IMG/VR virus record: IMGVR_UViG_3300025127_000031
Span: 1 to 60,802 of that record
Reading direction: 5' to 3' (one strand)
Length of the DNA: 60,802 bases
From: a virus
Positions 1 through 60,802 of this stretch are shown piece by piece. The notes under the pieces were generated by a model that saw nothing but the letters and a program-made list of their open reading frames with translations, was not told the DNA's origin and made no database searches. The position numbers and the translations under genes are program-made. Positions within the stretch are counted from its first letter, which is position 1, and each line of letters opens with the position of its first letter.

Positions 1-455
1 TCATAGTAACCAGGGAAAAAATTCTCATCTAATAATCCTACTTTCTCAATAAGACTTGGAGTAAAAATAAATCCACACATATCATCAATACCTACTCCTA
101 AAAAAACACCATCTTTAAAATTAGTGTTCAATAGCTTTTGATACTGGCCTTTTGCTACCCACCAATCAAAACCAGTTACAATCCAATGATTACAATCAGT
201 ATTATCACGGATAATTTGATTGACTGCCCCAGGGTATCCTGAGTTCTGGTTATTGCTGACGACAACAATTTCTTCTATATGGTCTGGCTTTGAGTCGCAA
301 ATAAGATCAATGGCTTCGTCTACGGACGGATCTACGTTCATTGAATTATCAAGAATATAGTAACGCTTGACAGGAATATCAATTGTTTTAAAATGCCGCA
401 CTAATTTTTCACCTTGGACCATGACTGGCACAGCAATTAGATCCAAGCTTTTCAT
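1..455 (-). CDS. Glycosyltransferase family 2-like protein, 3' end cut by window edge
   Basis: The frame opens at an ATG (453-455) and stays open leftward to base 1, about 151 residues, so the C-terminus lies outside the window. Seen: the segment LIEKVGLLDENFFPGYY near the edge matches the GT-A signature of family 2 enzymes (vGlfDe.fF.YyED), and SNNQNSGYPGAVNQII resembles their N-G-x-x-x-A-x-N segment. Such enzymes move a sugar from a nucleotide-sugar onto an acceptor in the cytoplasm. Acceptor unknown; phage DNA bases, virion proteins and host envelope are all possible. A second glycosyltransferase of another fold lies at 5335. Confidence 0.7.
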   Translation of the reverse strand, partial: MKSLDLIAVPVMVQGEKLVRHFKTIDIPVKRYYILDNSMNVDPSVDEAIDLICDSKPDHIEEIVVVSNNQNSGYPGAVNQIIRDNTDCNHWIVTGFDWWVAKGQYQKLLNTNFKDGVFLGVGIDDMCGFIFTPSLIEKVGLLDENFFPGYY

Positions 456-495
456 TAATTTCAAGCTACAATAAAATTAATATACACAACTGACT

Positions 496-1344
496 GTGGT
501 TGATACGGATAAATCAGCAACTGTATACGAACTTTATAATGAAGATCCAGATTCATTTCTTGAATTAAACACAAAGCCTGCACGTGTTGTTATTAATGGT
601 AAACGCCATTATGAAACACCGTTCCAAACAGGTCCAGCTGCTTCTGTTACTACCATTATTTCTGAGACAGCGTCTGAAGCCAATAAGAAGAAGTTAGAGA
701 TGTGGGCAAAATCGAACCCCGGTGTGAAAGAAGCTGCAGCAGAACGTGGTACTGCGATACATAGCTGTATGGAGATGTTCCTGAAGAAAGAAGTCTTTGA
801 CGTTCCTGAGGAGTATCAAGAATTTTGGACTGGTATGCCTGAGATTCTCGAACAATTTGACGAAGTGCTCTGGGCAGAAACACCCTTGCAGGATGACTAT
901 CAATTCGCTTTATCCGAAGACGGGATTGGGAGAGTGTGGGGGCGGGATGAGGAAGAGAGACCATGGGTTGGCAGTCCTGACATTATTGGTATTGCTAACG
1001 GCAAACTAACGCTTGCTGACCTCAAAACAAGTGTCAAACCATACTGTCGTTGGTGGCCTAAAGATTTTGAAAAGGGTTCCCAGGAGTGGCGGACCCGTTT
1101 GGGTGGTTACATGAAATTTAAAAAATGCTGTCTACAACTGGGTGCTTATGCCTTAGGCATTGAGCAAACACTAAATCTTAAAGTCGAACAGGCAGCTATT
1201 ATTGTGTCAACACCTGCTGACACACAGCTATTTAAAATTTCTCGTCGTCATCTTGACTATTGCCAAAAAGACTGGTTAAAAATTGTAGAAGAATATTACA
1301 AACAAATTAATAATTGTATTGTTTATGACTTAGATAATATTTAG
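496..1344 (+). CDS. PD-(D/E)XK exonuclease, RecB/Cas4-like
   Basis: A 282-residue protein starting at GTG. Nuclease motifs appear in order: RGTAIHS (84-90, with the His typical of RecB/Cas4-type nucleases), acidic GSPDIIG (159-165, D162), the core LADLKTS (173-179, D175 and K177), and QLGAYA (214-219). This is the usual set for phage lambda-exonuclease or Cas4-like enzymes acting in recombination or in degradation of host DNA. No Fe-S cysteine cluster is seen, which argues against true Cas4. Its stop codon shares the TTAG tetranucleotide with the stop of the convergent minus-strand gene. Confidence 0.82.
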   Translation: MVDTDKSATVYELYNEDPDSFLELNTKPARVVINGKRHYETPFQTGPAASVTTIISETASEANKKKLEMWAKSNPGVKEAAAERGTAIHSCMEMFLKKEVFDVPEEYQEFWTGMPEILEQFDEVLWAETPLQDDYQFALSEDGIGRVWGRDEEERPWVGSPDIIGIANGKLTLADLKTSVKPYCRWWPKDFEKGSQEWRTRLGGYMKFKKCCLQLGAYALGIEQTLNLKVEQAAIIVSTPADTQLFKISRRHLDYCQKDWLKIVEEYYKQINNCIVYDLDNI

Positions 1345-2402
1345 AGAAAGTCAAACGTAAGATATTTATTTTCAACTTTCTTCCCTACTTTTCCACCTCC
1401 ATCTATAAAATCGTTTAAAAACTTTTTGATTTCTTCTTCTGTTGCGCCTGTAGCTTCTAATTCTTTCATTTCTTTTTTATCAAATTTATTTCCATAATCT
1501 TTGGTAATACCACCGAAAACACCAAGCTTATTATAAACTTTGTCAGTAACTCTGCCACCTCCTTTAGTGTAATCAACTAAAAAGCTTTCAATTTCTTCAG
1601 CTGAAGCTCCACCTCTTTTTGTAGCTCTTAAATCTTTATTGGTAAATACATTACCAAAACGATCTTCTACTTTATCTGTTAATTCAAAACTTGTTTGAGG
1701 TTTTTGGCCTGGTAAATATCCTGTTTCCCACGCATCTACAATTCGCTCTGCCTCAGATTGTCTATTAACATTACTAATATCTAAAGCTTTTCCCCATCGT
1801 TTTATTTGTGCTTTACTCATACCTGCATCAAGCATAGGTTGAATTTCTTTCTTATCTCCATCTGTTCTCATATACTCGTCATAACCTTTTCCATCAAATG
1901 AAATTGATTTGTCTTGCCAATCTTCGTCTTTTAAACCTTTTTGTCCTGTTTTTACTTCTTTAAATACCTTATCAGGTAATTTTAATTTTTCAATTTCTTC
2001 TTTATAAGGTTCTTCTTCTTTTTTAGGTGTTTGATTTGCTTTATTTTCTTCTTCTACTTCGTCTAAAAATCCTGCACCATAAGCTCCTGGTACATAACTA
2101 TCAATATCAGACTGTAGTCCTGTCATATAAGCATCTAGATCAAAACCACCGGTACTTGTCCCCCCTGTATCAGGAACAACATCTGTAAGAGTTGCTACTG
2201 TTTCACTAAGAATTTCTTCTGGTGTTTTTTGCGGAGTGCTTCCATAATTACTTCTGCTATCTCCTAATGTAATATTGCGACCACCAAAAGTAGCATTCAT
2301 ATCGACTTCATTGCCTGCTTCATCATAAAAAGTTTTTCTTTCTGGTTCATACATCCCAGTGGCATCATTGTAAACAACGCCTTCTATACCGGTATAAGAC
2401 AC
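1341..2402 (-). CDS. Uncharacterised acidic protein with helical repeats
   Basis: A 353-residue protein not recognised. It starts at GTG with AGGA eight bases upstream. The middle is very rich in Lys and Glu. The C-terminal third contains two degenerate repeats, GASAEEIESFLVDYTKGGG and GATEEEIKKFLNDFIDGGG, each followed by a (K/R)V.(D/K)KV.NK segment; a weaker relative, MSKAQIKRWGKAL, lies further upstream. The 'Gly-Ala-(S/T)-x-E-E-I' units look like short helical hairpins. It sits alone on this strand between plus-strand replication genes. It may be a virion or assembly protein, but that is only inference from its low complexity and N-terminal Gly/Thr-rich segment. Confidence 0.6.
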   Translation of the reverse strand: MSYTGIEGVVYNDATGMYEPERKTFYDEAGNEVDMNATFGGRNITLGDSRSNYGSTPQKTPEEILSETVATLTDVVPDTGGTSTGGFDLDAYMTGLQSDIDSYVPGAYGAGFLDEVEEENKANQTPKKEEEPYKEEIEKLKLPDKVFKEVKTGQKGLKDEDWQDKSISFDGKGYDEYMRTDGDKKEIQPMLDAGMSKAQIKRWGKALDISNVNRQSEAERIVDAWETGYLPGQKPQTSFELTDKVEDRFGNVFTNKDLRATKRGGASAEEIESFLVDYTKGGGRVTDKVYNKLGVFGGITKDYGNKFDKKEMKELEATGATEEEIKKFLNDFIDGGGKVGKKVENKYLTFDFL

Positions 2403-2517
2403 AATTTAAGTCCTTTATGATTTTATTATTCTAAATCAATTAATTAATAATTTTTATATCGAACTATTTTCAGATGTAAAGACCGTAGGATAATAAGACA
2501 AAACAACTCAAAACCCC

Positions 2518-2691
2518 ATGGAGCACCGCATCGCAATGGGGCAGTGGATTGCACATCTCACTTGCATCATGGCATCTGCTCATGATGGAGACTGCTTTTT
2601 ATTGCCTTCATATGCACATCTTCATGCTTATGAAATAACAAAAAACTCTGCATCTAAACAAAAAAGTTTTACAGTAAGGATCGAACTATGA
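2518..2691 (+). CDS. Possible small protein translationally coupled to the primase
   Basis: An open frame of 57 residues whose TGA stop overlaps the primase start as ATGA (2688-2691). The overlap is the main argument for it; no clear Shine-Dalgarno sequence precedes its ATG. The DNA also holds two inverted repeats, CCCCAT/ATGGGG at its 5' end and CATCATG/CATGATG near 2572-2594, so the region could instead be an untranslated leader of the primase message. No known domain recognised. Confidence 0.35.
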   Translation: MEHRIAMGQWIAHLTCIMASAHDGDCFLLPSYAHLHAYEITKNSASKQKSFTVRIEL

Positions 2692-5303
2692 GTCTGATGT
2701 CAAACCAAAATTTCAATGCACTAGAACCAGGTCAGATTAATCTTTCTTTAATTCCTGTTGATTGGCCGCTTACTCCTTTAGGAAATAATAAAAATCCTTA
2801 CGTTTCTGGTTGGCAAAATAAACCATTTACTGTAAATGATATCGCGCATGAAATTGAAGAGGGTCTTTGTAAAGCTGTTGGTCTATTGAGTGGACCTGTT
2901 TACAATGAACCTTATGGTTTTGTTTGGGTTGATATCGATGGTCCTAGTGTTTATGAAAAAATTAAAGAGCTTTCAGGTTCTTCTGTTGAAGAAGCTTTGC
3001 CTTCTACGTTGACCATTTGCTCAGGTAAAGAAGGGCGAGAACGAAAACTATACAAAGCACCCAAGCAGATTTGGAAACATTTTGTTCGTAATAAATATTG
3101 CTGGCATGCCAGTGTTGATCGTGAAAAACTTGAAATTCTTTGGCAGCGGCACCAAGGAGTGCTAATGGGTGCTCATCCTGATACAGAAGGATATTACACA
3201 AAAGACGGTCAAGATTTTAATTTTATTGAAAAAATTCCTAATTTACCTCCTTGGATTCTTACTGAAATTGCAATTAAAAATAAAAAACAAGGTTCTCCTA
3301 CTGAATCAGTGGGTCGTGTTTATGGACCAAACTTTGCTATTAATACCACAATTGGTTTAGAACGAACAATTAAAGAAGCTGTTGATGCTTTATGGAAATT
3401 ACCTCCAGAAGCAGCTGATGATTATGATGTCTGGATTACAATTGGTCAATCTCTTCATTCTGTTGATGATTCTCTTTTAGAGCAATGGGATGAATGGTCT
3501 AAGCAATCAGAAAAATACAAAGAAGGTGAGTGTCATCGTCGCTGGCTTTCTTTTTCAAAAAAAGGTGGTCGTGGTATCGGATCTCTTTTTCACTTGGCTA
3601 AAGAACATGGATTTGAATTTGATGAAAATTATCGCGGTTTAAATGTTGATGACACGTTATTAGAGTATACAGTTCAATGTTTAGAAGAAGCTGAAAAAAG
3701 TAATAGTATGTCTCCAATGAATGCAGTTTTAAATTCTTTGACTTCATCTGTTGAGCCAAAGGTTTCATTTACTCGCCCTAAAAAAGAAGAACGTAAACGT
3801 AATAAGTCTGATGATATTATTGCAAACATTCTTTTAGGTATGTACAACGGAAACTTTTTGTACTCAAAAGGGCATGAAGAATTTTTTATGTATGAAAAAA
3901 CATCTCCTGGACTTTGGTCCCCACTTAATGAACTAGAAGCAAAGGCAGATATTTATGAAAAATTAAACATTCTTAAGGAAGAGCATTTGCCTAGGGGATT
4001 TGGTTCAAAACTTATTAATGACATCTACAACTTACTGAAGATGCAACTGAATTTTGATTCTTGGAATGAGAATAAAAACATGTTGCTTTTTAAAAATGGT
4101 GTATTAGATGTTTCTTCGTTAGGCTTAATGCCTGTTCAAAGAGAATTTTATTTAACTCAACTGCTGCCATATGAGTACGATCCACATGCAGAGTGTGAAG
4201 CCATTATTAAATGGTTGAAGTTTACACAAGACAATGACTGGGGTCGTGTCCAGGTTCTACGTGCATGGTTGCGTGCTGTTCTTTTAAGTTCATCTGACAT
4301 CCAAAAGTTTGTTGAAATTGTTGGTCCCGGTAAGTCAGGTAAATCGACTTATGCCAATCTTTGTAATGCTTTGGTGGGAGATGAAAATACAACAATATCA
4401 ACTTTGGAACACCTTGAAAAAAACAGATTTGAAACAGCAAACCTTTATAAAAAGAAACTACTTCTTTTTAATGATGTTGAGCGTTATGGCGGTAGTGTTT
4501 CTATCTTGAAGGCACTGACTGGTCGTGATCTTCTCCGGAATGAGCACAAATATCAAACAGGTAAACAAAAACCATTTAAGTTTGATGGCTTGTGCATGAT
4601 TACTGCTAACGAACCAATCCAAACAACGGATCCTACTTCAGGTTTGGCACGTCGTCGTCTCACGATTCCATTTAATAATCCGTTCCGTGGTAGCGCAAAA
4701 GAACAAAAAACCTTGATTGATATGGATGATCAAGGAAATGCATTTGGTGAATTTGCTCCAATGCTTCCGGGTTTGGTCAACTGGTTATTGGATATGTCTC
4801 ATGATCAAATGCGGGAATATCTAATGGAAACTACCAAGCACGTTAAGTTCTTTTCTGATTACACTATTGATCAACAACTTAAATCAAACCCTGTTAAAGA
4901 CTGGATGCATCACTGTCTTGTCTTTGAACTCAATACATCTGCTCAAATCGGCTTTAAGAAGTTTGCCCCCCAGGGGAGTTCAACTCATTACGCCAAAACT
5001 AATGAGTGGCTATACGCTAGTTATTGTGAATTCTGCATGAATTCCAACAACAACATCATGTCTCGCTCACGTTTTGAGTCACTTTTAGTAGACATTTTTA
5101 ATCATCAACTACATTTAAATATTTATGTTCGTCGCAATACAAAAGGTTTACGTGTCTTCAATGTTGCTATTAGAACAGGTCAACAACGTTTTGATAGTTA
5201 TCCATCATTGATTGATTTAGGTGAAAACCCTGAACGCTATAAAGACTTTTATGGACAAATTGATGTTGGGTACAAGCAACACCTACCTAATAATCAAGAT
5301 TAA
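2688..5303 (+). CDS. DNA primase-polymerase fused to superfamily 3 helicase
   Basis: An 871-residue replication protein. The N-terminal part has the archaeo-eukaryotic primase (PriPol) pattern, with the catalytic acidic motif WVDID (80-84) following VGLLSGP. A central segment with WITIGQSLHSV and KGGRGIGSLFHLAKEHG fits a PriCT-type primase C-terminal domain. The C-terminal half is a D5-type SF3 helicase: Walker A GPGKSGKST near residue 546, Walker B KLLLFNDVE near 590, then LTGRDLLRNEHKY and CMITANEP. The combination makes primers and unwinds DNA at the fork. AAGGA lies seven bases before the ATG. It is the only clear replication enzyme in the window. Confidence 0.92.
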   Translation: MSLMSNQNFNALEPGQINLSLIPVDWPLTPLGNNKNPYVSGWQNKPFTVNDIAHEIEEGLCKAVGLLSGPVYNEPYGFVWVDIDGPSVYEKIKELSGSSVEEALPSTLTICSGKEGRERKLYKAPKQIWKHFVRNKYCWHASVDREKLEILWQRHQGVLMGAHPDTEGYYTKDGQDFNFIEKIPNLPPWILTEIAIKNKKQGSPTESVGRVYGPNFAINTTIGLERTIKEAVDALWKLPPEAADDYDVWITIGQSLHSVDDSLLEQWDEWSKQSEKYKEGECHRRWLSFSKKGGRGIGSLFHLAKEHGFEFDENYRGLNVDDTLLEYTVQCLEEAEKSNSMSPMNAVLNSLTSSVEPKVSFTRPKKEERKRNKSDDIIANILLGMYNGNFLYSKGHEEFFMYEKTSPGLWSPLNELEAKADIYEKLNILKEEHLPRGFGSKLINDIYNLLKMQLNFDSWNENKNMLLFKNGVLDVSSLGLMPVQREFYLTQLLPYEYDPHAECEAIIKWLKFTQDNDWGRVQVLRAWLRAVLLSSSDIQKFVEIVGPGKSGKSTYANLCNALVGDENTTISTLEHLEKNRFETANLYKKKLLLFNDVERYGGSVSILKALTGRDLLRNEHKYQTGKQKPFKFDGLCMITANEPIQTTDPTSGLARRRLTIPFNNPFRGSAKEQKTLIDMDDQGNAFGEFAPMLPGLVNWLLDMSHDQMREYLMETTKHVKFFSDYTIDQQLKSNPVKDWMHHCLVFELNTSAQIGFKKFAPQGSSTHYAKTNEWLYASYCEFCMNSNNNIMSRSRFESLLVDIFNHQLHLNIYVRRNTKGLRVFNVAIRTGQQRFDSYPSLIDLGENPERYKDFYGQIDVGYKQHLPNNQD

Positions 5304-5334
5304 TTGTTATAGTTAGATCAGTTTTTATGATCTA

Positions 5335-6591
5335 ATGTCTAACAAGCCGAAGATTTTGTGGTCGGGTGATATTGTTGCCCGTACAGGTTTTGCACGTGTT
5401 ACTGAAAACCTAATCACTAGGCTAAAAGATCGATATGAAATTGTTGTTTTAGGCAATAACTGGTGGGGAGATCCCAATGAATTTCAAGCAGATTTTAAAA
5501 TGTATCCTTCATCCAATCGGTTCCAGACAGAACCTTTTGGTGTTCAGCGTATTCGTGAAACAGTAGAAAAAGAACAACCTAATTTGATCTTTGTTAACAA
5601 TGATGCCTGGATTGTTAATCAACTGTATAGCCAAATCAAAGATTATCACGATGCCGGTAAGTTTAAATTTGTAGCTTACATGCCAATGGACAGCTACGGC
5701 TGGACCGGTTGTTTGACTGATCATGCTGGTAGTTGGGATGGAATCGTTGTCTATACAGAATTTGGTGCTCGTGAATTCCATGCTGCTGGTATTGCTAAGC
5801 CAATCACTGTTATCCCTCATGGTGTAACAGATGGTCAATTCTTCCCTCTTGATAAAATCGAGTGTCGTAAAAAATTAAATCTGGCAGAGGATGGTTTTAT
5901 TGTTTTTAATGGCAACCGTAATCAAGCACGGAAGCGTATTGATATCACGATTGATGCTTTTGCTGAATTTGCTATTGGTCGTCCTGATACCAAGCTTTAC
6001 CTTCATATGGGCAAGAAGGACCAGGGTTGGGATGTGATGCATTTGTTTGGTCGTGAGATGCGTAAGCGTGGCCTCGATCCCAACGGTCGAATCATCATGA
6101 CTACCGATACTCCCCAGCCTCCTTCAGTTGACATTGGCTTGCTCAATATCATCTATAACGCCTGTGATGTGGGCGTTAACACCTGTAAAGGAGAAGGTCA
6201 TGGTCTAGTCAACCATGAGCATGCAGCTTGTGGTGTCGCCCAGGTGGTGCCCAACCACACGTCTTGTAAGGAGATCTTCGAGGGGGCTGCACCCTTGATC
6301 GATAATTGTTTTATCGATGTGGACATGAACTACAACCGGGACATGCCAGTGCCCAGTGCTGAGCATCTAACTGAGATTTTAGTGGAGCTGTACGAAGACA
6401 GGACATTGCTTAAGCAAGTTGGAGCTGACTGTTTCCAGCGGGCAACAAATTCCAAATATCAGTGGGACACCATTGCAGAGCAATTCAACGAGGTATTTGA
6501 AGAGACGTTGAAAGACCCAATTGAGATTGATAAGCCTGTAGTACGCAAGCCCAAGCGACGTAAAAAGAAGAAGAAAGCTGTAGCAGCCTGA
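5335..6591 (+). CDS. Glycosyltransferase, GT-B fold (GT4-like)
   Basis: A 418-residue protein. GARTGFARVTENL-type N-terminus (here ARTGFARVTENLITRL) with a Gly-rich donor loop, FNGNRNQARKRIDITIDAF at the start of the second Rossmann domain, and YNACDVGVNTCKGEGHGLV, the E-G-x-G-L region that binds the nucleotide in GT4 enzymes. The family transfers sugars from nucleotide donors. The C-terminus ends in a run of about a dozen Lys/Arg residues, which could bind nucleic acid or membrane. It follows the primase by 31 bases and ends in a terminator, so the two may be co-transcribed. Acceptor unknown. Confidence 0.85.
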   Translation: MSNKPKILWSGDIVARTGFARVTENLITRLKDRYEIVVLGNNWWGDPNEFQADFKMYPSSNRFQTEPFGVQRIRETVEKEQPNLIFVNNDAWIVNQLYSQIKDYHDAGKFKFVAYMPMDSYGWTGCLTDHAGSWDGIVVYTEFGAREFHAAGIAKPITVIPHGVTDGQFFPLDKIECRKKLNLAEDGFIVFNGNRNQARKRIDITIDAFAEFAIGRPDTKLYLHMGKKDQGWDVMHLFGREMRKRGLDPNGRIIMTTDTPQPPSVDIGLLNIIYNACDVGVNTCKGEGHGLVNHEHAACGVAQVVPNHTSCKEIFEGAAPLIDNCFIDVDMNYNRDMPVPSAEHLTEILVELYEDRTLLKQVGADCFQRATNSKYQWDTIAEQFNEVFEETLKDPIEIDKPVVRKPKRRKKKKKAVAA

Positions 6592-6596
6592 ACTTT

Positions 6597-6624
6597 TTGG
6601 GGCCTTTTGGGTCCCAATTTTTTT
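6597..6624 (+). terminator. Rho-independent terminator after the glycosyltransferase gene
   Basis: An eight-pair stem, TTGGGGCC with GGTCCCAA including one G-T pair, around a short T-rich loop is followed by seven T residues. It begins five bases after the stop codon of the glycosyltransferase gene and would end the primase-glycosyltransferase transcript. Confidence 0.8.
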
Positions 6625-6626
6625 GT

Positions 6627-6943
6627 AGGGCGGAGTTTGGTTGTCTCATTTCAATCTCAGCCCTGCTGTAATCCATTGTGTTGGAAGGGGTTCCAGCTAT
6701 TAGGGCGGATCTCGACCCCCTTAAACCTCTTAGTTCTAGTTCAACGACCCTTTTGGTACACCTTAATGGTTGACAGTTTTGGCTGCCCAAAAGGTACACC
6801 AAAAAGGTACACCAAAAAGGTCGTTGTGACTAGAATAAATAAAAATAAGGAGGTAAGAATGATGAGACTCACGTGAGATCCACTGCCCTGCAGTTGATTT
6901 GCATCGAAAACAAAGTCCGCCCTGAGACACCAAAGTCCGCCCT
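6627..6943. repeat. Gene-free region with nested inverted and direct repeats
   Basis: No gene is seen here apart from a possible five-codon leader peptide. AGGGCGGA occurs forward at 6627 and 6702 and in reverse orientation at 6911-6923 and 6931-6943, where CAAAGTCCGCCCT is repeated exactly. Inside lies an imperfect inverted repeat of about 30 bases (6734-6762 and 6806-6835), each arm carrying TTCTAGT, CAACGACC and a GGTACACC box; GGTACACC is present three times (6755, 6793, 6806). The symmetry suggests a protein-binding or recombination site, or an RNA fold. Confidence 0.7.
6846..6876 (+). promoter_or_regulatory. Strong ribosome site with five-codon leader peptide
   Basis: AAGGAGGT (6847-6854) is followed by ATG at 6859 and a five-residue frame (MMRLT) ending at TGA 6874-6876. 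That stop overlaps a GTG (6873) in frame with the HNH-like gene. This is among the best Shine-Dalgarno matches in the window, yet it serves a mini-frame, which suggests leader-peptide control or re-initiation at GTG 6873. Confidence 0.5.
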
Positions 6944-6947
6944 CACC

Positions 6948-7646
6948 ATGGCAAACACTCTTACAAACCGTAAAAAAAGAGCAAAAAACATTTTAGATAA
7001 TTTAAATTTTAGGTATCTTCCAAACGAAGAGGATGAAACTTTAAATGCTTTAGGCTATTACAGAGGGTTTTTTTGTCCTTTTGGCCATGAAATACGTGAT
7101 AAAAAAGAACACTGGTGCTATCACTGTGTACGACGTATTCAATCAAATATCTGTGGTTTAGACATTAATTATTTGCATAATGCTTATCAACAAGATGCAA
7201 AAGATATTTTAGACTTTGTTGAAATTAAAGAGCCTCATGAGTGTTGGCCAATTCAATTAACAGCTGATGAGTATAGAAAATATGATACACCTAAAAGAAT
7301 TTCATTTCCTTCTTATCGAACTGGTCAGATGGATCGTCGTACTGATCGTGTTACTTTGCATAAAGCAATCTATACATTTACTTGGGGTGATGTAGGCAGC
7401 ATGCGTATTAGTAGACGTTGTCGAAACAAATGGTGTGGTAATCCATTGCATATGTGCTCTAGCTGGAATCGAGCCCATGTTCCAAAAGATTTTCATTACC
7501 TTGATCTTGAGTTAAACCCAAAGAAATTATTGTTAATGGCAAAACGTCATCGTCATAATTTGCCTATTGAAGAATTAATTTCTATGTCTTATCGACCAAC
7601 GATTGAAAATCCTTGTGATATTTCCCAGAAGTACAATGGAGAATAA
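6948..7646 (+). CDS. HNH-like nuclease or zinc-binding DNA-binding protein
   Basis: A 232-residue protein from ATG 6948; an in-frame GTG at 6873 would add 25 residues. Two metal-binding-like segments are visible: C43, H47, C57 and C60 (CPFGHEI...WCYHC), and CRNKWCGNPLHMCSSWNR near 158-174, which resembles the 'H.C....CvNP.HL..gT..eN' end of phage HNH homing nucleases. The usual first His of that motif is replaced by Arg, so catalysis is uncertain. The gene stands behind a repeat-rich leader, as expected for a mobile homing gene, but no interrupted gene is seen. Two adjacent Lys/Arg-rich stretches support DNA binding. Confidence 0.6.
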   Translation: MANTLTNRKKRAKNILDNLNFRYLPNEEDETLNALGYYRGFFCPFGHEIRDKKEHWCYHCVRRIQSNICGLDINYLHNAYQQDAKDILDFVEIKEPHECWPIQLTADEYRKYDTPKRISFPSYRTGQMDRRTDRVTLHKAIYTFTWGDVGSMRISRRCRNKWCGNPLHMCSSWNRAHVPKDFHYLDLELNPKKLLLMAKRHRHNLPIEELISMSYRPTIENPCDISQKYNGE

Positions 7647-7661
7647 AGCCTCTGTGGGCGA

Positions 7662-8627
7662 ATGACAGCGCAAAGAGAACGTTCACAACACAATCCTTTA
7701 AATCTGGGAACTTTTAATACTACGTCTTTACGTATGTTAAAAGGTACTTTGGGGCCAAAAAGTGAAATCATATCTGGTGGTTATGGGCGTGAAACATACA
7801 ACCACTGGTTTCAAGTTACGCTTGCTTCAGAAGCATGGATTATTTTATTTAAAGCTTCTTCTGAATTAGCAACAGGAAATAATCAATTATCAACCAGGAG
7901 ATCTCCTTTAACAACACGATTCTCTATTAGTGTTCTTGATCAAAACAAAAATCCAGTTCAAGGTCGTAATATTTTTCAAGCTGATTCGGCATTAGTACAA
8001 AACAATCGCGATAGTTTTCATACTACATTTGATAACAGCTATACCGGTCAGGTTATGGCTGCTCAAAGTGACTTATACAATACATTTAGTTCAACTAATG
8101 CAGATCGTGGGGATGATCGTTATTTTCCTTTACGAGCTGGAAATTATTTAATTTGTATTTCTGCTGATAGAAATGAAGAGTTTCAGTATGGTGTTGGTTT
8201 AGTTGTAGAGTTTCAAACTCCAAATGATGAATTATTTTTCTTATGTGAAGATACTTCTGATATTACTTATTTGATTACAGAAAATGATCTTAATGAAGCT
8301 GTTGTAGAAATTGTTCCTAATACTGTTACCAGTGGCATTACTCTATCCTCGTTGAATGGTTTTACAGAAAATCTTTGTACTATTGTTGATCCTAATGGTA
8401 TTGTTCAAGTTAACTATCAAAATTCTGATGGTAACCCACTATCTTGGTTAATTGGTCCAGATCCAGGGGACATTACAGCTGGTCGTGTTTTATTAGATGC
8501 TACTGAGAATTGGATTGATACAACACACGAACATTCATTAACAGAGTGGCGTGCAGCATGGGAGCGTGATCATTCTATGGATGATAAATTTCCTAATGTT
8601 TTCGCAACATATACTAACGTTGCCTAG
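7662..8627 (+). CDS. Uncharacterised, probable tail or virion protein
   Basis: A 321-residue protein not recognised. It has few Lys, many Asn, Thr and Ser, and alternating beta-strand patterns (HWFQVTLASEAWIILFKAS, YFPLRAGNYLICIS), as in phage fibre or adaptor proteins. The C-terminus has a conserved-looking LTEWRAAWERDHSMDDKFP segment. It starts 15 bases after the HNH-like gene and is followed by the CP12-like and another unknown beta-rich gene, making a plus-strand run of five genes. Virion role is inferred from composition. Confidence 0.6.
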   Translation: MTAQRERSQHNPLNLGTFNTTSLRMLKGTLGPKSEIISGGYGRETYNHWFQVTLASEAWIILFKASSELATGNNQLSTRRSPLTTRFSISVLDQNKNPVQGRNIFQADSALVQNNRDSFHTTFDNSYTGQVMAAQSDLYNTFSSTNADRGDDRYFPLRAGNYLICISADRNEEFQYGVGLVVEFQTPNDELFFLCEDTSDITYLITENDLNEAVVEIVPNTVTSGITLSSLNGFTENLCTIVDPNGIVQVNYQNSDGNPLSWLIGPDPGDITAGRVLLDATENWIDTTHEHSLTEWRAAWERDHSMDDKFPNVFATYTNVA

Positions 8628-8656
8628 GACTACAATAAAAATGTGTCTAAATTATT

Positions 8657-8824
8657 ATGACTACTGATTCCTTAGGCAGATTAGACCAAACTAAAGATTT
8701 AATCTCTGATTATTGGACAGGTAAAACAGAACACAAAGAAGAGATAATTAAACCTACTGAATTTTTTAAAACATATTGCGCAGTTGAACCTTGGATGCCA
8801 GAATGCAAAGAATATGATGTCTAA
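8657..8824 (+). CDS. CP12-like small protein (C-terminal GAPDH-binding motif)
   Basis: A 55-residue protein. Its last 23 residues contain PTEFFKTYCAVEPWMPECKEYD. CP12, the redox-controlled inhibitor that ties GAPDH and phosphoribulokinase together in cyanobacteria and plastids, ends in 'YC(x3)P(x4)EC(x2)Y(D/E)'; here the spacing between the two Cys (eight residues), the central Pro, the Glu before the second Cys and the final Tyr-Asp all agree. Cyanophage CP12 proteins likewise keep this half and lose the N-terminal Cys pair, also absent here. If active it would curb the Calvin cycle during infection. The frame is short, so the call rests on this motif. Confidence 0.65.
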   Translation: MTTDSLGRLDQTKDLISDYWTGKTEHKEEIIKPTEFFKTYCAVEPWMPECKEYDV

Positions 8825-8827
8825 TTT

Positions 8828-9562
8828 GTGTCTACTTTAATCACCAATCTTCCTCCGGTTAAGGTATGGGTACGTAAAGAATATCTTCGTGATCTTCGTG
8901 ACGGTCATGGTGAATATACTCTGGGTTATTGGACCAGTGTAAAATCTATTCCTGGGCGGGTATTTTATTTTGAAACGTTCCTCCCAGAGTACGGTGCTTT
9001 ATTTGACAAGTTACCAATTTCTGCTTTCTTGCTTTGGGACTCAGACTTTCCTGATGCCCCTGAAACACCAGCACCAGATTTACCGCTAGAAGAATTACAA
9101 TTTTGGAATTGTTTTAGTTATGACATTACCACCCTGGAAAAAAATCTTACGTTCACAATGGGATGGGAAATCAGAACCAAAACCCACGGTACTATCCCTG
9201 GCGAATATTTGTTTACTATTGACAGTTTTAATGGCGACCGCTCTAGGACTGATATCTCTTTCGCAGAGACGCCGGATGAACACAAATCCTTCAATATTAT
9301 TGGGTTGCCGAATGGTCAAATTGCAGCGTATCCCAACAACAGATGCCGTCTTGCTGACCCTTCTTTGTCCCCCGAGACGTTAAAACAACCTGACTTTCTT
9401 GTTTCAAGTCGATATTTTCAAGTTGAAAGTCCCAATGCAAAATGGGGACGCCTTGGTGAATCAGAAGAATATTTCTGGGAAACAAAAACTGAGCAAAACA
9501 AAAAACCAAATGAATATATGCTTTTTATTCCAGCGGATGATCAAGAAGAATTTGACCGGTAG
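8828..9562 (+). CDS. Uncharacterised beta-rich phage protein
   Basis: A 244-residue protein starting with GTG three bases after the CP12-like stop. It is rich in aromatic residues and acidic surface segments (LPEYGALFDKLPISAFLLWD, DIQ-like Asp/Glu tail) and has no Cys motif or membrane segment. No catalytic signature is visible. The compact spacing suggests co-translation with the CP12-like gene. It could be a conserved cyanophage structural or host-takeover protein; I cannot choose. Confidence 0.6.
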   Translation: MSTLITNLPPVKVWVRKEYLRDLRDGHGEYTLGYWTSVKSIPGRVFYFETFLPEYGALFDKLPISAFLLWDSDFPDAPETPAPDLPLEELQFWNCFSYDITTLEKNLTFTMGWEIRTKTHGTIPGEYLFTIDSFNGDRSRTDISFAETPDEHKSFNIIGLPNGQIAAYPNNRCRLADPSLSPETLKQPDFLVSSRYFQVESPNAKWGRLGESEEYFWETKTEQNKKPNEYMLFIPADDQEEFDR

Positions 9563-9589
9563 AATAGTGTTGTTGAGTTAAGTTTAACT

Positions 9590-9736
9590 ATGCAAGAGAT
9601 TCTTACTAATCCTATTACTTGGATTATTATTGCAGCAGCCTCTGAAATCATCGCTTTATCTCCTTTAAAAGATAACAGCATTATTCAAGTTGTATTAAAG
9701 GCTGTGCTTAAGCTTAAGCCTTCTGTAAAAAAGTAA
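9590..9736 (+). CDS. Small membrane protein, zero-frame product of a frameshift pair
   Basis: A 48-residue protein: one hydrophobic segment (WIIIAAASEIIAL, residues 11-23), then an amphipathic Lys-rich tail (VVLKAVLKLKPSVKK). Size and layout resemble small phage holins, and lysis genes follow on the other strand, but this is inference. The last sense codons form the heptamer A AAA AAG (9727-9733), immediately followed by the TAA stop. Slipping back one base there would continue into the open frame at 9733-9903. Confidence 0.65.
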   Translation: MQEILTNPITWIIIAAASEIIALSPLKDNSIIQVVLKAVLKLKPSVKK

Positions 9737-9903
9737 AAGGCATCACTCCTGACGATGCTGTGTTTCTTGCACAGTGGTCGTTACGGAGTGACAAACAACG
9801 CATTAAAGATGAAATAAAACGTCGTAAAAACATGGCTTTAACAAGTCATCGGATTGATGAAGCTATTCGTAAATACAAAGAAGAAACAGGCTGGGATGAT
9901 TAA
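9733..9903 (+). CDS. Predicted -1 frameshift extension of the small membrane protein
   Basis: An open frame of 56 codons that lacks a convincing start codon at its 5' end but begins exactly at the A AAA AAG slippery heptamer of the preceding gene. A -1 shift would give a 104-residue fusion: membrane segment plus a charged helical tail (KQRIKDEIKRRK, IDEAIRKYKEETGWDD). Nine bases after the heptamer, TCACTCC (9743-9749) pairs with GGAGTGA (9785-9791), enclosing ACGA/TCGT and CTGTG/CACAG stems. The first in-frame GTG is at 9760, so independent initiation is a weaker alternative. The stop overlaps that of the convergent zinc-ribbon gene. Confidence 0.6.
   Translation, partial: VKGITPDDAVFLAQWSLRSDKQRIKDEIKRRKNMALTSHRIDEAIRKYKEETGWDD
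9743..9791 (+). promoter_or_regulatory. Stem-loop stimulator for -1 frameshifting
   Basis: Three stacked stems on one axis: TCACTCC/GGAGTGA, ACGA/TCGT and CTGTG/CACAG, separated by small internal loops, closed by a seven-base loop. It starts nine bases downstream of the slippery heptamer at 9727-9733, within the spacing used by known bacterial -1 frameshift signals. Confidence 0.65.
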
Positions 9904-10058
9904 TCATCTAATGCTTGAAACCAAAAGATAAATCCATCATTTGCTTCAACCCAACGTTTGGTTCTGTAGGCATCTTCTTTTTCCATTGTCTCGCATTTGC
10001 GCGTCTTGCCACACTCCCAACAAACGTTGACACGAATGGGTTTATCTTTATTTTTCAT
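9900..10058 (-). CDS. Small zinc-ribbon-like protein
   Basis: A 52-residue protein starting at ATG 10056-10058. CWECGKTRKC near residues 13-22 supplies three closely spaced Cys, and the rest is rich in Trp, Lys and acidic residues (RTKRWVEANDGFIFWF). Only one knuckle is present, so a full zinc site would need another partner or dimer. Its stop lies in the TTAA shared with the convergent frameshift frame. No function is recognised. Confidence 0.6.
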   Translation of the reverse strand: MKNKDKPIRVNVCWECGKTRKCETMEKEDAYRTKRWVEANDGFIFWFQALDD

Positions 10059-10243
10059 TGTATTAATTTATTTACTAATAAAACTATAGAAGCAACACCC
10101 CAAAAACCCAATCCAAAAATTGCTATTGCAATTCCTTCATACGTTAAAAACTTTTTTGGTAATTTCGTATTTAAGGTCTCGGTCTTCTTTACCGTTCCAT
10201 CCTCCGTTGATTCTGTAACAACAGGCGTCGAATCCTTGTCCAA
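10055..10243 (-). CDS. Small single-pass membrane protein overlapping endolysin 3' end
   Basis: A 62-residue frame starting with TTG (AGGT seven bases upstream). Residues 1-29 are polar and Thr/Glu/Lys-rich; residues 34-58 (YEGIAIAIFGLGFWGVASIV and following) form a clear membrane helix. The first 107 bases lie inside the endolysin gene in another frame; the membrane helix is encoded mostly beyond the endolysin stop. An out-of-phase membrane gene next to an endolysin suggests a holin or spanin-type role. A shorter form beginning after the endolysin stop is possible. Confidence 0.5.
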   Translation of the reverse strand: MDKDSTPVVTESTEDGTVKKTETLNTKLPKKFLTYEGIAIAIFGLGFWGVASIVLLVNKLIQ

Positions 10244-10817
10244 GACAAATACCTAATAGATCGTTATCTTTAATCCATGTTAAAGCAGATCTAAAAGGAT
10301 AATGATCAGTTACATAGTCACATCCGCGTTCCACGATAAGTGGATCATGCAATTCAGCGGCCAGGCGCGTGTAGTTGTACTTTCCAGTTAGCATTAGTAC
10401 ACCTGTACCTTTATATTTAGGTCCGTCATTTGGACCATTACCTAGATCAGCACGGTTGTTATAGGCTGTTCCATCGGCGATTTCTTTCATCCAACGAAAG
10501 TTTCCTGTTTCATGCATAAGGTTTGCAATTAACATGCACATAGCTTCTTTATGCTGATCAAAACCTGTTGTCATCAACAACTTGTTGAAATCACCACAAA
10601 AAGTTGCATCAAAGTTACTGGCTTGATATCCAGTAAGCTGCTGCATGATGTCAGGTGTGATAATTTTCCCTGAAGGATTTGCAGGACCTGCACGATACAG
10701 ATCCGCAAATTCATCAAGTTGTTCATCTGTTAAAACAGATTCAAGCCAGTTCCAGGCGGCAAGCTGGTGGGATTCTTCTTTGTAATACTTAGCTGCTTTG
10801 CTCAGGTTGATCGTCAT
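10137..10817 (-). CDS. Endolysin, GH19 chitinase/lysozyme-like
   Basis: A 226-residue protein from the ATG at 10815-10817 (upstream Met codons belong to a frame occupied by another gene). Catalytic MHETGNF (101-107, E103) is followed by AYNNRADLGN and DGPKYKGTGVLMLTGKYNY, the standard GH19 active-site block, and INGGWNGKEDR near the C-terminus, also a GH19 hallmark. It cuts peptidoglycan at the end of infection. No signal peptide is seen, so it needs a holin. The gene overlaps the neighbouring small gene at its 5' end by 29 bases and the membrane gene at its 3' end. Confidence 0.88.
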   Translation of the reverse strand: MTINLSKAAKYYKEESHQLAAWNWLESVLTDEQLDEFADLYRAGPANPSGKIITPDIMQQLTGYQASNFDATFCGDFNKLLMTTGFDQHKEAMCMLIANLMHETGNFRWMKEIADGTAYNNRADLGNGPNDGPKYKGTGVLMLTGKYNYTRLAAELHDPLIVERGCDYVTDHYPFRSALTWIKDNDLLGICLGQGFDACCYRINGGWNGKEDRDLKYEITKKVFNV

Positions 10818-10965
10818 TGGTTTCTTCTTCGGGCTCGTATTCCAGGCTATCAATATATTGGCCCAGAAGTTGGCTAGAAAACTGAATAAGGTTTCCATCA
10901 TTAGAAGCACGGGCGGCTGCAAAAGAATTAATTGCAGAAACCAGTTCAGACTTTTTGCAAGCCAT
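10789..10965 (-). CDS. Small conserved-looking phage protein
   Basis: A 58-residue protein, MACKKSELVSAINSFAAARA at the N-terminus, a helical middle and a very acidic tail (EYEPEEETNDDQPEQSS). It lies between the S74 fibre gene and the endolysin and overlaps the endolysin start by 29 bases in another frame. The helix-acidic-tail layout is common in small phage proteins of unknown role. No function can be assigned. Confidence 0.6.
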   Translation of the reverse strand: MACKKSELVSAINSFAAARASNDGNLIQFSSQLLGQYIDSLEYEPEEETNDDQPEQSS

Positions 10966-10993
10966 AGGAATATCTTAAAGCAACTTTAGTGTA

Positions 10994-12823
10994 TCAACTA
11001 TCTTCTAAAGCTGCAATACGGGTTTCCAAACTTTCAATCTTTGCATTAGCTTCTTGTAATGCTTTAAGCAACATAAAAGGAATAACAGAACGTTTAAGTT
11101 CTTTGGTTTCTCCCTCTGTGTGTATTAAACCAGGGAACACCTCTTCTACTTCTTGTGCAATAAGGCCAAGCTCTTTGGGTTCAGAATCTTCTTGCGTTTT
11201 CCAGTGATACTTGACAACTCTTAAATTTGCTAAATCATCTAAATAACCATCTCTTGTGGTTTCAACATTTTTCTTAAGCCTTATGTCAGATGGTGTGCCT
11301 ACTGTGCCATTGGTAAAGATTGAATAAATTGCTGTGCCATCATTGTAACTAGTGGATGAATGTACACCATATAAAAGTCGATGCGTTGTTCCGGAGGTGC
11401 TTCCGTTGTGAAGCTGAATTGTACTTGTACCGGAATCACTGAAAATACGGGTTTCTCCACTTCCAGCTATCTTCATCCGTTGCGATGGAGCACGGCTCAC
11501 AGTACTGCTGTTTGTGAAGAAGACTAAATCACACACCTGATTGGTATTAAAATTATTTTTACCACCAATACCTGCATAAATTCCCGAACTAGTACCATAT
11601 CCAAATAACAACTCCTCTGCATTATTTACTTTTTTAATAAATGTAGTTGTACCTGCGCTGTCAATTATCATCCGCTCCGTCGGAGAAGGCTGCCCATCAT
11701 TAGTGGTCGCAAATACCAGTTTTCCTGGGTAATCGTCCGTGCCGTTTGCACCATCGGCAGCACCTACAATTCGTGCATATTCACCTGCATCTGAATCATT
11801 ATCATTAAAAGTGATGATACCTAGATTGTCGTCGTGTGTTGTATTTGTTGTACTCTTATCGTTGCCAAGCGATAGATAACAAGCGTTGGTATTTAGTGTA
11901 TTTCCACGAAGTGCAAATTTAGCGTATTGAGCGTCTGTACCTGCTGGCGAGGAGGCAGTACCAATCAACAGCCTGCCCGTGCTGTCAACATACATTGCTG
12001 CAACACCATCACCACCATTAAAGCGTAGTAAAGTACTGCTGTCTGGATCATCGGGACCCAAAGACATTTCATGAGTGCTGTTGTTATATCGAATAGCAGC
12101 TCCAACACTTTGAGTTGGGCACCCAAACATTAGTGCTGTAGTGTTATTACCATCTGCGGTGAGAAGACTAATACCGCAATCGCCAGCATTCTCTACGACT
12201 AAATCGTCAGCACCAGAATTTGGAGTGACTGTGCCTGCAGTACCTGTGTGAACGTGCAAAGTACCATCTGGATTCGTCGTTTTAATCCCGACCTGGCCCT
12301 GGAAAGTGGCAGATCCATCTGCGTTGATATTTGCCGTATATGATGCAGTTGAACCATTGTACACGTATATTCGCTGATCAGTAGCTGATGTTGAACTACT
12401 TACATACGACGCAACTTTACCAGCATTAGAAATAAGCGCACCAGTTTCGTAATTATTGCCAGGGGGATTATTTACATAAATATTTCCGGAGTTGTCGATA
12501 TCTACTGCACGAATAGATCCGTTTGCTCCTGAATAAATTGTATGAGCTGTTGCACCAAGAACTAATTTATTACTACCACCAGTAACAAGATTAAGAGTAT
12601 TAGCACCGCTACTAAATAAACCAGTGTCAGTATCGCCTTCAAACCGAAGAGATGGCTGAGATGCACTACCTAGTTCAAGAGTTAAGTTACCAACAGGAGA
12701 GTCAGTAGTAAGAAGGGTACCGCCAACTGCAGGAAGGATAAAGGTCTGATCGCCTGCTACTGCTGCTGCTTGCAGTTCAGCGTAACCAGATGTTGATCCA
12801 CGTAGCCTTAAGGTACCCGACAT
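10994..12823 (-). CDS. Tail fibre with peptidase S74 intramolecular chaperone
   Basis: A 609-residue protein. The N-terminal half repeats beta-rich modules, including SGSASQPSLRFEGD-like text (ASQPSLRFEGDTDTGLFSS) also seen in four neighbouring ORFs. The last 98 residues start at SDIRLKKNVE and include ELGLIAQEVEEVFP and a final coiled coil (ANAKIESLETRIAALE), which is the S74 self-cleaving chaperone that trimerises fibres and is then released at the Ser of SD.RLK. It should be the distal receptor-binding fibre. It is the last gene of the fibre array. Confidence 0.88.
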   Translation of the reverse strand: MSGTLRLRGSTSGYAELQAAAVAGDQTFILPAVGGTLLTTDSPVGNLTLELGSASQPSLRFEGDTDTGLFSSGANTLNLVTGGSNKLVLGATAHTIYSGANGSIRAVDIDNSGNIYVNNPPGNNYETGALISNAGKVASYVSSSTSATDQRIYVYNGSTASYTANINADGSATFQGQVGIKTTNPDGTLHVHTGTAGTVTPNSGADDLVVENAGDCGISLLTADGNNTTALMFGCPTQSVGAAIRYNNSTHEMSLGPDDPDSSTLLRFNGGDGVAAMYVDSTGRLLIGTASSPAGTDAQYAKFALRGNTLNTNACYLSLGNDKSTTNTTHDDNLGIITFNDNDSDAGEYARIVGAADGANGTDDYPGKLVFATTNDGQPSPTERMIIDSAGTTTFIKKVNNAEELLFGYGTSSGIYAGIGGKNNFNTNQVCDLVFFTNSSTVSRAPSQRMKIAGSGETRIFSDSGTSTIQLHNGSTSGTTHRLLYGVHSSTSYNDGTAIYSIFTNGTVGTPSDIRLKKNVETTRDGYLDDLANLRVVKYHWKTQEDSEPKELGLIAQEVEEVFPGLIHTEGETKELKRSVIPFMLLKALQEANAKIESLETRIAALEDS

Positions 12824-12849
12824 TTTACAACGTACTTTTTATTTAACTA

Positions 12850-13179
12850 TTATACGGCTTCCGTATCTGTCGTTTCTTCTGTATCTGTAACTACTTCATC
12901 TGTAGTTGCAGTACCCTCTTCTGTGATTGGTTCAACCGGAGTTGGATCAATACTCTCCTTGTAATCTTCGATTAACTCAGGAGTCCAGAGTGCAGCTGCA
13001 ACATCTTGTACTTCTTGCGGTGCTTCAGAAACATCATCACCAGGAGAATACACAGTGCGGTGATAGCCACGGGCAATTTCTACACCGTCTTTAAGAACGA
13101 TGTCAGCACGACGGCACTGGATGATAGACCAGGGGGGAATAATTTCCAGCTTGTATTCAATCTTTTCTTCGTAAGCCAT
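12850..13179 (-). CDS. Small fibre-associated protein with acidic tail
   Basis: A 109-residue protein, not named in any family I can be sure of. The N-terminal two thirds (IPPWSIIQCRRADIVLKDG, IARGYHRTVYSPGDD) look like a compact beta domain ending in a helix (TPELIEDYKESI); the rest is a Thr/Glu low-complexity tail. GGAGGA lies ahead of the ATG. Its position between two fibre genes suggests a fibre assembly chaperone or connector. Confidence 0.65.
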   Translation of the reverse strand: MAYEEKIEYKLEIIPPWSIIQCRRADIVLKDGVEIARGYHRTVYSPGDDVSEAPQEVQDVAAALWTPELIEDYKESIDPTPVEPITEEGTATTDEVVTDTEETTDTEAV

Positions 13180-13213
13180 TAGGAACGTCCTCCAGACGAA
13201 ACAGATTTAGGAA

Positions 13214-13239
13214 TAGTTTTAAGCCATTACGGGCTTAAT
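13214..13239 (-). terminator. Hairpin after fibre gene, copy 1
   Basis: TTAAGCC (13219-13225) pairs with GGCTTAA (13232-13238) directly after the stop of the 521-residue fibre gene. A nearly identical 26-base element lies after the next fibre gene at 15191. It lacks a long T tract on the minus strand and may act as an attenuator or RNA 3' end protector. Confidence 0.55.
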
Positions 13240-13241
13240 TT

Positions 13242-14807
13242 TTATGCATCAGTTGGATAAGTAAACGTGCCAATCCAATACATTCCGGTTAAGTTTACAT
13301 TATCTCCGCCTCCAAAATAAAAATTATTGCCTCCTTGGTGGTAAAGATAAAAGTTGGCTGTATTAGGAGTTCCATAGTTTGTTGTTATTTCGTTTGTTGT
13401 ATTATGAAAACTACTTGTGCCTCCTCCTCTTGTTAGCTCACTTGCACCTATAGTTCCATAAGATAAATTAGACATATTAAAAGGTAATCCCCCTATTCGT
13501 GCATGTGCAGTAGTACTAGTAGCACCTGTAGCAAACCTAATATAAATTTCAGCATAAACTTTATTGCCTATTTTTGTGTATCTTCCGGCTTGTATAGAAT
13601 AAGGTACTGCTCCGCCTGACCCATCGTCAACTCCTGCTGCAACAATTGGAGTAAAAGTACCTTCTTCGTAGTCATCTAATGCGTTAGCTGTTGCAGTATC
13701 ACCGTTAAAAGTAATACCGCCTGATGAAAGAATACGTACTTTTTCAGTAATAGCTCCAGCAGCATTGCCCGTTGCAAATTGTAAATAGCCACCTGCTTGG
13801 CCACTGGTTGCATTTTCTTTTCGACCTGCAATAGAAGCTACGCCATAGTTAGCTTGAGTTCCAATATGCGAAGTAAATACAAGAGGCAAACCTGTATCAG
13901 CTGCCAAAGCTGATGTGGACTGAAACATTACACCATCACGATTGCCTACAGCTTCACTTGCTGCTGCGACGTGTAAGATTTCTTCTGGACTGCTTGTGCC
14001 TATACCTGTCCTTCCATCAGCAAGAATAACAAATTTTTCAATTTTATCCCCTGATGAGCCACCCACATCAGATTGTACTTTAAAAGGCTTGGCAGTAGCT
14101 GTTTGTGTCTCTTGATATAAATCAATAGCGCCATCATTGATAGTGATACCACTGTTTTGCGCTAGCTGAACATATGAGCCGGAGGCATTTCCAAAAACAG
14201 CTTTTCCATCGGCATACATCGAAACTCTTTCTACGTTGCTTGAATTTCGATCTAAAATTCTAAAAGCCTCTTCACCATAAGCAGGAGAATGTGTTGTTCT
14301 TTTAATTGTTAATCTGCCAGTTGACTCTATGTCAAGATTTTGTGAAGCAAAAAATGCTGCTCCAGTACTACCAGTAAGTCCAATCCTGTTACTAGTAGTT
14401 AAATTTCCTCCAATGTATAAATCACCATCTGTTTGTAATCCTGTATGCCAAACATTGGCACTTGTATCTTTGGCAGCCCAAACATAGTCAGTTCCGCCTA
14501 AATTTGTTCCGGTCTGGAACCAAGAGTTAGTTGCTGTGCTCTGAGCTGATAAAGAAGTTGTTGTAATTGCTCCAGTAAAAGTTGTATTTCCAGTGCTTGC
14601 AATAGTTAAAATTGCAGAGCCACCAACACCTAAAGCAATTGAGTTTGCACCTGGAGAATATAAACCGGTATCTAAATCATCTTGGAATGACAAAGCTGGA
14701 GCACTAGCTGTACCATCTGCTAATGCTGCCGTTCGATCGTTTGCCAGCACAATATTAGGATCACTAGCATCCGTATGCTGTAAATTTGTTAGCCTAAGAG
14801 TGCTCAT
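13242..14807 (-). CDS. Tail fibre protein with shared beta module
   Basis: A 521-residue beta-rich protein. Near the N-terminus it carries ASAPALSFQDDLDTGLYSPG and LTIASTGNTTF, the module common to this gene cluster. Around residue 370 it has RILSSGGITFNGDTATANA and DDYEEGTFTPI, a motif marking the start of many phage receptor-binding tips. The C-terminal 150 residues, rich in Gly, Tyr and Asn, would form the variable tip. No S74 chaperone is present. It is probably one of several fibre subunits or a chain connected end to end. Confidence 0.75.
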   Translation of the reverse strand: MSTLRLTNLQHTDASDPNIVLANDRTAALADGTASAPALSFQDDLDTGLYSPGANSIALGVGGSAILTIASTGNTTFTGAITTTSLSAQSTATNSWFQTGTNLGGTDYVWAAKDTSANVWHTGLQTDGDLYIGGNLTTSNRIGLTGSTGAAFFASQNLDIESTGRLTIKRTTHSPAYGEEAFRILDRNSSNVERVSMYADGKAVFGNASGSYVQLAQNSGITINDGAIDLYQETQTATAKPFKVQSDVGGSSGDKIEKFVILADGRTGIGTSSPEEILHVAAASEAVGNRDGVMFQSTSALAADTGLPLVFTSHIGTQANYGVASIAGRKENATSGQAGGYLQFATGNAAGAITEKVRILSSGGITFNGDTATANALDDYEEGTFTPIVAAGVDDGSGGAVPYSIQAGRYTKIGNKVYAEIYIRFATGATSTTAHARIGGLPFNMSNLSYGTIGASELTRGGGTSSFHNTTNEITTNYGTPNTANFYLYHQGGNNFYFGGGDNVNLTGMYWIGTFTYPTDA

Positions 14808-14831
14808 TTCTTTGTCACATACCAGTATTGT

Positions 14832-15170
14832 TTATTCTAGCGTTACCACACTAGTTTCCCAGGGTACGCCAGATTCGTGTGTGGGCTGTTGTTGTTCGTT
14901 TAAATTCTCAGTTATTTGTGATTCATAGTCAAGTACTTTTTCTGGACCAACTTGATCTTTTACCCAACCAATACAAGTTTCTTCTCGTAAATCTTCATAG
15001 GGAATAAACCCAGGGCTAAGTGGGTTAGCTGTGAAATTACAAAAGCTTTGAATCGTTGCTACGTAATCTGGTTCACGTTCAGCAGAAAGCTCCCAATAAA
15101 TACGTTCTACAACACCCTCGCGAATTTCGCGATCCATGGTGAGAACTTTCCAGTTATAGTTATCAGACAT
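14832..15170 (-). CDS. Small fibre-associated protein, NYNWK family-like
   Basis: A 112-residue protein beginning MSDNYNWKVLTMDREI, a start I associate with small proteins near tail fibres of cyanophages, followed by a beta domain and GFIPYEDLREETCIGWVKD, a helix-forming end. The tail (NEQQQPTHESGVPWE) is polar. It sits between two fibre genes like the 109-residue protein at 12850, so the array alternates fibre and small accessory genes. Role unproven; a folding helper is a reasonable guess. Confidence 0.65.
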   Translation of the reverse strand: MSDNYNWKVLTMDREIREGVVERIYWELSAEREPDYVATIQSFCNFTANPLSPGFIPYEDLREETCIGWVKDQVGPEKVLDYESQITENLNEQQQPTHESGVPWETSVVTLE

Positions 15171-15190
15171 TGCTATTAAGCTTTAGGTAT

Positions 15191-15216
15191 TAGTTTTAAG
15201 CCATTGCGGGCTTAAT
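15191..15216 (-). terminator. Hairpin after fibre gene, copy 2
   Basis: The element TAGTTTTAAGCCATTGCGGG and its last bases match the one at 13214-13239 at all but one position, again placed just after a fibre gene stop (15231). TTAAGCC pairs with GGCTTAA. The duplicate likely moved together with the fibre gene unit. Confidence 0.55.
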
Positions 15217-15230
15217 AAATATGTTTTAAA

Positions 15231-16604
15231 TTATGCGGTCATGTAAACAATACTTCCTCTAAAGAAATCAGCCCCTGTGCTGGCAGAGCCTGCAATCGGT
15301 CGTGAGGTTTCAAAAAACAAAACGCTGCTATTACTATTTACGTAATTTAAAACAAGTTTATTTGTTCCAAATATACAATTTGTGGCTTCTACACCTGTAT
15401 TTGAATTGTAATCACCTGGCTGAAACGGAAGTCCACCTACTGCTGAATAATCAGTTGAGTCGTCCAGACTGGTATAATTAAACTGGAAATTAACAGTTAC
15501 TATTTTCCCAACTTTTGTATAATACCCTTCGGCGTTTGTAATACCATTAAAGTTATTATTGCCCACAGGAGTCCAGTTTCCCTCTTCGTAATCATCTAAT
15601 GCGTTAGCTGTTGCAGTATCACCGTTAAAAGTAATACCGCCTGTTGAAAGAATACGTATTGTTTCACTGCCATTCGATTCAAATATAGTTAGTCCTCCAC
15701 TACCACTCATAAACAATAGATTTTGACTATCTGCTCTTATATGAACACTGTCATTAGTACCAGCAGTTCCGTGTGAACCTATTGTGATACGTGCATCAGC
15801 AGCAGCAGTACCAATTTCAGCATCGCTGTCAAACGTAGCTGCTCCACTCATGTTAATGGTGGCTTTAGTGATATTTGAATTGACTACTGTGAAGCCATCA
15901 CTGTCATCAACTTGAACATAAGTTCCAGATCCAGGTGTTGAGATTGTGCGAAGGTATCCAGTAAAAGTGGCATTGCCATTTGAACCGTTGAGGTTAATTC
16001 TTTCTGTATTGTTTGAATCGCCAACTTTTAAACCTGCGTTATAAATAGTAACTGTATCTTGGCTGGAATCCATGTTAAAAATTAACTTGGAAGCAGAACC
16101 ACTTGAAGCAGGATCAGTTGTAATCCTGACTGAATTACTATTATCACCTACATCTGCAATTTTTATTGTTCCGCCAGCAAAAGTGGCAGATCCATCGTGA
16201 AAAATCCTTGCCTGATACCCAGCTGGTGAGTCAACTTTATATACACCAACAGCGGTATGTGTTGAATCTCCAGTGCCATTAATATATAAACCGTAACTGT
16301 TATTATTCCAAATCTTTGCACTACTTGCTGTTGTTGAACTATAGTCACCAAATGTCAAAGATCCCGCGCTAGTTTCTAAATTAGTAAATGTAGTTGTTCC
16401 ATCACTTGCAATAGTTAATCTTGCAGAGCCGCCAACAGATAGTCCTAGTTGGTTAGCGCCTGGTCTAAATAATCCTGTATCACTATCTCCATCAAAAACT
16501 AATGACGGTGAGGCTGCAGTGCCCGTATTAGCAAGCGTAGTAACTGGCGCACCTAAAACAGTGAGACCATTTAAAGTTCCGTTGCCTTGCAGAGTTAAAG
16601 TCAT
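15231..16604 (-). CDS. Tail fibre protein with shared beta module
   Basis: A 457-residue paralogue of the 521-residue fibre. The N-terminus has ASPSLVFDGDSDTGLFRPG and GGSARLTIASDGTTTF; near residue 330 it has RILSTGGITFNGDTATANA and DDYEEGNWTPV. The DNA coding this second block (about 15,590-15,660) is nearly identical to 13,670-13,740 in the neighbour, whereas the tips beyond it differ. That pattern fits duplication followed by tip exchange. Probable receptor-binding or shaft subunit. Confidence 0.75.
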   Translation of the reverse strand: MTLTLQGNGTLNGLTVLGAPVTTLANTGTAASPSLVFDGDSDTGLFRPGANQLGLSVGGSARLTIASDGTTTFTNLETSAGSLTFGDYSSTTASSAKIWNNNSYGLYINGTGDSTHTAVGVYKVDSPAGYQARIFHDGSATFAGGTIKIADVGDNSNSVRITTDPASSGSASKLIFNMDSSQDTVTIYNAGLKVGDSNNTERINLNGSNGNATFTGYLRTISTPGSGTYVQVDDSDGFTVVNSNITKATINMSGAATFDSDAEIGTAAADARITIGSHGTAGTNDSVHIRADSQNLLFMSGSGGLTIFESNGSETIRILSTGGITFNGDTATANALDDYEEGNWTPVGNNNFNGITNAEGYYTKVGKIVTVNFQFNYTSLDDSTDYSAVGGLPFQPGDYNSNTGVEATNCIFGTNKLVLNYVNSNSSVLFFETSRPIAGSASTGADFFRGSIVYMTA

Positions 16605-16615
16605 TGTTTTTCAGA

Positions 16616-17374
16616 TTAAACGATGGACCAATTTTCACCAGTGCCGATGGTGACAGTCACCCCAGCATTTAAATAAACCGGGCCACAGCTTGTGGCATTT
16701 TCATTGTTTGGTAAGGTGTAATTAGTAGTAACAGTTTGTTCATTCAATACAAATACACGATCACCACCTGAACCCGTAGCACCACCACCAAGGATGGCCC
16801 AGGTTCCGTCGTAACCCTCAAACTGAGCAAGGGTTGTGTTGTACCGGATCATACCGGTAGAAGAAGTAGAGGGTCGAGCAGCTGTTGTGCCAGAGGGAAT
16901 CTTTAGTGCCCCACTGCTGAACATGTGGGTGTCACCATTGCCAGAAATACGCCACCACTCAGCACCATCCGCAGCAACCGAAATTGTATTAGGAGCTACT
17001 GTAAAGATGCCTGTATTTTCATCATCAATGAAAGTAATGGAAGGTGCAGCTGCACTACCACTTTCAAAGTAAATTCTGTCAACACCAGACAGTGTGCCGG
17101 TGACAGTTAAATCACCAACGATACCTGTGGTAAATCGACCAATAGCACCTGAAATTGTGCCACTAGTTGTAGTAATATTACCCGTTATGGTATTGTAATT
17201 TCCACTATTGGTGATATCACCTTTGACATCTAAATCCCCGTTGATGATTACATCACCACTAAAGGTAGGGTTACGCAGTAAACCTGAAACAGGTACGGTA
17301 ACATTTGCCTCGTTCGGAGAGACTCCCGTAGTAAATGTTATAAAATCAACGCGAACCTCGCCAAACTGTGGCAT
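16616..17374 (-). CDS. Short tail fibre-like protein
   Basis: A 252-residue protein. It opens with GEVRVDFITFTTGVSPNEAN, continues through Thr/Gly-rich strands (TITGNITTTSGTISGA) and carries the cluster's module as AAAPSITFIDDENTGIFTV followed by WWRISGNGDTHMF. The end (NYTLPNNENATSCGPVYLNA) has the look of a short beta-propped tip with a GTGENWSI finish. It lies 41 bases beyond the large 812-residue fibre gene and may form its distal extension. Confidence 0.7.
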   Translation of the reverse strand: MPQFGEVRVDFITFTTGVSPNEANVTVPVSGLLRNPTFSGDVIINGDLDVKGDITNSGNYNTITGNITTTSGTISGAIGRFTTGIVGDLTVTGTLSGVDRIYFESGSAAAPSITFIDDENTGIFTVAPNTISVAADGAEWWRISGNGDTHMFSSGALKIPSGTTAARPSTSSTGMIRYNTTLAQFEGYDGTWAILGGGATGSGGDRVFVLNEQTVTTNYTLPNNENATSCGPVYLNAGVTVTIGTGENWSIV

Positions 17375-17415
17375 GATTAATCAGTCTCGGCTACTACTTT
17401 TAAATACATTCTAAC

Positions 17416-19854
17416 TCAGTTACCCCAAATTGTTAGGACAGCACCGTAGGTACCAGAAGAGATCGTAGCTTTACGAGAAGCGCCAGCTGTAATATCAATA
17501 ACATCTCCTGCACTACTATATAAACCTGTATTGGCATCATCAATAAATGCAATGCCAGGGGTTGCTTGATTACCTGAAGCAAAGAAGGCTTGGTCTCTAG
17601 AAGTTAATCCACTTTGCAGATAAACTTCACCGCTGACATTAAGATCACCACTAACAGTCAGGTTATCTCCTACGATGAAAACATCATCGATGTAAAGATC
17701 ATTAAATTGACCAGTTGTAAAGGTTGCTGTTTCACCGGTAACTGTTGTACCTGAAATTGTACCTGTTACAGTCAGATTTGTTCCAATCAGAATACCACTG
17801 ACAAAATTACTAGTACCAGTGACTGTAATACCTTCACGGAAAACACTGGCTCCACTAACAACAATTCCACTATCAAAGACAGAATTACCACTAACTTCTA
17901 AATCACCGCTAACAGTAAGATTGTCACCAATAATAAAATCATCATCAACAAATAAGTCTTGGAACGTACCTGTTGTAAATAAAGCTCTTGTACCTGTTAC
18001 TGTTTGCCCAGAAATGGTTGCACCTGACAAGGTGTTTGCAAGAACAGTTAAACCAGTAACAGTTCCATCAAAAGCACCACTTGCTGCAGTTATTTCTTGA
18101 ACAGCATCAATAAATTGACCTGAGATGCGATAACCAGTGATTGTGTTGCTAACAAATAAATCACCGGTAATTGTGATTTCACCACCACTAATAACAATTC
18201 CACTAATTGTGCTGGTCCATGTTGGTGCTTCACCTGCTCCTTGTGATACTAAGACTTGTCCGTGAGCACCGTAGTTTTCACCACCAAGACCTAAAGCTCC
18301 ATATCGACTAATACGTAATCGTTCAGTACCACTTGTTGAGAACCCTAAATATTTATCTAATGCAGGATTGCCATCAATAACACCACTAGTAACAAAGATG
18401 CCTGTATCATCTTCTCCTTCAAAAGTAATCGAAGGGTTGGCAGCACTTCCAGAAGCAAAAACTCCTGTTTGTGCATGGATTGTCGTACCTGAGAACGATG
18501 TTCCTGTTACGTTGGTGAAGACACCTGAAGCTCCATTAAAAGTTGTAAATTCTGCACTGGTGCCTGTAGCAGTTACGAAATGTCCACTTGTTGTAGAAAT
18601 TGTTGTGCCAGTAATGGTTCCACTGACATAAACATTGTCACCACTGATTGTGCCGCCTGTAATGGTTGGTGCAGTAATGATGGTGTCAAAATTACCAGAC
18701 TGTGCAGTAATCGTTTGACCACTAACTTCTCCAGTTATAGTAATGCCTGAAGCAAAATAACCTGAACCACTAATGAATAAATCTTCTAAAACAGTAAAAC
18801 TACCGCTAACAGTTTGGTCACCACTAAACTGAAGGTTGGCTGCAGTTAATGTTTGAGCTTGAAGGCTATTAAATAAACCAGACGCACCAGTAATGGTAGT
18901 ACCGGAAAGGTAAGTAAAGAAACCTGATGTTCCTAAAGTAACACCTAGGTTTGCTACATCACCTGTGATAGTAGTGCCTGAAAAAGATGTAGCGTGTGAA
19001 CTAAAACCTGTAAGATTTAAAAACTGTCCGTAATCACCTGTAATCGTGGTTCCTGACAGGTTTGCAACATCAATAAAAGTTCCCGTTGTTCTTTCAAAAA
19101 ATGCTGAATTACCTGTAATAGTTGTGCCAGAAATTTGAGTTGTAAATACAGCGGTTTGACCTGTCAGCGTCGTGTATTGACCAACATCTCCAGTAATCGT
19201 TGCACCAGAAATTGTTCCAGTTGCATTAATATCGTTGGCATTAATCGTTCCACTGTGAGTCAGAATGCCTGTAAAGGTTACATTATCTGCTGTAAGCGTA
19301 TCAATTTGTGCAACCTGAGCATACAAATCGTTGATATCTGCATCAACGATAATGCCTGATACAACACCAAAACTTTCACCTGTTAGGGTCGCTCCTGACA
19401 TTGTGTCAAAGAAACCGGTAACAAAGTCAATTGTTGTGCCAGTAATAATGGTAGTGAAATTACCTGAACTAATTTCTACATAGTCGGCAATAACATTATT
19501 GACTTCAATTTGAGTACCGGTAATCGTACCTGTTACAGAAAAACTACCGCTAGTTGTTAAATTTCCACCGACAATAACAGCTTGAAAATCTGAGTCACCA
19601 CTTACGGTTAAATTATTAAGGCTAGTGGTTCCACTGACACCCAGATTACCTGTAATGGTAATATTGTTGTATGTAGGATCTTCGCCAACGTTAATATAAT
19701 ATTGATCTAAGTAGTCTCTAAAACCACTAAAAGTAATCTTTTTATTTCTTAAAGCCGGATCAACTTCAAAGACGTGAACCAGGGTCAGAAGATCTGCATT
19801 AGCAATATCTACCGATTCAATCGTCGGAAATTGTGAGATCTTTCTATTGGCCAC
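17416..19854 (-). CDS. Large repetitive tail fibre or tail-spike shaft
   Basis: An 812-residue protein. The N-terminus, MANRKISQFPTIESVDIANA, looks like a virion attachment domain. The central part has at least a dozen copies of a short unit ending in SGTTITGD/GTTISG, spaced at roughly 20-25 residues, which predicts a long trimeric beta shaft. Two copies of the cluster's module appear (SAANPSITFEGEDDTGIFVT and TPGIAFIDDANTGLYSS), one in the middle and one at the end. First gene of the fibre array in transcription order, hence likely the part closest to the tail. Confidence 0.8.
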   Translation of the reverse strand: MANRKISQFPTIESVDIANADLLTLVHVFEVDPALRNKKITFSGFRDYLDQYYINVGEDPTYNNITITGNLGVSGTTSLNNLTVSGDSDFQAVIVGGNLTTSGSFSVTGTITGTQIEVNNVIADYVEISSGNFTTIITGTTIDFVTGFFDTMSGATLTGESFGVVSGIIVDADINDLYAQVAQIDTLTADNVTFTGILTHSGTINANDINATGTISGATITGDVGQYTTLTGQTAVFTTQISGTTITGNSAFFERTTGTFIDVANLSGTTITGDYGQFLNLTGFSSHATSFSGTTITGDVANLGVTLGTSGFFTYLSGTTITGASGLFNSLQAQTLTAANLQFSGDQTVSGSFTVLEDLFISGSGYFASGITITGEVSGQTITAQSGNFDTIITAPTITGGTISGDNVYVSGTITGTTISTTSGHFVTATGTSAEFTTFNGASGVFTNVTGTSFSGTTIHAQTGVFASGSAANPSITFEGEDDTGIFVTSGVIDGNPALDKYLGFSTSGTERLRISRYGALGLGGENYGAHGQVLVSQGAGEAPTWTSTISGIVISGGEITITGDLFVSNTITGYRISGQFIDAVQEITAASGAFDGTVTGLTVLANTLSGATISGQTVTGTRALFTTGTFQDLFVDDDFIIGDNLTVSGDLEVSGNSVFDSGIVVSGASVFREGITVTGTSNFVSGILIGTNLTVTGTISGTTVTGETATFTTGQFNDLYIDDVFIVGDNLTVSGDLNVSGEVYLQSGLTSRDQAFFASGNQATPGIAFIDDANTGLYSSAGDVIDITAGASRKATISSGTYGAVLTIWGN

Positions 19855-19896
19855 CTATTTCTAATAGTCAAGTCCTATTTGATATTATAGAACTGC

Positions 19897-20373
19897 CTAG
19901 TTCTCGCGAATTTCAATTCGTGGAAGAATATCTGTGGCAAAATTCCAGGCTCCTTGAATACCGAAAACAAGGCCACAAGAAACAGCAAAAACAACTAGAA
20001 TTTCTGCAAGGGTTAAATTACGTCTTATATAAACAACATTAGGTTCTGGCGGAGTAGGGTATGGCACTTGTACTTGTGGAGCACTACTGGGGGGAGCTTG
20101 TACCGGTGCCGGTTGTTGGGTGACTTGTTGAATGGCTTGCTCCAGGGCAATGCGGCGCATTTCTTGAAAATCAGGAACAGGAGGAGCTTGTTGTGCTATT
20201 TGTTGTTGTGCAGCAGCAAAGTCAGCTGGATTTTGATAGCGAGGTCCTCCAGGATCTGAAAAATAATTATTTTCTTCCGGTAGTTGCCCAGGGGTTACGT
20301 ATTGTTTGCTGGAAGGGACTTGATCTTCCATTGGTACTGGGTTATTGTTCTTTGAAAGTGTAGCATTAATCAA
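19897..20373 (-). CDS. Pro/Gln-rich protein with C-terminal membrane segment
   Basis: A 158-residue protein. Residues 50-110 are rich in Gln, Pro and Ala (repeated PAPVQAPPSSAP text); residues 121-143 (LAEILVVFAVSCGLVFGI) form a single membrane helix near the C-terminus. The frame opens with TTG; an ATG 14 codons in (20331) is an alternative start. Its 5' end is only 11 bases from the divergent gene at 20385, so the two must share or overlap promoter elements. Function unknown. Confidence 0.55.
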   Translation of the reverse strand: MINATLSKNNNPVPMEDQVPSSKQYVTPGQLPEENNYFSDPGGPRYQNPADFAAAQQQIAQQAPPVPDFQEMRRIALEQAIQQVTQQPAPVQAPPSSAPQVQVPYPTPPEPNVVYIRRNLTLAEILVVFAVSCGLVFGIQGAWNFATDILPRIEIREN

Positions 20374-20384
20374 AACTTTTTGCG

Positions 20385-20849
20385 ATGAGTAAAAATGATT
20401 CGCTTGGAATTGTGAAAGCTCTTGCTTCAGTTACCGCTGAATTACGTGGGATTCGCAATATCTTGTCTTCAATGTGGCATAGCAGGTATCAAAATGACGA
20501 AACGGATCTCGTTTCACCTGAAGTTTATTCAGATGAATACATTTCTACAGAAGAATGCGCTCGGCGTTTAAATGTAACAGATCAAACAATTCGTAATTGG
20601 ATTTTACAAGGAAAAAAGAAAAAAGATTTTGGTTGGCAGCAAGGTATTCATTACATTGTTATGCCTGTTGGTGCACACAAAAAAATGATTCGTATTCCTT
20701 GGAATCAATTAATTTTGTCTTATAGAAAAGGAGAAGATGTTAATTTAAGAACTTTTGACGCTCCGAATACAATTGATTTGTATAAAACAAGTTCGCGAAA
20801 AGATTTGGATAATATTCCTAATCCTTCTGTTCCCGATTTACCTGATTAA
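20385..20849 (+). CDS. DNA-binding protein with excisionase/MerR-type helix-turn-helix
   Basis: A 154-residue protein. Residues 47-75, with STEECARRLNVTDQTIRNWI, form a winged helix-turn-helix of the excisionase/MerR type, followed by a charged turn (QGKKKKDFGWQQGIHYIVMP) and a strand pair resembling the wing. The C-terminal tail is polar. It heads a five-gene plus-strand operon with almost no spacing. A regulatory or replication-accessory role fits. A shorter protein with a similar layout is encoded at 30449. Confidence 0.7.
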   Translation: MSKNDSLGIVKALASVTAELRGIRNILSSMWHSRYQNDETDLVSPEVYSDEYISTEECARRLNVTDQTIRNWILQGKKKKDFGWQQGIHYIVMPVGAHKKMIRIPWNQLILSYRKGEDVNLRTFDAPNTIDLYKTSSRKDLDNIPNPSVPDLPD

Positions 20850-20850
20850 T

Positions 20851-21312
20851 ATGGCTCATCGATTTGACAACATAAACATATCGGAACTGACGTTAGAAAA
20901 CTATGCTGAAAAGTTACCAAAAGATTTAGCATCTCAAGTTACAAAATTTTTGCCTCCTGAGGGTTCTTTTGATGAAATAATTATGCGTCGTTATATCCAA
21001 TCAATTCGTGACTTTGAGTTGGAAGATCCAAATAGCAGTATGACGTTAGCTAATCGTTTGCGTCTTGCTTTTCAAGACATGCAACCAGAAACAATTTGTA
21101 GTCGTTTTCCGAACGCTGATTTACCTTTAAAACGTCGTTTACGTTGTGTAGCTGAATACTTAATTCGTTCTGAAGAATTTGATAAATTAAAAGATGAAAA
21201 TGGAAAGCTAATTAAGAAACGTGGTATCTTGGGAAAAATGGTTGTAATCTATCAGCCTTTGCCTAAGATGTTAACCATTTTACAAAAACAAAAATTACTA
21301 AAAAATGGATAG
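20851..21312 (+). CDS. Uncharacterised protein of the dcd operon
   Basis: A 153-residue protein from the ATG one base after the previous stop; longer upstream starts would lie inside the previous gene. It is mostly helical, with Arg/Lys-rich segments (RRYIQSIRDFE, LPLKRRLRCVAEYLI) and no obvious motif. The end, KMLTILQKQKLLKNG, overlaps the next gene by eight bases. Position between a DNA-binding protein and a methyltransferase suggests nucleic-acid work, but this is not shown by the sequence. Confidence 0.55.
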   Translation: MAHRFDNINISELTLENYAEKLPKDLASQVTKFLPPEGSFDEIIMRRYIQSIRDFELEDPNSSMTLANRLRLAFQDMQPETICSRFPNADLPLKRRLRCVAEYLIRSEEFDKLKDENGKLIKKRGILGKMVVIYQPLPKMLTILQKQKLLKNG

Positions 21313-21688
21313 GAGAGAAAAATTACTTACTGCTGTTTGCGGTAAAGACTTTGATGGTAACAGTGTTCGTTATGCGGATGCAACTATCAAATTAATTTTG
21401 GGTGATATGGGTAAAGAATATATGAAATTTTGGGAGGTTGAAGGTCCAGGTGCTATGTGTTTTCAACCAAACAACACAGAACGTACAATGTTTTGGTTAA
21501 CGTTAGAAGAATTGCATTCTGCCAAAGAACAAGCAGAATCTAACAACGAAGGAGATTTAGCTGAATCCTTTAGACGTATTTTGGAATCAGTACAAAAAAT
21601 TAATCCTACTGCTGGTGCTGGCTATATCTTAAACGATCACCAGGGTATGCGTTATTTTTATATTGATTACAATAAAGAATCTGAGTAA
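21305..21688 (+). CDS. Uncharacterised protein of the dcd operon
   Basis: A 127-residue acidic protein, ATG overlapping the previous gene by eight bases and its stop sharing one base with the methyltransferase start. Motifs such as FWEVEGPGAMCFQPNN and the aromatic end (GMRYFYIDYNKE) do not match a family I know. The tight overlaps imply coupled translation with its neighbours. Confidence 0.55.
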   Translation: MDRREKLLTAVCGKDFDGNSVRYADATIKLILGDMGKEYMKFWEVEGPGAMCFQPNNTERTMFWLTLEELHSAKEQAESNNEGDLAESFRRILESVQKINPTAGAGYILNDHQGMRYFYIDYNKESE

Positions 21689-22281
21689 TGGGTCTTAAGC
21701 GCGGTAACCTACGCTCAGAAGAGTTTGAATGGATTACTAACCGTGATTTGGTTGACTCTGCCCATCTCCTTATGGGTGAAATTGATCTCGATCCAGCTAG
21801 CTCTGCATTTGCTAACGAATACATCGGGGCAAAAAACTACTACACTCCAAAAGAAGACGGCTTAAACGAAGAAAAATGGTTTGGAAATGTTTATTTATTT
21901 CCACCTAGTCAATCTTATTTTTGGCACAAAAAAAGTCAACGCTGGAAAATAACTCGTGGTTTATCCCCAACATTGACATCAGGTCATGCTTTGTGGTGGA
22001 CGGCATTAAAACGTAAATGGTTATCAGGTGAAATTGAACAAGGTATATATTTTTCTAATTTTATTGATATGACCATGTATTGTCAGGATATTTTTGATCA
22101 TCCTGTCTGCATTATGAAATCAAGACCAACATTAATTCGTCATTACTATGCCGATGATAAGGTCATGTCAAGAAACACAGGGTGCAGCTTAATAGTTTAT
22201 TTACAACCAAAAGACAATATAGGAAAAGCTACTCAAGAATTTATCGATATTTATTCTGAAAAAGGCAGAATTATTGTGTAG
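21688..22281 (+). CDS. Dam-like phage N6-adenine methyltransferase, altered catalytic motif
   Basis: A 197-residue protein with the layout of small phage adenine methyltransferases: FEWITNRDLVDSA near residue 13, the acidic site EIDLDPASSAFAN (31-43), then YYTPKEDGLNEEKW (51-64). The catalytic loop expected as (D/N/S)PP(Y/F) here reads LFPPSQSYFW (70-79), so the first acidic/polar residue and the aromatic are both changed although PP remains. It may be a divergent enzyme or an inactive relative. Likely use: marking phage DNA against restriction or regulating genes. Confidence 0.65.
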   Translation: MGLKRGNLRSEEFEWITNRDLVDSAHLLMGEIDLDPASSAFANEYIGAKNYYTPKEDGLNEEKWFGNVYLFPPSQSYFWHKKSQRWKITRGLSPTLTSGHALWWTALKRKWLSGEIEQGIYFSNFIDMTMYCQDIFDHPVCIMKSRPTLIRHYYADDKVMSRNTGCSLIVYLQPKDNIGKATQEFIDIYSEKGRIIV

Positions 22282-22304
22282 GATATTTGAACTGAGTTCT
22301 GGCT

Positions 22305-22889
22305 ATGTCTGTACTAAGCGATAAAGAAATCCGAGAATTTGCAGAAAAGGGAATGATTACTCCTTTTCAGTCATCTTTAATCAATAAAGAAAATGACATT
22401 CCTATCCTCAGTTATGGACTTAGTTCCTATGGTTATGACATTCGTTTGTCACCTAATCAGTGTCTTTTATTCGGTGGTGTTCCCCACGGAATGTGTGACG
22501 CTAAAAACTTTGATCCTCAAATTTTAAAAGAAACAGAACTTCATGAAGATGAGCGAGGAAAATATTTTATCTTGCCTCCTTATGGCTACTGTCTTGGTGT
22601 TGCTGTTGAACACCTGGCTTTACCCCGAGACGTTACCGTGGTTGCAGTGGGTAAAAGTACATACGCCCGCGCTGGAATCATGGCGAACATTACTCCAGCA
22701 GAAGCTGGTTGGGAAGGTCATTTAACGTTAGAGATCAGTAATTGCACTCCTTTATTTAATAAGATTTATGCCAATGAAGGTATTTGTCAACTCTTGTTTT
22801 ATCAAGGAGAACCTTGTGAGGTTGACTATCAAATGCGAAAAGGAAAATATCAAAAACAACCGTATGAAGTAGTCTTTAGTAAGGTTTAA
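22305..22889 (+). CDS. dcd: dCTP deaminase
   Basis: A 194-residue protein with the full dCTP deaminase/dUTPase-like pattern: SSYGYDIRLSP (40-50), GKSTYARAGI (116-125) and TPAEAGWEGHLTLEISN (130-146), where E133 matches the catalytic Glu. It converts dCTP to dUTP (and in bifunctional members on to dUMP), feeding thymidylate synthesis, useful for an AT-rich phage. It forms a trimer in characterised relatives. The gene follows the methyltransferase by 23 bases and meets a convergent gene in a shared TTAA. Confidence 0.92.
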   Translation: MSVLSDKEIREFAEKGMITPFQSSLINKENDIPILSYGLSSYGYDIRLSPNQCLLFGGVPHGMCDAKNFDPQILKETELHEDERGKYFILPPYGYCLGVAVEHLALPRDVTVVAVGKSTYARAGIMANITPAEAGWEGHLTLEISNCTPLFNKIYANEGICQLLFYQGEPCEVDYQMRKGKYQKQPYEVVFSKV

Positions 22890-23233
22890 CCAAAACCTCT
22901 TCCTGTATAAAGTTTGGGTTTGTCTGCATAGTTCGTACTACCAGCTTTCCCAAACCTATCTCCTTCTATAAAAGCAGGAGTTTGTCCTTGTCTATCAGTA
23001 TATGGCTGATCGTAACCACTTTTCTGACGAAACTTTCCAGCTGATCTCGCTGATCTCAAAAACTTCTCAACACGATTTTGCTGTTGCTCGTTGCGAGTGT
23101 CCCCAGCATATGCCGTCTTTCGTTCGCTCTCATCTAGATTGCGCAAGTCAACGTCATAAGCACGCTCTGGAGTGAGATCTGTAACAAATCCTCCAGAAGA
23201 GCCACGCCTATTTTGAGGAGTAGGAATTACCAT
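22886..23233 (-). CDS. Uncharacterised small basic protein
   Basis: A 115-residue protein rich in Arg, Gln, Gly and Asp with no predicted membrane or coiled segment. It reads as a mostly disordered chain (RGSSGGFVTDLTPERAYD at the N-terminus, KPKLYTGRGFG at the end). It stands alone on the minus strand between two plus-strand genes; its stop shares TTAA with dcd. Possibly a minor virion protein; no motif supports a function. Confidence 0.5.
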   Translation of the reverse strand: MVIPTPQNRRGSSGGFVTDLTPERAYDVDLRNLDESERKTAYAGDTRNEQQQNRVEKFLRSARSAGKFRQKSGYDQPYTDRQGQTPAFIEGDRFGKAGSTNYADKPKLYTGRGFG

Positions 23234-23275
23234 ACCTGAATTATAATTGGAGTTAATAAAGGTACGTTGTTAATT

Positions 23276-23623
23276 ATGGATTTTTTATCCTCTTTCATTG
23301 CTAATAATGATGAGCTAAAAGGACGCTTGGCAACCGTGAACGATTTTGGTCAAGAATTAGACAATGAAAATAATGATGTTCCGGTGTATGATCAATTCAA
23401 TCGAGGAATTGCAGTGACGCAAGAATCGCGTCCTCGCATGAACTTAGCTATTGATCCGGAGGCACAACCACGATGCGGAGTAACAGGAACAATACCGAGT
23501 GCGGAACAGGGAATTGCAATGGGAGCAAGGCCGCAACCAAGGCAGTTAATGATGGAGATTCCAGAGGAACTGATGGAGGACGAAGTGATGCAACGGAAAC
23601 TGAAAGCTGGTTTGAACCGGTAA
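23276..23623 (+). CDS. Uncharacterised protein upstream of DUF3310
   Basis: A 115-residue acidic protein. I chose ATG 23276; an in-frame TTG at 23267 sits closer to the AAAGG at 23258 and would add three residues. Short N-terminal helix MDFLSSFIANNDELKGRL, a variable Pro-rich middle and an acidic C-terminal helix (EIPEELMEDEVMQRKLKAGL). The 33-base gap to the divergent gene at 23233 must hold its promoter. No family recognised. Confidence 0.5.
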   Translation: MDFLSSFIANNDELKGRLATVNDFGQELDNENNDVPVYDQFNRGIAVTQESRPRMNLAIDPEAQPRCGVTGTIPSAEQGIAMGARPQPRQLMMEIPEELMEDEVMQRKLKAGLNR

Positions 23624-23697
23624 GTCAAGAAGAAGAAAAGGAATGTCCGGGTGGTATTTGTCCTGTGCCCTGGGCAAAAAAAGAAGATAAAGAACAA

Positions 23698-23955
23698 ATG
23701 TATCAAGAAAAAACATGGAATGCTTATATTAAAAAACATAAAGAGATTGTGGACAATGTTAATCATCCATCTCATTACAACGATGGAGGGCTTGAGTGCA
23801 TTGAAGCCATCGAAGCACAGCTAACGCCAGAAGAATATAGAGGCTACTTAAAAGGTAACGTAGCAAAATATGTCTGGCGCGAAAAGCATAAAGGGGGTAT
23901 TGAGTCATTAAAGAAAGCTCAATGGTATTTGAATAGATTGATTAATTTAGAATAA
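23698..23955 (+). CDS. DUF3310 (SaV-like) protein
   Basis: An 85-residue protein from ATG 23698. VNHPSHYNDGGLECIEAIEA followed by KGNVAKYVWREKHKGG and LKKAQWYLNRLI is the signature of DUF3310, a small phage family once called nucleotide kinase on weak grounds. The frame extends upstream for 75 codons without a good start; text just before the ATG (CPGGICPVPWAKKEDKEQ) looks coding-like, so a GTG at 23665 or an unusual start is possible. It runs in the -1 frame relative to the preceding gene, but I found no slippery heptamer. Confidence 0.75.
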   Translation: MYQEKTWNAYIKKHKEIVDNVNHPSHYNDGGLECIEAIEAQLTPEEYRGYLKGNVAKYVWREKHKGGIESLKKAQWYLNRLINLE

Positions 23956-23975
23956 TAAAATACTAAATAATTTAA

Positions 23976-24401
23976 ATGTTTAAGCCTCCTAAGCAAGAAA
24001 AAAGTTATTCTTATCAAGAGCAAGGGCTTAATCCTTTTTTTGATAATCAAGGTAATGTTGTAAATAAAGCTAGTAAGAGTCAAGCACTTGCTACTCCTAC
24101 GTTTTTTACTGCTACTAGTTATCAACAAGATACTCCACCTTCTTCAACATCTTCTAATCAAGCTTTTTCTTTTTTAAGTAATAATCCTGTAGAAACAGGT
24201 GTTGATTTAAATCCAGAGCCTGGTGAAGAAACCGTAAATATTCAGGGATCTACAGGAGAAGCCACGGTACCTCTTGAGGATTTTGAACAACTTTTAGGTA
24301 AATTAGAAGGATCTAAAATGCGTCAACAAAGACAAAAATCTGTTGAAGGCAGAAGAGATATTTATGCTGAGGGATTAGCTTCTATGATGGGTAATTTTTA
24401 A
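23976..24401 (+). CDS. Protein with duplicated C-terminal module, copy 1
   Basis: A 141-residue protein. Residues 1-95 are Ser/Gln/Pro-rich and probably disordered. Residues 96-141 (starting ATVPLEDFEQLLGKLEGSKM) are nearly the same as residues 35-80 of the protein at 46,627-46,869: only four differences over 46 positions, though many codons differ. The module has Arg/Gln-rich helix text (RQQRQKSVEGRRDIY) and ends in ASMMGNF. Such a conserved tail suggests binding to a common partner, for example in capsid assembly. Stop overlaps the convergent gene in TTAA. Confidence 0.65.
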   Translation: MFKPPKQEKSYSYQEQGLNPFFDNQGNVVNKASKSQALATPTFFTATSYQQDTPPSSTSSNQAFSFLSNNPVETGVDLNPEPGEETVNIQGSTGEATVPLEDFEQLLGKLEGSKMRQQRQKSVEGRRDIYAEGLASMMGNF

Positions 24402-24715
24402 TCCCTTTGACGCCAATCGTCAGTTTTTTCTTGGCTAAACCACTGGGCCATATCTTCAACACTTTTAAATTCTGTGCGATGGTTACTTGGATCAGGATCT
24501 CCCAAATCCATAGCATTCATAAAACTGTCTAAACCTTCAGCAGGCATGTCTGGATTAGCTGCAAAACGACGTGCTTTTCGCATCATTTCTCCTGCTGTTC
24601 TATTTGCTTTTGCTAATTTCTCAGCCCATACCATGTCTTTTAACTGAACTTCTTCTCCTTTAGAAATTCGTTCACAAATAAACTCAAGACGCAAGCGGTA
24701 GTTCGTCGATAACAT
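24398..24715 (-). CDS. Uncharacterised helical protein
   Basis: A 105-residue protein. N-terminal helix LSTNYRLRLEFICERISKGE, then LKDMVWAEKLAKANRTAGEMMRKARRF, and a C-terminal acidic-aromatic segment (KSVEDMAQWFSQEKTDDW). It resembles short helical proteins found in several cyanophages, but I cannot name a function. It is the last gene of the minus-strand set that starts at 30319 and shares its terminal TTAA with the gene at 23976. Confidence 0.6.
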   Translation of the reverse strand: MLSTNYRLRLEFICERISKGEEVQLKDMVWAEKLAKANRTAGEMMRKARRFAANPDMPAEGLDSFMNAMDLGDPDPSNHRTEFKSVEDMAQWFSQEKTDDWRQRD

Positions 24716-24736
24716 AACGAAAATATTTAATTTTAA

Positions 24737-25027
24737 TCAAAAAGATGCTTCTAAATCATCATCATCGTCATCTTCCATTGCCATCATGGTCATGGCTAGC
24801 TGTGTTAATTCAATATCACTAGGAATGTCAAATTCAAGTTCAATATTTTCATCCTGCATCATGTCTTTAATTGCTTGCATTTCTAGCAGCCTTTGATGAT
24901 ACAGATTCAAAAGAGCTGCATAAAGCTGATCCCAGGTTAATTCTTTAGCTTCAAGTTCAGCTCTACGCATGGCGAGTTGCAAATGAAGTGGTAATTCAAA
25001 CTCTTTTACAGATGCTGATTCACCCAT
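24737..25027 (-). CDS. NblA-like phycobilisome degradation adaptor
   Basis: A 96-residue protein. Residues 10-59 align without gaps with cyanobacterial NblA: FELPLHLQLAMRR fits FSLSVEQQFDLQK, ELTWDQLYAALLNLYHQ fits ISREDLEDLFIEVVRQ, and the Lys of AIKDMM fits that of IFKGMI, a position known to matter for phycobiliprotein binding. NblA delivers phycobilisomes to Clp protease, freeing amino acids; phages of Microcystis and other cyanobacteria carry it. Here an extra acidic tail (EDDDDDDLEASF) follows. Remote similarity only; a generic helical protein cannot be excluded. Confidence 0.55.
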   Translation of the reverse strand: MGESASVKEFELPLHLQLAMRRAELEAKELTWDQLYAALLNLYHQRLLEMQAIKDMMQDENIELEFDIPSDIELTQLAMTMMAMEDDDDDDLEASF

Positions 25028-25065
25028 GCGTTTAGTCCTTACTTTATATATTCTAATAGATAAGC

Positions 25066-25731
25066 CTACCTTTGTATCTCAAAAATACTCCGCAATTCTT
25101 CTTCGGAAAGCACTATATCCGAGATACTTCCTAAACTAAAATTGTTAGCAAACACAGACAATACATAAGGATTAATGTGTTGTTCTAATTCGCGTATTGC
25201 TCTTACTTGATGAGGAGCGGCTGCATAATTTCTAAACGCTTTCAATAAAATTTGGTCTGATGTCCATGGGTTGTCGTCATTTTCTTTTAAAAATAATTTA
25301 ACTTCTTGTCGTCGTCTGTCAATAAGTCCACCAATAACCTGGTGCTCACTGTCAAAAATCCACTTTGAAAATTCATCTGCTGCCAGGGAGTATTCTTTAT
25401 GTTCACATAAATCAATTATTTCACTATACAAAAAAGCATCCCAACCAATCGAATGAATGAAAGAAATTAAGCCTTCTTTCATTGAAAGGTTTAAATCTAA
25501 TTTTAATTTGTCAAGCTGTTCTGCAATAATTTTAATTTCGTGTTGCAGATATTCTTGGGCTTTTTCTTTTGTACAACAATGCCCTTGTTTTACTTTTGAA
25601 CCGTCAGGATAAAACTGTGTTCCATAGCCTAAGGTATACGGATCTTTTCCTGTGTTTGGATCACAATATGCTTTTTCGTTAAAACCCTCAAATGTTTTAA
25701 CAATTAACGCTGCATTTTTGTAAGAACACAT
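25066..25731 (-). CDS. Lysozyme, GH24 (T4-type)
   Basis: A 221-residue muramidase. IVKTFEGFNEKAYCDPNTGK supplies the catalytic Glu (E15) and, eight residues on, an Asp (D24), followed by YTLGYGT; GLIDRRRQEVKLFL is the conserved C-terminal helix of the family. The chain is longer than T4 lysozyme by about 55 residues, mostly after that helix. No membrane segment or signal peptide is seen. With the GH19 endolysin and the lytic transglycosylase, this is a third wall-cutting enzyme; it may be virion-borne or a second endolysin. Confidence 0.88.
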   Translation of the reverse strand: MCSYKNAALIVKTFEGFNEKAYCDPNTGKDPYTLGYGTQFYPDGSKVKQGHCCTKEKAQEYLQHEIKIIAEQLDKLKLDLNLSMKEGLISFIHSIGWDAFLYSEIIDLCEHKEYSLAADEFSKWIFDSEHQVIGGLIDRRRQEVKLFLKENDDNPWTSDQILLKAFRNYAAAPHQVRAIRELEQHINPYVLSVFANNFSLGSISDIVLSEEELRSIFEIQR

Positions 25732-25760
25732 AAAAGATCCGCATATCTTAATACTATATA

Positions 25761-25874
25761 TTATTTACCTTGTCCACGGAGTTTTTTTCTTCCGTGATTT
25801 GGGCGTGAATGTTTTCCTTGGCCTTGGTTTGTTTTTTTGGGCTTACCAACAACGTAACTGCCGCCTTTGTTCAT
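25761..25874 (-). CDS. 37-residue basic peptide
   Basis: A 37-residue Gly/Lys/Arg-rich protein with GSYVVGKPKKTNQGQGKHSR at the N-terminal side and GRKKLRGQGK at the end. I know very similar small proteins from cyanophage genomes, always without function. The overlap of ATGA type with the gene at 25871 supports translation. The charge suggests nucleic-acid contact. Confidence 0.65.
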   Translation of the reverse strand: MNKGGSYVVGKPKKTNQGQGKHSRPNHGRKKLRGQGK

Positions 25875-26056
25875 AGCTCTAAATCTAAAGAAGCTTCACA
25901 CATAATACTAAACAAAAATAGTTTCATGTGGTGTAACTTTTCTTGTTCTTCTGCTGGTCTTGCTGGAGATCCTGGCCAATATTGAATGGCATCACAAACG
26001 GCTGTGTATAATGTACGACAATCTTCTACGCTAATGCTTATTTCTACATTTACCAT
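25871..26056 (-). CDS. Small conserved phage protein
   Basis: A 61-residue protein. ISISVEDCRTLYTAVCDAI followed by a Pro/Trp turn and EEQEKLHHMKLFLFSIM gives two helices joined by a loop, a layout found in small proteins of several cyanophages. Stop overlaps the next gene by ATGA; start overlaps the previous gene by seven bases. No function known. Confidence 0.6.
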   Translation of the reverse strand: MVNVEISISVEDCRTLYTAVCDAIQYWPGSPARPAEEQEKLHHMKLFLFSIMCEASLDLEL

Positions 26057-26349
26057 TTGACTTTATGGCTCCAATAGCGTGCGCTCATTTTACTTGGCTT
26101 GCTATCCTGGGCATTATGTCTTGCATAATATGACTTCTTACGTGCTTTGTCTTTGGCTGTCTTCGGATTTTTGCCAGCACCCTTTACACCTTGTTGGCCA
26201 AAACGAATTATTTTTTCTTTCCCGTTATCGCAAGCTTTTACAACGTGTGATTTGGTTTTATGATTAGGAGTGCGCTTAGGCTTATTACAAGCCATTTTGT
26301 CTTTATTTAACTTAGCTGCTTTTGCAGCTTTTTTATGTTTTTCAGACAT
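26050..26349 (-). CDS. Small Lys-rich protein
   Basis: A 99-residue, strongly basic protein: AKAAKLNKDKMACNKPKRTP, VVKACDNGKEKIIRFGQQG, KSYYARHNAQD and MSARYWSHKVKW. This ordered series of motifs recurs in marine phage genomes in proteins of unknown function; the C-terminal 'MSA.YW..KVKW' is characteristic. The strong positive charge and two Cys suggest nucleic-acid or capsid binding. Directly follows the 1202-residue gene, sharing a base with its stop. Confidence 0.7.
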   Translation of the reverse strand: MSEKHKKAAKAAKLNKDKMACNKPKRTPNHKTKSHVVKACDNGKEKIIRFGQQGVKGAGKNPKTAKDKARKKSYYARHNAQDSKPSKMSARYWSHKVKW

Positions 26350-29300
26350 TATTTAAAAAATACACTATAATCCATATCACCAATATACTCGCCATCATCT
26401 TCAGAACCATCGTCTCCAAATAGATCAAAGTAATTTCCAAAATCTTCTTGTTCTTCTTGTTCATCTCTTTCAATAGCTGTGTCAAAAACGTTGCTTCCTG
26501 TATCACCAAACAATGCACTTATATCTGCTAAGGCTTCAAAAGGATCTGTTGAAATTTCTTTTAGTTCAAGATCACCAGAAAGAGCTTGAGTTAAAAATCC
26601 TAAATCAGCTCGGTCTATGTCATCTGGCATAAAGTCATTGTAAAAATCATCGGCAGTACCTCCATAACCATATTGTTTAAATGTTTGAAATAAAATATCT
26701 TCATCAGGATCTTCTAAATCTTGCTTATCTTCTTCTCGTTGAATATAACTAACACCTAATTCCTCTTGTGTAGGTGTACGTCCTTTTTCATTTAAATATT
26801 TAATACCTTCTCTGTATGCTTTTGCGTCACTTGATTGCAATGTTTCAATAATTAATTCTCTAACAGCTTCAATTTCTGTTGAGTAATCATCAATATCATA
26901 AAGTTCTAGTAATTCTTTCCAGGCTGGATCGTTTTCATCAGGATTAATTCCTTCTAATAAAGCATCTGCAAGCTCTTCTGGTGTTGTAAATTCTGAAAAT
27001 ACATTACCATCTAATGCAATTTTTTCTTGTTCTAATAAAGGTAACAACTCTTCATTTGCTTGATCTTCAATATCTTTATATGTAATTGCATCACGAGCAG
27101 GATCAAAACCATAGTTTTGTCCAACTACTTCATAATGTAATCTTGCAAATTGATCAGGATTTTTTAGATCAATACCATAGTAATAAGCGTAATCATTCCA
27201 GGTAATCCCTTGTGGATAAGCATTTGATATGGTGCCTTCAATTACAGCATTACCATTAGTTTTTGCTTCATTCCAATCGGCTGCAACTTTTTCTGCTTGT
27301 AAAACATAATCTTTATATTTTGCATCATCTTCTGCCCAACCACTATTGTCTCCTGCTAAAGGATTCATATAAAAAGTTGTTTCAAAAACTTTATCTTCTG
27401 CTTTATAAATGCTATCTAATCTGTTTCTAGCATACGTTGCAGCTACATCTGTAATAGCTGTTAAGCCTGTTTCAGTTTGTAAAATATTTTGTTCATCTGG
27501 ATCAAGCGAATCCATATATGAAATGAATTCATCCATAGATTTTGATTGATCAAATCTAGGTTTTAAATAATCTTCAATAAAAGAATTTTTAAAATCTTCT
27601 TCTAACAAATAAAGACGATTATATTTATTTTCTACTTCACCTGTTGGATTTCCATCTTCATCTAATATTGGTATAGTTTCAGAAAAAGCTGCCATAGCTT
27701 CTTCTTTTGTCGTATTTTCTTCTAAGTTATAACGATCCATTAAAGCCTTCCAGGCTTCTGGATCATCGTTAGGATCTAATCCTTCTATTGTTGCCTGTGC
27801 TTCACTTTCAATCGTGGCAAGATTTTTATAACGTTCTGTAAATTCTTCTTCAAACCATTTTTCCCAATTAAAAAGTACACTGTTATTAGATATTCCTGTA
27901 ACGCCTGATAATTGACTTTCTAAATTTTGTTGTACTTCTTGTGTGTCATATCCAAGAATAGATAAATACCCACCTATTCCTGAATCTCCTAAAATAGAAT
28001 TTGCAATACTTTCATTTGCACTAAAAATTTCATCATATCCAGGTATGCCTCGAAGCATACTAAGTTCACTTTCTTCTTTTTTGACTTCTTTTAATTTGTC
28101 ATAAGAAGTTTTAAAAGCATCTAAAGCAAGCTGTTGAAATTGATCTTGTAATTCTAAATCTTTTGTTCCATATACATTAAAGACACTTGAACCAACAGCA
28201 CTAGTTCGAGCGTTGTTTAAAAAATCTGTATTTAAAACAGGTGTTTGTGAAGCAATCTGAGGTTGATCTGTTCTTTTTAGTTCTTGCTCATAAATAATAT
28301 CTCCTGCTTCATTTCGCAAAGGCTCTCCGTCTCTATCAAGACGTGGAATAGGATTGCCAGCCTCGTCTAAGGAGTTGATATAAATAAGATCTCCATTAGC
28401 ATCTCTTTCAGGTTCATAAACAATATTGCCAGCTTCATCTGTTTTATATTCAATTTCATATAGAAGTTTAGGTATGGGTATTGGGTCTCCTTCATCATCT
28501 AAAATTTGATTTCCTTCTTCATCTGTTGCATATAATGTATTTCCTTCTTCGTCTGTTTCGTAAACAGGATTACCTTCTTCATCTGTTTCATATTGAAAAA
28601 TCTCAACCTGTCTCGGCCTAGGAGTTTGTGCTCCTGTTTCAGGGTCTACGTCATAAATAATATTTCCTGCTTCATCTCTTTCAAAGAAATCAGATGTGCC
28701 TCCAGAGGGATCAATACCGAATTTTAAACTGTCTTTAAATTCTTCGTATGTTTGAGTAGCTGGATCATACGCTGCACCACTAAGGCCTAATCCATAAGAA
28801 CGTAGAATTTCTTTTTCTGCATCAGTAACTGTTTCTGTATATGCCTTGGCTGCAGCAGTTTCTTGTTCTTCAGTTACACGATGTTCAAGCGGATTAAAAT
28901 CAGCTGATTTAGATGCTTCTGTAAAATACTTTGAAAGATAGCCAACAGGAATTTTATTTCCATTTACATCTATTGCTCCATCTAATCCATATTTATATGT
29001 ATAATCTAAATCTTCAACTGTTCTTCCATCACTTGCTGAAAAAGTTGCATTCTTTAAATATTCATTGGCAGCATCCTGTCCATATGATGTTCTAATATAA
29101 TAATCAGCATCAAAATAACTATATTCAGGATCCATTAAAGGTGCTTTAGCACCGTCTTCTTTAGTGTTCCAGCGTTCTTCATTTGGTATACTATTTGCTA
29201 CATAAGCAGCATCAATAAGACCTGTAGGATTTCCTTTTGCATCTTTTGTGCCTACAAAATTATTTAATACAAACTGAAGATCATTAGCATTAGGATCGTT

Positions 29301-29957
29301 TTCATTGCGAAATCTAAGTTTAAGCTCATCGATTAATGTTTTATAGTCTCCAGCAGAATTATTATTTATTGCATTGGCAAGATCTTGGAAATTATTTTTA
29401 TAGTCTCCACCAATGTATTGTGTGTTAACACTTAATTTTCCATTATCATCAAGACTAAAAATAGCAGTAGTGGGTAATATTCTTCCTTCATTTTTTCCTT
29501 TTTGATCCCAGTGTTGCTGTCCAAATAATGTTTTACCTGCGTCATCTTTTGAGTAATAATTAGTTTTATTACCGTCATTCCATACAAAAGCGTTACTTGG
29601 CTCTATATGATTGTAAGCTGCTCCGCCTGCAAATCCTATCTCTCCAAGCCAACCGCTACCTGAATAATAATCTTGGGCAAACCGTTCAAAAGCAGCATTT
29701 GTTGCTGCTTGAGGATTACTTGCATATAAAGTTTTATTTGGATCTACAAGTCTTAAATAGCGATTGAATACAGTGCCTTCATATGTAAGATTCGTAATGC
29801 CAGGAGCACTAATAGTTACAGTTGTTGGCGTGTTTACATTTTCATACCAAAAATCAATCACACCATATTCTTGACCATAATTTAGCCAAGATGCGGTGCC
29901 TTGTGTAATAGAATTTAAATCATTTTCACGATTTACATAATCTTTATATAGACTCAT
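26349..29957 (-). CDS. Very large acidic protein with DEEGN repeats, probable virion protein
   Basis: A 1202-residue protein with no recognised domain. Residues 1-160 are Tyr/Asn-rich beta-like text. Residues about 422-562 hold some ten repeats of the type (Y)(E/K)TD(E)(E/A)GN(x)(V/I)Y, for example YETDEEGNPVYETDEEGN. Later parts are helical and very acidic (DEQEEQEDFGNYFDLFGDD near the end). Size and place beside structural genes suggest a tail or ejection protein. The repeats resemble the short 'DxxGN' beta units of RHS or fibre proteins and could bind metal ions. Confidence 0.6.
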   Translation of the reverse strand: MSLYKDYVNRENDLNSITQGTASWLNYGQEYGVIDFWYENVNTPTTVTISAPGITNLTYEGTVFNRYLRLVDPNKTLYASNPQAATNAAFERFAQDYYSGSGWLGEIGFAGGAAYNHIEPSNAFVWNDGNKTNYYSKDDAGKTLFGQQHWDQKGKNEGRILPTTAIFSLDDNGKLSVNTQYIGGDYKNNFQDLANAINNNSAGDYKTLIDELKLRFRNENDPNANDLQFVLNNFVGTKDAKGNPTGLIDAAYVANSIPNEERWNTKEDGAKAPLMDPEYSYFDADYYIRTSYGQDAANEYLKNATFSASDGRTVEDLDYTYKYGLDGAIDVNGNKIPVGYLSKYFTEASKSADFNPLEHRVTEEQETAAAKAYTETVTDAEKEILRSYGLGLSGAAYDPATQTYEEFKDSLKFGIDPSGGTSDFFERDEAGNIIYDVDPETGAQTPRPRQVEIFQYETDEEGNPVYETDEEGNTLYATDEEGNQILDDEGDPIPIPKLLYEIEYKTDEAGNIVYEPERDANGDLIYINSLDEAGNPIPRLDRDGEPLRNEAGDIIYEQELKRTDQPQIASQTPVLNTDFLNNARTSAVGSSVFNVYGTKDLELQDQFQQLALDAFKTSYDKLKEVKKEESELSMLRGIPGYDEIFSANESIANSILGDSGIGGYLSILGYDTQEVQQNLESQLSGVTGISNNSVLFNWEKWFEEEFTERYKNLATIESEAQATIEGLDPNDDPEAWKALMDRYNLEENTTKEEAMAAFSETIPILDEDGNPTGEVENKYNRLYLLEEDFKNSFIEDYLKPRFDQSKSMDEFISYMDSLDPDEQNILQTETGLTAITDVAATYARNRLDSIYKAEDKVFETTFYMNPLAGDNSGWAEDDAKYKDYVLQAEKVAADWNEAKTNGNAVIEGTISNAYPQGITWNDYAYYYGIDLKNPDQFARLHYEVVGQNYGFDPARDAITYKDIEDQANEELLPLLEQEKIALDGNVFSEFTTPEELADALLEGINPDENDPAWKELLELYDIDDYSTEIEAVRELIIETLQSSDAKAYREGIKYLNEKGRTPTQEELGVSYIQREEDKQDLEDPDEDILFQTFKQYGYGGTADDFYNDFMPDDIDRADLGFLTQALSGDLELKEISTDPFEALADISALFGDTGSNVFDTAIERDEQEEQEDFGNYFDLFGDDGSEDDGEYIGDMDYSVFFK

Positions 29958-30319
29958 TACGCTACAGCGTTTTCGCTATCTAAATTTCCATTTATAAAGT
30001 CTAACGTATTTGCTTGAACCCAGCTTTTAATTGCATCGTATTTTTCTTCAATAAAGAAATCTTGTTTTTGATACCAAGCTTTCATTTCTTCTGATCCTTT
30101 ATTAGCATTACATCGTCTGCATGCAGGAACTAAATTATGACGGCCACTACAGCCTGATTTATATTTTGGAATAATGTGATCCAAAGAGGTAGCATCTGCT
30201 CCGCAATAAGCACATTTATGGTTCCACTCTTTATATATCTCTTCTCTAAATCGTTTCTTGGCTAATCGAGGCGACAGTTCAACAAGGAGGGCGAGGGGTT
30301 CGTGCTCCGTTTTGAACAT
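29957..30319 (-). CDS. HNH endonuclease
   Basis: A 120-residue protein with a canonical HNH domain: CAYCG (36-40), LDHIIPKYKSG (46-56, D47-H48), HNLVPACRRCNANKG (61-75). Two CxxC pairs bind zinc, and the His and Asn residues form the metal-dependent nicking site. The small size fits a free-standing HNH nuclease; such genes often lie next to terminase or are mobile. One base overlap with the next gene. The first gene reading left from the intergenic region at 30320. Confidence 0.85.
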   Translation of the reverse strand: MFKTEHEPLALLVELSPRLAKKRFREEIYKEWNHKCAYCGADATSLDHIIPKYKSGCSGRHNLVPACRRCNANKGSEEMKAWYQKQDFFIEEKYDAIKSWVQANTLDFINGNLDSENAVA

Positions 30320-30448
30320 GTTTTTCTAGCCGTTATCTCATTTTAAGTGAAGTAAACTTCATAAAAAGTAATCGGGTTTAAATTAAAATAAACAGGGTTG
30401 ACGTTTTATTAATTGAATTTACCTTAAGTATGTAGTTTCTACACGATC
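30320..30448. promoter_or_regulatory. Divergent control region with palindrome
   Basis: The 129 bases between divergent starts contain the palindrome TGAAGTAAACTTCA (30348-30361), a candidate operator, and TTGACG at 30398-30403 that could be a -35 box for the rightward gene, though no good -10 element is at the usual distance. The region is AT-rich and otherwise featureless. Confidence 0.45.
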
Positions 30449-30709
30449 ATGTCAAAGAAAATCTGGTTTCCTGTGAAGGAAGCCTTGGAAGAATTGCAAA
30501 TTGAGCGCAAGCAGCTTTTCCGTATGAGAGATGACGGGACGTGTAAGCTTGGAACGCATTATGCCGCATTCCCTGAGACTAGGTCAAGGGACAATTATCG
30601 TTGGAATGTTCCCAAGGTTAAAAAAATTCTGAAAGAACAAGAGGCTAAGCAGAACACAGAAGTAATCTCTGTTTCTTTTGACAACCGGTTGTCTTCTGAA
30701 GCCGCCTAG
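30449..30709 (+). CDS. Excisionase-like helix-turn-helix protein
   Basis: An 86-residue protein. KIWFPVKEALEELQIERKQL followed by FRMRDDGTCKLGTHYAAFPE and YRWNVPKVKKILKEQE follows the layout of small excisionase-type regulators seen in cyanobacterial and phage islands: a helix-turn-helix, the 'LRDDGxLKxGTHY' turn and a closing helix. It lies beside an integrase-like gene, the normal place for such a protein. Its last 65 bases overlap that gene on the opposite strand. Probable DNA-binding regulator or directionality factor. Confidence 0.65.
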   Translation: MSKKIWFPVKEALEELQIERKQLFRMRDDGTCKLGTHYAAFPETRSRDNYRWNVPKVKKILKEQEAKQNTEVISVSFDNRLSSEAA

Positions 30710-31085
30710 CAGGGGTGTAATAAATTTTACGAACTTTATGAGCCAGGAGGACATCATCTATCTGTGATACAAGACCTGTGTCTTGAGCTTGAGAAAGTGC
30801 TTCAGAGAGTGCGTTCCAGCAGCTCTTCATTCTGGGGGGCTGCTTTTCTTTGAGTTGAAACAAGAAAACCCACTGAGGATGAAGTGGGCGAAGCGGTCTT
30901 TTTTTATGTTTAAGACTAATACTGTTGTCTTCGTTCCAAATAAAATGTTTTAACTCTTCTGGATGTTTACCATAAACGGCAACCATACCATAAAGCCAGG
31001 CAATTTTTTCTAAATTTGGTTTAGCTGCTAGAGAAAAGAACTCGTCTAGAATTTCTTGATCGCGAGGCACGCTACGAATAGTCAT
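30645..31085 (-). pseudogene. Tyrosine-recombinase-like fragment, probably inactive
   Basis: A 146-residue frame. IAWLYGMVAVYGKHPEELKH followed by a basic strand and RPLRPLHPQWVFLFQL resembles the catalytic domain of cyanobacterial tyrosine integrases, whose sequence usually reads 'YGLRPHE'. Here the first catalytic Arg is Lys. A short LAHKVRKIYYTPARR may be the remnant of the H-x-x-R helix, and no 'GH' plus Tyr end follows; the last 21 residues run antisense through the neighbouring gene. I read it as a decayed integrase. It could also be a small repurposed protein, since the frame remains open. Confidence 0.5.
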
Positions 31086-31205
31086 GGCTTATGTCGCTAG
31101 TGAGCTTACTATACCCATAAGGGTCGTTTGTCTGTGAATGAAAACTGTCATCTCAAGAAACCTTCAGGTAACTTGATGTAAGTATTCTATATTATTAAGA
31201 TTTAC

Positions 31206-32858
31206 TTATGACTGACCACCTGAGTCAGGTTTTTGGCCAGAGGCTGGAATATACGCCACACCGTTTTTGTCAAACATAATGAACTGCTGAAGCTCGATAA
31301 ATTCAGTGGGAAAGTTAAACAACTTCTGTAACATTGGTATCATTATTGGTGACTGACAATTATACGGAGGTATGTCCATATGACTGACACCATATTCAGT
31401 AAATGAATTGAATGAATCTTTTTGTTCTTTAATTGTTTTATCAATTAAATTATTTTCCCATTCAGTCATTAAACCTGCATCGATAGGAAAATCAGATGGT
31501 TCAGTAGGGAACTCATCTGCAAGATATTTCATTGCATAAATATGTTTGCAATAACGATATTGATCCAATACATAAGTCCAATCATCTGAAATTTCTGTAA
31601 TGGCTAAACCACTCTGTTTATAATCACCATATTTTGGCATCCCTTCTGCCACTTGGGTTGTTGAGGGGTTATCACCGAAACCACGTCTGTAAATTTTACC
31701 GAAATCAGCAAATTGTCCAGGGACATCTCGATACAACGTCTTTGGATCTCTAACGTCTTTAGTTTCACCACTTACACCAATACCAACCAATTGGTATCCA
31801 CTTGGTGCAACAATAGTTAAACTTCTGTTTTGTACTATCTTCTCATTGACTTCTGTCATCATGGCATTCGACAGCTGTCCTAATTCATAAATTTCTTCTG
31901 TACGTCCAGGTTTTAAAGTAGCTACGTTAGTCCTTGGGAATAAAGGTTTTCTTCTAACACCTAAATTAGATAAGTAAGCATAATCGCGACGTGTAAAATC
32001 TTGACATGAACAACAATAACGTGGGCCTGTTTGAAAGAAACGTCCTGAATGTGGAGGAATTCTTGATGGTGTAGCTAGTATTCCATCAATCGTTCCTTGT
32101 ACAGAACCTAATTTTTCTAGTTTTAAAATGCCTTGGTACTGGTCTACGTCGATTAAAACAGCTTGAACAAAACCAAAACGACGGTTTGTAGCTGGATCTC
32201 GACTATCAATTTCAATAGCTGTACCAGATACGGTTAATATTTTGTCTTCTAAAATATCCCCATTAATTGGTTTTAATGTTTTTGTTGTACCTGAAAAGGT
32301 AACAAACAATGGTGGAGGAACTGGATTAATCGTACTAAACGTACCACTCAATTGGATATACCAATAATTTTGATTGTCTTGTGGTACACCAAGGAACAAA
32401 GTGTTCTTGGAAACTTCTCCTGAAATAGCTAATAAGGTTCCAGTTCCATCATCAAGGCGATCAAATCTAAGGTTGCCTGGATGTATTTTACCTGCCCAAT
32501 GAATTCCTAGTTCTTTATTCTTAGTTGGGAAACCTCTAAATGTCCCTGAAAGCTGAGGCTCTCTTGCACCTATTTGATCAATAGCTCCTGATGTTGTAGG
32601 GATAATGTAAGCAAAATTATATTCATAGGCTGTGTTTTTTAAATTAGCGGTTCCTAATTCATAGCCACGTCGCCAACGAGACCAGGTTGACTCTCGATCA
32701 ATAGTATATAAAGAGTTTGGAATAGAGCCTCCAAAAACTCCTTCGATTGGTTCAACACGATATTTTTCAATCTTTGGCCCACTTTTGTCAAAAGATTGTT
32801 TTTTAAAATTACCAAACCCATTAGAACCGCCAAATGGATTTGATTTTTTGCTAGCCAT
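31206..32858 (-). CDS. Probable tail structural protein
   Basis: A 550-residue protein with a Gly/Phe/Asn-rich N-terminus (MASKKSNPFGGSNGFGNFKK) then beta-rich text. A central RYCCSCQDFTRRDYAYLSN segment contains three Cys; a near-C-terminal segment is helical (LDQYRYCKHIYAMKYLADEF). No enzyme motif. It follows the 264-residue beta protein by three bases and lies between the internal proteins and the fibre region, so a tail tube, nozzle or adaptor role is likely but not shown by the sequence. Confidence 0.6.
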   Translation of the reverse strand: MASKKSNPFGGSNGFGNFKKQSFDKSGPKIEKYRVEPIEGVFGGSIPNSLYTIDRESTWSRWRRGYELGTANLKNTAYEYNFAYIIPTTSGAIDQIGAREPQLSGTFRGFPTKNKELGIHWAGKIHPGNLRFDRLDDGTGTLLAISGEVSKNTLFLGVPQDNQNYWYIQLSGTFSTINPVPPPLFVTFSGTTKTLKPINGDILEDKILTVSGTAIEIDSRDPATNRRFGFVQAVLIDVDQYQGILKLEKLGSVQGTIDGILATPSRIPPHSGRFFQTGPRYCCSCQDFTRRDYAYLSNLGVRRKPLFPRTNVATLKPGRTEEIYELGQLSNAMMTEVNEKIVQNRSLTIVAPSGYQLVGIGVSGETKDVRDPKTLYRDVPGQFADFGKIYRRGFGDNPSTTQVAEGMPKYGDYKQSGLAITEISDDWTYVLDQYRYCKHIYAMKYLADEFPTEPSDFPIDAGLMTEWENNLIDKTIKEQKDSFNSFTEYGVSHMDIPPYNCQSPIMIPMLQKLFNFPTEFIELQQFIMFDKNGVAYIPASGQKPDSGGQS

Positions 32859-32861
32859 TTA

Positions 32862-33656
32862 TCAATAGAAGCCACCTTGCGCAATAATGTGAGCACCAGG
32901 AATATAACCGGAAGCTGTGTTATACACACCTCGTTGAAGAACGCCTACATAAAGTCGATCACCACGTTGTAGATAAATACCACGATTTTTTAAAGGTGTC
33001 TTAGGACCTAAACCAGTAGTATTTCCTTGTTGTGGTACAGGTGTTGCTAACTCAGGCATAACATCTGAACAGTCAACAAAACCAGAATTACTAGGTACTG
33101 TTTTGCTAAACACAGGGACATAATCACCGTCTCCTGGAATTGGAACCGTAGTGCCGCGAGTGTGGTAGACAACAAAAGTAACAGCGGGAAGATTAGTAGA
33201 ACTTAAAGAATTAAACGTAAAACCAGAAGCAGTGGGGCTTGCTACACCTGAAAAATGAATAGCAGTATTGACAACGTTTAACGCTGTATCGCCTGTATAT
33301 GTGTAATATCCTTGTCCACTTTCAGCAGGTGTCGTTAAAACACCTGTATTTTCTACGTAAACAATCTGACCTTTTGTTAAACCAATAAAAGTTCCTGAAG
33401 TATCTGCATTAATGGTGTAATCAATATGAACAGCATCTGAAGTATCATCACGAACAATAGTAATTGAATCAACAACACCACCACTATTATTATCGGAGCT
33501 TAAGGTTGCATCCATGTCAACCAATAAACCAGGACTTTGTCCACCTTGAACATTAAGGTCTGTGTTGTTGCCAACAACCTGATTAGTCAGTCGTGTGCGT
33601 GCCAGCAACGGACGATCAACAAAAACAGGTTGCTTATTAGTATTAGTTGCTGTCAT
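32862..33656 (-). CDS. Probable structural protein, beta-rich
   Basis: A 264-residue protein made mostly of short strands with many Gly, Thr, Asn and Val residues (SGTFIGLTKGQIVYVENTG, GRGTTVPIP-like turns). The end GIYLQRGDRLYVGVLQRGVY contains two related 'QRGdrLYVGV' strands. There is no membrane segment. Placed three bases before the 550-residue gene. Virion decoration, tail or baseplate-like part is plausible from the context. Confidence 0.6.
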   Translation of the reverse strand: MTATNTNKQPVFVDRPLLARTRLTNQVVGNNTDLNVQGGQSPGLLVDMDATLSSDNNSGGVVDSITIVRDDTSDAVHIDYTINADTSGTFIGLTKGQIVYVENTGVLTTPAESGQGYYTYTGDTALNVVNTAIHFSGVASPTASGFTFNSLSSTNLPAVTFVVYHTRGTTVPIPGDGDYVPVFSKTVPSNSGFVDCSDVMPELATPVPQQGNTTGLGPKTPLKNRGIYLQRGDRLYVGVLQRGVYNTASGYIPGAHIIAQGGFY

Positions 33657-33690
33657 TTAATTGCTGTTCTTATCTATCTATTTTATCGTA

Positions 33691-34287
33691 CTATGGATAA
33701 AACGTATCATAACTTTGCATCAGTCTAGCCGCATCTCTTTTGCTCTGATTAGTAAGCGTTTGCAATAACTTACCAAAGTCATAGTCAGAAGGAGTAGATT
33801 TAAGAGAGTTGTTAAGGAGTCGCCCTAGCATAAGTTGTTCAAACTCTTTTTCTGGATTTCTTGCTTTTTGTTTTTGGGCTTCAACAGTAATGTTATATGT
33901 GTCTCCTGCTTGTTTTGCTGTAGTATCATCTAAATTAACATTAGTAAAAGCAGGATCTGTTGGATCATAAACTGACCAGGCTCCAAAACCTTGTTGATCA
34001 CGAATAATTTTTGCAGCTCTTGTATTCGTATCTAAATCGTATAATTGTTCATTTTTTTCAATTCCAAATTGTTTACGTCGCTCAGGACCCATGTCCCCAA
34101 TCATATTGATTTGAAAAGTCCCATAGCTTAAATCTCCAGTACTTGCATCGGGGTTTAATGCTAGTCGATTAAAACCAGACTCTCTCCGAGCAATTTCAAT
34201 CATTGTTGGAAGCTCTTGCGGAGAAAAGCCTGCTTTTAACAATGATTCGGCTAATTGTTTTTTAGTAACGTAAGACGGTGATGTCAT
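33691..34287 (-). CDS. Lysozyme-like lytic transglycosylase, probably virion-associated
   Basis: A 198-residue protein. IEIARRESGFNRLALNPDAS (E36 as the catalytic Glu) and LSYGTFQINMIGDMG match the SLT/goose-lysozyme fold (E..fn..a.....YG.fQin), followed by FGAWSVYDPTD, the usual 'g..aWs.' end. Such enzymes open the peptidoglycan locally so that phage DNA can enter. Its place within the virion gene block, away from the endolysins, favours a role in the injected or tail-associated set. Start overlaps the stop of the previous gene by four bases. Confidence 0.8.
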   Translation of the reverse strand: MTSPSYVTKKQLAESLLKAGFSPQELPTMIEIARRESGFNRLALNPDASTGDLSYGTFQINMIGDMGPERRKQFGIEKNEQLYDLDTNTRAAKIIRDQQGFGAWSVYDPTDPAFTNVNLDDTTAKQAGDTYNITVEAQKQKARNPEKEFEQLMLGRLLNNSLKSTPSDYDFGKLLQTLTNQSKRDAARLMQSYDTFYP

Positions 34288-35732
34288 TTCTTTTTCTTCT
34301 CCAACTCTTTAAGATACTCTTGCATAAAGGCTTGTTCTTCTAGTATTTGAGTTGCTTGAGCTAGCTGTGCAAGGCCTTGCTTTTTATTGCCTTCAATTAC
34401 CTGTGTTCGTGCATCTTTATCAGTCATTGTATAAGGCATTTGAACACCACCACCTTTAACAAAACCTTCCATAGTTGCTGGATAGCCTTCAGGGAACATA
34501 CTGGTTTTAATACCGCTCATTTGCGGATTAAAGGTCCGGTCTGATGCCATCGGTGTTTGGAAGTTGCTATAAAGATGTGGATTATGTGCTTTATGAATAG
34601 CTAAACCAACATCTCTTACTTGGTTCATTTCGGCTTGTGTTTTAGCAGCACCACGGCCTTGTTCATACAAAGCCATTTGATACTGCATAGGATTTGTATC
34701 AATGGATTGCTCAGCGGAAGCAGGAAGGTCTTGGTTGGGATTAAAAGAAGGTAGTGGATTGGCAGATCCACCAGGGAGATTACGGATTGCTTCCATGTCA
34801 AGGTCTGCGCCTTGTTCTCTATCATATTGTTGTGTTCGATAAAGCTCTTCTGCACGTTTTGCTTCAGGGGAATCCATTGTTCCATCTGCTACTGTAGCTG
34901 GTGCTCCCAGTTCAAGTGCTGTTAAACCTAAACCGGTCAAACCAGCAACACCCAGCCCTCCTGCAGGTAATACTCCTTTTACTGCATTTAAAGTTTTACC
35001 TGGGAACATTAATGCGGCGTTTAACGCAGCTTGTCCATAGTTTCCTTGTCTTAAATTGTTAATAACCTGAGCTCCTTCAAACGCTTGAAAGCTTCTTCCC
35101 AATAACCCCATAGGGCCTTTAGGTGCATATTGACTAATTTGTTGAATTAAGTTTTTATTAGTCCCTTTAGTAACAATTGGTGTATTGCCAACAATAGGGT
35201 TAGTTCCTCCAAAAGCTGTTATAGGTTGTACTTTTTGTCCACCTGAAGGGATGCTTGGTCCGGGTTTAATTTTTGAAGGAGGTAGTCCGGGGCCTTGAAA
35301 AGTAGCGTTTAAATTTGGTTGAAATGGACCAGTAGTAGCTCTTGCTCCACGGGGGTTGATTAAATCATATGATCGGGTAGCACCAGGAACTTGAGGTGCT
35401 CTAAGTGCTCCAGTAGATGCCTGTCCTCCTAAAGGACGGGCTGCATCATCAAGACGCGATGCCATTTGAAAATTTCTTTGCAGTTGATTTCTCGCCGCTT
35501 CTCTTGCTGCCCCTGGAGGCATCTTGGCAACATCACTGACTTGTCCTATCAGATTTGTTGGTGCATTTTGAATGCCTGCACCTTGAAATTTTCCAGGTAA
35601 AGCACGTTGAAGTACGTCATCTACCTGTCCAAACAATGCTTTATATGTATTTGGATTTACAACATTATCAATAACAGATGCAGCATTGGGAAGCTTGCGA
35701 CCGTATTTCAAAAAATCTAAAGGAGAAGGCAT
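34284..35732 (-). CDS. Probable internal virion protein with hydrophobic segment
   Basis: A 482-residue protein rich in Gly, Ala, Pro and Asn. Residues about 250-290 (VLPAGGLGVAGLTGLGLTAL and following) form a long hydrophobic Gly-rich segment, and the C-terminus is a charged helix (AQATQILEEQAFMQEYLKEL). This pattern, low complexity with one membrane-active part, is typical of proteins ejected with phage DNA. Directly coupled to the lytic transglycosylase by a four-base overlap. Confidence 0.65.
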   Translation of the reverse strand: MPSPLDFLKYGRKLPNAASVIDNVVNPNTYKALFGQVDDVLQRALPGKFQGAGIQNAPTNLIGQVSDVAKMPPGAAREAARNQLQRNFQMASRLDDAARPLGGQASTGALRAPQVPGATRSYDLINPRGARATTGPFQPNLNATFQGPGLPPSKIKPGPSIPSGGQKVQPITAFGGTNPIVGNTPIVTKGTNKNLIQQISQYAPKGPMGLLGRSFQAFEGAQVINNLRQGNYGQAALNAALMFPGKTLNAVKGVLPAGGLGVAGLTGLGLTALELGAPATVADGTMDSPEAKRAEELYRTQQYDREQGADLDMEAIRNLPGGSANPLPSFNPNQDLPASAEQSIDTNPMQYQMALYEQGRGAAKTQAEMNQVRDVGLAIHKAHNPHLYSNFQTPMASDRTFNPQMSGIKTSMFPEGYPATMEGFVKGGGVQMPYTMTDKDARTQVIEGNKKQGLAQLAQATQILEEQAFMQEYLKELEKKKK

Positions 35733-35734
35733 GA

Positions 35735-36214
35735 TTATCTAGTCGTAGCGTGAAGGTAGATGTTTGCGCCGATTGCAGTATCAGCAGGGCCAGGTAATGC
35801 CTGGATAAATTCAGCTCCTGATCGCTCGTAGCGATACCGAGCTTGCATAGGATCCTTATAGTTAGGAACATAAAGAATCTGAGCAAGACGATTGGTCTCA
35901 TACATATAGACCTCGTCCCAAAGCTTCAGAGCTTCTTTAATACTGCTTGAACGAATCGTACGATCAACGTCACCTATGATCCCTTCAACTCGTGTGCTAG
36001 GTACTTGGAAAGTGTCCTCAAACGAAGCAAGTTGAGTTTTCTTTTCAGCTGCATCACAACGACCAATCTGAAGAACTATTTTGTCGTGGAACACTGCATC
36101 TGGAACAGAATTTAATGACTCTTCCAAACGTGCATAATCACCAGCTGGAACACTAACAACGTAGTAACCCAGATGATATCGAATACGACTTTTATTAAAA
36201 TCAGATAGTTGCAC
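35735..36214 (-). CDS. Probable head-tail adaptor or tail protein
   Basis: A 159-residue protein, MQLSDFNKSRIRYHLGYYV at the N-terminus, then a helical middle (IKEALKLWDEVYMYETNRLA) and PMQARYRYERSGAEFIQALP. The segment DRTIRSSSIKEALKLWDEVY looks like a helix pair. Its size and position between the HhH protein and the large internal protein match head-completion or adaptor proteins of short-tailed phages. No catalytic motif. The gene is two bases from its downstream neighbour. Confidence 0.6.
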   Translation of the reverse strand: MQLSDFNKSRIRYHLGYYVVSVPAGDYARLEESLNSVPDAVFHDKIVLQIGRCDAAEKKTQLASFEDTFQVPSTRVEGIIGDVDRTIRSSSIKEALKLWDEVYMYETNRLAQILYVPNYKDPMQARYRYERSGAEFIQALPGPADTAIGANIYLHATTR

Positions 36215-36251
36215 TGTAAGCCGCCGGTATTTTTTTATTATACTTTGCGTT

Positions 36252-36277
36252 AATAAAAAAAGCCCCGAAGGGCTTTT
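36252..36277 (-). terminator. Rho-independent terminator after the HhH gene
   Basis: Leftward reading gives AAAAGCCC, the loop TTCG, GGGCTTTT and a run of T residues: a stem with a stable loop and a good U tract, placed two bases after the HhH stop. Reading rightward the U tract is shorter, so it mainly ends leftward transcripts of the capsid block. Confidence 0.85.
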
Positions 36278-36278
36278 A

Positions 36279-36689
36279 TTAAACTCTAACTAAATCGGCG
36301 GCAAAAACAGAATCCCAATCAACACGTTTAATTTGTTTTAATTGATCCAAACTGTGAAATCTTTCACCCGACAATGAAAGTTGTAAGTCTTTAATTTCAC
36401 GAGCTGTTTTTAAACCAATTCCTTTAATATGATCAGCAATCATTTGGGCTGTTGCTGAATTGATATTAAGGCGTGTTTCAGGAGGGAATTTACGAATTTC
36501 TTCTTTAGCTGCAGCGTCTTTTACTTGAAGAGTTTTAACTTGTTTAGTTGCCTTTTGATCGGGAACAACTTCAGTTTTATAAGCGGTAAATACACGACCG
36601 TCTTGATCTTCGATCATAAACCAATCGCCATCATCCCACTCGCTAACAACTTTAACTCGCGCTCCTGTTTTTACGTGCTGATAAAGCAT
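36279..36689 (-). CDS. Helix-hairpin-helix DNA-binding protein with SH3-like start
   Basis: A 136-residue protein. The first 50 residues (GARVKVVSEWDDGDWFMIED) form a small beta barrel like SH3 or KOW domains. Residues 70-125 (RLNINSATAQMIADHIKGIG and DLQLSLSGERFHSLDQL) are a ComEA-type helix-hairpin-helix. This pairing would bind DNA without sequence preference. It is placed right after capsid genes behind a nine-base-pair hairpin that precedes its ATG, and in front of a terminator, so it may be made at a lower level than capsid protein. Confidence 0.78.
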   Translation of the reverse strand: MLYQHVKTGARVKVVSEWDDGDWFMIEDQDGRVFTAYKTEVVPDQKATKQVKTLQVKDAAAKEEIRKFPPETRLNINSATAQMIADHIKGIGLKTAREIKDLQLSLSGERFHSLDQLKQIKRVDWDSVFAADLVRV

Positions 36690-36690
36690 A

Positions 36691-36715
36691 AGGACCAGAT
36701 TAAATCTCTGGTCCT
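36691..36715 (-). promoter_or_regulatory. Nine-pair hairpin at the start of the HhH gene
   Basis: AGGACCAGA (36691-36699) and TCTGGTCCT (36707-36715) form a perfect stem with a seven-base loop, ending one base before the HhH start codon. No other ribosome site is visible there. It lies between the capsid-side genes and the HhH gene, so it could act as an attenuator, an RNA processing site or a block on ribosome loading. Confidence 0.6.
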
Positions 36716-36730
36716 ATATTACATTAATTA

Positions 36731-37486
36731 TCAGCTAACAGTGCGGTTAGGCAGATACTGCTCCATGTCGGCGTAAGCAACAGCCGTATCAGGACGGATG
36801 TAGCAAACTTCGACCAGGATGTAACCAGTACGTCCAGCAGCAACGTCATCAGCGTGAATGGAGAAGCCACCATTCAAAGAAGTAGCGTTAGTCGTTGCTT
36901 TTGAGTAGACCTCAAAAGTAGTATCAGTAGTTAGCTCTTCATAGAGCCACTCTTTAGTCACAATGCCAGTAATGTTCTGGAACGGGTTAGTACCGTATCC
37001 AGCAGTGCCAGCAGGGATGTTGTTAGAGGCTGCCGTTAAGTTTGCACCTTCCACAACACCAGAGGTGCTCACAGGGCCTGCAGGACCAAAAGCAACCACT
37101 TGGGTGCCACCAGAGGTCATCAGACCGCTTTCGGCAACACGACCGTCTCCCCAGCCTTGGGCTACGGAAAGGTTCGTGCGATACACATAAGCAGGACGGG
37201 TGGTATCAGCAGAAACCACCATGCCGGTGATGTCAGTGCGGGTATCATCGTTCCGATAGGGGGAAGGAATGATCACACTGGCAGAAGAGGTGTAACCAGT
37301 GGTGGTCACAGGAACGTAACCACGCAGTTGATAGAACTGCCAACCGGGATTGGCGAGAACAGATGTAGGGCCTCCATTGGAGGCATCGTTAGTGCCACTG
37401 TCGTTGGTATCAATATTTTTGTACCAACCATTAAGAGGCTCGTTGAAGTTACCGGGGTAAATCTTCTTAGCAGACAAATAAGCCAT
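36731..37486 (-). CDS. Capsid decoration-like protein
   Basis: A 251-residue protein rich in Thr, Ser, Gly and Asn, with beta text throughout (VTTTGYTSSASVIIPSPYR, GGTQVVAFGPAGPVSTSG, GRTGYILVEVCYIRP). It follows the major capsid gene by 32 bases and shares its higher GC content, as expected for an abundant head protein. No enzyme motif. A decoration or head-fibre protein is the best fit; a second coat protein is the alternative. Confidence 0.65.
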   Translation of the reverse strand: MAYLSAKKIYPGNFNEPLNGWYKNIDTNDSGTNDASNGGPTSVLANPGWQFYQLRGYVPVTTTGYTSSASVIIPSPYRNDDTRTDITGMVVSADTTRPAYVYRTNLSVAQGWGDGRVAESGLMTSGGTQVVAFGPAGPVSTSGVVEGANLTAASNNIPAGTAGYGTNPFQNITGIVTKEWLYEELTTDTTFEVYSKATTNATSLNGGFSIHADDVAAGRTGYILVEVCYIRPDTAVAYADMEQYLPNRTVS

Positions 37487-37518
37487 TTATTTCTCCAAAT
37501 TAGTTTGAACTATAACAA

Positions 37519-38682
37519 TCAGACGGAACCGTCATCTTGAATGAAACTGAACGCATTTGTGATGAAATCTTTGTTCAAGATTTCAAAACCAGCATACAAT
37601 TGCCAGATTAAAATGATGAACCTAGAGAAGTCATCGTTGTTGTTAATTAACACTTGCGCGTTCGGTCCACCGATACCAACACCAACAGATTGAGGGCCAA
37701 AGAAGAAGCCTTGGGCAACTTCTTTAGAAGCATAGTTACCACCGCCGTCGAAAGAAGCAGTAACACTCTTAGATGGGAAGTTGGTTGACTCGAAGAACTT
37801 GACGCCTTCAAATTGTACACCAGTCGGCATTACAGGCTCACCAGCCAGGAAGTAGCCCTGACCTGCTTGGGGACCCATGTAGAAGCTGGAGTTGTTAGGC
37901 ATCATGGGGTTAGCCATGTACATGCCTTGACCAGGATTGCCAGCGTAACGGGCGATCTCGCGGAAGTCAGAATCACGACGCAGATGCAGCATGAAGACAG
38001 GATCGCAAATGCAGCGATACAGGCCATCAGCAAAGGTCGGCACGTTGCGCTTACGCAGGTCCTTGACGACTTCTAACAGGTCAGTGCGAACAGAGAACTG
38101 TTGGATTTGGTCACCATACTCATTGGCAGTGTAGGAAACACGTCCAGTAGCATCTTTCTCTTTACCACCAGCAAAGTAGTAACCACCTTGAGAAGCAGAA
38201 GCGGCTCCATTAGCTTCAGCTTTGGCTAATTCGTCAATGAAGACCCGGTCCCTCCAGCGTCGGTAATCATCTAACAGCGTCAAACTTCCTATGCTTTGAT
38301 GGAACATATTCAGGTTGCCCGTGTCAAGCAGCAGGCGCTGCGCAGTGATCAGGGTCTCCCGAGCAATTTTAAAAGTAGAAGGCTGAGTAGGATCACCCGG
38401 GTCCGCAGGACCTGTGTACTCTTTCAGCACAACCAACACTTTCTCTTTAGTGATGTTGCGGCTATTAGCGGTACCAATTGTTTGATCAGCAATACGCTCA
38501 CGAGAGTCCTTTGTACCAGGTGCCCCCCAGAACTTGTAGCGATCCAGTTGCACAGTCTGGCCGGGCTGGGATGTAAAGTCGTGGACGACTACAGGCTCAA
38601 CAGCCATCTCACAAACATAGGCTGGATGCGGACGGTATAATTCCGCGCCTAAAATCTTGGGAAAATCGTTATCAAGAAACAC
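37519..38682 (-). CDS. Major capsid protein
   Basis: A 387-residue protein downstream of portal and scaffold genes. Text such as EPVVVHDFTSQPGQTVQLDR, RRDSDFREIARYAGNPGQG and DDFSRFIILIWQLYAGFEIL follows the N4 gp56-type capsid pattern (HK97 fold). The GTG start is ten bases behind GGAGGAT, one of the strongest ribosome sites seen. The gene is clearly richer in G+C and C-ending codons than its neighbours, as is common in very highly expressed phage genes. A weak GGGCA/TGCCC hairpin lies upstream. Confidence 0.85.
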   Translation of the reverse strand: MFLDNDFPKILGAELYRPHPAYVCEMAVEPVVVHDFTSQPGQTVQLDRYKFWGAPGTKDSRERIADQTIGTANSRNITKEKVLVVLKEYTGPADPGDPTQPSTFKIARETLITAQRLLLDTGNLNMFHQSIGSLTLLDDYRRWRDRVFIDELAKAEANGAASASQGGYYFAGGKEKDATGRVSYTANEYGDQIQQFSVRTDLLEVVKDLRKRNVPTFADGLYRCICDPVFMLHLRRDSDFREIARYAGNPGQGMYMANPMMPNNSSFYMGPQAGQGYFLAGEPVMPTGVQFEGVKFFESTNFPSKSVTASFDGGGNYASKEVAQGFFFGPQSVGVGIGGPNAQVLINNNDDFSRFIILIWQLYAGFEILNKDFITNAFSFIQDDGSV

Positions 38683-38792
38683 TTTCTTTTATCCTCCAGA
38701 TATTCGGAAAATTAAGTAATCGGGTGAAAGATTCGGGCATTCTATTGCCCTATCTAAAGAAAATTTTAGCAGTCTGTAATTTATTGGTGTAA

Positions 38793-39236
38793 TTAATACA
38801 TTACAGGGTATTGTTGCATGTTCATACGTGATCCAAGGGTATTACTTGAACCTGGCATTTCAGGGTCAATTGCCATCCCTTGTCCTAAAGCTGCACCTCC
38901 CATAGCTCCTAAACCTAAACCGGCTGTTGCTGGTGCGTATTGAGCAGCAATTCCTAAAGGATTGGTTGATAGCATTGCAACTTGTTGCCCTGCTCCACGT
39001 AAACCTTTTTGGACATCACGTGCCAAAAGACCAACACCTCCTAAACCACCTGCTTCCATATTCTTTCCGGGAATATATTCAGCAGCTCTAAACAAACCTT
39101 CAGCAGCTTTCTTTTGGCCTTTAGCTGCTGCAGACTGAACTTGTTTTCTTAGTTGAGGAGCATACCTGCCAGCAAGGCCGCTACCTAAAGCGGCCCCACC
39201 AATGGCACCTCCTGCTCCTAGCAAAAGAGGAAGCAT
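38793..39236 (-). CDS. Gly/Ala-rich hydrophobic protein near capsid
   Basis: A 147-residue protein from the ATG at 39234-39236 (GGAG seven bases upstream); an upstream in-frame ATG lies inside the previous gene. Residues 1-22 (MLPLLLGAGGAIGGAALGSG) are a Gly-zipper membrane helix, and a second Gly/Ala-rich segment (GLGLGAMGGAALGQG) lies near the end with a basic helix between. It is placed between scaffold and capsid. Possible internal capsid or core protein. Confidence 0.6.
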   Translation of the reverse strand: MLPLLLGAGGAIGGAALGSGLAGRYAPQLRKQVQSAAAKGQKKAAEGLFRAAEYIPGKNMEAGGLGGVGLLARDVQKGLRGAGQQVAMLSTNPLGIAAQYAPATAGLGLGAMGGAALGQGMAIDPEMPGSSNTLGSRMNMQQYPVMY

Positions 39237-39240
39237 TAGA

Positions 39241-40212
39241 TCACTCCATGACAAAGAGCTTGTTAGCAAACTGACGAGGGTCAGCTTGGTTCACCAAACG
39301 CCAGGCTTGGGAGGGATCAACATCCATCTGTTGTTTAAAGGAACCCCAGAAATCCTGAGGTTGTTGAGGTGCAGCTGCAGCCGGAGGTGCAGGCAGACCA
39401 GCAACATTCATGCCAGCTTGTCCAACAGGAGCGGTCGGATAACCACGAGTTTCCAGGTCAGCTTCAGATTCGTACACAGGGTACGGACCTTCAGGACCAA
39501 AGAACTTCAAGGTGTAATCAGACAGAACGTCAGGATTGGTCAGAATCTGGTTATAGGCAAGGTTTTCCTTATGCTCAGTAACAGAGAAGTTGGCGTAACC
39601 TTTTAAGCAATTAGTTGCCCTTTCTCCCCACGCGACGGCGCTGTCCAGCATCCCTTCCAGATTTAGGGCGTACTGATTCAGAATTGCCGGTGCCTCGGTT
39701 CCGTAGTTTGCTACCACCATCCGGCTTTCCGGACTCCACTCCAGCAGATTCGCCACGTCCTCTAAGGAGTTGATCGAGGAGGTTGGGGAAGAGTTGTTGG
39801 ATGATGTCTGGTTTGTTTGCCAGGTCGGCTGAGCCGATGGTGCCGAGGTTTGTGCCGGGGCTTGTGGTACTCCGTAATTCGCCGGGCTGTATTGAGTCGG
39901 AGAGGATGGTTGACCCTGGAACGGGGATTGCACCGGGCTGCCCAACAGGTTCACCACCTTGTTGAATGCCGACTCCCATGGATTGCCCTGCATTTGGTCC
40001 GAACCCTGGGATGGGGGGACGAATGTTGACGGGGCGGATTGGTAACTGGTAGTCCCCTGAGGTGCGGCCTGGGGAACCGCCTGGGGGTAAAGAGTTCCCA
40101 CTTGGGCCGGGGCTGGAGCTGCCGGTGCTGCCGGTGCTGCCGCCACGTAACTGCTCGGAGCCACTGCGGGTTGGCTCGTCTGTGGGATCGATTGGACGGT
40201 AGCGTCCTGCAT
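39241..40212 (-). CDS. Scaffold-like protein overlapping the portal gene
   Basis: A 323-residue protein. Residues 1-145 are Pro, Ala, Gln and Ser repeats; residues 150-200 are helical (EDVANLLEWSPESRMVVANY), and the end is a charged helix (QQMDVDPSQAWRLVNQADPR, QFANKLFVME). Such layout and position between portal and capsid fit an assembly scaffold. AAAAGGAGATGAGTT precedes the ATG, a very good ribosome site. The first 602 bases lie inside the portal gene in another frame, giving a rare large overlap. Confidence 0.7.
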   Translation of the reverse strand: MQDATVQSIPQTSQPAVAPSSYVAAAPAAPAAPAPAQVGTLYPQAVPQAAPQGTTSYQSAPSTFVPPSQGSDQMQGNPWESAFNKVVNLLGSPVQSPFQGQPSSPTQYSPANYGVPQAPAQTSAPSAQPTWQTNQTSSNNSSPTSSINSLEDVANLLEWSPESRMVVANYGTEAPAILNQYALNLEGMLDSAVAWGERATNCLKGYANFSVTEHKENLAYNQILTNPDVLSDYTLKFFGPEGPYPVYESEADLETRGYPTAPVGQAGMNVAGLPAPPAAAAPQQPQDFWGSFKQQMDVDPSQAWRLVNQADPRQFANKLFVME

Positions 40213-41956
40213 AACTCATCTCCTTTTGTAATGCTTCTAAGGTTCGATACAGATAGGGAGTTAAGTCCAAACGTGGATCTGCCGCCATAGGTAAATCCGG
40301 TGCTTGTGGGTGAGGGGTCTGCATCATTCCCCCCACTAAACGAGAAAACTGGGAATAAGCTCCCTGTAATTCGTTGACCATCCTGAACGGGAAGCCCGAG
40401 AGCATTTCCGCTCTTTCCTCATCGGTTTTTGATGGGAAAAGATATTTCAGTGCTTCTATGCTATCAACTCCTAATTCTTGTAAGTTTCTTACAACAATTG
40501 AATTGTTCAGGATATCTTGTGTTGAATCCTCATAAACAGGACCTAACCAACGCCAAAGCATTGTGATATCTCCATCAGGAATTAAGCCTTTAACCCCTGG
40601 TGGAATCATTTGTGCTTTGACACAAGCCATCATAAGTTGTTTCATGCGGCTGTCAAATTCAGCCATAGCTTGTTGATAACCAGCCTCTTCTTCTGGTGTT
40701 GCTTCTGGTCCAGGGGGCACTGGTTTTTCAAATTGTGCAGCAGCTGCAAGCGTATCTTTAAATAACTGTTCTTCTTGGAAAATAATTAATTCAAGGCAAC
40801 GACATAAACCATGCGTATAAATAGCATTAGCTTTCTTTTTGGCTGTCGCTGAGACACGACCAAATAATGATTTATATTCTGTAGCAGTAACACCTGCTGA
40901 AATTGATAATTCGTCTACACCACCTAATGATGTTCGGATTTCTTCTCGGTATTGCCGCACAAATGCATTTTGATCACCGGAAATTGCATCCGGAACAATA
41001 TAACCAACTCGATCATTTGGCTCCAGATTCGCAATCACTCTTGGGACTCTAATTTGCCCATCAACACCACGGCTGACTGGATCTTGTTTAAACGTTGAAC
41101 GACTTAATCCAAGGGGACTAGTAAAGCCTGAATTGGCTGCAATAGAAGGACGTTGTGCTGCTCCATCACCACCTGACTCCATCAAGTCAGTTTTAGGCCT
41201 GGATGATAATAAGGTTGGATTACCAAAGAACTGTAAGTTCTTTCGCATGTTATTAACTAAACCATCATGGATAACAATATGATTTGCTAAAGCATCAAAC
41301 TCTCCACTGCCTTCCATAGAGAACCCTTTCGGATTATTGAAAATTTCTACGCAAGGAATAAAACGAAGTGCATTGGTAAACTTTTCAGTTTTACCAGGGA
41401 CTTGTCCCATTGCATTTTCAAACGAAATTTCTCCGTCTGAATGAGTCTCTTCAATAACGTTTGCTTTAATTGAAAGACGAATATATTTCTTTTGTCCTGG
41501 TGTTTGGTTTGGATCACCAGTTAAATTGTACGTACCAATATCTTGAAAACCTGTATTAGGTTTTTTGACTTTATAGCTGTAAATAATGACAACCTCTTCT
41601 AGTTCACCATCGACATTGTAATAAGAGCGATACTCATGATTACGAAAATAATAGAGACGATAATTATTTTCAGTAGGCCGGATATAAAACAGTCCTTTTC
41701 CATCACATAGGAAATAGTCCCATATTGAATCAAGGCGAGTATCTAGTTTGTTATATTTGACAACTTTATCGATAAAATCTTTGCGTTGTGCACCAAAGTT
41801 GTCTTGTGACGGAAAGAACTCAACTCCTTGGCGAATACCAAAGAGTTTCATTTGAGCGATATGAGACGCAACAATTCCCGTATCTACATTAGAACTTCCA
41901 TCTCGATCGATGTAAGAATCAATAATTTCCTTAAGACGAGACTTAGCGTCAGACAT
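39611..41956 (-). CDS. Portal protein with long low-complexity C-terminus
   Basis: A 781-residue protein. The first 580 residues form the portal body: GIRQGVEFFPSQDNFGAQRK, LDSIWDYFLCDGKGLFYIRP, NPTLLSSRPKTD and ISAGVTATEYKSLFGRVSAT, in the order seen in large podovirus portals. The last 200 residues are Gly/Ser/Pro/Arg-rich (GGSTGSTGSSSPGPSGNS and similar), ending in RRRVGRKGN, and are read from the same DNA as the N-terminal half of the scaffold. The portal would form the DNA entry ring. The tail may be real or a by-product of the overlap. Confidence 0.85.
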   Translation of the reverse strand: MSDAKSRLKEIIDSYIDRDGSSNVDTGIVASHIAQMKLFGIRQGVEFFPSQDNFGAQRKDFIDKVVKYNKLDTRLDSIWDYFLCDGKGLFYIRPTENNYRLYYFRNHEYRSYYNVDGELEEVVIIYSYKVKKPNTGFQDIGTYNLTGDPNQTPGQKKYIRLSIKANVIEETHSDGEISFENAMGQVPGKTEKFTNALRFIPCVEIFNNPKGFSMEGSGEFDALANHIVIHDGLVNNMRKNLQFFGNPTLLSSRPKTDLMESGGDGAAQRPSIAANSGFTSPLGLSRSTFKQDPVSRGVDGQIRVPRVIANLEPNDRVGYIVPDAISGDQNAFVRQYREEIRTSLGGVDELSISAGVTATEYKSLFGRVSATAKKKANAIYTHGLCRCLELIIFQEEQLFKDTLAAAAQFEKPVPPGPEATPEEEAGYQQAMAEFDSRMKQLMMACVKAQMIPPGVKGLIPDGDITMLWRWLGPVYEDSTQDILNNSIVVRNLQELGVDSIEALKYLFPSKTDEERAEMLSGFPFRMVNELQGAYSQFSRLVGGMMQTPHPQAPDLPMAADPRLDLTPYLYRTLEALQKEMSYAGRYRPIDPTDEPTRSGSEQLRGGSTGSTGSSSPGPSGNSLPPGGSPGRTSGDYQLPIRPVNIRPPIPGFGPNAGQSMGVGIQQGGEPVGQPGAIPVPGSTILSDSIQPGELRSTTSPGTNLGTIGSADLANKPDIIQQLFPNLLDQLLRGRGESAGVESGKPDGGSKLRNRGTGNSESVRPKSGRDAGQRRRVGRKGN

Positions 41957-41960
41957 TTAA

Positions 41961-42170
41961 CTATTTACGACCCTTTTGTTTATACATCCTAGCAGCTCTG
42001 CCTGCTTTTTTAGCCTTCTCTGTGTTAGGAACAAACTGTTTCCCCTTACGAGAACCAGCTCGTTTTTTCCGATCAGTATCCTCCCTTTCTTCTTTAGAAA
42101 GTTTGGCCCATGCTTTCTTAGGAAGATAACGTTTAGTCGTACCGTCTTTTTGAATTGCTTTATCTGCCAT
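41961..42170 (-). CDS. Small Lys-rich protein
   Basis: A 69-residue basic protein: KRYLPKKAWAKLSKEEREDT, KKRAGSRKGKQFVPNTEKAK. The same order of motifs is common in small marine phage proteins without known function. Its ATG lies four bases before the portal stop region, so they may be co-translated. A longer alternative frame on this strand (41957-42193) does not look like protein. Confidence 0.65.
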   Translation of the reverse strand: MADKAIQKDGTTKRYLPKKAWAKLSKEEREDTDRKKRAGSRKGKQFVPNTEKAKKAGRAARMYKQKGRK

Positions 42171-42171
42171 T

Positions 42172-42342
42172 TTAAGTTTCCGTTTCTAAGCACTCAGGCC
42201 ATGTTTTTGTTTTAAAAACTTCATGTATATTTTGACGTTGTTGATGATTCTCTGGTCTTTGAAAAAACGGATCATCATACAAACGTTCAATAGCTCCATG
42301 ATACTGGGAACAACTCATCATCCAGGCAAGCAATACTTCCAT
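42172..42342 (-). CDS. Small aromatic-rich protein
   Basis: A 56-residue protein from ATG 42340-42342: MEVLLAWMMSCSQYHGAIER, then DDPFFQRPENHQQRQNIHEV, ending KTWPECLETET. It contains two Cys and several aromatic residues. Sits in a run of six tiny genes between portal and terminase. No known family. Confidence 0.5.
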   Translation of the reverse strand: MEVLLAWMMSCSQYHGAIERLYDDPFFQRPENHQQRQNIHEVFKTKTWPECLETET

Positions 42343-42461
42343 TATTTATTCATGTATTTACCAGCAAGCTTGTCAAGTTTTTTGGCTTGGCTAGCGTGCA
42401 TCTTTGCACTGCCTTTTAGCTGTTTAGAAATTTTTTGTAAGTCTTTAACTTGTTTTTTCAT
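42342..42461 (-). CDS. 39-residue Lys-rich peptide
   Basis: A 39-residue helical, strongly basic peptide (MKKQVKDLQKISKQLKGSAK), overlapping the next start by one base (TAATG type). Helical repeats of Lys and Leu suggest membrane or nucleic-acid contact. Too small for a confident family call. Confidence 0.5.
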   Translation of the reverse strand: MKKQVKDLQKISKQLKGSAKMHASQAKKLDKLAGKYMNK

Positions 42462-42466
42462 GATGA

Positions 42467-42673
42467 TCAAGGTTTAGTAATTTTTAAAATTTCATTGACA
42501 ACCTGAGGAGAGTAACCGCTATTTTTTAATTGGGATACCGCAAAAGGATATTGAAAATCTAATAAAGCTTTTTGAAGTTCAGCGTTGTTGGTTTGCCGCG
42601 CAAGAGAATGCATTAATTTTTGATCTGGAAAAATTTCGGGTGTGTAATTATTATATTTACCTGCTATTCTCAT
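42467..42673 (-). CDS. Small helical protein
   Basis: A 68-residue protein: MRIAGKYNNYTPEIFPDQKL, LARQTNNAELQKALLDFQYP and GYSPQVVNEILKITKP. It resembles two or three packed helices; no catalytic residue pattern. Start shares ATGA with the previous gene's stop, implying co-translation. Confidence 0.55.
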   Translation of the reverse strand: MRIAGKYNNYTPEIFPDQKLMHSLARQTNNAELQKALLDFQYPFAVSQLKNSGYSPQVVNEILKITKP

Positions 42674-42957
42674 GAGTTTTTCTCCTTAGCTTTCTTGGCT
42701 GCAGTAGCAGCTTTTTTACTTTTCTCATATTGGTCTTTAGTTTGCCAATCTTCTTTACCCCATTTTTTCAAAGATTTTTGTTTTTTACCTTCACCACCTT
42801 TATAACCGCCACCTTTCTTCTTGTATTCAGCAGCAACCATTTGTGCTTTCCGAGCAGACCACTGACCAGGCTTACCACCTTTACTACCAGCGGTGATGCG
42901 CTTTTTAATTGATTCGCGCAGTCCTGGTTTTGTATATTTGGAATCGTCTTGTGCCAT
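42670..42957 (-). CDS. DUF5872-like small basic protein
   Basis: A 95-residue protein. YTKPGLRESIKKRITAGSKG, GKPGQWSARKAQMVAAEYKK and QKSLKKWGKEDWQT follow the 'PGLRE.IK..I.AG.KGGKPGQWSARKAQ' pattern used to define DUF5872, a family common in phages and some large viruses. The C-terminus is Lys/Ala-rich. Likely a DNA- or RNA-binding structural peptide; activity unknown. Confidence 0.78.
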   Translation of the reverse strand: MAQDDSKYTKPGLRESIKKRITAGSKGGKPGQWSARKAQMVAAEYKKKGGGYKGGEGKKQKSLKKWGKEDWQTKDQYEKSKKAATAAKKAKEKNS

Positions 42958-43322
42958 TAGCTTACATATTTATTTTGAAAGCCCATGGGTAAACCTTGCG
43001 CTTGCTGAAGAGGAAGTGGAATAAATTGCATTTCTTCTTCTCTTTTTTCTTCTCCTCGATAAGGCAAATATGGACCAAAGCGATAAGGAGACTGACCCCC
43101 TGGAATTTCAAAGCTAGGTGTAGCAGTTATATAAGGAAGCGTTTGTATGTTTCCTGGAGCACCAGGGATGTTTAATCCTCCGCTATAACGAGGAGCACGG
43201 TAAAAAGGATTCTCTGGATAAGCTTCTTGATCAGTTAAAAAACCACGGCCTGGATAATATGTCCTGGGTATTTCATCCATAGGAAAAGAATATCCTTGTT
43301 GTTGAGCTACTAAATTATTCAT
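42957..43322 (-). CDS. Uncharacterised Pro/Gly-rich protein
   Basis: A 121-residue protein with many Pro, Tyr and Gly (RTYYPGRGFLTDQEAYPENP, RYSGGLNIPGAPGNIQTLP) and an acidic-basic stretch (YRGEEKREEEMQ). Probably an extended, disordered chain; small virion or assembly proteins often look like this. One-base overlap with the DUF5872-like start. Confidence 0.5.
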   Translation of the reverse strand: MNNLVAQQQGYSFPMDEIPRTYYPGRGFLTDQEAYPENPFYRAPRYSGGLNIPGAPGNIQTLPYITATPSFEIPGGQSPYRFGPYLPYRGEEKREEEMQFIPLPLQQAQGLPMGFQNKYVS

Positions 43323-43340
43323 CTAATTTAAAACTTTTTA

Positions 43341-43520
43341 TTATTCTAAAGGTTCAAAGCCTCCTTCACCATTTAAACGTTGAATAATAATTCCATCACC
43401 TTTTATATCCCAAGTTAATAAAGTTTCAGGTTCCCAACCTAGGGTTTCAATGACTTCTTCTGGAATTTGAACGTATAAATCACCATTTTCTAGTTCTTCA
43501 ACTTCAATAAAGTAACTCAT
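43341..43520 (-). CDS. AbrB/MazE-like swapped-hairpin protein
   Basis: A 59-residue protein: ELENGDLYVQIPEEVIETLG and WEPETLLTWDIKGDGIIIQR follow the SpoVT-AbrB pattern 'g.l.v.iP.evle.LGw..Gd.l'. This fold dimerises to bind DNA in regulators and antitoxins. No toxin partner is seen nearby, so a regulator or a structural use is more likely than a toxin-antitoxin pair. ATGA overlap with the next gene. Confidence 0.65.
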   Translation of the reverse strand: MSYFIEVEELENGDLYVQIPEEVIETLGWEPETLLTWDIKGDGIIIQRLNGEGGFEPLE

Positions 43521-43741
43521 TTGGAAAGGATCTTTTCCACAAGTTTATCAAGTTTATTATTAATTTCACTAAACTCATCATTCATTCTTTCCATCTCTCG
43601 TATATAATCTTGTTTTAAAACGTATTCAAGGGGTAGTCGATCAATGCGATCTTCTAGGCTACGCATTCGACCAAAGACTTTACTAATAAACCAACCGCCA
43701 CCAGAGACAGCTGCAATACCTAAAGCTACGAGTTGTTCCAT
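43517..43741 (-). CDS. Small membrane protein with coiled coil next to terminase
   Basis: A 74-residue protein from the ATG at 43739-43741, which overlaps the terminase stop by one base. MEQLVALGIAAVSGGGWFIS is a membrane helix with a Gly-rich end, and the rest is a charged coiled coil (RSLEDRIDRLPLEYVL, REMERMNDEFSEINNKLDKL). This design occurs beside terminase genes in several cyanophages. It could be a holin or anchor for packaging. An upstream in-frame start lies inside the terminase gene. Confidence 0.65.
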   Translation of the reverse strand: MEQLVALGIAAVSGGGWFISKVFGRMRSLEDRIDRLPLEYVLKQDYIREMERMNDEFSEINNKLDKLVEKILSK

Positions 43742-45267
43742 TAGTAATCCAACTGGAGTTTTCCTTTGCGAGTTAATCCTGTAATAAGCCATACCAATGC
43801 ATCAACACAGTCATCATGAGAGCTAACGCCAAAATTTGTAAGCTCTTCAAACATTGTCGTAAAGTTTCGGTATCTGTTAAATACTATTTTACGGTCTTCA
43901 AACATTCCCATGATTCCACGAAAACGTGCAAGTTTATCTGCTCTGAAGCCTTTGACAGGATGCCAAATTAAATTATACAAACCCTCATTATTTAAACAAA
44001 TACGTTTAAAGTCAGCTTCTAAAGAAGCCTGGTATTGCACAGCTTCTGACCAAATATCACACGTTGAATATGTTGGAAAATATGTACCATCTTCTTGACA
44101 ACCAATGACTGACCAGTCATTAAGAAGCTCTTTTAATGCATCTAATTTTTCTAGGTTACCCATAACACGTAACCTTCTGTAATCAATAATATGGATTTTA
44201 TCGCCAATTCGCCCACCAAGAACCATGACGGTATAGTCATTTTTCTCTTTGGTACCTGCAGAAAGGTCAACTCCAATACCAAGTGTGTCAAATTCGGTTG
44301 CAATTTCTGCTTTTACTAGTAACTCTGGTGCCAGGGACAGCTCATTTTGCCTGACAATTTGATTCATATATTGAAAAGAAAAAGCAATAGGGGCTTGCCT
44401 CTTCTTCTCTTTTAGATAATCTAAGGACCACATTGCAGGCCAATATGACTCCTCTTCGCCCGTTACGTCATTATTTAAAATGGCAGAAAGGACAATCTGC
44501 ATCCAGTTATTATTTGGACAGAACGTGGTCGAATGAATGTCATCATGACGGAAGCGTGTACCAAGACAAATCGCACGACCTCCTTCAAACATCGTTGGAG
44601 CAATCACGGCGTTCCAGTTATCCTGCATCATCTTGCGGATGTCTGGGTTGCCAATATCTGAAGCAGATTTTATTGGGTCATCAATTATCACAAGTTGAGA
44701 ACGTTTTGAAGTCACAGAACCCTTGAGTCCTGCGGCACATAAAGTAAACTGTTCTTCACCTGTTGTATCAATACCAGCAAATTTATGGTCGATAGACCAG
44801 TATTCATTACTTGTAACGTTTTTGAGCAACTTAACGGTAGGGAATACCTCTTGATATTTTTTTGATTCAATAATTCGTTTGATTGTTGCTGATTTAGATC
44901 TTGCAATGTCAACCGTATAACTCAAATAAAGAATTTGTAATGGTTTTTTTGCTTGTGTATGAATACCAATAGCCCAAGCAGTAAATAAACCAAGTACTGT
45001 AGATTTAGCTGATCCTCTAGGACCAAGTAAATCAATATTGGGACCGGCAATTTTTAAAAGGCAAGAGCTATCATTATTTGTTACAAGTTGTTTATGCCAT
45101 TCTTTATGGTGTTCTGCTGGAGGTTTATCGGCTACATAAGAACAAAAAAAACCAAAATCTTCTCTAGCTTTCTCAAATAACTCTTCTTTACTGCTTTTAC
45201 GAACTTTATGTTTTTTCGCAGCAGCCTGTGCGTTACGTCGGTAAGCTAGATGAAGATGAGAAGGCAC
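43741..45267 (-). CDS. terL: Terminase large subunit
   Basis: A 508-residue DNA-packaging motor. The ATPase has Walker A LLGPRGSAKST (80-90) and Walker B QLVIIDDP (191-198), and an AGLKGSVTSKRS-type coupling segment before it. The nuclease domain starts with IGVDLSAGTKEKNDYTVMVL (331-350, D334 as metal ligand) and ends with SHDDCVDALVWLI near the C-terminus. It cuts and threads phage DNA through the portal. The gene lies just upstream of the portal group in transcription order. Confidence 0.92.
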   Translation of the reverse strand: MPSHLHLAYRRNAQAAAKKHKVRKSSKEELFEKAREDFGFFCSYVADKPPAEHHKEWHKQLVTNNDSSCLLKIAGPNIDLLGPRGSAKSTVLGLFTAWAIGIHTQAKKPLQILYLSYTVDIARSKSATIKRIIESKKYQEVFPTVKLLKNVTSNEYWSIDHKFAGIDTTGEEQFTLCAAGLKGSVTSKRSQLVIIDDPIKSASDIGNPDIRKMMQDNWNAVIAPTMFEGGRAICLGTRFRHDDIHSTTFCPNNNWMQIVLSAILNNDVTGEEESYWPAMWSLDYLKEKKRQAPIAFSFQYMNQIVRQNELSLAPELLVKAEIATEFDTLGIGVDLSAGTKEKNDYTVMVLGGRIGDKIHIIDYRRLRVMGNLEKLDALKELLNDWSVIGCQEDGTYFPTYSTCDIWSEAVQYQASLEADFKRICLNNEGLYNLIWHPVKGFRADKLARFRGIMGMFEDRKIVFNRYRNFTTMFEELTNFGVSSHDDCVDALVWLITGLTRKGKLQLDY

Positions 45268-45297
45268 TATTTAACCTCTTGTTACTTAAATAGTACC

Positions 45298-45459
45298 TTA
45301 CTTCTTATCTTTGTCTTCTTTTTTATCTTTATGTTTTTTAGCTGCTTTAGCTGCCTTTAACCCTTTTTCTGCAGATTCTTCTGCATCTTTGCCCTTCTTG
45401 GATTCATTTTTCTTTTTAAAGTGCTCCAGGAGTTGGGGCGGCATTTTATTCTTTGCCAT
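45298..45459 (-). CDS. Small Lys-rich protein
   Basis: A 53-residue protein: MAKNKMPPQLLEHFKKKNES followed by Ala/Lys repeats (KGLKAAKAAKKHKDKKEDKD). The 'MPP.LLE.FKKK' start is familiar from small phage proteins with no known role. It lies between the terminase and the 74-residue gene with minimal spacing. Probably a DNA-contacting assembly or packaging helper. Confidence 0.6.
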   Translation of the reverse strand: MAKNKMPPQLLEHFKKKNESKKGKDAEESAEKGLKAAKAAKKHKDKKEDKDKK

Positions 45460-45460
45460 T

Positions 45461-45685
45461 TTATTTAGACCGAGCGTTTAACAATTGTTGGAATTTATCC
45501 GAAGGATCAACACCTGGTTCGAGTGAATCAGCGTTGGAAGGTAAAGGAGAAGGGGCTAAATCAGTCGCCGCATTTTGTGGTGGCTGATTAGGCAATGTAG
45601 GAACATTATAGTTCCGATTCTTCTCCAAATCAGTCAGCATTTGTAATACTGACATTCTTGTAAAAGATGGGCTATTTTGTTCCAT
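45461..45685 (-). CDS. Small Pro/Asn-rich protein upstream of terminase
   Basis: A 74-residue protein. One N-terminal helix (SVLQMLTDLEKNRNYN) is followed by a Pro/Asn/Ser-rich chain and a short helical end (SDKFQQLLNARSK). It ends two bases before the next gene starts. Function not recognised. Confidence 0.5.
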   Translation of the reverse strand: MEQNSPSFTRMSVLQMLTDLEKNRNYNVPTLPNQPPQNAATDLAPSPLPSNADSLEPGVDPSDKFQQLLNARSK

Positions 45686-45690
45686 ACATA

Positions 45691-46266
45691 TTAATCTTCA
45701 AATTGCATTCTAGCCCAAACAGACATTGAAGCCTCTTGTAAAGGTCCTTCAATAGGATCATCTTTAAAAATAGAAGCAACTTCACGTAATGCACGGTCAG
45801 CACCAGCCATCAAAAGACCTTTACGGTCACGAGAAGAAACAAAAGAATCAACCTGGGAGATAGTTCCACGCAATTCTTTTTGCATAGCAGCAATGCGAGC
45901 AACACCGACATCTCGCTTAACCGCATAGTTTTCAATATCCATTCTTAACTTTCTAATGTCTTCTTGCATTTCTTCAATCTCATGCAACAAAACTTTAAGA
46001 TGATCTGGTTTTAAAAAATTATCTTTTAACCATAAATCAACAGCTACAATACTACTGTCATAACCAAGAAACTTAGCATACAAATAAACCTGTATAACAG
46101 AGAAAGATTCCTCTGCAAAAGAACAGAAAGACTCCTTGGTCGAGCTGTCTAAATTATCTACCCAATGGTTAAAGACTTTTAAGTCAATATCAGAATCGGT
46201 ATGCTTGTTGGGCCTGGCGGTAATCCCGGTCTTCGTCTTTTTCAGAGAATCGCTGCTTTTGCTCAT
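45691..46266 (-). CDS. Helical protein, candidate small terminase subunit
   Basis: A 191-residue protein from the ATG at 46264-46266; longer starts fall in the overlapping frame. The middle is a long charged coiled coil (LHEIEEMQEDIRKLRMDIEN), preceded by a helix-rich domain (FSVIQVYLYAKFLGYDSSIV). An N-terminal DNA-binding-type domain plus coiled coil near the large terminase suggests a small terminase subunit, but no helix-turn-helix is clear. It overlaps the gene at 46190 by 77 bases. Confidence 0.5.
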   Translation of the reverse strand: MSKSSDSLKKTKTGITARPNKHTDSDIDLKVFNHWVDNLDSSTKESFCSFAEESFSVIQVYLYAKFLGYDSSIVAVDLWLKDNFLKPDHLKVLLHEIEEMQEDIRKLRMDIENYAVKRDVGVARIAAMQKELRGTISQVDSFVSSRDRKGLLMAGADRALREVASIFKDDPIEGPLQEASMSVWARMQFED

Positions 46267-46441
46267 TAGTCTTACGTTCTTCTTCTGCAAGATTACTCTG
46301 TTTCTTCATGGTTGAACCAACAGAAACATCCTGGAAGATTTTTACTGCTTTAGCCGCTTGACGTGCTTTATCTTCATCAAAGAAAAGATTAGTTACGTCA
46401 TCAGCATCCTCATCATACATTGCACTGATTGCATCAGCCAT
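46190..46441 (-). CDS. Small acidic-basic protein
   Basis: An 83-residue protein: acidic N-terminus (SAMYDEDADDVTNLFFDEDK), then a helix and a Lys/Glu/Arg-rich end (KDEDRDYRQAQQAYRF). It overlaps the following gene by 77 bases in another frame and its start overlaps the previous stop by eight bases. The region therefore codes twice; both frames look protein-like. Confidence 0.5.
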   Translation of the reverse strand: MADAISAMYDEDADDVTNLFFDEDKARQAAKAVKIFQDVSVGSTMKKQSNLAEEERKTNEQKQRFSEKDEDRDYRQAQQAYRF

Positions 46442-46619
46442 CTTTATTATCGCTCCTAGAGAAAGTAGAGTCTTCTTTGTCTTCCAGGGGGAAGTTATCG
46501 GGAGAAGACTCGTTTAATGCCTTTTCCTTTGCGTAGTCATAGGCGACTTGTGCTGCTTTTTTATAAGCATCAAGCTCCCCGCCTGTTGTGTAATTTTCAT
46601 CAGGAGAAGGCTTTTTCAC
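46434..46619 (-). CDS. Small acidic protein
   Basis: A 61-residue protein with a short amphipathic helix (GELDAYKKAAQVAYDYAKEK) and an acidic, Ser-rich tail (EDKEDSTFSRSDNKDG). Eight-base overlap with the next gene. No family recognised. Confidence 0.45.
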   Translation of the reverse strand: MKKPSPDENYTTGGELDAYKKAAQVAYDYAKEKALNESSPDNFPLEDKEDSTFSRSDNKDG

Positions 46620-46626
46620 AAGACGA

Positions 46627-46869
46627 TCAGAAGTTGCTCATCATGGAAGCTAGACCCTGTGAATAGATATCACGACGGCCTTCAACAGACTTTTGACGTT
46701 GCTGACGCATCTTGGATCCTTCTAACTTACCCAGGAGTTGTTCAAAGTCTTCAATGGGGACAGTAGCATTATCAAACCCAGCTTCGCCAGGTAGCGCCTC
46801 GCGCTTGTTACCATCCTCCAACTCAATCATTGCGACGCCGTCTACAAACGATAGATCACCTGCTGCCAT
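46627..46869 (-). CDS. Protein with duplicated C-terminal module, copy 2
   Basis: An 80-residue protein. The first 34 residues form a small beta-like part (DLSFVDGVAMIELEDGNKRE). Residues 35-80 repeat the C-terminal module of the protein at 23,976-24,401 with four differences in 46. The two genes lie on opposite strands about 22 kb apart and differ widely at the codon level, so selection has kept the protein, not a recent copy. Position near terminase suggests a packaging or assembly role for the module. Confidence 0.65.
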   Translation of the reverse strand: MAAGDLSFVDGVAMIELEDGNKREALPGEAGFDNATVPIEDFEQLLGKLEGSKMRQQRQKSVEGRRDIYSQGLASMMSNF

Positions 46870-46916
46870 GGTATTTAAAAATTACACTATAAAAATTATA
46901 ATACAAACTAATCAGG

Positions 46917-47600
46917 TCAACCGATAGAATTCCAGAAACCAGCCATCATTTGTCCGTACATGTTGGTACGTGCAATATCTTGATCACCTGCTGTGCGAAT
47001 TTCTTGAATTGCTTTATCAAATTTTCCACGTTCTGTAATACCAGAAACACTGTACTTACCTTGCATTTCTGCAACATCTAGCAATCCTTGATTAATAATA
47101 TTCTGGAGATTTAAACCATAAGCAATGTCTTTATCTTTGAAATCACGTAAGCGAGCATCTTCAACTGTTGTTGTATATTCTGTTAAATCACGCTCTCTTG
47201 CGTCAAGTAAGTTATAACCAGATAAGGTAACTTGGCTTCCATATATATCAGCACCTGCATAAATACCAGCAACAGCTTCATTTGAAGCTGTTTCAATGTT
47301 TGCAATTGCTACATTATTTAAACGATCTTTATCCCTTTGTTGTCCTTCAAAAAGTTGTTGATCTTCTCGCCCTAATTCTTCATAACCATAAATTTGATCA
47401 AGGTAACCTGTATACTCGTCTAAAAACTCTGCTGGATCTTGTACTCCTACGCTTGTATCCAGTGCATCATCGAAATAATCTGCTTTATATTCTTTAAACA
47501 AAGATTTATCATTATCATAATAACCTTTTTGTTCATCAGTTAAATCGCTCCATTTAATATTTCCATCTGCTCTTTTAATAATGCCTTTTTTCTTGCCCAT
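46917..47600 (-). CDS. Probable internal virion protein, helical
   Basis: A 227-residue protein with an acidic N-terminal part (DLTDEQKGYYDNDKSLFKEY) and long helices (NVAIANIETASNEAVAGIYA, LLDVAEMQGKYSVSGITERG). No Cys or catalytic motif. It stands first in a chain of five proteins of related composition up to 52,052. Such chains in short-tailed phages encode proteins packed inside the head. Confidence 0.55.
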   Translation of the reverse strand: MGKKKGIIKRADGNIKWSDLTDEQKGYYDNDKSLFKEYKADYFDDALDTSVGVQDPAEFLDEYTGYLDQIYGYEELGREDQQLFEGQQRDKDRLNNVAIANIETASNEAVAGIYAGADIYGSQVTLSGYNLLDARERDLTEYTTTVEDARLRDFKDKDIAYGLNLQNIINQGLLDVAEMQGKYSVSGITERGKFDKAIQEIRTAGDQDIARTNMYGQMMAGFWNSIG

Positions 47601-47649
47601 GTCAGTATCCTATAAAAACAATAAGTAACCTGATAATATCTATGCTAAC

Positions 47650-48327
47650 TTATGCGAACGCATTTGAAGCAGCTGCTTGTGATTGCTTTCTACCCGCTTT
47701 AATAATATCTGGTGTTTTAAATAAAAGGCCACCCGTTTCAGGATCAAGTCTTCCTGGACCAAATTGGGCCATTAAACTATAATCTTGTTCACCCATGCTT
47801 CTAAACCCTGGGAATAAAGAGGCAATTTGATTACTAGCTCCAGAGGTAATCGATGATGGTGATCCAAGTTGCCCTGTACGCTTTAATGATTCATATGTAT
47901 CATCTACAAATGATTGAGATGCTGTTCGTCCTTTTGATGCAAGTCTAAATTGATCAGCAATTAAATTTTTAGCATCTTTTTTATCAACCGTTCCTGTCAT
48001 AAGATCTTTTACATCTTCATTTAACATAAATTGATTTGGATCACTGTAGCTACTTAATGTAGATAAAGCATAATTACGATCAAACATTGGATTTGTATTA
48101 ACATTTTTATTAAAAAACCCTGCTAATTCACCAAAGTCTTCTTTAGGCATATAAAGATCTTTTGTAAAATCATCCCTGAATTTACCTGCTAATTCATAAG
48201 GATCAAACTGAATAGCACCATAACCTCCTCCGCCTCCTGACGAACCACCGCCACCACCAAACATTTTATTTAAAGCGAAGCCACCTATCGTAGAAACAGC
48301 TGCTCCGGCGATTGCTGGCCAAATCAT
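47650..48327 (-). CDS. Probable internal virion protein with N-terminal Gly-rich membrane segment
   Basis: A 225-residue protein. Residues 1-25 (MIWPAIAGAAVSTIGGFALN) form a Gly-zipper membrane helix, followed by a run of Gly/Ser residues and a helical body (GELAGFFNKNVNTNPMFDRN). The N-terminal Gly-rich helix occurs in several neighbours as well. Likely enters or touches membrane during DNA ejection. Confidence 0.6.
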   Translation of the reverse strand: MIWPAIAGAAVSTIGGFALNKMFGGGGGSSGGGGGYGAIQFDPYELAGKFRDDFTKDLYMPKEDFGELAGFFNKNVNTNPMFDRNYALSTLSSYSDPNQFMLNEDVKDLMTGTVDKKDAKNLIADQFRLASKGRTASQSFVDDTYESLKRTGQLGSPSSITSGASNQIASLFPGFRSMGEQDYSLMAQFGPGRLDPETGGLLFKTPDIIKAGRKQSQAAASNAFA

Positions 48328-48381
48328 TTACATTTACCTCATTATGTATTTATTATCGCAGACCCAAGCCAAAAGTAAAGT

Positions 48382-48873
48382 TTAAGCTAATCCGCCAAAC
48401 ATCCTCTTCCTGGCTGCTGCACGTTGTTCAAAACCAATGCCGCTGTCACCCATGTTTGCACGTGTTACTAACAAATCTTGAAAAGGAGCAGAGCGTTGAA
48501 ATTGTAGATTCCGTTGTGCTGCCTGTTGATCTAAATTTAATCCAAAGCGTGCCATATCTTTTCCAAGATTGGCATTAATCATTGCAGTACCTAGGGCTGC
48601 ATCAGCAGTTAATTGCTGGGCCGCCAACATGCTTCGGCCATAATTATCAGCAGTACGTCCTGCAAAGATGCCACCAAGACCTGCAGCCGCCACTGGCATC
48701 AGATCACTTAATTTAAAGTTACTTAAGAAACCACCACCTCCACTAGATGAGCCGCCTCCTGTAGGGTAATTAATAGCACCTGATGAAAAATCAGGGCCTA
48801 AAGGTGCTGGATTAAAAGAACTTGAAGTAGCATAACCTGCACCTCCTGGATTAAACGGATTAGTAGCAACCAT
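48382..48873 (-). CDS. Probable internal virion protein, Gly-rich
   Basis: A 163-residue protein. A Gly/Ser-rich N-terminal arm (SGAINYPTGGGSSSGGGGF) leads into a hydrophobic Gly/Ala segment (LMPVAAAGLGGIFAG) and an Ala-rich helix (ADAALGTAMINANLGKDMAR). Same style as its neighbour at 47650, with which it may interact. No enzyme motif. Confidence 0.55.
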   Translation of the reverse strand: MVATNPFNPGGAGYATSSSFNPAPLGPDFSSGAINYPTGGGSSSGGGGFLSNFKLSDLMPVAAAGLGGIFAGRTADNYGRSMLAAQQLTADAALGTAMINANLGKDMARFGLNLDQQAAQRNLQFQRSAPFQDLLVTRANMGDSGIGFEQRAAARKRMFGGLA

Positions 48874-48875
48874 AA

Positions 48876-49379
48876 TTATCCAATCAAAGGCATGTTCTGG
48901 AAGTAACGACCTGTCGTTACCTGTGGTGTACTAATTCTACCGAAGTTATCTCTAATACCCGCTAAAGCTGCATCAGCACCTGCGTACTTAGCAAACTTCA
49001 TATCCTTAACCATATTGGGAAGACCCTTATATAAGAAACCCAGCATCGCAGAACGCTCACCATATTTCTGTGCCCGTGCCATTTGACGTGCAGCAATCTC
49101 ATCAGCTAACTCAGCTTGGGTACGGAGATACTCTTCAGATCGATAATACTTTTTATCTTCTTCAGCTTGTTTGTCTTTTTTTATAAGATAATCAACCAAA
49201 GGATCACCAGTAGACTTAGTCTTTGTTTCATCATCTGGTTTTTTATTTTCATCGAAAACATCTAAACTATAGACATCACTGATGTCTGTACCCAAAAAAG
49301 GCATATAGTCACCAGCTACTTTAAAAGGATTCTGCCCTTTCGCATAAGGATTGAAATTGTATTGTGGGAACAAAGACAT
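48876..49379 (-). CDS. Probable virion protein, charged helix
   Basis: A 167-residue protein; I use ATG 49377-49379 rather than the TTG at 49385. The middle is a Lys/Glu/Arg-rich helix (EEYLRTQAELADEIAARQMA) and the end is Gly/Ala-rich (KFAKYAGADAALAGIRDNFG). No membrane segment. Lies two bases from its neighbour at 48873. Confidence 0.5.
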   Translation of the reverse strand: MSLFPQYNFNPYAKGQNPFKVAGDYMPFLGTDISDVYSLDVFDENKKPDDETKTKSTGDPLVDYLIKKDKQAEEDKKYYRSEEYLRTQAELADEIAARQMARAQKYGERSAMLGFLYKGLPNMVKDMKFAKYAGADAALAGIRDNFGRISTPQVTTGRYFQNMPLIG

Positions 49380-49385
49380 AATCAA

Positions 49386-50342
49386 TCAACCAAAGCTAAT
49401 ATTTGGTGCTTGCATCACGCTACCTGCATAAGGATTAGCGGTTAATGCAGTACGTAAGTTAGCACCAGCTTCTGCTTGTGCTCCTGTAGCTAGTTTACCA
49501 GCAGTTGCCACAGTACCTAACATGGCATAATTACCAGCCATTGTATTAGCCATTGCTTGTTGACGTACTAAATCCGCATTCTTCATTTTTTGAATCAACG
49601 GATTCATTGCTTGCATTTGTTGCAACTCTGCTTGCATATAGAACTGAGTTAAATCTTTGGTTGCAGCTAAGTTTTGACCTAGCATTTGTTGGCGAAGGTC
49701 TAAGTCTTGTGATGCAATCTTTCCTCTTGCTGCGAGCTGACTACCAAGCTCACCTTCTTTGCCCTTGGTTGGTTCACCTGTAACTTTACGCTTTACATAC
49801 TCAGTTGCTTGTGCTCCAGAAGGTGCTCCCATCAAGGCACCAACAGTCGGTAAAACAGCCTTAGCTACTCCTCTTACCGGTGCAGGAAGTAAAGCTGCTG
49901 CACCCAGACCTAAAGCAGCACCAAAGCCGCCACCAGCAACAGCACCAGCTGCACCAATTGGGCGTCCTTGCTGAGCTTCACTAACGGCAGTTCCAAGAGC
50001 AGGTAGGGCTGCTAAACCTAAACCAAGACGACCAGGGTTATTTTGAATCGCACGTTGTACTTGTTTAGCACGTTCTCCCATTGGATACAGCATATTTTGA
50101 ATCTGCTGCTGTGCTGCTTGAGCACGTTGTGCCATGGTCATTTCTCTTGATACACCAAGAGTTAAAGGAGTTGTAAATGCTTGTGTTGCACTAAACGTGC
50201 GGCCTTGACCAAGAGAACGTACACCTCCTGCTGTCAACGGTTCTCGACCAGCGCCAATATTAATTGATTCAAGTCCACCAAGATTTCCTACTGCTGGTGC
50301 GCCAACAGAACCTAAATTAGTAGAAGCATATGGTGAATACAT
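49386..50342 (-). CDS. Probable internal virion protein with long hydrophobic segments
   Basis: A 318-residue protein. Residues about 105-175 hold two Gly/Ala-rich hydrophobic stretches (LGLGLAALPALGTAVSEAQQ and GAAGAVAGGGFGAALGLGAA), followed by polar helices and an Asn-rich end. These could form membrane-crossing helices during ejection, as in T7 internal proteins. It follows a longer relative at 50380 in the same style. No known domain. Confidence 0.55.
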   Translation of the reverse strand: MYSPYASTNLGSVGAPAVGNLGGLESINIGAGREPLTAGGVRSLGQGRTFSATQAFTTPLTLGVSREMTMAQRAQAAQQQIQNMLYPMGERAKQVQRAIQNNPGRLGLGLAALPALGTAVSEAQQGRPIGAAGAVAGGGFGAALGLGAAALLPAPVRGVAKAVLPTVGALMGAPSGAQATEYVKRKVTGEPTKGKEGELGSQLAARGKIASQDLDLRQQMLGQNLAATKDLTQFYMQAELQQMQAMNPLIQKMKNADLVRQQAMANTMAGNYAMLGTVATAGKLATGAQAEAGANLRTALTANPYAGSVMQAPNISFG

Positions 50343-50379
50343 CGTTTATTGAAATTTAAATCTGTACTTAAATTCTATA

Positions 50380-51495
50380 TCAACCAAGTCGAATTAATTC
50401 TTGTCTACGTTGTTCTAATTTTTCTGGAGTATTTAATCCAACTTTTTCTAATTCTTCATAAGGACCATAACCTCTGATAGCTGCCATTACTAATTCACCT
50501 TCTGGAGTTACGCCGTTAAAAGTACGTTCTGGTGTAATGCCGTATTCTTGAGTAGACGGCAGATCAGATTGCCCTTGAGATGCAATAGCTCGATTCATTA
50601 ACTTACCTGCTAATGCACCTAATAATGCACCACCAGCGCCAGCTGCAGCTACTTGTGCAGTAGGAACACGTTTGGCTGATGGACGAACAATTGTTTGTCC
50701 TTTATCTTTCTTCTCTACCTTCCCAGGGGGCATGCTCCTTAATGCAGTAGCAGTTGCTGCAGAACTTCCTGCTAAAGCACCCACGGCTTGTAAACCCACT
50801 GGGAAACCAACAATGCGTGCTTCAGGCTCTCCCTGAAGATTCTCCATTGTGCCTTTAACTAAACCAACCCCCAGGGGTCCTTTTTCGTTATACAAAAAGT
50901 TCATGTAATTTGCATAACGTTGCTTTGTAAGATCTGGGATATCTTCTTTAGCTGTATCAAACTTTAAAGGTCTACCTTGACGACCTAAAACAAATCGTTC
51001 TAATAACTCAGGAGCTGGTTGTCCTGTTTTTCTGCGATCTTCTGAACCTTGCTCTGCATACGATTGAGCAAAACCTTTGGGCCTAAATAACTCCCCTGGA
51101 TTAGTTAAGTCATAAATACCTAAAGACGCACCCACAGGAATACCAACAGAAGCTAAGCCAATAACAGCTTTCTGTGGCGCACTATATTGATTAATATTTT
51201 TACCTTGTGCCAATCGAGATAATGAATCTGAAATAGGCATTGGATGATTATTTTTCCAATACAAGATACGTGTTGCGTCATAACCTAAATCAGTTACAGC
51301 TGATGTAGCTAAAGCACCAGCAAGCTTAACCGGTGTCTTTGTCGTAACACCTTGTTCTTTTAATCCACTATATGCTTTTCTTGATGCCTTAGTAAAAGGT
51401 GCAAATGTTAATCCGTAGTCAATTCCTTCTGTTGCTTTTGCAAAAGCTCTGCCACCTGCTTTTAAATCTTCAAATGTTTGTTTTAATCGTTTCAT
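50380..51495 (-). CDS. Probable internal virion protein with hydrophobic segments
   Basis: A 371-residue protein with a basic N-terminal helix (MKRLKQTFEDLKAGGRAFAK), a Gly-rich hydrophobic patch (LASVGIPVGASLGIYDL) and a second one near residue 300 (AAGAGGALLGALAGKLMN). The end is a polar helix (VGLNTPEKLEQRRQEL). Same class as its neighbours; hypothesised to be part of the ejected core. Confidence 0.55.
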   Translation of the reverse strand: MKRLKQTFEDLKAGGRAFAKATEGIDYGLTFAPFTKASRKAYSGLKEQGVTTKTPVKLAGALATSAVTDLGYDATRILYWKNNHPMPISDSLSRLAQGKNINQYSAPQKAVIGLASVGIPVGASLGIYDLTNPGELFRPKGFAQSYAEQGSEDRRKTGQPAPELLERFVLGRQGRPLKFDTAKEDIPDLTKQRYANYMNFLYNEKGPLGVGLVKGTMENLQGEPEARIVGFPVGLQAVGALAGSSAATATALRSMPPGKVEKKDKGQTIVRPSAKRVPTAQVAAAGAGGALLGALAGKLMNRAIASQGQSDLPSTQEYGITPERTFNGVTPEGELVMAAIRGYGPYEELEKVGLNTPEKLEQRRQELIRLG

Positions 51496-51497
51496 TT

Positions 51498-52052
51498 TTA
51501 CACTCCTACAATACGTGCCATATCTCGTTCAACCTCTGCCACATTAAACATTGGCATCTCACTATTTAAATATTGTTGCGTCAATGCTTGTGGGCTTTGA
51601 ATACCCATACCTTGATACATTGTTCCGGGCATATATTGTCCTGCTAATAAATCATTATTAATTAGCATGCGTTGTAAATTTTGCTGACTAACTTGTGTCT
51701 GTTGTGCAGCAACAGGAGATTGAGCAGTAGCTAAAGAAAGGTCTTTGTATCGAGGATCCATTGCTACTACAGGAACCCTACTTGCAAAACTACCAGCAAC
51801 GTTTGCAAGAAGTTCTCTGGTTCCTGTTTTCTTACCCAAAGCAGCACGTAAACCACCTTGAGCTAAGCCAGAACCAGCTGCATCAGCTACGCCATAGGCT
51901 AATGCTGTTACAGGATCTGCACCTCCTACAAGCTCCATTCCTGAACTAAGGGCTCCACTAACTAAGGCGTCACGGCCAAGGCCTTTCATCAAACCCTTCT
52001 TGGTTAGGCCCGGTAAAAATTTACTTGCTAATTTTAATCCGGCTGCCAGCAT
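51498..52052 (-). CDS. Probable internal virion protein, hydrophobic N-terminal half
   Basis: A 184-residue protein. The first 60 residues are hydrophobic with Gly and Ala (LVSGALSSGMELVGGADPV, ALAYGVADAAGSGLAQGGL), then Gln- and Ser-rich text. Coding continues to a polar C-terminal helix (FNVAEVERDMARIVGV). It precedes the gene at 50380 by two bases. No enzyme motif. Confidence 0.55.
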   Translation of the reverse strand: MLAAGLKLASKFLPGLTKKGLMKGLGRDALVSGALSSGMELVGGADPVTALAYGVADAAGSGLAQGGLRAALGKKTGTRELLANVAGSFASRVPVVAMDPRYKDLSLATAQSPVAAQQTQVSQQNLQRMLINNDLLAGQYMPGTMYQGMGIQSPQALTQQYLNSEMPMFNVAEVERDMARIVGV

Positions 52053-52092
52053 CTATCCGTAGTTATATAGTCTGATTCTACTTCCTTTAATT

Positions 52093-52752
52093 TCAAGCTG
52101 GTTTTTCTTTATCCTTAGGTTTCTTAGTTTCTTTCTTGTCTTGATTTTTTAATTGCTCTGTTCGTTTTTGTTGCGGTTCTTCTGCTTCTTTAACTTCTTT
52201 CTTGGAAGATGATAAAAGCTGAGCAACATTCATCTTGCCTTCAAGTTGGTTTTGTGCTTTCTTCTGCGCATAATCCATAAGATTGCCCTTAGGATCAGGG
52301 TTGCTAGCGCGAGGATTAGGATTAGAAACTTTTTTATCAACAGAAAGGGTAGGGCTTAACTCATACATTTGCACCCACCGCTCTTTAAAATCTGGATACG
52401 TTCTGAAATCTAATTTTGTATTTGCACGACCATTTTGAAAACTATATAACGGATTCTCTGGATCATTCCTACCAGTATCAAAACGTCCTAGTCCAGTAAA
52501 CGCTTCAAAGTTTTCTGGGTTCTGTGGATCAACAAAACCAGCTCTTGGATTGTTCTTTAGCTTTTTAGTTTTAAGTCTTTCTTGTAATGAAGCGGAATCA
52601 AAATGATAAACCGTAAAAGGTGGTTCATCAGACTTACGACGAAACGCTTCTTCGTAATTAATTTGATAAGGACCTTTAGCTCCTTTATGAAAAAAAAGAG
52701 CTACCTCATCGAGATAATCTTGTGGACGACTTAGGCGGCTATCACGTGGCAT
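52093..52752 (-). CDS. Lys-rich virion-like protein
   Basis: A 219-residue protein. The first 130 residues look folded (YLDEVALFFHKGAKGPYQIN, LYSFQNGRANTKLDFRTYPD), while the last 70 are very Lys-, Glu- and Pro-rich (KKEVKEAEEPQQKRTEQLKN). It lies between a set of tiny basic genes and the internal protein group. Charge suggests nucleic-acid or head contact. Not recognised. Confidence 0.55.
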   Translation of the reverse strand: MPRDSRLSRPQDYLDEVALFFHKGAKGPYQINYEEAFRRKSDEPPFTVYHFDSASLQERLKTKKLKNNPRAGFVDPQNPENFEAFTGLGRFDTGRNDPENPLYSFQNGRANTKLDFRTYPDFKERWVQMYELSPTLSVDKKVSNPNPRASNPDPKGNLMDYAQKKAQNQLEGKMNVAQLLSSSKKEVKEAEEPQQKRTEQLKNQDKKETKKPKDKEKPA

Positions 52753-52754
52753 GA

Positions 52755-52880
52755 TTACTTTTTACTCCGTTTTTTTACAGGTACACAGTTGGGAACTTTT
52801 TTGCCTGTCTTCTTTGATGTCTTCATGCCTTGTTTTTTATACCCTGACCAGCAAGGATCACTCTTTTTCTTTGCTGGCAT
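52755..52880 (-). CDS. 41-residue CWxGY / VPNCVP phage protein
   Basis: A 41-residue protein: MPAKKKSDPCWSGYKKQGMK followed by GKKVPNCVPVKKRSKK. The 'CW.GY...GMK...GK.VPNCVP' pattern is widespread in small proteins of marine phages and is always without known function. It overlaps the next gene by 23 bases. Two Cys could bind metal. Confidence 0.75.
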   Translation of the reverse strand: MPAKKKSDPCWSGYKKQGMKTSKKTGKKVPNCVPVKKRSKK

Positions 52881-53094
52881 TTTTCTTATCTTTTTTGTTC
52901 TTATTTATCTTAACAAGAGTTTCACGAAGCTGAGCTTGCTTACGTGTTTTCTCGTCATATTTATCTGGATTCTTTTCTACATTGGCTTGTAACTGAGCAG
53001 GAGTAATCCCCTTCTTCCTGGCCTTAGCTGTGAAAGTACCAGGCTTTTTAATTGCCGATTGAATCCAATTTTTATCTTTCTTCTTTTCAGCCAT
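52858..53094 (-). CDS. Small Lys-rich protein (NWI-AIKKPG family-like)
   Basis: A 78-residue protein: DKNWIQSAIKKPGTFTAKAR, KGITPAQLQANVEKNPDKYD and KTRKQAQLRETLVKINKNKK. This 'NWI..AIKKPG.fT.KA' pattern is common in small phage proteins next to the CWxGY protein. DNA binding is likely from charge but unproven. Two bases before the 1174-residue gene. Confidence 0.75.
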   Translation of the reverse strand: MAEKKKDKNWIQSAIKKPGTFTAKARKKGITPAQLQANVEKNPDKYDEKTRKQAQLRETLVKINKNKKDKKNASKEKE

Positions 53095-53096
53095 AA

Positions 53097-56000
53097 TTAG
53101 TTAAAAGGAATGGGAGGTTTACCTATATAAGTAAAAGAAGTAGACTGCCCTGGTCGTGCTGGTGGAGTGTATTGTGCTGACCTATTAGCCAGTATACTTG
53201 CCGCACGGTTTAATTGAGCACTGCCCACGCCATATTTTTTGATGAAATCAGATTCATTTAAATCAGGTTTACGTAATCCTGTGCCAACAGGTGCTGTACG
53301 TAAGCGTTGTGCAGCTTCACCAACCATTGAGCGGTTTAACTGCTGATTGGCTACAACTTCTGCTGCACGTCGAGGATCACTAGGCTGCGCTAAATTAACT
53401 TTTCTTGTTCCTCCAGCTCCCTGTGGAACTGGTTGGTTTATGTCACCATAAGAAGCAAAGCCATAACCAGTATATGGACGTTTTGTATTAGCAATAAAAC
53501 CACCGCCTACGTTACTGACATAAGGTACTTTTAACCCTTGTGGAGCAGTTTCCATTTGCTGACGTAAACCCGCTAACTGAGGACCAACATTACCAAGAGA
53601 TATTTGTCGAGTTGTTTGCAACTTTGGCAACGTCCCCATTTTAGGTTGCCTACTTTGTCCAGTTACAGTAACGCCAGTAACCACTTGGCCTTGTGAGCCT
53701 GTGGCAGCAGGTGTTGCCGTAAGCGCCTGACCTGTTCTTGCATCTTTAACGACTTGAGGAGCTGTTTGAATACGTGGTGAACGATACGCTACGTTTTCAA
53801 ATTCTTCAGCATTACTTAGCTCCATAGGATCCAGTCCACCTGAACCTTGTGTTTTGTATTGCCCTGGAATAGGAGCTGCTACATCTTCTTTACGTAGTGG
53901 AACAGGTTCCATGTATGTGGTAAATCCTCGTTTTACTGGAGTTCTTACAGCTTTACCAGTTTCATCAACTAAAGCAGGAACACCATAAATAGCGGGTTCT
54001 TTTGTTGTTTTCAAAAGATCATTAACGAACGCATGTGCAGGCCCTGCATGCATTCTTTGACCTTCTATTTCAAAATCACCAAGTAATAAACTTTGTTTTT
54101 TACCTACAGGCGCACCTAAATCAATACCATAGTTATCTCGAACTTTTCCACGGAGACTGCGGATAATAAAATCATTATACGTAGAAGCATTGCCAATATC
54201 AGATAATGTTTTGCCTTGCGCTAAACCATCAGCTAATAACTGAGGATTAAATTGGAGCAAAAATTCTTTCTTGGCCGTTGGGTTGTTAAAGTAATCATAC
54301 GAAGCATCTCTTGCATATTGTTCTAAAGCAGCACGAGGCAATTCAACTGGTTCTGGTTTTGTAGTTTTAAGAAAAGTACGTCCTTTATTTCCTTGTGCAT
54401 CTGTTGTAATCGTTTCTCGAATGCCCATCAAGGGCTCTTGGCCTTCAACAATTTTTCCTTGAGGAATATAAAGCTTACCATCATCGCCTCTTATAACTTG
54501 CTCGTCATAGTCACGAAATCTAGATGCAGGTTGAGTTGAAATATTTGCACTCGGTTCACCAGTAGCAACCTCAAACCCACCTCTTGAACCAGAACCTTCA
54601 ACATTAATATCAAAGCTAGTATCGATCTTTCCACCAGGTTGATTGCGTTGTCCTGCTCCTGCAAGCCGGAAACGTCCGCCTTCAACACTGTATCCGCGAG
54701 CGGGATCACCTTCTTCTGTACGTCGCACAGGAAGCTGTTGATTAATAGCACGTTCAAATCGATCTGATTCATCAACAAGCCCTGTTCCAGCTTCAACTGC
54801 CCCTGGGATTTGTGTTGTACCTTTATTCGTACGTTCTCGATACGATTCTGTATCTACCATTGTGCCAATGCCTTCAGCACCGGCTAAACCTTCTGCTCCA
54901 TAAGGATCAAATTGTTGACCCATTTCTTTTCCAATAAAAGGATCGCGTTCGTCCACTACAACTACATTTTCATCTAACTGAGTCATACGTGCGCCAAGCT
55001 CTGTATCTGTATCGTCAAGACCACGATTCTTATAAAAGAAAGGAACTTCTTCTACTTTTCCTGTTGAAGGATTAACAACCCGACGCTTTCCAAAAATATA
55101 TTCATCTTCATTGCCACCTCTGGTCATACTTGCCCTGGCACCTTCAGTTAACTCCTGCGTTAAATTAGTTCCAACGCGACCACGGCGTTCTGCAAGGGTA
55201 CTTCCCAGCATTCCCTTAACAGCTGAAGTAGGCACACTTGGATCTAGTAAACGTGCTTTAATAACAGGATCATCAACACTAGCTGCTGCAGAAATTCGAT
55301 CAGAAATGTCATACATTGTTTCTTCTGCTACACGTACAGAATCTTCTGTTGGCCTAGCAGCAACTTCACGAGTTATTAAATCGTGATCAGAAAAAGCCCC
55401 TCTTGGAGGTAACTGTTTTGAACCAAATACTTCTTGACGGCGCTTAGCCGACATCTCACTTACTCCAGGGAGATTTTCTGCTTTTCCTGTTAAGTTATAT
55501 GCACTAGGTGTTGGATCATAACGCGCTTCGGCCATAGCCTGGCCAACTGCTGTAATTTGATCATCAGGCAAACCACCTGACATGTCCATCTGTTCAAACT
55601 CATAAGAAGCTCTTTTTAATTTTGCTTCGGGAGAATCTAAATTAGTGCGCGGTGCTGTTTCCAGGGCCAAACGCCTTTGTTTTGGTGTCATACCATCTAC
55701 AATTTCTTCTTGTACAACAGCTGCTTTACCTACGCGAACTGAATCTGTATCTCTTTGAATTGCTTTTTCAAGAAAACTATCAGCTTGATCTGCAGCACTT
55801 TGAACAGCATCAATGTTTTGTGCTTGTGCAGCTGGTTCGCCAAAGGTTTCATAAGTATCTGTAAGACTTATGGGTTCAGCTCGCATTTCATCTAATACTT
55901 TTTCCCCTTCTTTATTAATACGCCGAACAAAACTTGCTTGACGATTAGCTTCAGTACCCATCATTTGACGGGCCTCTGCTGCTACTTCTGGTCCGGCAAG

Positions 56001-56621
56001 CATTTCACCTGCAGGACCAACTTTTACTTCAGAAATTAATTCATCAACACGATCAGATAAAAAATCACTAGCATTCGGCGGCTCCATACGAGTCCGCATT
56101 ACCTGCTCTTGTTCATCCGCAATTAAATTCAATACCTCATCACGACCAGTAATGTCATCTGCTCTTTCACTGAACCGCCGGAAGCCACTATCTTTTGTTG
56201 CTGTACCAGGGAAATCTGATCGTCTAACAGGTGCTTCAGTAACAACTTGTTCTTGTGTAACTACTCTGCTAGGTGCAACTTTCTTGGTATTAAGAGGTTG
56301 CGTAGCTGCTCGTTCGAGATCAAGAATTTTATCGGCAGAAGGATTAGCTTGAACTTTGATTCCACCTTTACCAGAGGGGTCCATCTTTGGAATCCGGCGG
56401 CCACGTAAGGCCAATCCAGTACCAGCTGCACCTAATAAACCCAATCCAATGCCAATTCCAGTTAATAAATTATTTTCACCCCCAGATTCTCCTTGTTGTA
56501 GCTGTCCTGCTCGAAATGCACGTACTTCAGGGACCATTTGTGCCCGTTCTTGCGGCGATTCAGGGTAAGGAGTCCCTGTAGCACGGCTATATGCGGCAAA
56601 ATCAGCAGGAGAAAGAGACAT
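53097..56621 (-). CDS. Giant internal virion or ejection protein
   Basis: A 1174-residue protein. One hydrophobic segment (LLTGIGIGLGLLGAAGTGLA, residues 52-71) near the N-terminus is followed by a Lys/Arg/Pro-rich linker and long polar helical regions. No catalytic motif such as a transglycosylase was found. Position at the head of the late block and the single early membrane helix match the large internal proteins of short-tailed phages that cross the host envelope with the DNA. It could also be a tape-measure protein, though it lacks its repetitive coiled coil. Confidence 0.6.
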   Translation of the reverse strand: MSLSPADFAAYSRATGTPYPESPQERAQMVPEVRAFRAGQLQQGESGGENNLLTGIGIGLGLLGAAGTGLALRGRRIPKMDPSGKGGIKVQANPSADKILDLERAATQPLNTKKVAPSRVVTQEQVVTEAPVRRSDFPGTATKDSGFRRFSERADDITGRDEVLNLIADEQEQVMRTRMEPPNASDFLSDRVDELISEVKVGPAGEMLAGPEVAAEARQMMGTEANRQASFVRRINKEGEKVLDEMRAEPISLTDTYETFGEPAAQAQNIDAVQSAADQADSFLEKAIQRDTDSVRVGKAAVVQEEIVDGMTPKQRRLALETAPRTNLDSPEAKLKRASYEFEQMDMSGGLPDDQITAVGQAMAEARYDPTPSAYNLTGKAENLPGVSEMSAKRRQEVFGSKQLPPRGAFSDHDLITREVAARPTEDSVRVAEETMYDISDRISAAASVDDPVIKARLLDPSVPTSAVKGMLGSTLAERRGRVGTNLTQELTEGARASMTRGGNEDEYIFGKRRVVNPSTGKVEEVPFFYKNRGLDDTDTELGARMTQLDENVVVVDERDPFIGKEMGQQFDPYGAEGLAGAEGIGTMVDTESYRERTNKGTTQIPGAVEAGTGLVDESDRFERAINQQLPVRRTEEGDPARGYSVEGGRFRLAGAGQRNQPGGKIDTSFDINVEGSGSRGGFEVATGEPSANISTQPASRFRDYDEQVIRGDDGKLYIPQGKIVEGQEPLMGIRETITTDAQGNKGRTFLKTTKPEPVELPRAALEQYARDASYDYFNNPTAKKEFLLQFNPQLLADGLAQGKTLSDIGNASTYNDFIIRSLRGKVRDNYGIDLGAPVGKKQSLLLGDFEIEGQRMHAGPAHAFVNDLLKTTKEPAIYGVPALVDETGKAVRTPVKRGFTTYMEPVPLRKEDVAAPIPGQYKTQGSGGLDPMELSNAEEFENVAYRSPRIQTAPQVVKDARTGQALTATPAATGSQGQVVTGVTVTGQSRQPKMGTLPKLQTTRQISLGNVGPQLAGLRQQMETAPQGLKVPYVSNVGGGFIANTKRPYTGYGFASYGDINQPVPQGAGGTRKVNLAQPSDPRRAAEVVANQQLNRSMVGEAAQRLRTAPVGTGLRKPDLNESDFIKKYGVGSAQLNRAASILANRSAQYTPPARPGQSTSFTYIGKPPIPFN

Positions 56622-56724
56622 TTACTTGATATTGACTAATTATTGGCTAATAAACTTATTTTAAGGTGAAAAATTCACAATTTATACTCTGATATAGACT
56701 ATAACTATAAAAAATTGCAATAAG
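56622..56724. promoter_or_regulatory. Divergent promoter region between late and early blocks
   Basis: The gap between the divergent starts is AT-rich and holds the perfect inverted repeat GTGAA-AAA-TTCAC (56666-56678) and -10-like boxes TATACT (56683) and TATAAC (56700) for the rightward gene. No good -35 hexamer sits at 17 bases from either. It is the point where the leftward late block and rightward early block meet. Confidence 0.5.
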
Positions 56725-56946
56725 ATGCTAAACACCACGGATAGCCAAGAAAAAAAGATGGCACGTGCAGTTGCTTTAAAGGCAATTGAGCAAACTGCTG
56801 GTGATCTTGCTGCATCTGGTGGCTCTCCTCTTGACATTCAGACTTTTGTTGCAGGTGCCAAGCGCGAATTGGCACATGAAGCTGGTGATAGACAAAAAAT
56901 GGGTTTAGCAGCTAAGGCTGCATACGACTATAACAAATTAAAGTAA
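56725..56946 (+). CDS. Small helical protein at the start of the rightward block
   Basis: A 73-residue protein: EKKMARAVALKAIEQTAGDL, DIQTFVAGAKRELAHEAGDR and LAAKAAYDYNKLK, three helices of regular Ala-rich design. Possibly a small structural or DNA-binding protein. A weak inverted repeat follows its stop (ACCCC/GGGGT at 56951 and CGTCA/TGACG at 56985), which may end the transcript. Confidence 0.5.
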   Translation: MLNTTDSQEKKMARAVALKAIEQTAGDLAASGGSPLDIQTFVAGAKRELAHEAGDRQKMGLAAKAAYDYNKLK

Positions 56947-57512
56947 AAAAACCCCGCGAATTTGGGGTAAATCTTTGGGGTAAACGTCACTTTTGACGAC
57001 GTTTTAGGCTACAAAATTTTATTTAAAATTTTATATTAGGAAACAAAAACATTACTTTTTAGCAATAGAAGTTTGGGCTAAAAACTAACGACACATATAC
57101 ATTATGTGGACCTTTTGGGCTGGGTTTTTTTTCACAGTAAACCCCACTTTTTACCCAAAATGGGTTAAAAATTACCTGACACTCCTCACACACACCTTCC
57201 GACTGTAAACCTGTATAGAAAAAAAATAAGGGCGGGCCTCCGTATATATCAGCGGAGGATGAATGGGCGGGAAGGAGGAAGCGTGCTGTGTTACCAGGGG
57301 ACCTCGCGAGCGTTACTTCCACAGTTAATCCACAACCCTGTGGAGAAACACACAATCTCTGTGGAAAACCTGCGTTCTATCTGTCGTCTCCCACCTTTCG
57401 TTCCTTTATTTCTTTCCTCTGTCGCCGCAAGCCAGAGAAGATTGTAGCGACTAAGTAATCGTCTAGCTGATGGACGTTAAACCGTAGCGTTGTTCTATCG
57501 CATTCCATACAA
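56947..57512. other. Gene-free region with DnaA-box-like cluster, candidate origin
   Basis: No protein gene is convincing in these 566 bases. Features seen in order: TTTGGGGTAAA repeated at 56961 and 56974; stems ACCCC/GGGGT (56951-56968) and CGTCA/TGACG (56985-56998); an inverted repeat TTTTTA-CCCA/TGGG-TTAAAAA near 57149-57172; a CCTCCG/CGGAGG stem (57237-57258); and a cluster of TAATCCACA (57326), TGTGGAGAA (57339) and TGTGGAAAA (57360), each one mismatch or less from DnaA boxes; TGTGGAAAA is the exact complement of the cyanobacterial TTTTCCACA. A replication origin or an early promoter region fits. Confidence 0.5.
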
Positions 57513-57812
57513 ATGCAAACTCAAACCAGCTGGAAGTTCGATTGGAAAGCCACTGCTAATGCAGAGGTTGACTCAGAGGATGTCTGGCAAGCATTTGATC
57601 ATCTTCTTGCTGAAGGTCAGATGACTTGGCTATTAGCCGACGATGCTGATCAACAGCGAGAGGAGATGAAGTACTGCCGTGCTCTTTACAAGCGTTTGAT
57701 TGATGTTTTCAGTGAGAACTGTAGCAACATTGATGCAAAGCTTGGCATGAGTTTATTCAACTCCCAGGAGTTAGGTTGTAGAGCGGTAACTATTACTGCT
57801 CAAAACAACTGA
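57513..57812 (+). CDS. Small acidic early protein
   Basis: A 99-residue protein, first of the rightward early genes after the gene-free region. QTSWKFDWKATANAEVDSED then WQAFDHLLAEGQMTWLLADD form helices, followed by KYCRALYKRLIDVFSENCSN. Cys residues at three places. It resembles small regulators of host takeover but no family is recognised. A hairpin with a TGCAATG loop follows its stop. Confidence 0.5.
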   Translation: MQTQTSWKFDWKATANAEVDSEDVWQAFDHLLAEGQMTWLLADDADQQREEMKYCRALYKRLIDVFSENCSNIDAKLGMSLFNSQELGCRAVTITAQNN

Positions 57813-57830
57813 GTCCGTACAAGCGGCCAG

Positions 57831-57857
57831 TGGGGGTGCAATGCCCCCACCAGTTAT
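57831..57857 (+). promoter_or_regulatory. Leader hairpin with CCAGTTATT
   Basis: TGGGGG/CCCCCA stem (57831-57849) with loop TGCAATG is followed directly by CCAGTTATT, the same word found after the hairpin at 58246. It lies between stop 57812 and start 57901 and is one of three related leader elements in this block. Confidence 0.55.
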
Positions 57858-57900
57858 TACCCACAGCGGAGATGGGTACCGCACACACAGGAGAATACCT

Positions 57901-58230
57901 GTGACCGACTACACCAACAAAGCAACTCAAATGCTATCAGCTCTCTACGCAACATCTCCTGATGCCATGGCAAATATGGAGATGGGTATTCCCACTTGCC
58001 AAGATTACGATCCTTTCTTCGATCGTATCGACACCCCTGAGGATGACAATCCTTGGGTGCATACCGAATACTTCTCCGATCGTGAGGAAACTCACGTTCC
58101 TACTCGTGAGGAGTGCGGCGAGATCGTCTTTCAACAGATTAGAAGTCTGATGGAGGACGGAAACTCCCAGGTACTAACCAGGGAACACGCAGCAGAGATT
58201 GCCAAGTATGCAATCAAGCTGCTTAGCTGA
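57901..58230 (+). CDS. Small acidic early protein
   Basis: A 109-residue protein from the GTG at 57901 with AGGAG eight bases before it; an upstream ATG would add 20 residues that include the leader hairpin. Residues 10-60 are acidic (PTCQDYDPFFDRIDTPEDDN), then helices (EECGEIVFQQIRSLMEDGNS and EHAAEIAKYAIKLL). No known domain. Confidence 0.5.
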   Translation: MTDYTNKATQMLSALYATSPDAMANMEMGIPTCQDYDPFFDRIDTPEDDNPWVHTEYFSDREETHVPTREECGEIVFQQIRSLMEDGNSQVLTREHAAEIAKYAIKLLS

Positions 58231-58245
58231 TCCGTTAAAGCGGGT

Positions 58246-58325
58246 GACCAGGTGCAAACCCTGGTCCAGTTATTGACCTGAGCATGTCATTAAACGGCTC
58301 TTGTTCTACCTCAACTTACATCATG
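58246..58325 (+). repeat. Early-gene leader repeat, copy 1
   Basis: GACCAGG (58246-58252) pairs with CCTGGTC (58260-58266) around loop TGCAAAC. Then CCAGTTATTGACCTGAGCA through CTTGTTCTACCTCAACTT ends at ATG 58323. About 56 of the last 66 bases match the copy at 58565-58630, which also ends at a start codon. Confidence 0.65.
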
Positions 58326-58535
58326 CAAGTTCAACTTGAAAACCTTTCTGTTTTTGCTGCCAGACTAATTGGAGCATTTATTGGCTGTGCATTTGCTTTT
58401 GCAATGTATCTTGCTTTGCCTCCTGTGCGTATGTTTTATCATTGGCAGTGGCAGTTTATGACCACGCATCCCATTTCCTTTGTGATCTGTGGTGCTATTG
58501 GCATAGCAGTAGGTTATTTCTCTGACAAAGACTGA
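58323..58535 (+). CDS. Small two-pass membrane protein
   Basis: A 70-residue protein whose start is fixed by the leader repeat (ATG 58323; an upstream in-frame Met exists). Hydrophobic spans: FAARLIGAFIGCAFAFAMYL (residues 9-28) and ISFVICGAIGIAVGYF near the end, separated by a Trp/His-rich loop. The Gly-rich second span resembles small holin-like or Gly-zipper proteins. An early membrane protein of a phage may modify host envelope or energy metabolism. Function not known. Confidence 0.55.
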   Translation: MQVQLENLSVFAARLIGAFIGCAFAFAMYLALPPVRMFYHWQWQFMTTHPISFVICGAIGIAVGYFSDKD

Positions 58536-58550
58536 CCACCAGCGTGATGC

Positions 58551-58630
58551 CGGGGGCTCGAAGCCCCTGGTCAGTCATTGACCTAAGCACGTCACTAAAC
58601 TGCCTTTGTTCTACCTCAACTCAAATCATG
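58551..58630 (+). repeat. Early-gene leader repeat, copy 2
   Basis: GGGGCT/AGCCCC (58553-58567) forms the inner stem, with an outer CTGACCA/TGGTCAG stem (58532 and 58568). The following CAGTCATTGACCTAAGCACG to TCAAATCATG repeats copy 1 and ends at ATG 58628. The hairpin sequence has changed more than the linear part, which suggests selection on structure and leader word. Confidence 0.65.
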
Positions 58631-58819
58631 CATCCTTTTTCTGCTGTTGTAATTGGCATTGCCGTTGGCTGTCTTGCATCCGTCGCAGGACAGAAGCATC
58701 TCAATAGTCTTGCCACCAAGACTTGTAACGAGATGTCTGATACGCATCGTCTTGTTACGATGAATTCATGGGTCGGTGATGCTAAGCATTGTATGCACAT
58801 TCGCTATCTTGCACAATGA
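58628..58819 (+). CDS. Small membrane-linked early protein
   Basis: A 63-residue protein from ATG 58628, at the end of leader copy 2. MHPFSAVVIGIAVGCLASVA is a short hydrophobic helix, followed by a polar region with several His, Thr and Cys residues (NEMSDTHRLVTMNSWVGDAK). Its TGA overlaps the next ATG by ATGA. No family recognised. Confidence 0.5.
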   Translation: MHPFSAVVIGIAVGCLASVAGQKHLNSLATKTCNEMSDTHRLVTMNSWVGDAKHCMHIRYLAQ

Positions 58820-58968
58820 TTACTAAACGTCAGAAACTACTTGCATCTGGTTCAACCCTCATCGGTATTGGTGCATTACTTGGTGCACCTATTACTGCTG
58901 TTGCAGCTACAGCTGCATACCTCGCCTACAAAGTAGGTGAATGTCAACCTAACTCCACATCCAAATGA
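58816..58968 (+). CDS. Small hydrophobic early protein
   Basis: A 50-residue protein; residues 7-36 (KLLASGSTLIGIGALLGAPI and following Ala/Thr text) form a long membrane helix. The start overlaps the previous stop (ATGA), and its stop overlaps the next start (ATGA), so four short genes are translationally linked. Too short for family assignment. Confidence 0.5.
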   Translation: MITKRQKLLASGSTLIGIGALLGAPITAVAATAAYLAYKVGECQPNSTSK

Positions 58969-59129
58969 CTAAGCTCAACATTCGTAAGAACACTGGCAAG
59001 CTGCTGCGTCATGCCGCGGCCCATGTCGAGAATCTTAGTGACAATACACCCAAGGCTGCCGTTCGTCACTTACGAACCAAGCTTGCAGATGTTATTCGTC
59101 CCAAGGGTTCTTATTACGATGCGCTTTGA
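58965..59129 (+). CDS. Small basic early protein
   Basis: A 54-residue basic protein (MTKLNIRKNTGKLLRHAAAH, KAAVRHLRTKLADVIRPKGS) with a helix-rich pattern; nucleic-acid binding is possible from its charge. ATGA overlap with the previous gene. Confidence 0.5.
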   Translation: MTKLNIRKNTGKLLRHAAAHVENLSDNTPKAAVRHLRTKLADVIRPKGSYYDAL

Positions 59130-59133
59130 TTCT

Positions 59134-59163
59134 TGCACTGAGGGCCTTCGGGCCTTCTCTGCA
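59134..59163 (+). promoter_or_regulatory. UUCG hairpin enclosed by TGCA
   Basis: AGGGCC-TTCG-GGCCTT stem (59141-59156) is enclosed by TGCA (59134) and TGCA (59160). A stable UUCG-type loop and no T tract suggest an RNA processing or ribosome-spacing role rather than plain termination. A related element is at 59497. Confidence 0.55.
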
Positions 59164-59199
59164 GGACTCTACATCCTGTGTTTTATTGCAACTCAACTC

Positions 59200-59493
59200 A
59201 TGAACCGCGACTCTCTCAAAGAGATCATTAGACAAACTAAATGGATCAATGCCATTGATGAAGACTTTGAACTACAAGTTTCTAAGTCTGGTGTTTTGTT
59301 TGCATTCTTTGCTGTCAATGTAGATGAAGAATCAAATTGGAAGAACATTCCAAGCTATCACTTGAAAAGTGGTTGTATTGATTTCTGTGTTGATGATAAA
59401 TGGTATGACTACCAATTTATAGATAAAGAAATTGATCTCGACAAAGCAAAGACTTGTCGTTGGATCATTGAAGTTCTACGATTAGTTGATTGA
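59200..59493 (+). CDS. Uncharacterised small early protein
   Basis: A 97-residue protein from ATG 59200, preceded by AACTCAACTC as in the leader repeats; a long upstream in-frame extension covers the hairpin and is unlikely. Text such as WINAIDEDFELQVSKSGVLF, FFAVNVDEESNWKNIPS and YQFIDKEIDLDKAKTCRWII suggests an alpha/beta fold. No motif recognised. Confidence 0.5.
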   Translation: MNRDSLKEIIRQTKWINAIDEDFELQVSKSGVLFAFFAVNVDEESNWKNIPSYHLKSGCIDFCVDDKWYDYQFIDKEIDLDKAKTCRWIIEVLRLVD

Positions 59494-59496
59494 TTT

Positions 59497-59528
59497 CTGC
59501 ACTAAGCCCCTACGGGGGTTTTCTGCAG
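59497..59528 (+). promoter_or_regulatory. Hairpin AAGCCCC/GGGGGTT enclosed by CTGCA
   Basis: AAGCCCC (59504-59510) pairs with GGGGG(TT) around TAC, within CTGCA (59497) and TGCAG (59524). It matches the plan of 59134 (stop, TGCA, G/C stem, TGCA). Weak T run after it; may combine termination with leader function. Confidence 0.5.
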
Positions 59529-59565
59529 GATTCATTCCTGCACAATCTTTTATCCAATTCAAATC

Positions 59566-59922
59566 ATGACTACCCTTCACTTGCTGTCTCATGCTGACAG
59601 CTTCATCACTGCTGCCATGCGTCTTTACGCAATTGGCGGCGAACTATTCAACATCACAGCCATTCTGTTTTGTTTGAATTTCATGGCGAATCTTATTCGT
59701 CACACCTACAATGCTGGCTACCAAGTAGGCAAGTTCTACCGTAGACATCTACATAAACCACTGCGATGGTTATTTGTACACGCTATTGCTCTGATCATCT
59801 TGCTTACTCAACTTGCTTGGGAAGGAGCAGTAGTGGTCTATACCAATCGCCAAGAGATCTATGATGCTTGTGCTCATGCATGGCATCAACTTGAACGTCA
59901 ATTCGTTTACGAATACGCTTAA
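59566..59922 (+). CDS. Membrane protein with two helices, early
   Basis: A 118-residue protein. LYAIGGELFNITAILFCLNF begins the first membrane span (about 20-45) and LRWLFVHAIALIILLTQLAW the second (66-85). Between them lies a basic, Tyr/His-rich loop (NAGYQVGKFYRRHLHKP). The C-terminal part is polar and aromatic. It resembles small membrane proteins found in picocyanobacterial and phage gene sets, though I cannot name one. A hairpin follows the stop. Confidence 0.55.
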   Translation: MTTLHLLSHADSFITAAMRLYAIGGELFNITAILFCLNFMANLIRHTYNAGYQVGKFYRRHLHKPLRWLFVHAIALIILLTQLAWEGAVVVYTNRQEIYDACAHAWHQLERQFVYEYA

Positions 59923-59925
59923 GTT

Positions 59926-59959
59926 ACCTGGGCAGCACATCTGTGTGTAAGTCCCAGGT
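59926..59959 (+). promoter_or_regulatory. ACCTGGG/CCCAGGT hairpin
   Basis: A seven-pair stem with a 20-base loop directly after the stop of the two-pass membrane protein; the sequence then runs to TTTCAACTCACTTCTTTTCA and the next start, a text like the leader ends at 58,310 and 58,615. Confidence 0.5.
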
Positions 59960-59986
59960 TTCAACTCACTTCTTTTCAAATGATTC

Positions 59987-60139
59987 ATGGAAAGCTACAA
60001 AGTCATCATGGAACACTGGCACACAGAACAATCCATTTTTCTTACAGTCGAAGACTGTAAAGATATGGATGAGTGCATAACCCATGTCAAAGAAGAGTGC
60101 CCTGAGCACATTATTGTTCAAATCTCACGCATCAAATGA
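59987..60139 (+). CDS. Small acidic early protein
   Basis: A 50-residue protein (MESYKVIMEHWHTEQSIFLT and CPEHIIVQISRIK) with a beta-alpha-beta look. I selected the ATG at 59987; an ATG at 59980 belongs to another frame. Its TGA overlaps the next start in ATGA. Confidence 0.5.
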   Translation: MESYKVIMEHWHTEQSIFLTVEDCKDMDECITHVKEECPEHIIVQISRIK

Positions 60140-60324
60140 CTTATTCATTAAACAGAGTTGATCTTACTGAGGATGAGCAGAAATGTATCTTACATTTTCT
60201 GCGAGAGGCTGAGGGGTGTGGCTATCCTTCAGCCAATGAGCCTTGGTATTCCACCATTAACTCAATCTTCCGAAAGTATTACGCCACTCAAATTCAAGAA
60301 GCTCAACCATGGCAAACACTATGA
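60136..60324 (+). CDS. Small early protein
   Basis: A 62-residue protein with an acidic-polar helix (LTEDEQKCILHFLREAEGCG) and a Trp/Tyr-rich end (YPSANEPWYSTINSIFRKYY). Overlaps the following gene by 16 bases. No function recognised. Confidence 0.5.
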   Translation: MTYSLNRVDLTEDEQKCILHFLREAEGCGYPSANEPWYSTINSIFRKYYATQIQEAQPWQTL

Positions 60325-60491
60325 AAACTAAACAAGCCGATGCTCTTGTAACACAATTCTTTGACAAGATTATTGATGACTACTTGTTAGATATCGTCAG
60401 TCAGTGCTCTTATGAAGCACGAGATTCAGACGATGAAATGCAAGCAATCAAGGACTTGCTTTGGAACACCATTCAACAAAGGATCAAATGA
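60309..60491 (+). CDS. Small early protein, helical
   Basis: A 60-residue protein (MANTMKTKQADALVTQFFDK, IIDDYLLDIVSQCSYEARDS), mostly helical and acidic. It overlaps its neighbours by 16 and 4 bases. No family recognised. Confidence 0.5.
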   Translation: MANTMKTKQADALVTQFFDKIIDDYLLDIVSQCSYEARDSDDEMQAIKDLLWNTIQQRIK

Positions 60492-60763
60492 CAACTAAAG
60501 AGATGCAAAACAATGCTATCCAAGCTGCTCGCAAGCATGAGTGGATGGTTTGCACTGAAGGTGATAACCGTGTTGCATGTGTCATTGCATGGAGCAGGCA
60601 ACCAGATACTAACTGGTGCCGGGTATTGACGATTGTTGATGGTATTGGCAAAGTTGAAACTGTTCACCTACCTAAATACTACAAAGATCCCAACGCAACT
60701 GTGATGGGCTCTGACTACGTTGGAGAACATCTCAACCTGTTCAAACTTCAAACTAAATCCTGA
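60488..60763 (+). CDS. Small early protein
   Basis: A 91-residue protein from ATG 60488 (ATGA overlap); a start nine codons upstream is possible but lies within the previous gene. WMVCTEGDNRVACVIAWSRQ and WCRVLTIVDGIGKVETVHLP suggest a small beta barrel, followed by a polar helix-poor tail. Function unknown. Confidence 0.5.
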   Translation: MTTKEMQNNAIQAARKHEWMVCTEGDNRVACVIAWSRQPDTNWCRVLTIVDGIGKVETVHLPKYYKDPNATVMGSDYVGEHLNLFKLQTKS

Positions 60764-60802
60764 TGCCTTATCAAACAATCCGAGTAAAACCTGGACGTTA
60801 TT
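60763..60802 (+). CDS. Start of a further early gene, cut by the window edge
   Basis: The ATG at 60763 overlaps the preceding TGA as TGATG, and the frame (MPYQTIRVKPGRY) remains open to the last base. Only 13 codons are visible, so no product can be named. Confidence 0.35.
   Translation, partial: MPYQTIRVKPGRY

Follow-up and report, generated by a model that had tools for sequence, protein, structure and literature searches.

A tail-only CP12 gene in S-EIV1-like cyanophages, a candidate cap for host GAPDH

We identified a gene for a 55-residue protein, here called mini-CP12, in the window, the whole 60,802-nucleotide stretch of viral DNA analyzed. The gene is homologous to CP12 and keeps the conserved motif of its C-terminal end; it lacks the other half of that protein, is under purifying selection, and holds a conserved position among related viruses. 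We read mini-CP12, with a probability of roughly three in four, as the GAPDH-binding tail of CP12 on its own, which by its sequence would cap the NADPH site of host GAPDH without recruiting PRK. In the host, CP12 serves to switch carbon fixation off, and in a virus of blue-green algae the purpose of such a cap would probably be to stop the host spending energy on CO2 fixation. The gene and its parts are as follows:

8657..8824, plus strand: mini-CP12 gene, 55 aa, CP12 C-terminal (GAPDH-binding) module only (Pfam, orthologues, PDB profile, dN/dS)
8657..8752, plus strand: lineage-specific N-terminal part with a DLI..YW.GK motif, no Cys and no AWD_VEEL
8753..8821, plus strand: CP12 C-terminal module, residues 33-55, with helix, CxxxPxxxxC loop and K-x-Tyr-Asp-x tail (Pfam, AlphaFold2, family conservation)
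8777..8779, plus strand: codon of Cys41, predicted first redox cysteine of the C-terminal pair (sequence; in 54/54 distinct copies, C-x8-C being the census filter)
8804..8806, plus strand: codon of Cys50, predicted second redox cysteine, Ala in syntenic copy L046 (sequence)

The ORF at 8657-8824 on the plus strand begins with ATG and encodes MTTDSLGRLDQTKDLISDYWTGKTEHKEEIIKPTEFFKTYCAVEPWMPECKEYDV, with the C-terminal end KPTEFFKTYCAVEPWMPECKEYDV. This ending, CxxxPxxxxC followed by K/R and x-Tyr-acid-x, is the end of CP12 that binds GAPDH (PMC9406205). The protein's sole cysteines, Cys41 and Cys50, are spaced by eight residues, with Pro45 at the fourth position counted from Cys41 and Glu49 directly before Cys50, all as the earlier note had described. 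The "final Tyr-Asp" of that description is present as Tyr53-Asp54 but is not terminal: Val55 follows, leaving the acid penultimate. Cellular CP12 usually ends in Asp, Asn or Glu, versus Val here. Upstream of this module, the N-terminal part (8657..8752) occupies the place that the PRK-binding half takes in CP12.

The only Pfam match of the window ORF is CP12 (PF02672), at 16.1 bits and an E-value of 0.02, below the cut-off of 22.7, with positions 41-70 of the 70-position profile aligned to residues 25-54. A profile of 17 cyanobacterial CP12s scores the ORF at 16.7 bits, above the background given by 20,000 shuffles of the protein (maximum 12.1 bits) and by the next best of the 962 ORFs in the window (7.1 bits). 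With the window protein alone, tblastn in phages returned only the CP12 of S-SCSM2R (E 9), phmmer against the PDB returned nothing above noise, and a PHROGs search gave no usable match. Searches of this kind would thus give a false negative, and the identity of the protein was resolved by way of its orthologues.

Three close IMG/VR contigs carry the same gene, with 93, 80 and 78% identity to the window protein, and these closest relatives also score below the Pfam cut-off. Among named phages, Synechococcus phage S-EIV1 (KJ410740) is the nearest; both flanking genes are present in it (61% and 41% identity), and GenBank annotates nothing in the 137-bp gap between them. This gap holds a 45-aa ORF, MRFYNWLICKLFKRCEIEIIKSPTAAFKSYCEENPSSRSCRIYDV (L005:4863-5000, about 5931-6068 of KJ410740, minus strand), that matches Pfam CP12 at 28.1 bits, over the cut-off (25.7 in the genome search). 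Contig L018 has the same flanking genes and a copy with 56% identity to the window protein that scores 27.5 bits. Since Pfam recognises these orthologues, the window copy is a divergent member of a recognised set.

We took a census of the gene using the upstream 321-aa gene as anchor, keeping the best 80 of 170 matching IMG/VR stretches. A C-x8-C CP12-tail ORF of 31-55 aa follows the 321-aa gene in 65 of these best 80 of 170 contigs; the copy in L033 (4205-4363), about 270 bases further on, was added by hand. Most census copies overlap the upstream stop by four bases (ATGA), and in the window clade the gap to the upstream gene is 19-29 bases (40 in L098). The Cys pair is kept in 65 of the 67 syntenic copies with any trace of the ORF, in line with the expectation that homologues in other phages would retain it. 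The exceptions are L059, a truncated remnant, and L046 (2133-2270), where the frame is intact, the second Cys is replaced by Ala and the protein ends in FDL; the L046 copy may have lost redox control or be in early decay. Another 13 of the best 80 of 170 contigs show no trace of a CP12-tail ORF after the 321-aa gene. Mini-CP12 is not essential, given that roughly a sixth of the group's contigs lack the gene and that L046 has lost the Cys.

Profiles built from the family give a far stronger match. A family profile made without the window clade scores the window ORF at 55.0 bits, and 49 of 54 family members match Pfam CP12 at E<=1e-3, with no other family matched. Against the PDB, the family profile finds GAPDH-bound CP12 (6gfo) at 2.6e-10, a 23-residue CP12 chain (3zdf) at 6.8e-10, a CBS-CP12 protein at 8.7e-9, 3b1j at 2.5e-7, 3qv1 at 1.1e-5, and also 6kez. 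The AlphaFold2 model of the window protein, confident in the C-terminal part only (pLDDT 83-88 at residues 31-50), shows a helix (33-43) and a loop; the Foldseek match to GAPDH-bound CP12 (6gfq_C; 1.1 Å over 19 residues, 42% identity) is not significant (E 5). Overall, the same-locus orthologues over the cut-off and the PDB profile match to GAPDH-bound CP12 bear out the kinship with CP12 that the earlier note had proposed, and support it far beyond the weak score of the ORF itself. Second, weak CP12 matches within ORFs of about 450 aa in contigs L003 and L004 were regarded as noise. The tail alignment, at about 23 residues, is too short for a tree to resolve its origin.

Conservation in the family extends past the residues used to find it. 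Since the search pattern itself required the cysteines, the census hits share them by construction. It did not ask for three further features: Pro at +4 and a penultimate Asp or Glu are each present in 54/54 distinct proteins, and a Tyr preceding the first Cys in 53/54. Arg or Lys follows the second Cys in 53/54, a count that is partly selected since the script admitted only R, K or L. Each positive locus contains the full pattern a single time, and 55,704 shuffled ORF segments do not contain it at all. Purifying selection is indicated by a dN/dS of 0.13 pooled across 14 close pairs, and for the window with its closest relatives the value is 0.13-0.27; this bias toward synonymous change marks a real, translated and maintained gene.

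These results bear on whether a short ORF unrelated to CP12 might resemble it by chance, as the sub-cut-off score of the window ORF alone (16.1 bits, E 0.02) would permit. The orthologue evidence refutes this reading, and its probability is negligible: same-locus orthologues exceed the cut-off, the tail recurs in those 65 of the best 80 of 170 contigs, the PDB profile match and the dN/dS value are as given above, and the full pattern appears neither in the shuffled segments nor elsewhere in the real loci.

The N-termini of the relatives are of two types. Window-like ones (PLV..DLI..YW.GK) belong to proteins of 48-55 aa, mostly adjoining phrog_3704; the others are short, cationic and hydrophobic (MIKxLLxxFKK), in proteins of mostly 37-46 aa. 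Copies with a cationic, amphipathic or hydrophobic N-terminus include L060, L062, L070, L049 and others (for example MIKKLLALFRKK and MINSIKKLIKRLFKR), and the sequence of such an N-terminus on a CP12 tail is suggestive of membrane or nucleic-acid contact. A CP12 descendant might have drifted to another use, for instance in association with membranes or in partnership with the 321-aa protein, keeping the Cys loop as a fold and not as a GAPDH ligand. The many relatives with such N-termini, the tight and often overlapping (ATGA) coupling to the 321-aa gene, and the loss of a cysteine in L046 with its frame kept would all fit this account. We consider it rather improbable: copies that otherwise share little have retained the residues of the GAPDH-binding end, the penultimate acid among them, and phage genes are commonly coupled to unrelated neighbours, as with the cp12 of marine phages, which is likewise packed between tail genes.

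None of the 54 family members has an N-terminal Cys pair, and none has the AWD_VEEL motif, both of which characterise the half of CP12 that binds PRK (PMC10253348, PMC9623430). Mini-CP12 thus lacks the PRK-binding half, and we rule out membership among canonical full-length CP12s. Canonical CP12 (PF02672; 6gfo, 3b1j, 6kez) shares with it the C-terminal helix, the Cys loop with Pro, the K/R, the Tyr and the acidic tail, but also has the N-terminal Cys pair and AWD_VEEL. A search with the family retrieved 20 bacterial genome loci, and the 17 cyanobacterial ones with a readable ORF encode full-length CP12 or CBS-CP12.

This GAPDH-only anatomy would also make the peptide a competitor of host CP12. 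As such a decoy, mini-CP12 would block the GAPDH-CP12-PRK complex and mainly keep PRK free, with the aim of overruling the host's dark or oxidative shut-down rather than shutting the Calvin cycle down. The absence of PRK-binding features in 54/54 proteins alongside near-invariant GAPDH-binding features is consistent with this idea, as are the binding of CP12 by GAPDH before PRK joins (PMC9623430, PMC9406205) and the lack of any pentose-phosphate auxiliary metabolic genes (AMGs) found alongside mini-CP12. Competition of this kind nevertheless appears unlikely as the main role: GAPDH would still be capped, so that flux would not be restored at the GAPDH step, and cyanobacterial CP12 architecture varies (PMC3906501), so that the host's own complex may differ.

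Other proteins resemble mini-CP12 in part. The CP12s of marine T4-like cyanophages (about 71-75 aa; S-SCSM2R, S-MS29) have the C-terminal CxxxPxxxxC, are phage-borne, lack the N-terminal Cys pair and lie among non-metabolic genes (between tail protein and baseplate hub). Mini-CP12 has an unrelated N-terminus; in these CP12s the N-terminal half, of 45-50 residues, looks helical, and the S-SCSM2R protein matches positions 3-70 of the 70 in the Pfam profile, whereas mini-CP12 matches 41-70 or less. Two short phage proteins also end in a CP12 tail, the 57-aa CP12 of S-CREM2, annotated as a carbon metabolism regulator, and a 51-aa hypothetical protein of S-CAM7, so short forms are not unique to the mini-CP12 group. 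They differ in phage lineage, neighbours and N-termini, and S-CREM2 lacks the central Pro at its usual place (CTTNADAPEC). Further short CP12-tail proteins occur in other phage contexts (L020:3977-4132, L021:3830-4051, L127:1501-1656); the L020 protein is 53% identical to the S-CAM7 protein, a likeness that places tail-only CP12 in at least one further cyanophage lineage. C-terminal extensions of GapB, algal ADK3 and argininosuccinate lyase carry a CP12 tail without the PRK half as well (PMC9406205, PMC4436894), but there the tail is fused to an enzyme, whereas mini-CP12 is free-standing and would act in trans.

The mini-CP12 gene lies in a plus-strand run of a primase, a glycosyltransferase, an HNH-type gene, the 321-aa gene, mini-CP12, a phrog_3704 gene and a 48-aa gene. 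Its main neighbours are:

6873..7646, plus strand: HNH-type endonuclease-like gene, 257 aa, upstream in the same run (in nearly all syntenic contigs)
7662..8627, plus strand: conserved upstream partner gene, 321 aa, predicted beta-rich (low confidence)
8828..9562, plus strand: downstream gene, 244 aa, phrog_3704, no Pfam match

Genes for the capsid, terminase, tail fibres and endolysin lie on the minus strand, from about 10 kb. The earlier note's "run with structural genes" was therefore mistaken, since the plus-strand neighbours are the primase, glycosyltransferase and HNH genes and genes without known function; its placement "between beta-rich genes" holds in part, for the upstream 321-aa protein. 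That protein has no Pfam match and no PDB sequence match. AlphaFold2 gives only a poor model of it (pLDDT 58.7), and the Foldseek matches, all generic beta-sandwiches at about 10% identity, were not taken as an indication of function. The 321-aa gene is a marker of the S-EIV1-like group, with 170 matching IMG/VR stretches and S-EIV1 as its sole named-phage match. In other phages of the group the phrog_3704 gene is replaced by a non-homologous gene of about 140 aa. Public names for the phrog_3704 protein conflict (PurM, ferredoxin, transcriptional regulator, phosphoribosylaminoimidazole synthetase) and are probably wrong. Elsewhere in the window, a row of several long repeat-rich tail-fibre-like genes lies on the minus strand at 10994-19854; one ends in a Peptidase_S74 chaperone domain, and the one of 812 aa lacks a PHROG match.

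For a phage cp12 gene, neighbours outside metabolism are nothing unusual: in marine myophages it is located between a tail gene and a baseplate hub gene, and 362 phage records match its protein. Marine T4-like cyanophage cp12 is often found with talC, gnd, zwf or psbA (PMC10665884), in contrast to the mini-CP12 group: none of these four families matched at E<=1e-3 in 16 group records, which include the complete S-EIV1 genome and several IMG/VR records that may be fragments.

For the capping of GAPDH that we favour, we infer GAPDH binding, redox control and a metabolic effect of mini-CP12 along the following lines. In CP12, the disulfide-closed loop puts the tail into the GAPDH active site (PMC9406205, PMC4436894); the penultimate Glu of the algal protein is in contact with an Arg of GAPDH, as the corresponding GapB tail is with the Arg of the NADP site (PMC4436894). 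During infection, a Cys41-Cys50 disulfide would close the loop of mini-CP12, the helix and loop would dock on the host photosynthetic GAPDH (Gap2), and the acidic tail, with its penultimate Asp54, would enter the NADPH site in the manner of the CP12 tail. NADPH-dependent GAPDH would then be held off, so that the Calvin cycle would no longer drain NADPH and ATP, and the spared NADPH and ATP would be available for phage synthesis. Unlike with full-length CP12, PRK would be neither recruited nor inhibited. Most of the phenotype in Synechocystis depends on the C-terminal Cys pair, the N-terminal pair being largely dispensable (PMC9623430), and phage cp12 is highly expressed in infection in the light (PMC5082946). 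Counting against the capping of GAPDH are the sub-threshold score of the window copy, its Val end, the contigs that lack the gene, the cysteine lost in L046, and the pentose-phosphate partners not found. A more specific version, which we hold to be doubtful, is that a cyanophage lineage reduced CP12 to a free-standing GAPDH plug of 37-55 residues that would uncouple GAPDH from PRK control, with the cationic amphipathic N-terminus of many relatives perhaps placing the plug at membranes.

Phage CP12 is already known, as are short phage CP12-tail proteins (annotated in S-CREM2, hypothetical in S-CAM7). What appears to be new is a syntenically anchored, tail-only CP12 in most sampled S-EIV1-like members, a form overlooked because of its small size. 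The literature searched, which did not extend to the genome paper of S-EIV1 or to Thompson et al. 2011, contains no description of a tail-only CP12 in this lineage; an Antarctic virome paper reports viral CP12 contigs and does not name the S-EIV1-like lineage (PMC11421388).

The title of a 2015 paper by Chenard et al. describes the S-EIV1-like lineage as widespread. Discussion of how cyanophages control the Calvin cycle usually centres on the 70-75-residue CP12s of marine T4-like phages, which often accompany pentose-phosphate and photosynthesis genes. The S-EIV1-like lineage, in most of the members sampled, has a tail-only CP12 without the carbon and light companion genes sought. If our reading is correct, the incidence of phage CP12 would be undercounted, because ORFs of 37-55 aa fall under gene-calling and profile thresholds, and the lineage would make it possible to test cleanly whether a GAPDH cap that leaves PRK aside is what a phage needs from CP12.

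Follow-up and report, generated by a model that had tools for sequence, protein, structure and literature searches.

A small membrane-protein gene ending in a slippery heptamer

The window, the whole 60,802-nt stretch of viral DNA that was analyzed, carries on its plus strand a small membrane-protein gene of 48 codons (9590..9736, ATG at 9590) that ends in two lysine codons and a stop. Its last seven coding nucleotides form the slippery heptamer A AAA AAG (9727..9733), read in the zero frame as A9727, AAA (9728-9730) and AAG (9731-9733), and the zero-frame stop, TAA (9734..9736), adjoins it. A TAA at 9715-9717 precedes the open part of the -1 frame, which, read from 9733, continues for 56 codons to the TAA at 9901-9903; a shift into this tail (9733..9903) is expected to yield an extended protein of 104 residues. 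The first ATG, GTG or TTG of the -1 frame is GTG 9760, with no Shine-Dalgarno sequence visible by eye, and it lies inside a 21-pair hairpin (9743..9791) that begins 9 nt past the heptamer. An earlier note on this DNA had described the gene end, the 56 open codons lacking a good start, and the stem-loop; the first two agree with the sequence and the ORF list, and folding recovered the third (49 nt, -28.2 kcal/mol, z -4.49, with 1 of 200 shuffles as good).

Facing this gene on the minus strand is an endolysin-like gene (10137..10922; phrog_181 endolysin, E 5e-24). A 62-residue ORF with one C-terminal hydrophobic stretch (10055..10243, minus strand) overlaps the end of the endolysin ORF and has no PHROG match. 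By its primase, the window is nearest to the S-EIV1 lineage (60% identity over 98%).

The 48-codon protein matches phrog_22542, a family of unknown function (E 1.2e-20), and a Pfam search with this protein and the tail gave no match above the cut-off. An AF2 model of the membrane protein (mean pLDDT 73) has helices at residues 8-23 and 30-42, with lysines at the C-terminus. There were no Rfam matches and no tRNAs were found, and inspection of the base profile upstream of the slip site revealed no obvious Shine-Dalgarno-like stimulator. The heptamer AAAAAAG occurs 37 times in the window, against 38.5 expected, and is not unusual in itself, so the case for frameshifting depends on the comparison with relatives. 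It is the conservation of the heptamer in those relatives, in frame, at the gene end and together with a -1 tail, that goes beyond chance. At 20612-20625 two copies of AAAAAAG stand directly in tandem.

Conservation of the slip site and the -1 frame tail

Relatives were collected from viral contigs, in four scans using the membrane protein or alignments of it and one using the tail, and were supplemented by genome contigs (5 loci) and by opened phage records. The 344 sequences obtained, window included, were reduced to 245 distinct membrane-gene loci by removing duplicates over 270 nt and hits with fewer than 100 nt past the stop. The best 80 relatives were retained from each membrane-protein scan, out of 170, 506, 327 and 325 (two of these totals are "at least" figures), and the loci are therefore a sample. 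Nor are they independent events, since clustering at 50% identity sorts the tails of the first 177 heptamer loci into 20 groups, the largest with 51 members.

In 221 of the 245 sampled distinct loci, the window among them, a canonical heptamer is accompanied by a match to the tail family in the -1 frame. The remaining 24 comprise 21 loci with neither heptamer nor tail and three with a tail only; the heptamer never occurs without the tail. The tail models were trained on 177 of the 221 tails, which match by construction, but all 44 of the heptamer loci outside the training set match them as well, and a count that uses no model gave the same picture, the -1 frame being open for at least 75 nt past the stop in 221/221. 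The earlier note had proposed looking for the heptamer and the open -1 frame in related phages, and the two are indeed kept together.

The form X XXY YYZ is retained even where the heptamer or the amino acids change. A AAA AAG accounts for 215 of the 221 heptamers; three loci (L265, L309 and L332) have A AAA AAC, with Asn as the second residue (Lys-Asn), and three (L028, L048 and the isolate S-EIVl) have G GGA AAG, in a Pro-Gly-Lys-Arg context. Terminal Lys-Lys is encoded by A AAA AAG in 215/234 cases, as compared with 7/345 Lys-Lys pairs in ORFs of at least 200 aa from the collected loci, a control that was drawn from loci collected at an earlier stage of the survey and covers both strands, so that some of its ORFs are perhaps spurious. 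The other lysines of the 177 genes are encoded by AAG 281 times and by AAA 129 times. By this comparison, the slip site is kept across relatives beyond what codon usage accounts for.

The exceptions are varied. The 21 loci with neither feature include a group ending in KPKKQ (A AAG AAA or A AAG AAG), to which the fosmid record MedDCM S37-C6 belongs, as well as L007, L046, L059, L038, L067, L032, L262 and L327. More distant relatives, the microvirus L098 for example, are also among the 21. A tail stands without a canonical heptamer in L057 (G AAA AAG), L311 (A AAG AAG) and S-CBS2. The L098 sequence (MH572431.1, Microviridae SD_MC_44) is an unannotated ORF (2849-2989) of a single-stranded DNA microvirus that matches phrog_22542 (E 1.1e-8) and has no heptamer and no tail match; it is a candidate for the lysis gene of such microviruses.

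The same comparison bears on two ways in which the layout could arise without ribosomal frameshifting. One is a sequencing or assembly indel that split a 104-codon gene, for which a run of six A would be a classic site. The break falls at the identical position in 221/245 loci, including six isolate genomes (S-CBS1, S-CBS3, KBS-S-2A, 7B11-B, S-B28 and S-EIVl), and the membrane frame never extends past its usual end (0/195 loci checked); sequencing error is refuted by this recurrence, and we assign it a negligible probability. The other is slippage of RNA polymerase on the A-run, with mixed mRNAs encoding both forms. Most loci do have runs of 6 or 7 A. However, the run in the window is just six A, which is short for transcriptional slippage, and the 221 heptamer loci keep to the X XXY YYZ phase. 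The three G GGA AAG loci, S-EIVl included, contain no run longer than three, which argues against polymerase slippage there and rejects it as the general cause. We regard it as most improbable.

Substitution patterns point to protein-coding selection on the tail. For pairs of equal length and 75-97% nucleotide identity, which are not independent of one another, tail dN/dS calculated in the -1 frame has a median of 0.079 for the 15 pairs of the window's cluster; the medians of six clusters range from 0.08 to 0.18, versus 0.87-3.7 in the other two frames. The uncorrected ratio over 362 tail pairs is 0.19 in the -1 frame, versus 1.1 and 2.0 in the shifted frames. By these measures, purifying selection acts on the tail in the -1 frame and in neither of the others. 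In a shared first part, the window tail can be aligned with those of other clades, with 31% identity to the S-CBS1 tail, and the C-terminal I.APW-type motif of most clades is absent from it. Two related sequences, S-CBS2 gp048 (E 7.6e-9) and the S-B28 tail (E 6.6e-4), match phrog_6464, another family of unknown function. An AF2 model of the S-CBS1 tail (pTM 0.36) consists of a short helix, a long helix at residues 18-49 and a C-terminus of low confidence.

The tail could instead be a protein in its own right, translated by re-initiation or from a coupled start close to the stop, with the A-run incidental to it. Exactly this layout is found in S-CBS2 (L259, 3750-4240), which encodes the same two proteins with the GTG start of the tail gene overlapping the TAG of the membrane gene; coupled initiation may there stand in place of frameshifting. 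Within the window's clades, the slip site of four loci (L082, L003, L083 and L045) runs into GTGA, so that coupled starts are possible in those loci, and 13 of 14 loci have a GTG at tail codon 9. Across the whole set, an ATG, GTG or TTG is present in the -1 frame upstream of the slip site in 18/221 loci and within 10 codons past it in 36/221; ATG itself falls within those 10 codons in three of the 221. Re-initiation may thus operate in some loci. As a general account it meets difficulties: 169/221 loci have no such codon either upstream or within 10 codons past the slip site, and 10/221 have none in the whole tail. One of these ten is L004, from the same clades as the window, which has GTC at codon 9 and nevertheless retains the tail, ruling out GTG 9760 as a general tail start. 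Re-initiation also leaves unexplained both the use of A AAA AAG in 215 of the 234 terminal lysine pairs and the switches to G GGA AAG and A AAA AAC. We consider it very unlikely.

The comparison of sequences strongly supports a -1 frameshift. A heptamer in the right phase ahead of the zero-frame stop and a -1 frame that is open from the slip site and under protein-coding selection, two of the features by which a programmed -1 frameshift is recognized, are both found here. Most probably, this is a conserved programmed -1 ribosomal frameshift through which a lysis-region membrane protein is made in a short and an extended form. Mechanistically, the simplest explanation is tandem slippage on X XXY YYZ. 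Ribosomes translating the 48-codon gene would arrive at A AAA AAG, where the P- and A-site tRNAs would re-pair one base back, on AAA AAA; a fraction of the ribosomes would bypass the adjacent stop and read on in the -1 frame, so that a single mRNA would be translated into two products, the membrane protein of 48 aa and a version of 104 aa extended at its C-terminus. Among the first 177 loci with a heptamer, either 0 or 3 nt separate A AAA AAG or G GGA AAG from the zero-frame stop, and a stop placed directly or one codon after the heptamer would make the short product the default.

The downstream hairpin: stimulator or terminator

The hairpin at 9743..9791 could be a frameshift stimulator or part of a minus-strand terminator. 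It is a regular feature of the window's clades, where z is below -2 in 14/14 loci from three clusters (cluster means -4.6, -4.7 and -3.3), as compared with -0.27 (sd 1.22) in 240 control windows. In the four largest clusters, of which at most 20 members each were folded, mean z values of -0.4 to -1.2 are near background. Among the relatives, the earlier note's stem-loop is uniformly marked in the window's clades only. Low z values are also seen in a few small groups outside these clades (L033 pair, -3.7; L048, -3.5; L152, -4.7; L097, -2.9).

Covariation was assessed with 13 distinct sequences and the structure taken from the window itself; some members are shifted in register and the stretch is coding. 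Under these terms 86.4% of cells pair, and four pairs have changed on both sides in a compensatory manner; the covariation score was reached by 0/500 shuffles and the paired fraction by 1/500. The RNAalifold consensus was weak (-3.03 kcal/mol) and did not return the full hairpin.

A terminator-like site with a T-rich tail was predicted on the minus strand at 9758-9740 (1 found, 0.5 expected). It sits within the tail ORF and faces the convergent endolysin gene. The hairpin might on this basis be the intrinsic terminator of a convergent minus-strand endolysin operon, in which case the frameshift itself would still stand. The lysin is on the opposite strand in 14/14 loci of the clades that have the hairpin, and the clusters that fold near background are the four largest. 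Against this, the 9-nt spacing fits a stimulator, a hairpin of this kind is missing from the convergent loci L021 and L030, and the L033 pair, L048 and L152 fold well outside these clades. We judge the terminator reading to be a serious possibility without favoring it, and one hairpin might possibly fill both roles.

The arrangement invites comparison with E. coli dnaX, whose frameshift signal consists of A AAA AAG, tandem lysine codons and a downstream stem. Heptamer and tandem lysine codons are the same here, and a dnaX-like stem is present in the window's clades. The dnaX frameshift product is the shorter chain, however, whereas the shifted product here would be the longer one.

Genomic setting and possible role of the two forms

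Synteny with lysis genes is conserved across much of the sample. A lysin homologue lies in the examined flank of 165/195 loci, on the same strand and no more than 1 kb downstream in 146 of them and on the opposite strand in 18. The larger set gives a similar result, with a lysin no more than 3.5 kb downstream in 202/245 (184 same strand, 18 opposite); it was not seen within that distance in 43/245, partly because of contig ends. Upstream of the membrane gene, 131/195 loci encode an 81-aa protein with an N-terminal hydrophobic segment. A sequence similar to the window's 62-residue ORF lies downstream of the membrane gene in 10/195, likewise on the minus strand.

S-CBS1, S-CBS3 and KBS-S-2A share the order fibre, 81-aa gene, membrane gene, tail and lysozyme/endolysin; KBS-S-2A has two additional hypothetical genes following the fibre. 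The membrane gene and tail of the autographiviruses S-B28 and 7B11-B are located between fibre-region genes and the small terminase gene, an interval that in 7B11-B also contains an endonuclease VII gene. T7 has its holin gene, 17.5, at this place, which in S-B28 is flanked by the tail fibre and small terminase genes. The two frames are annotated in S-CBS1 and S-CBS3 as two separate hypothetical proteins, and in the other isolates that have the site one or both halves are left unannotated.

The earlier note had called the membrane protein holin-like. Gene order and size fit that description, but neither PHROGs nor Pfam gave a holin family match. According to passages of PMC12843271 on MaMV-DC ORF70, class III holins are small, have one hydrophobic segment and a charged C-terminus, and are encoded near the endolysin. 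The protein described here may resemble them by these criteria: its gene is near an endolysin gene, convergent in the window; it has 48 aa, versus 134 aa for ORF70 (in the same passages of PMC12843271); and the predicted helix 8-23 and the C-terminal lysines would correspond to the hydrophobic segment and the charged end. The word "frameshift" is absent from the PMC12843271 text. The alternative is that the protein is some other small phage membrane factor that merely happens to be located in the lysis region. The missing family match, the 43/245 loci in which no lysin was seen (some at contig ends), and the gene upstream in the window, which is assigned to phrog_3704 (not lysis) and is in that position in 17/195 loci, are compatible with this. 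The frequency of lysins in the flank (165/195, with 146 on the same strand within 1 kb) and the position in S-B28 and 7B11-B, close to the place of the T7 holin gene, speak against it. A role outside lysis is a serious possibility, in our estimation, though not the better guess; a small holin-like protein is the likeliest identity of the short form.

The phrog_3704 gene (8828-9562) is labelled "ferredoxin" in that family and PurM or ferredoxin in matching GenBank records; Pfam detected neither, and both names look unreliable.

Tail assembly chaperones, together with a few structural genes, supply most of the known conserved frameshifts of phages. Passages of PMC3091744 and PMC6316719 document frameshifts of dsDNA phages in tail proteins and tail chaperones, among them lambda G/GT and its relatives, P2 E/E+E' and SPP1 17.5/17.5*, where a -1 slip extends the C-terminus of some chains. 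The present case is likewise a phage gene in which a -1 slip would add a C-terminal part, but unlike the chaperones it concerns a membrane protein in the lysis region, not a gene between the major tail protein and the tape measure. Membership of the chaperones was rejected: there was no chaperone family match, tape-measure hits were weak (E 0.16 and 0.02), and in S-CBS1, S-CBS3 and KBS-S-2A the gene follows the tail and fibre genes and precedes the lysin. A passage of PMC10885494 mentions an earlier claim that, in the RNA phage MS2, frameshifting leads into the lysis gene. Among the open-access matches listed, which include passages of PMC6157547, PMC13274417 and PMC8163748, none described programmed frameshifting in a lysis-region gene of a cyanophage or in a holin.

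Phage lysis proteins that exist in two forms offer a second comparison. Lambda S105/S107 and SPP1 24.1/24.1* and 26/26* are dual-start holins. Dual-start holins, like the gene described here, give two forms from one gene; they differ at the N-terminus, through two starts, whereas the forms predicted here would differ at the C-terminus, through frameshifting. In SPP1, as passages of PMC6316719 describe it, each of two lysis genes gives two membrane-protein forms (24.1/24.1* and 26/26*), and the small membrane proteins gp24.1 and gp26 occur together with an endolysin. The counterpart of the SPP1 pair, and of PBSX XhlA/XhlB/XlyA, would here be the 81-aa neighbour and the 48-aa protein. Unlike in those sets, the hydrophobic segment of the 81-aa protein is N-terminal. 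Its matches to phrog_937 (hemolysin) are weak (E 0.0024 and 0.00054), which makes it at best a tentative XhlA homologue.

Our proposal, by analogy with two-form lysis proteins, is a long form that tunes or couples the formation of holes. A cytoplasmic position of its tail is suggested by lysines at the C-terminus of the membrane protein and acidic residues at the N-terminus. We infer that slippage takes place in cells at a rate that makes the long form a minority in fixed ratio; with its charged tail presumably on the cytoplasmic side, it would tune hole formation or tie the membrane complex to a partner. Because the signal is usually found near a lysin gene, frameshifting may help to control the timing of host burst. 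The specific idea of a lysis timer, with the short chain as the hole former and the frameshifted minority chain as a brake or coupler, is speculative and, in our estimation, less likely than not. Were it true, cyanophages would set lysis timing by recoding instead of using two start sites or encoding an antiholin separately, and the loci with neither tail nor heptamer would be phages that have replaced such control.

Several lineages of cyanophages have the gene in or near their lysis modules: S-CBS1/S-CBS3/KBS-S-2A, the Autographiviridae S-B28 and 7B11-B, and S-EIVl-like phages. It would be a widespread recoded lysis-region gene. Control of lysis is poorly known in cyanophages, and the isolates make the question directly testable.

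Two further observations concern another part of the window. Neighbouring large genes on the minus strand (13242-16604) share repeated coding blocks at 13648/15568 (90%) and 14574/16383 (73%) and resemble duplicated fibre or adhesin genes. A 33-nt repeat at 13214-13246 and 15191-15223, 88% identical and mostly intergenic, has an AAGCC...GGGCTT inverted repeat in each copy, and the two copies are possibly terminators between the duplicated genes.
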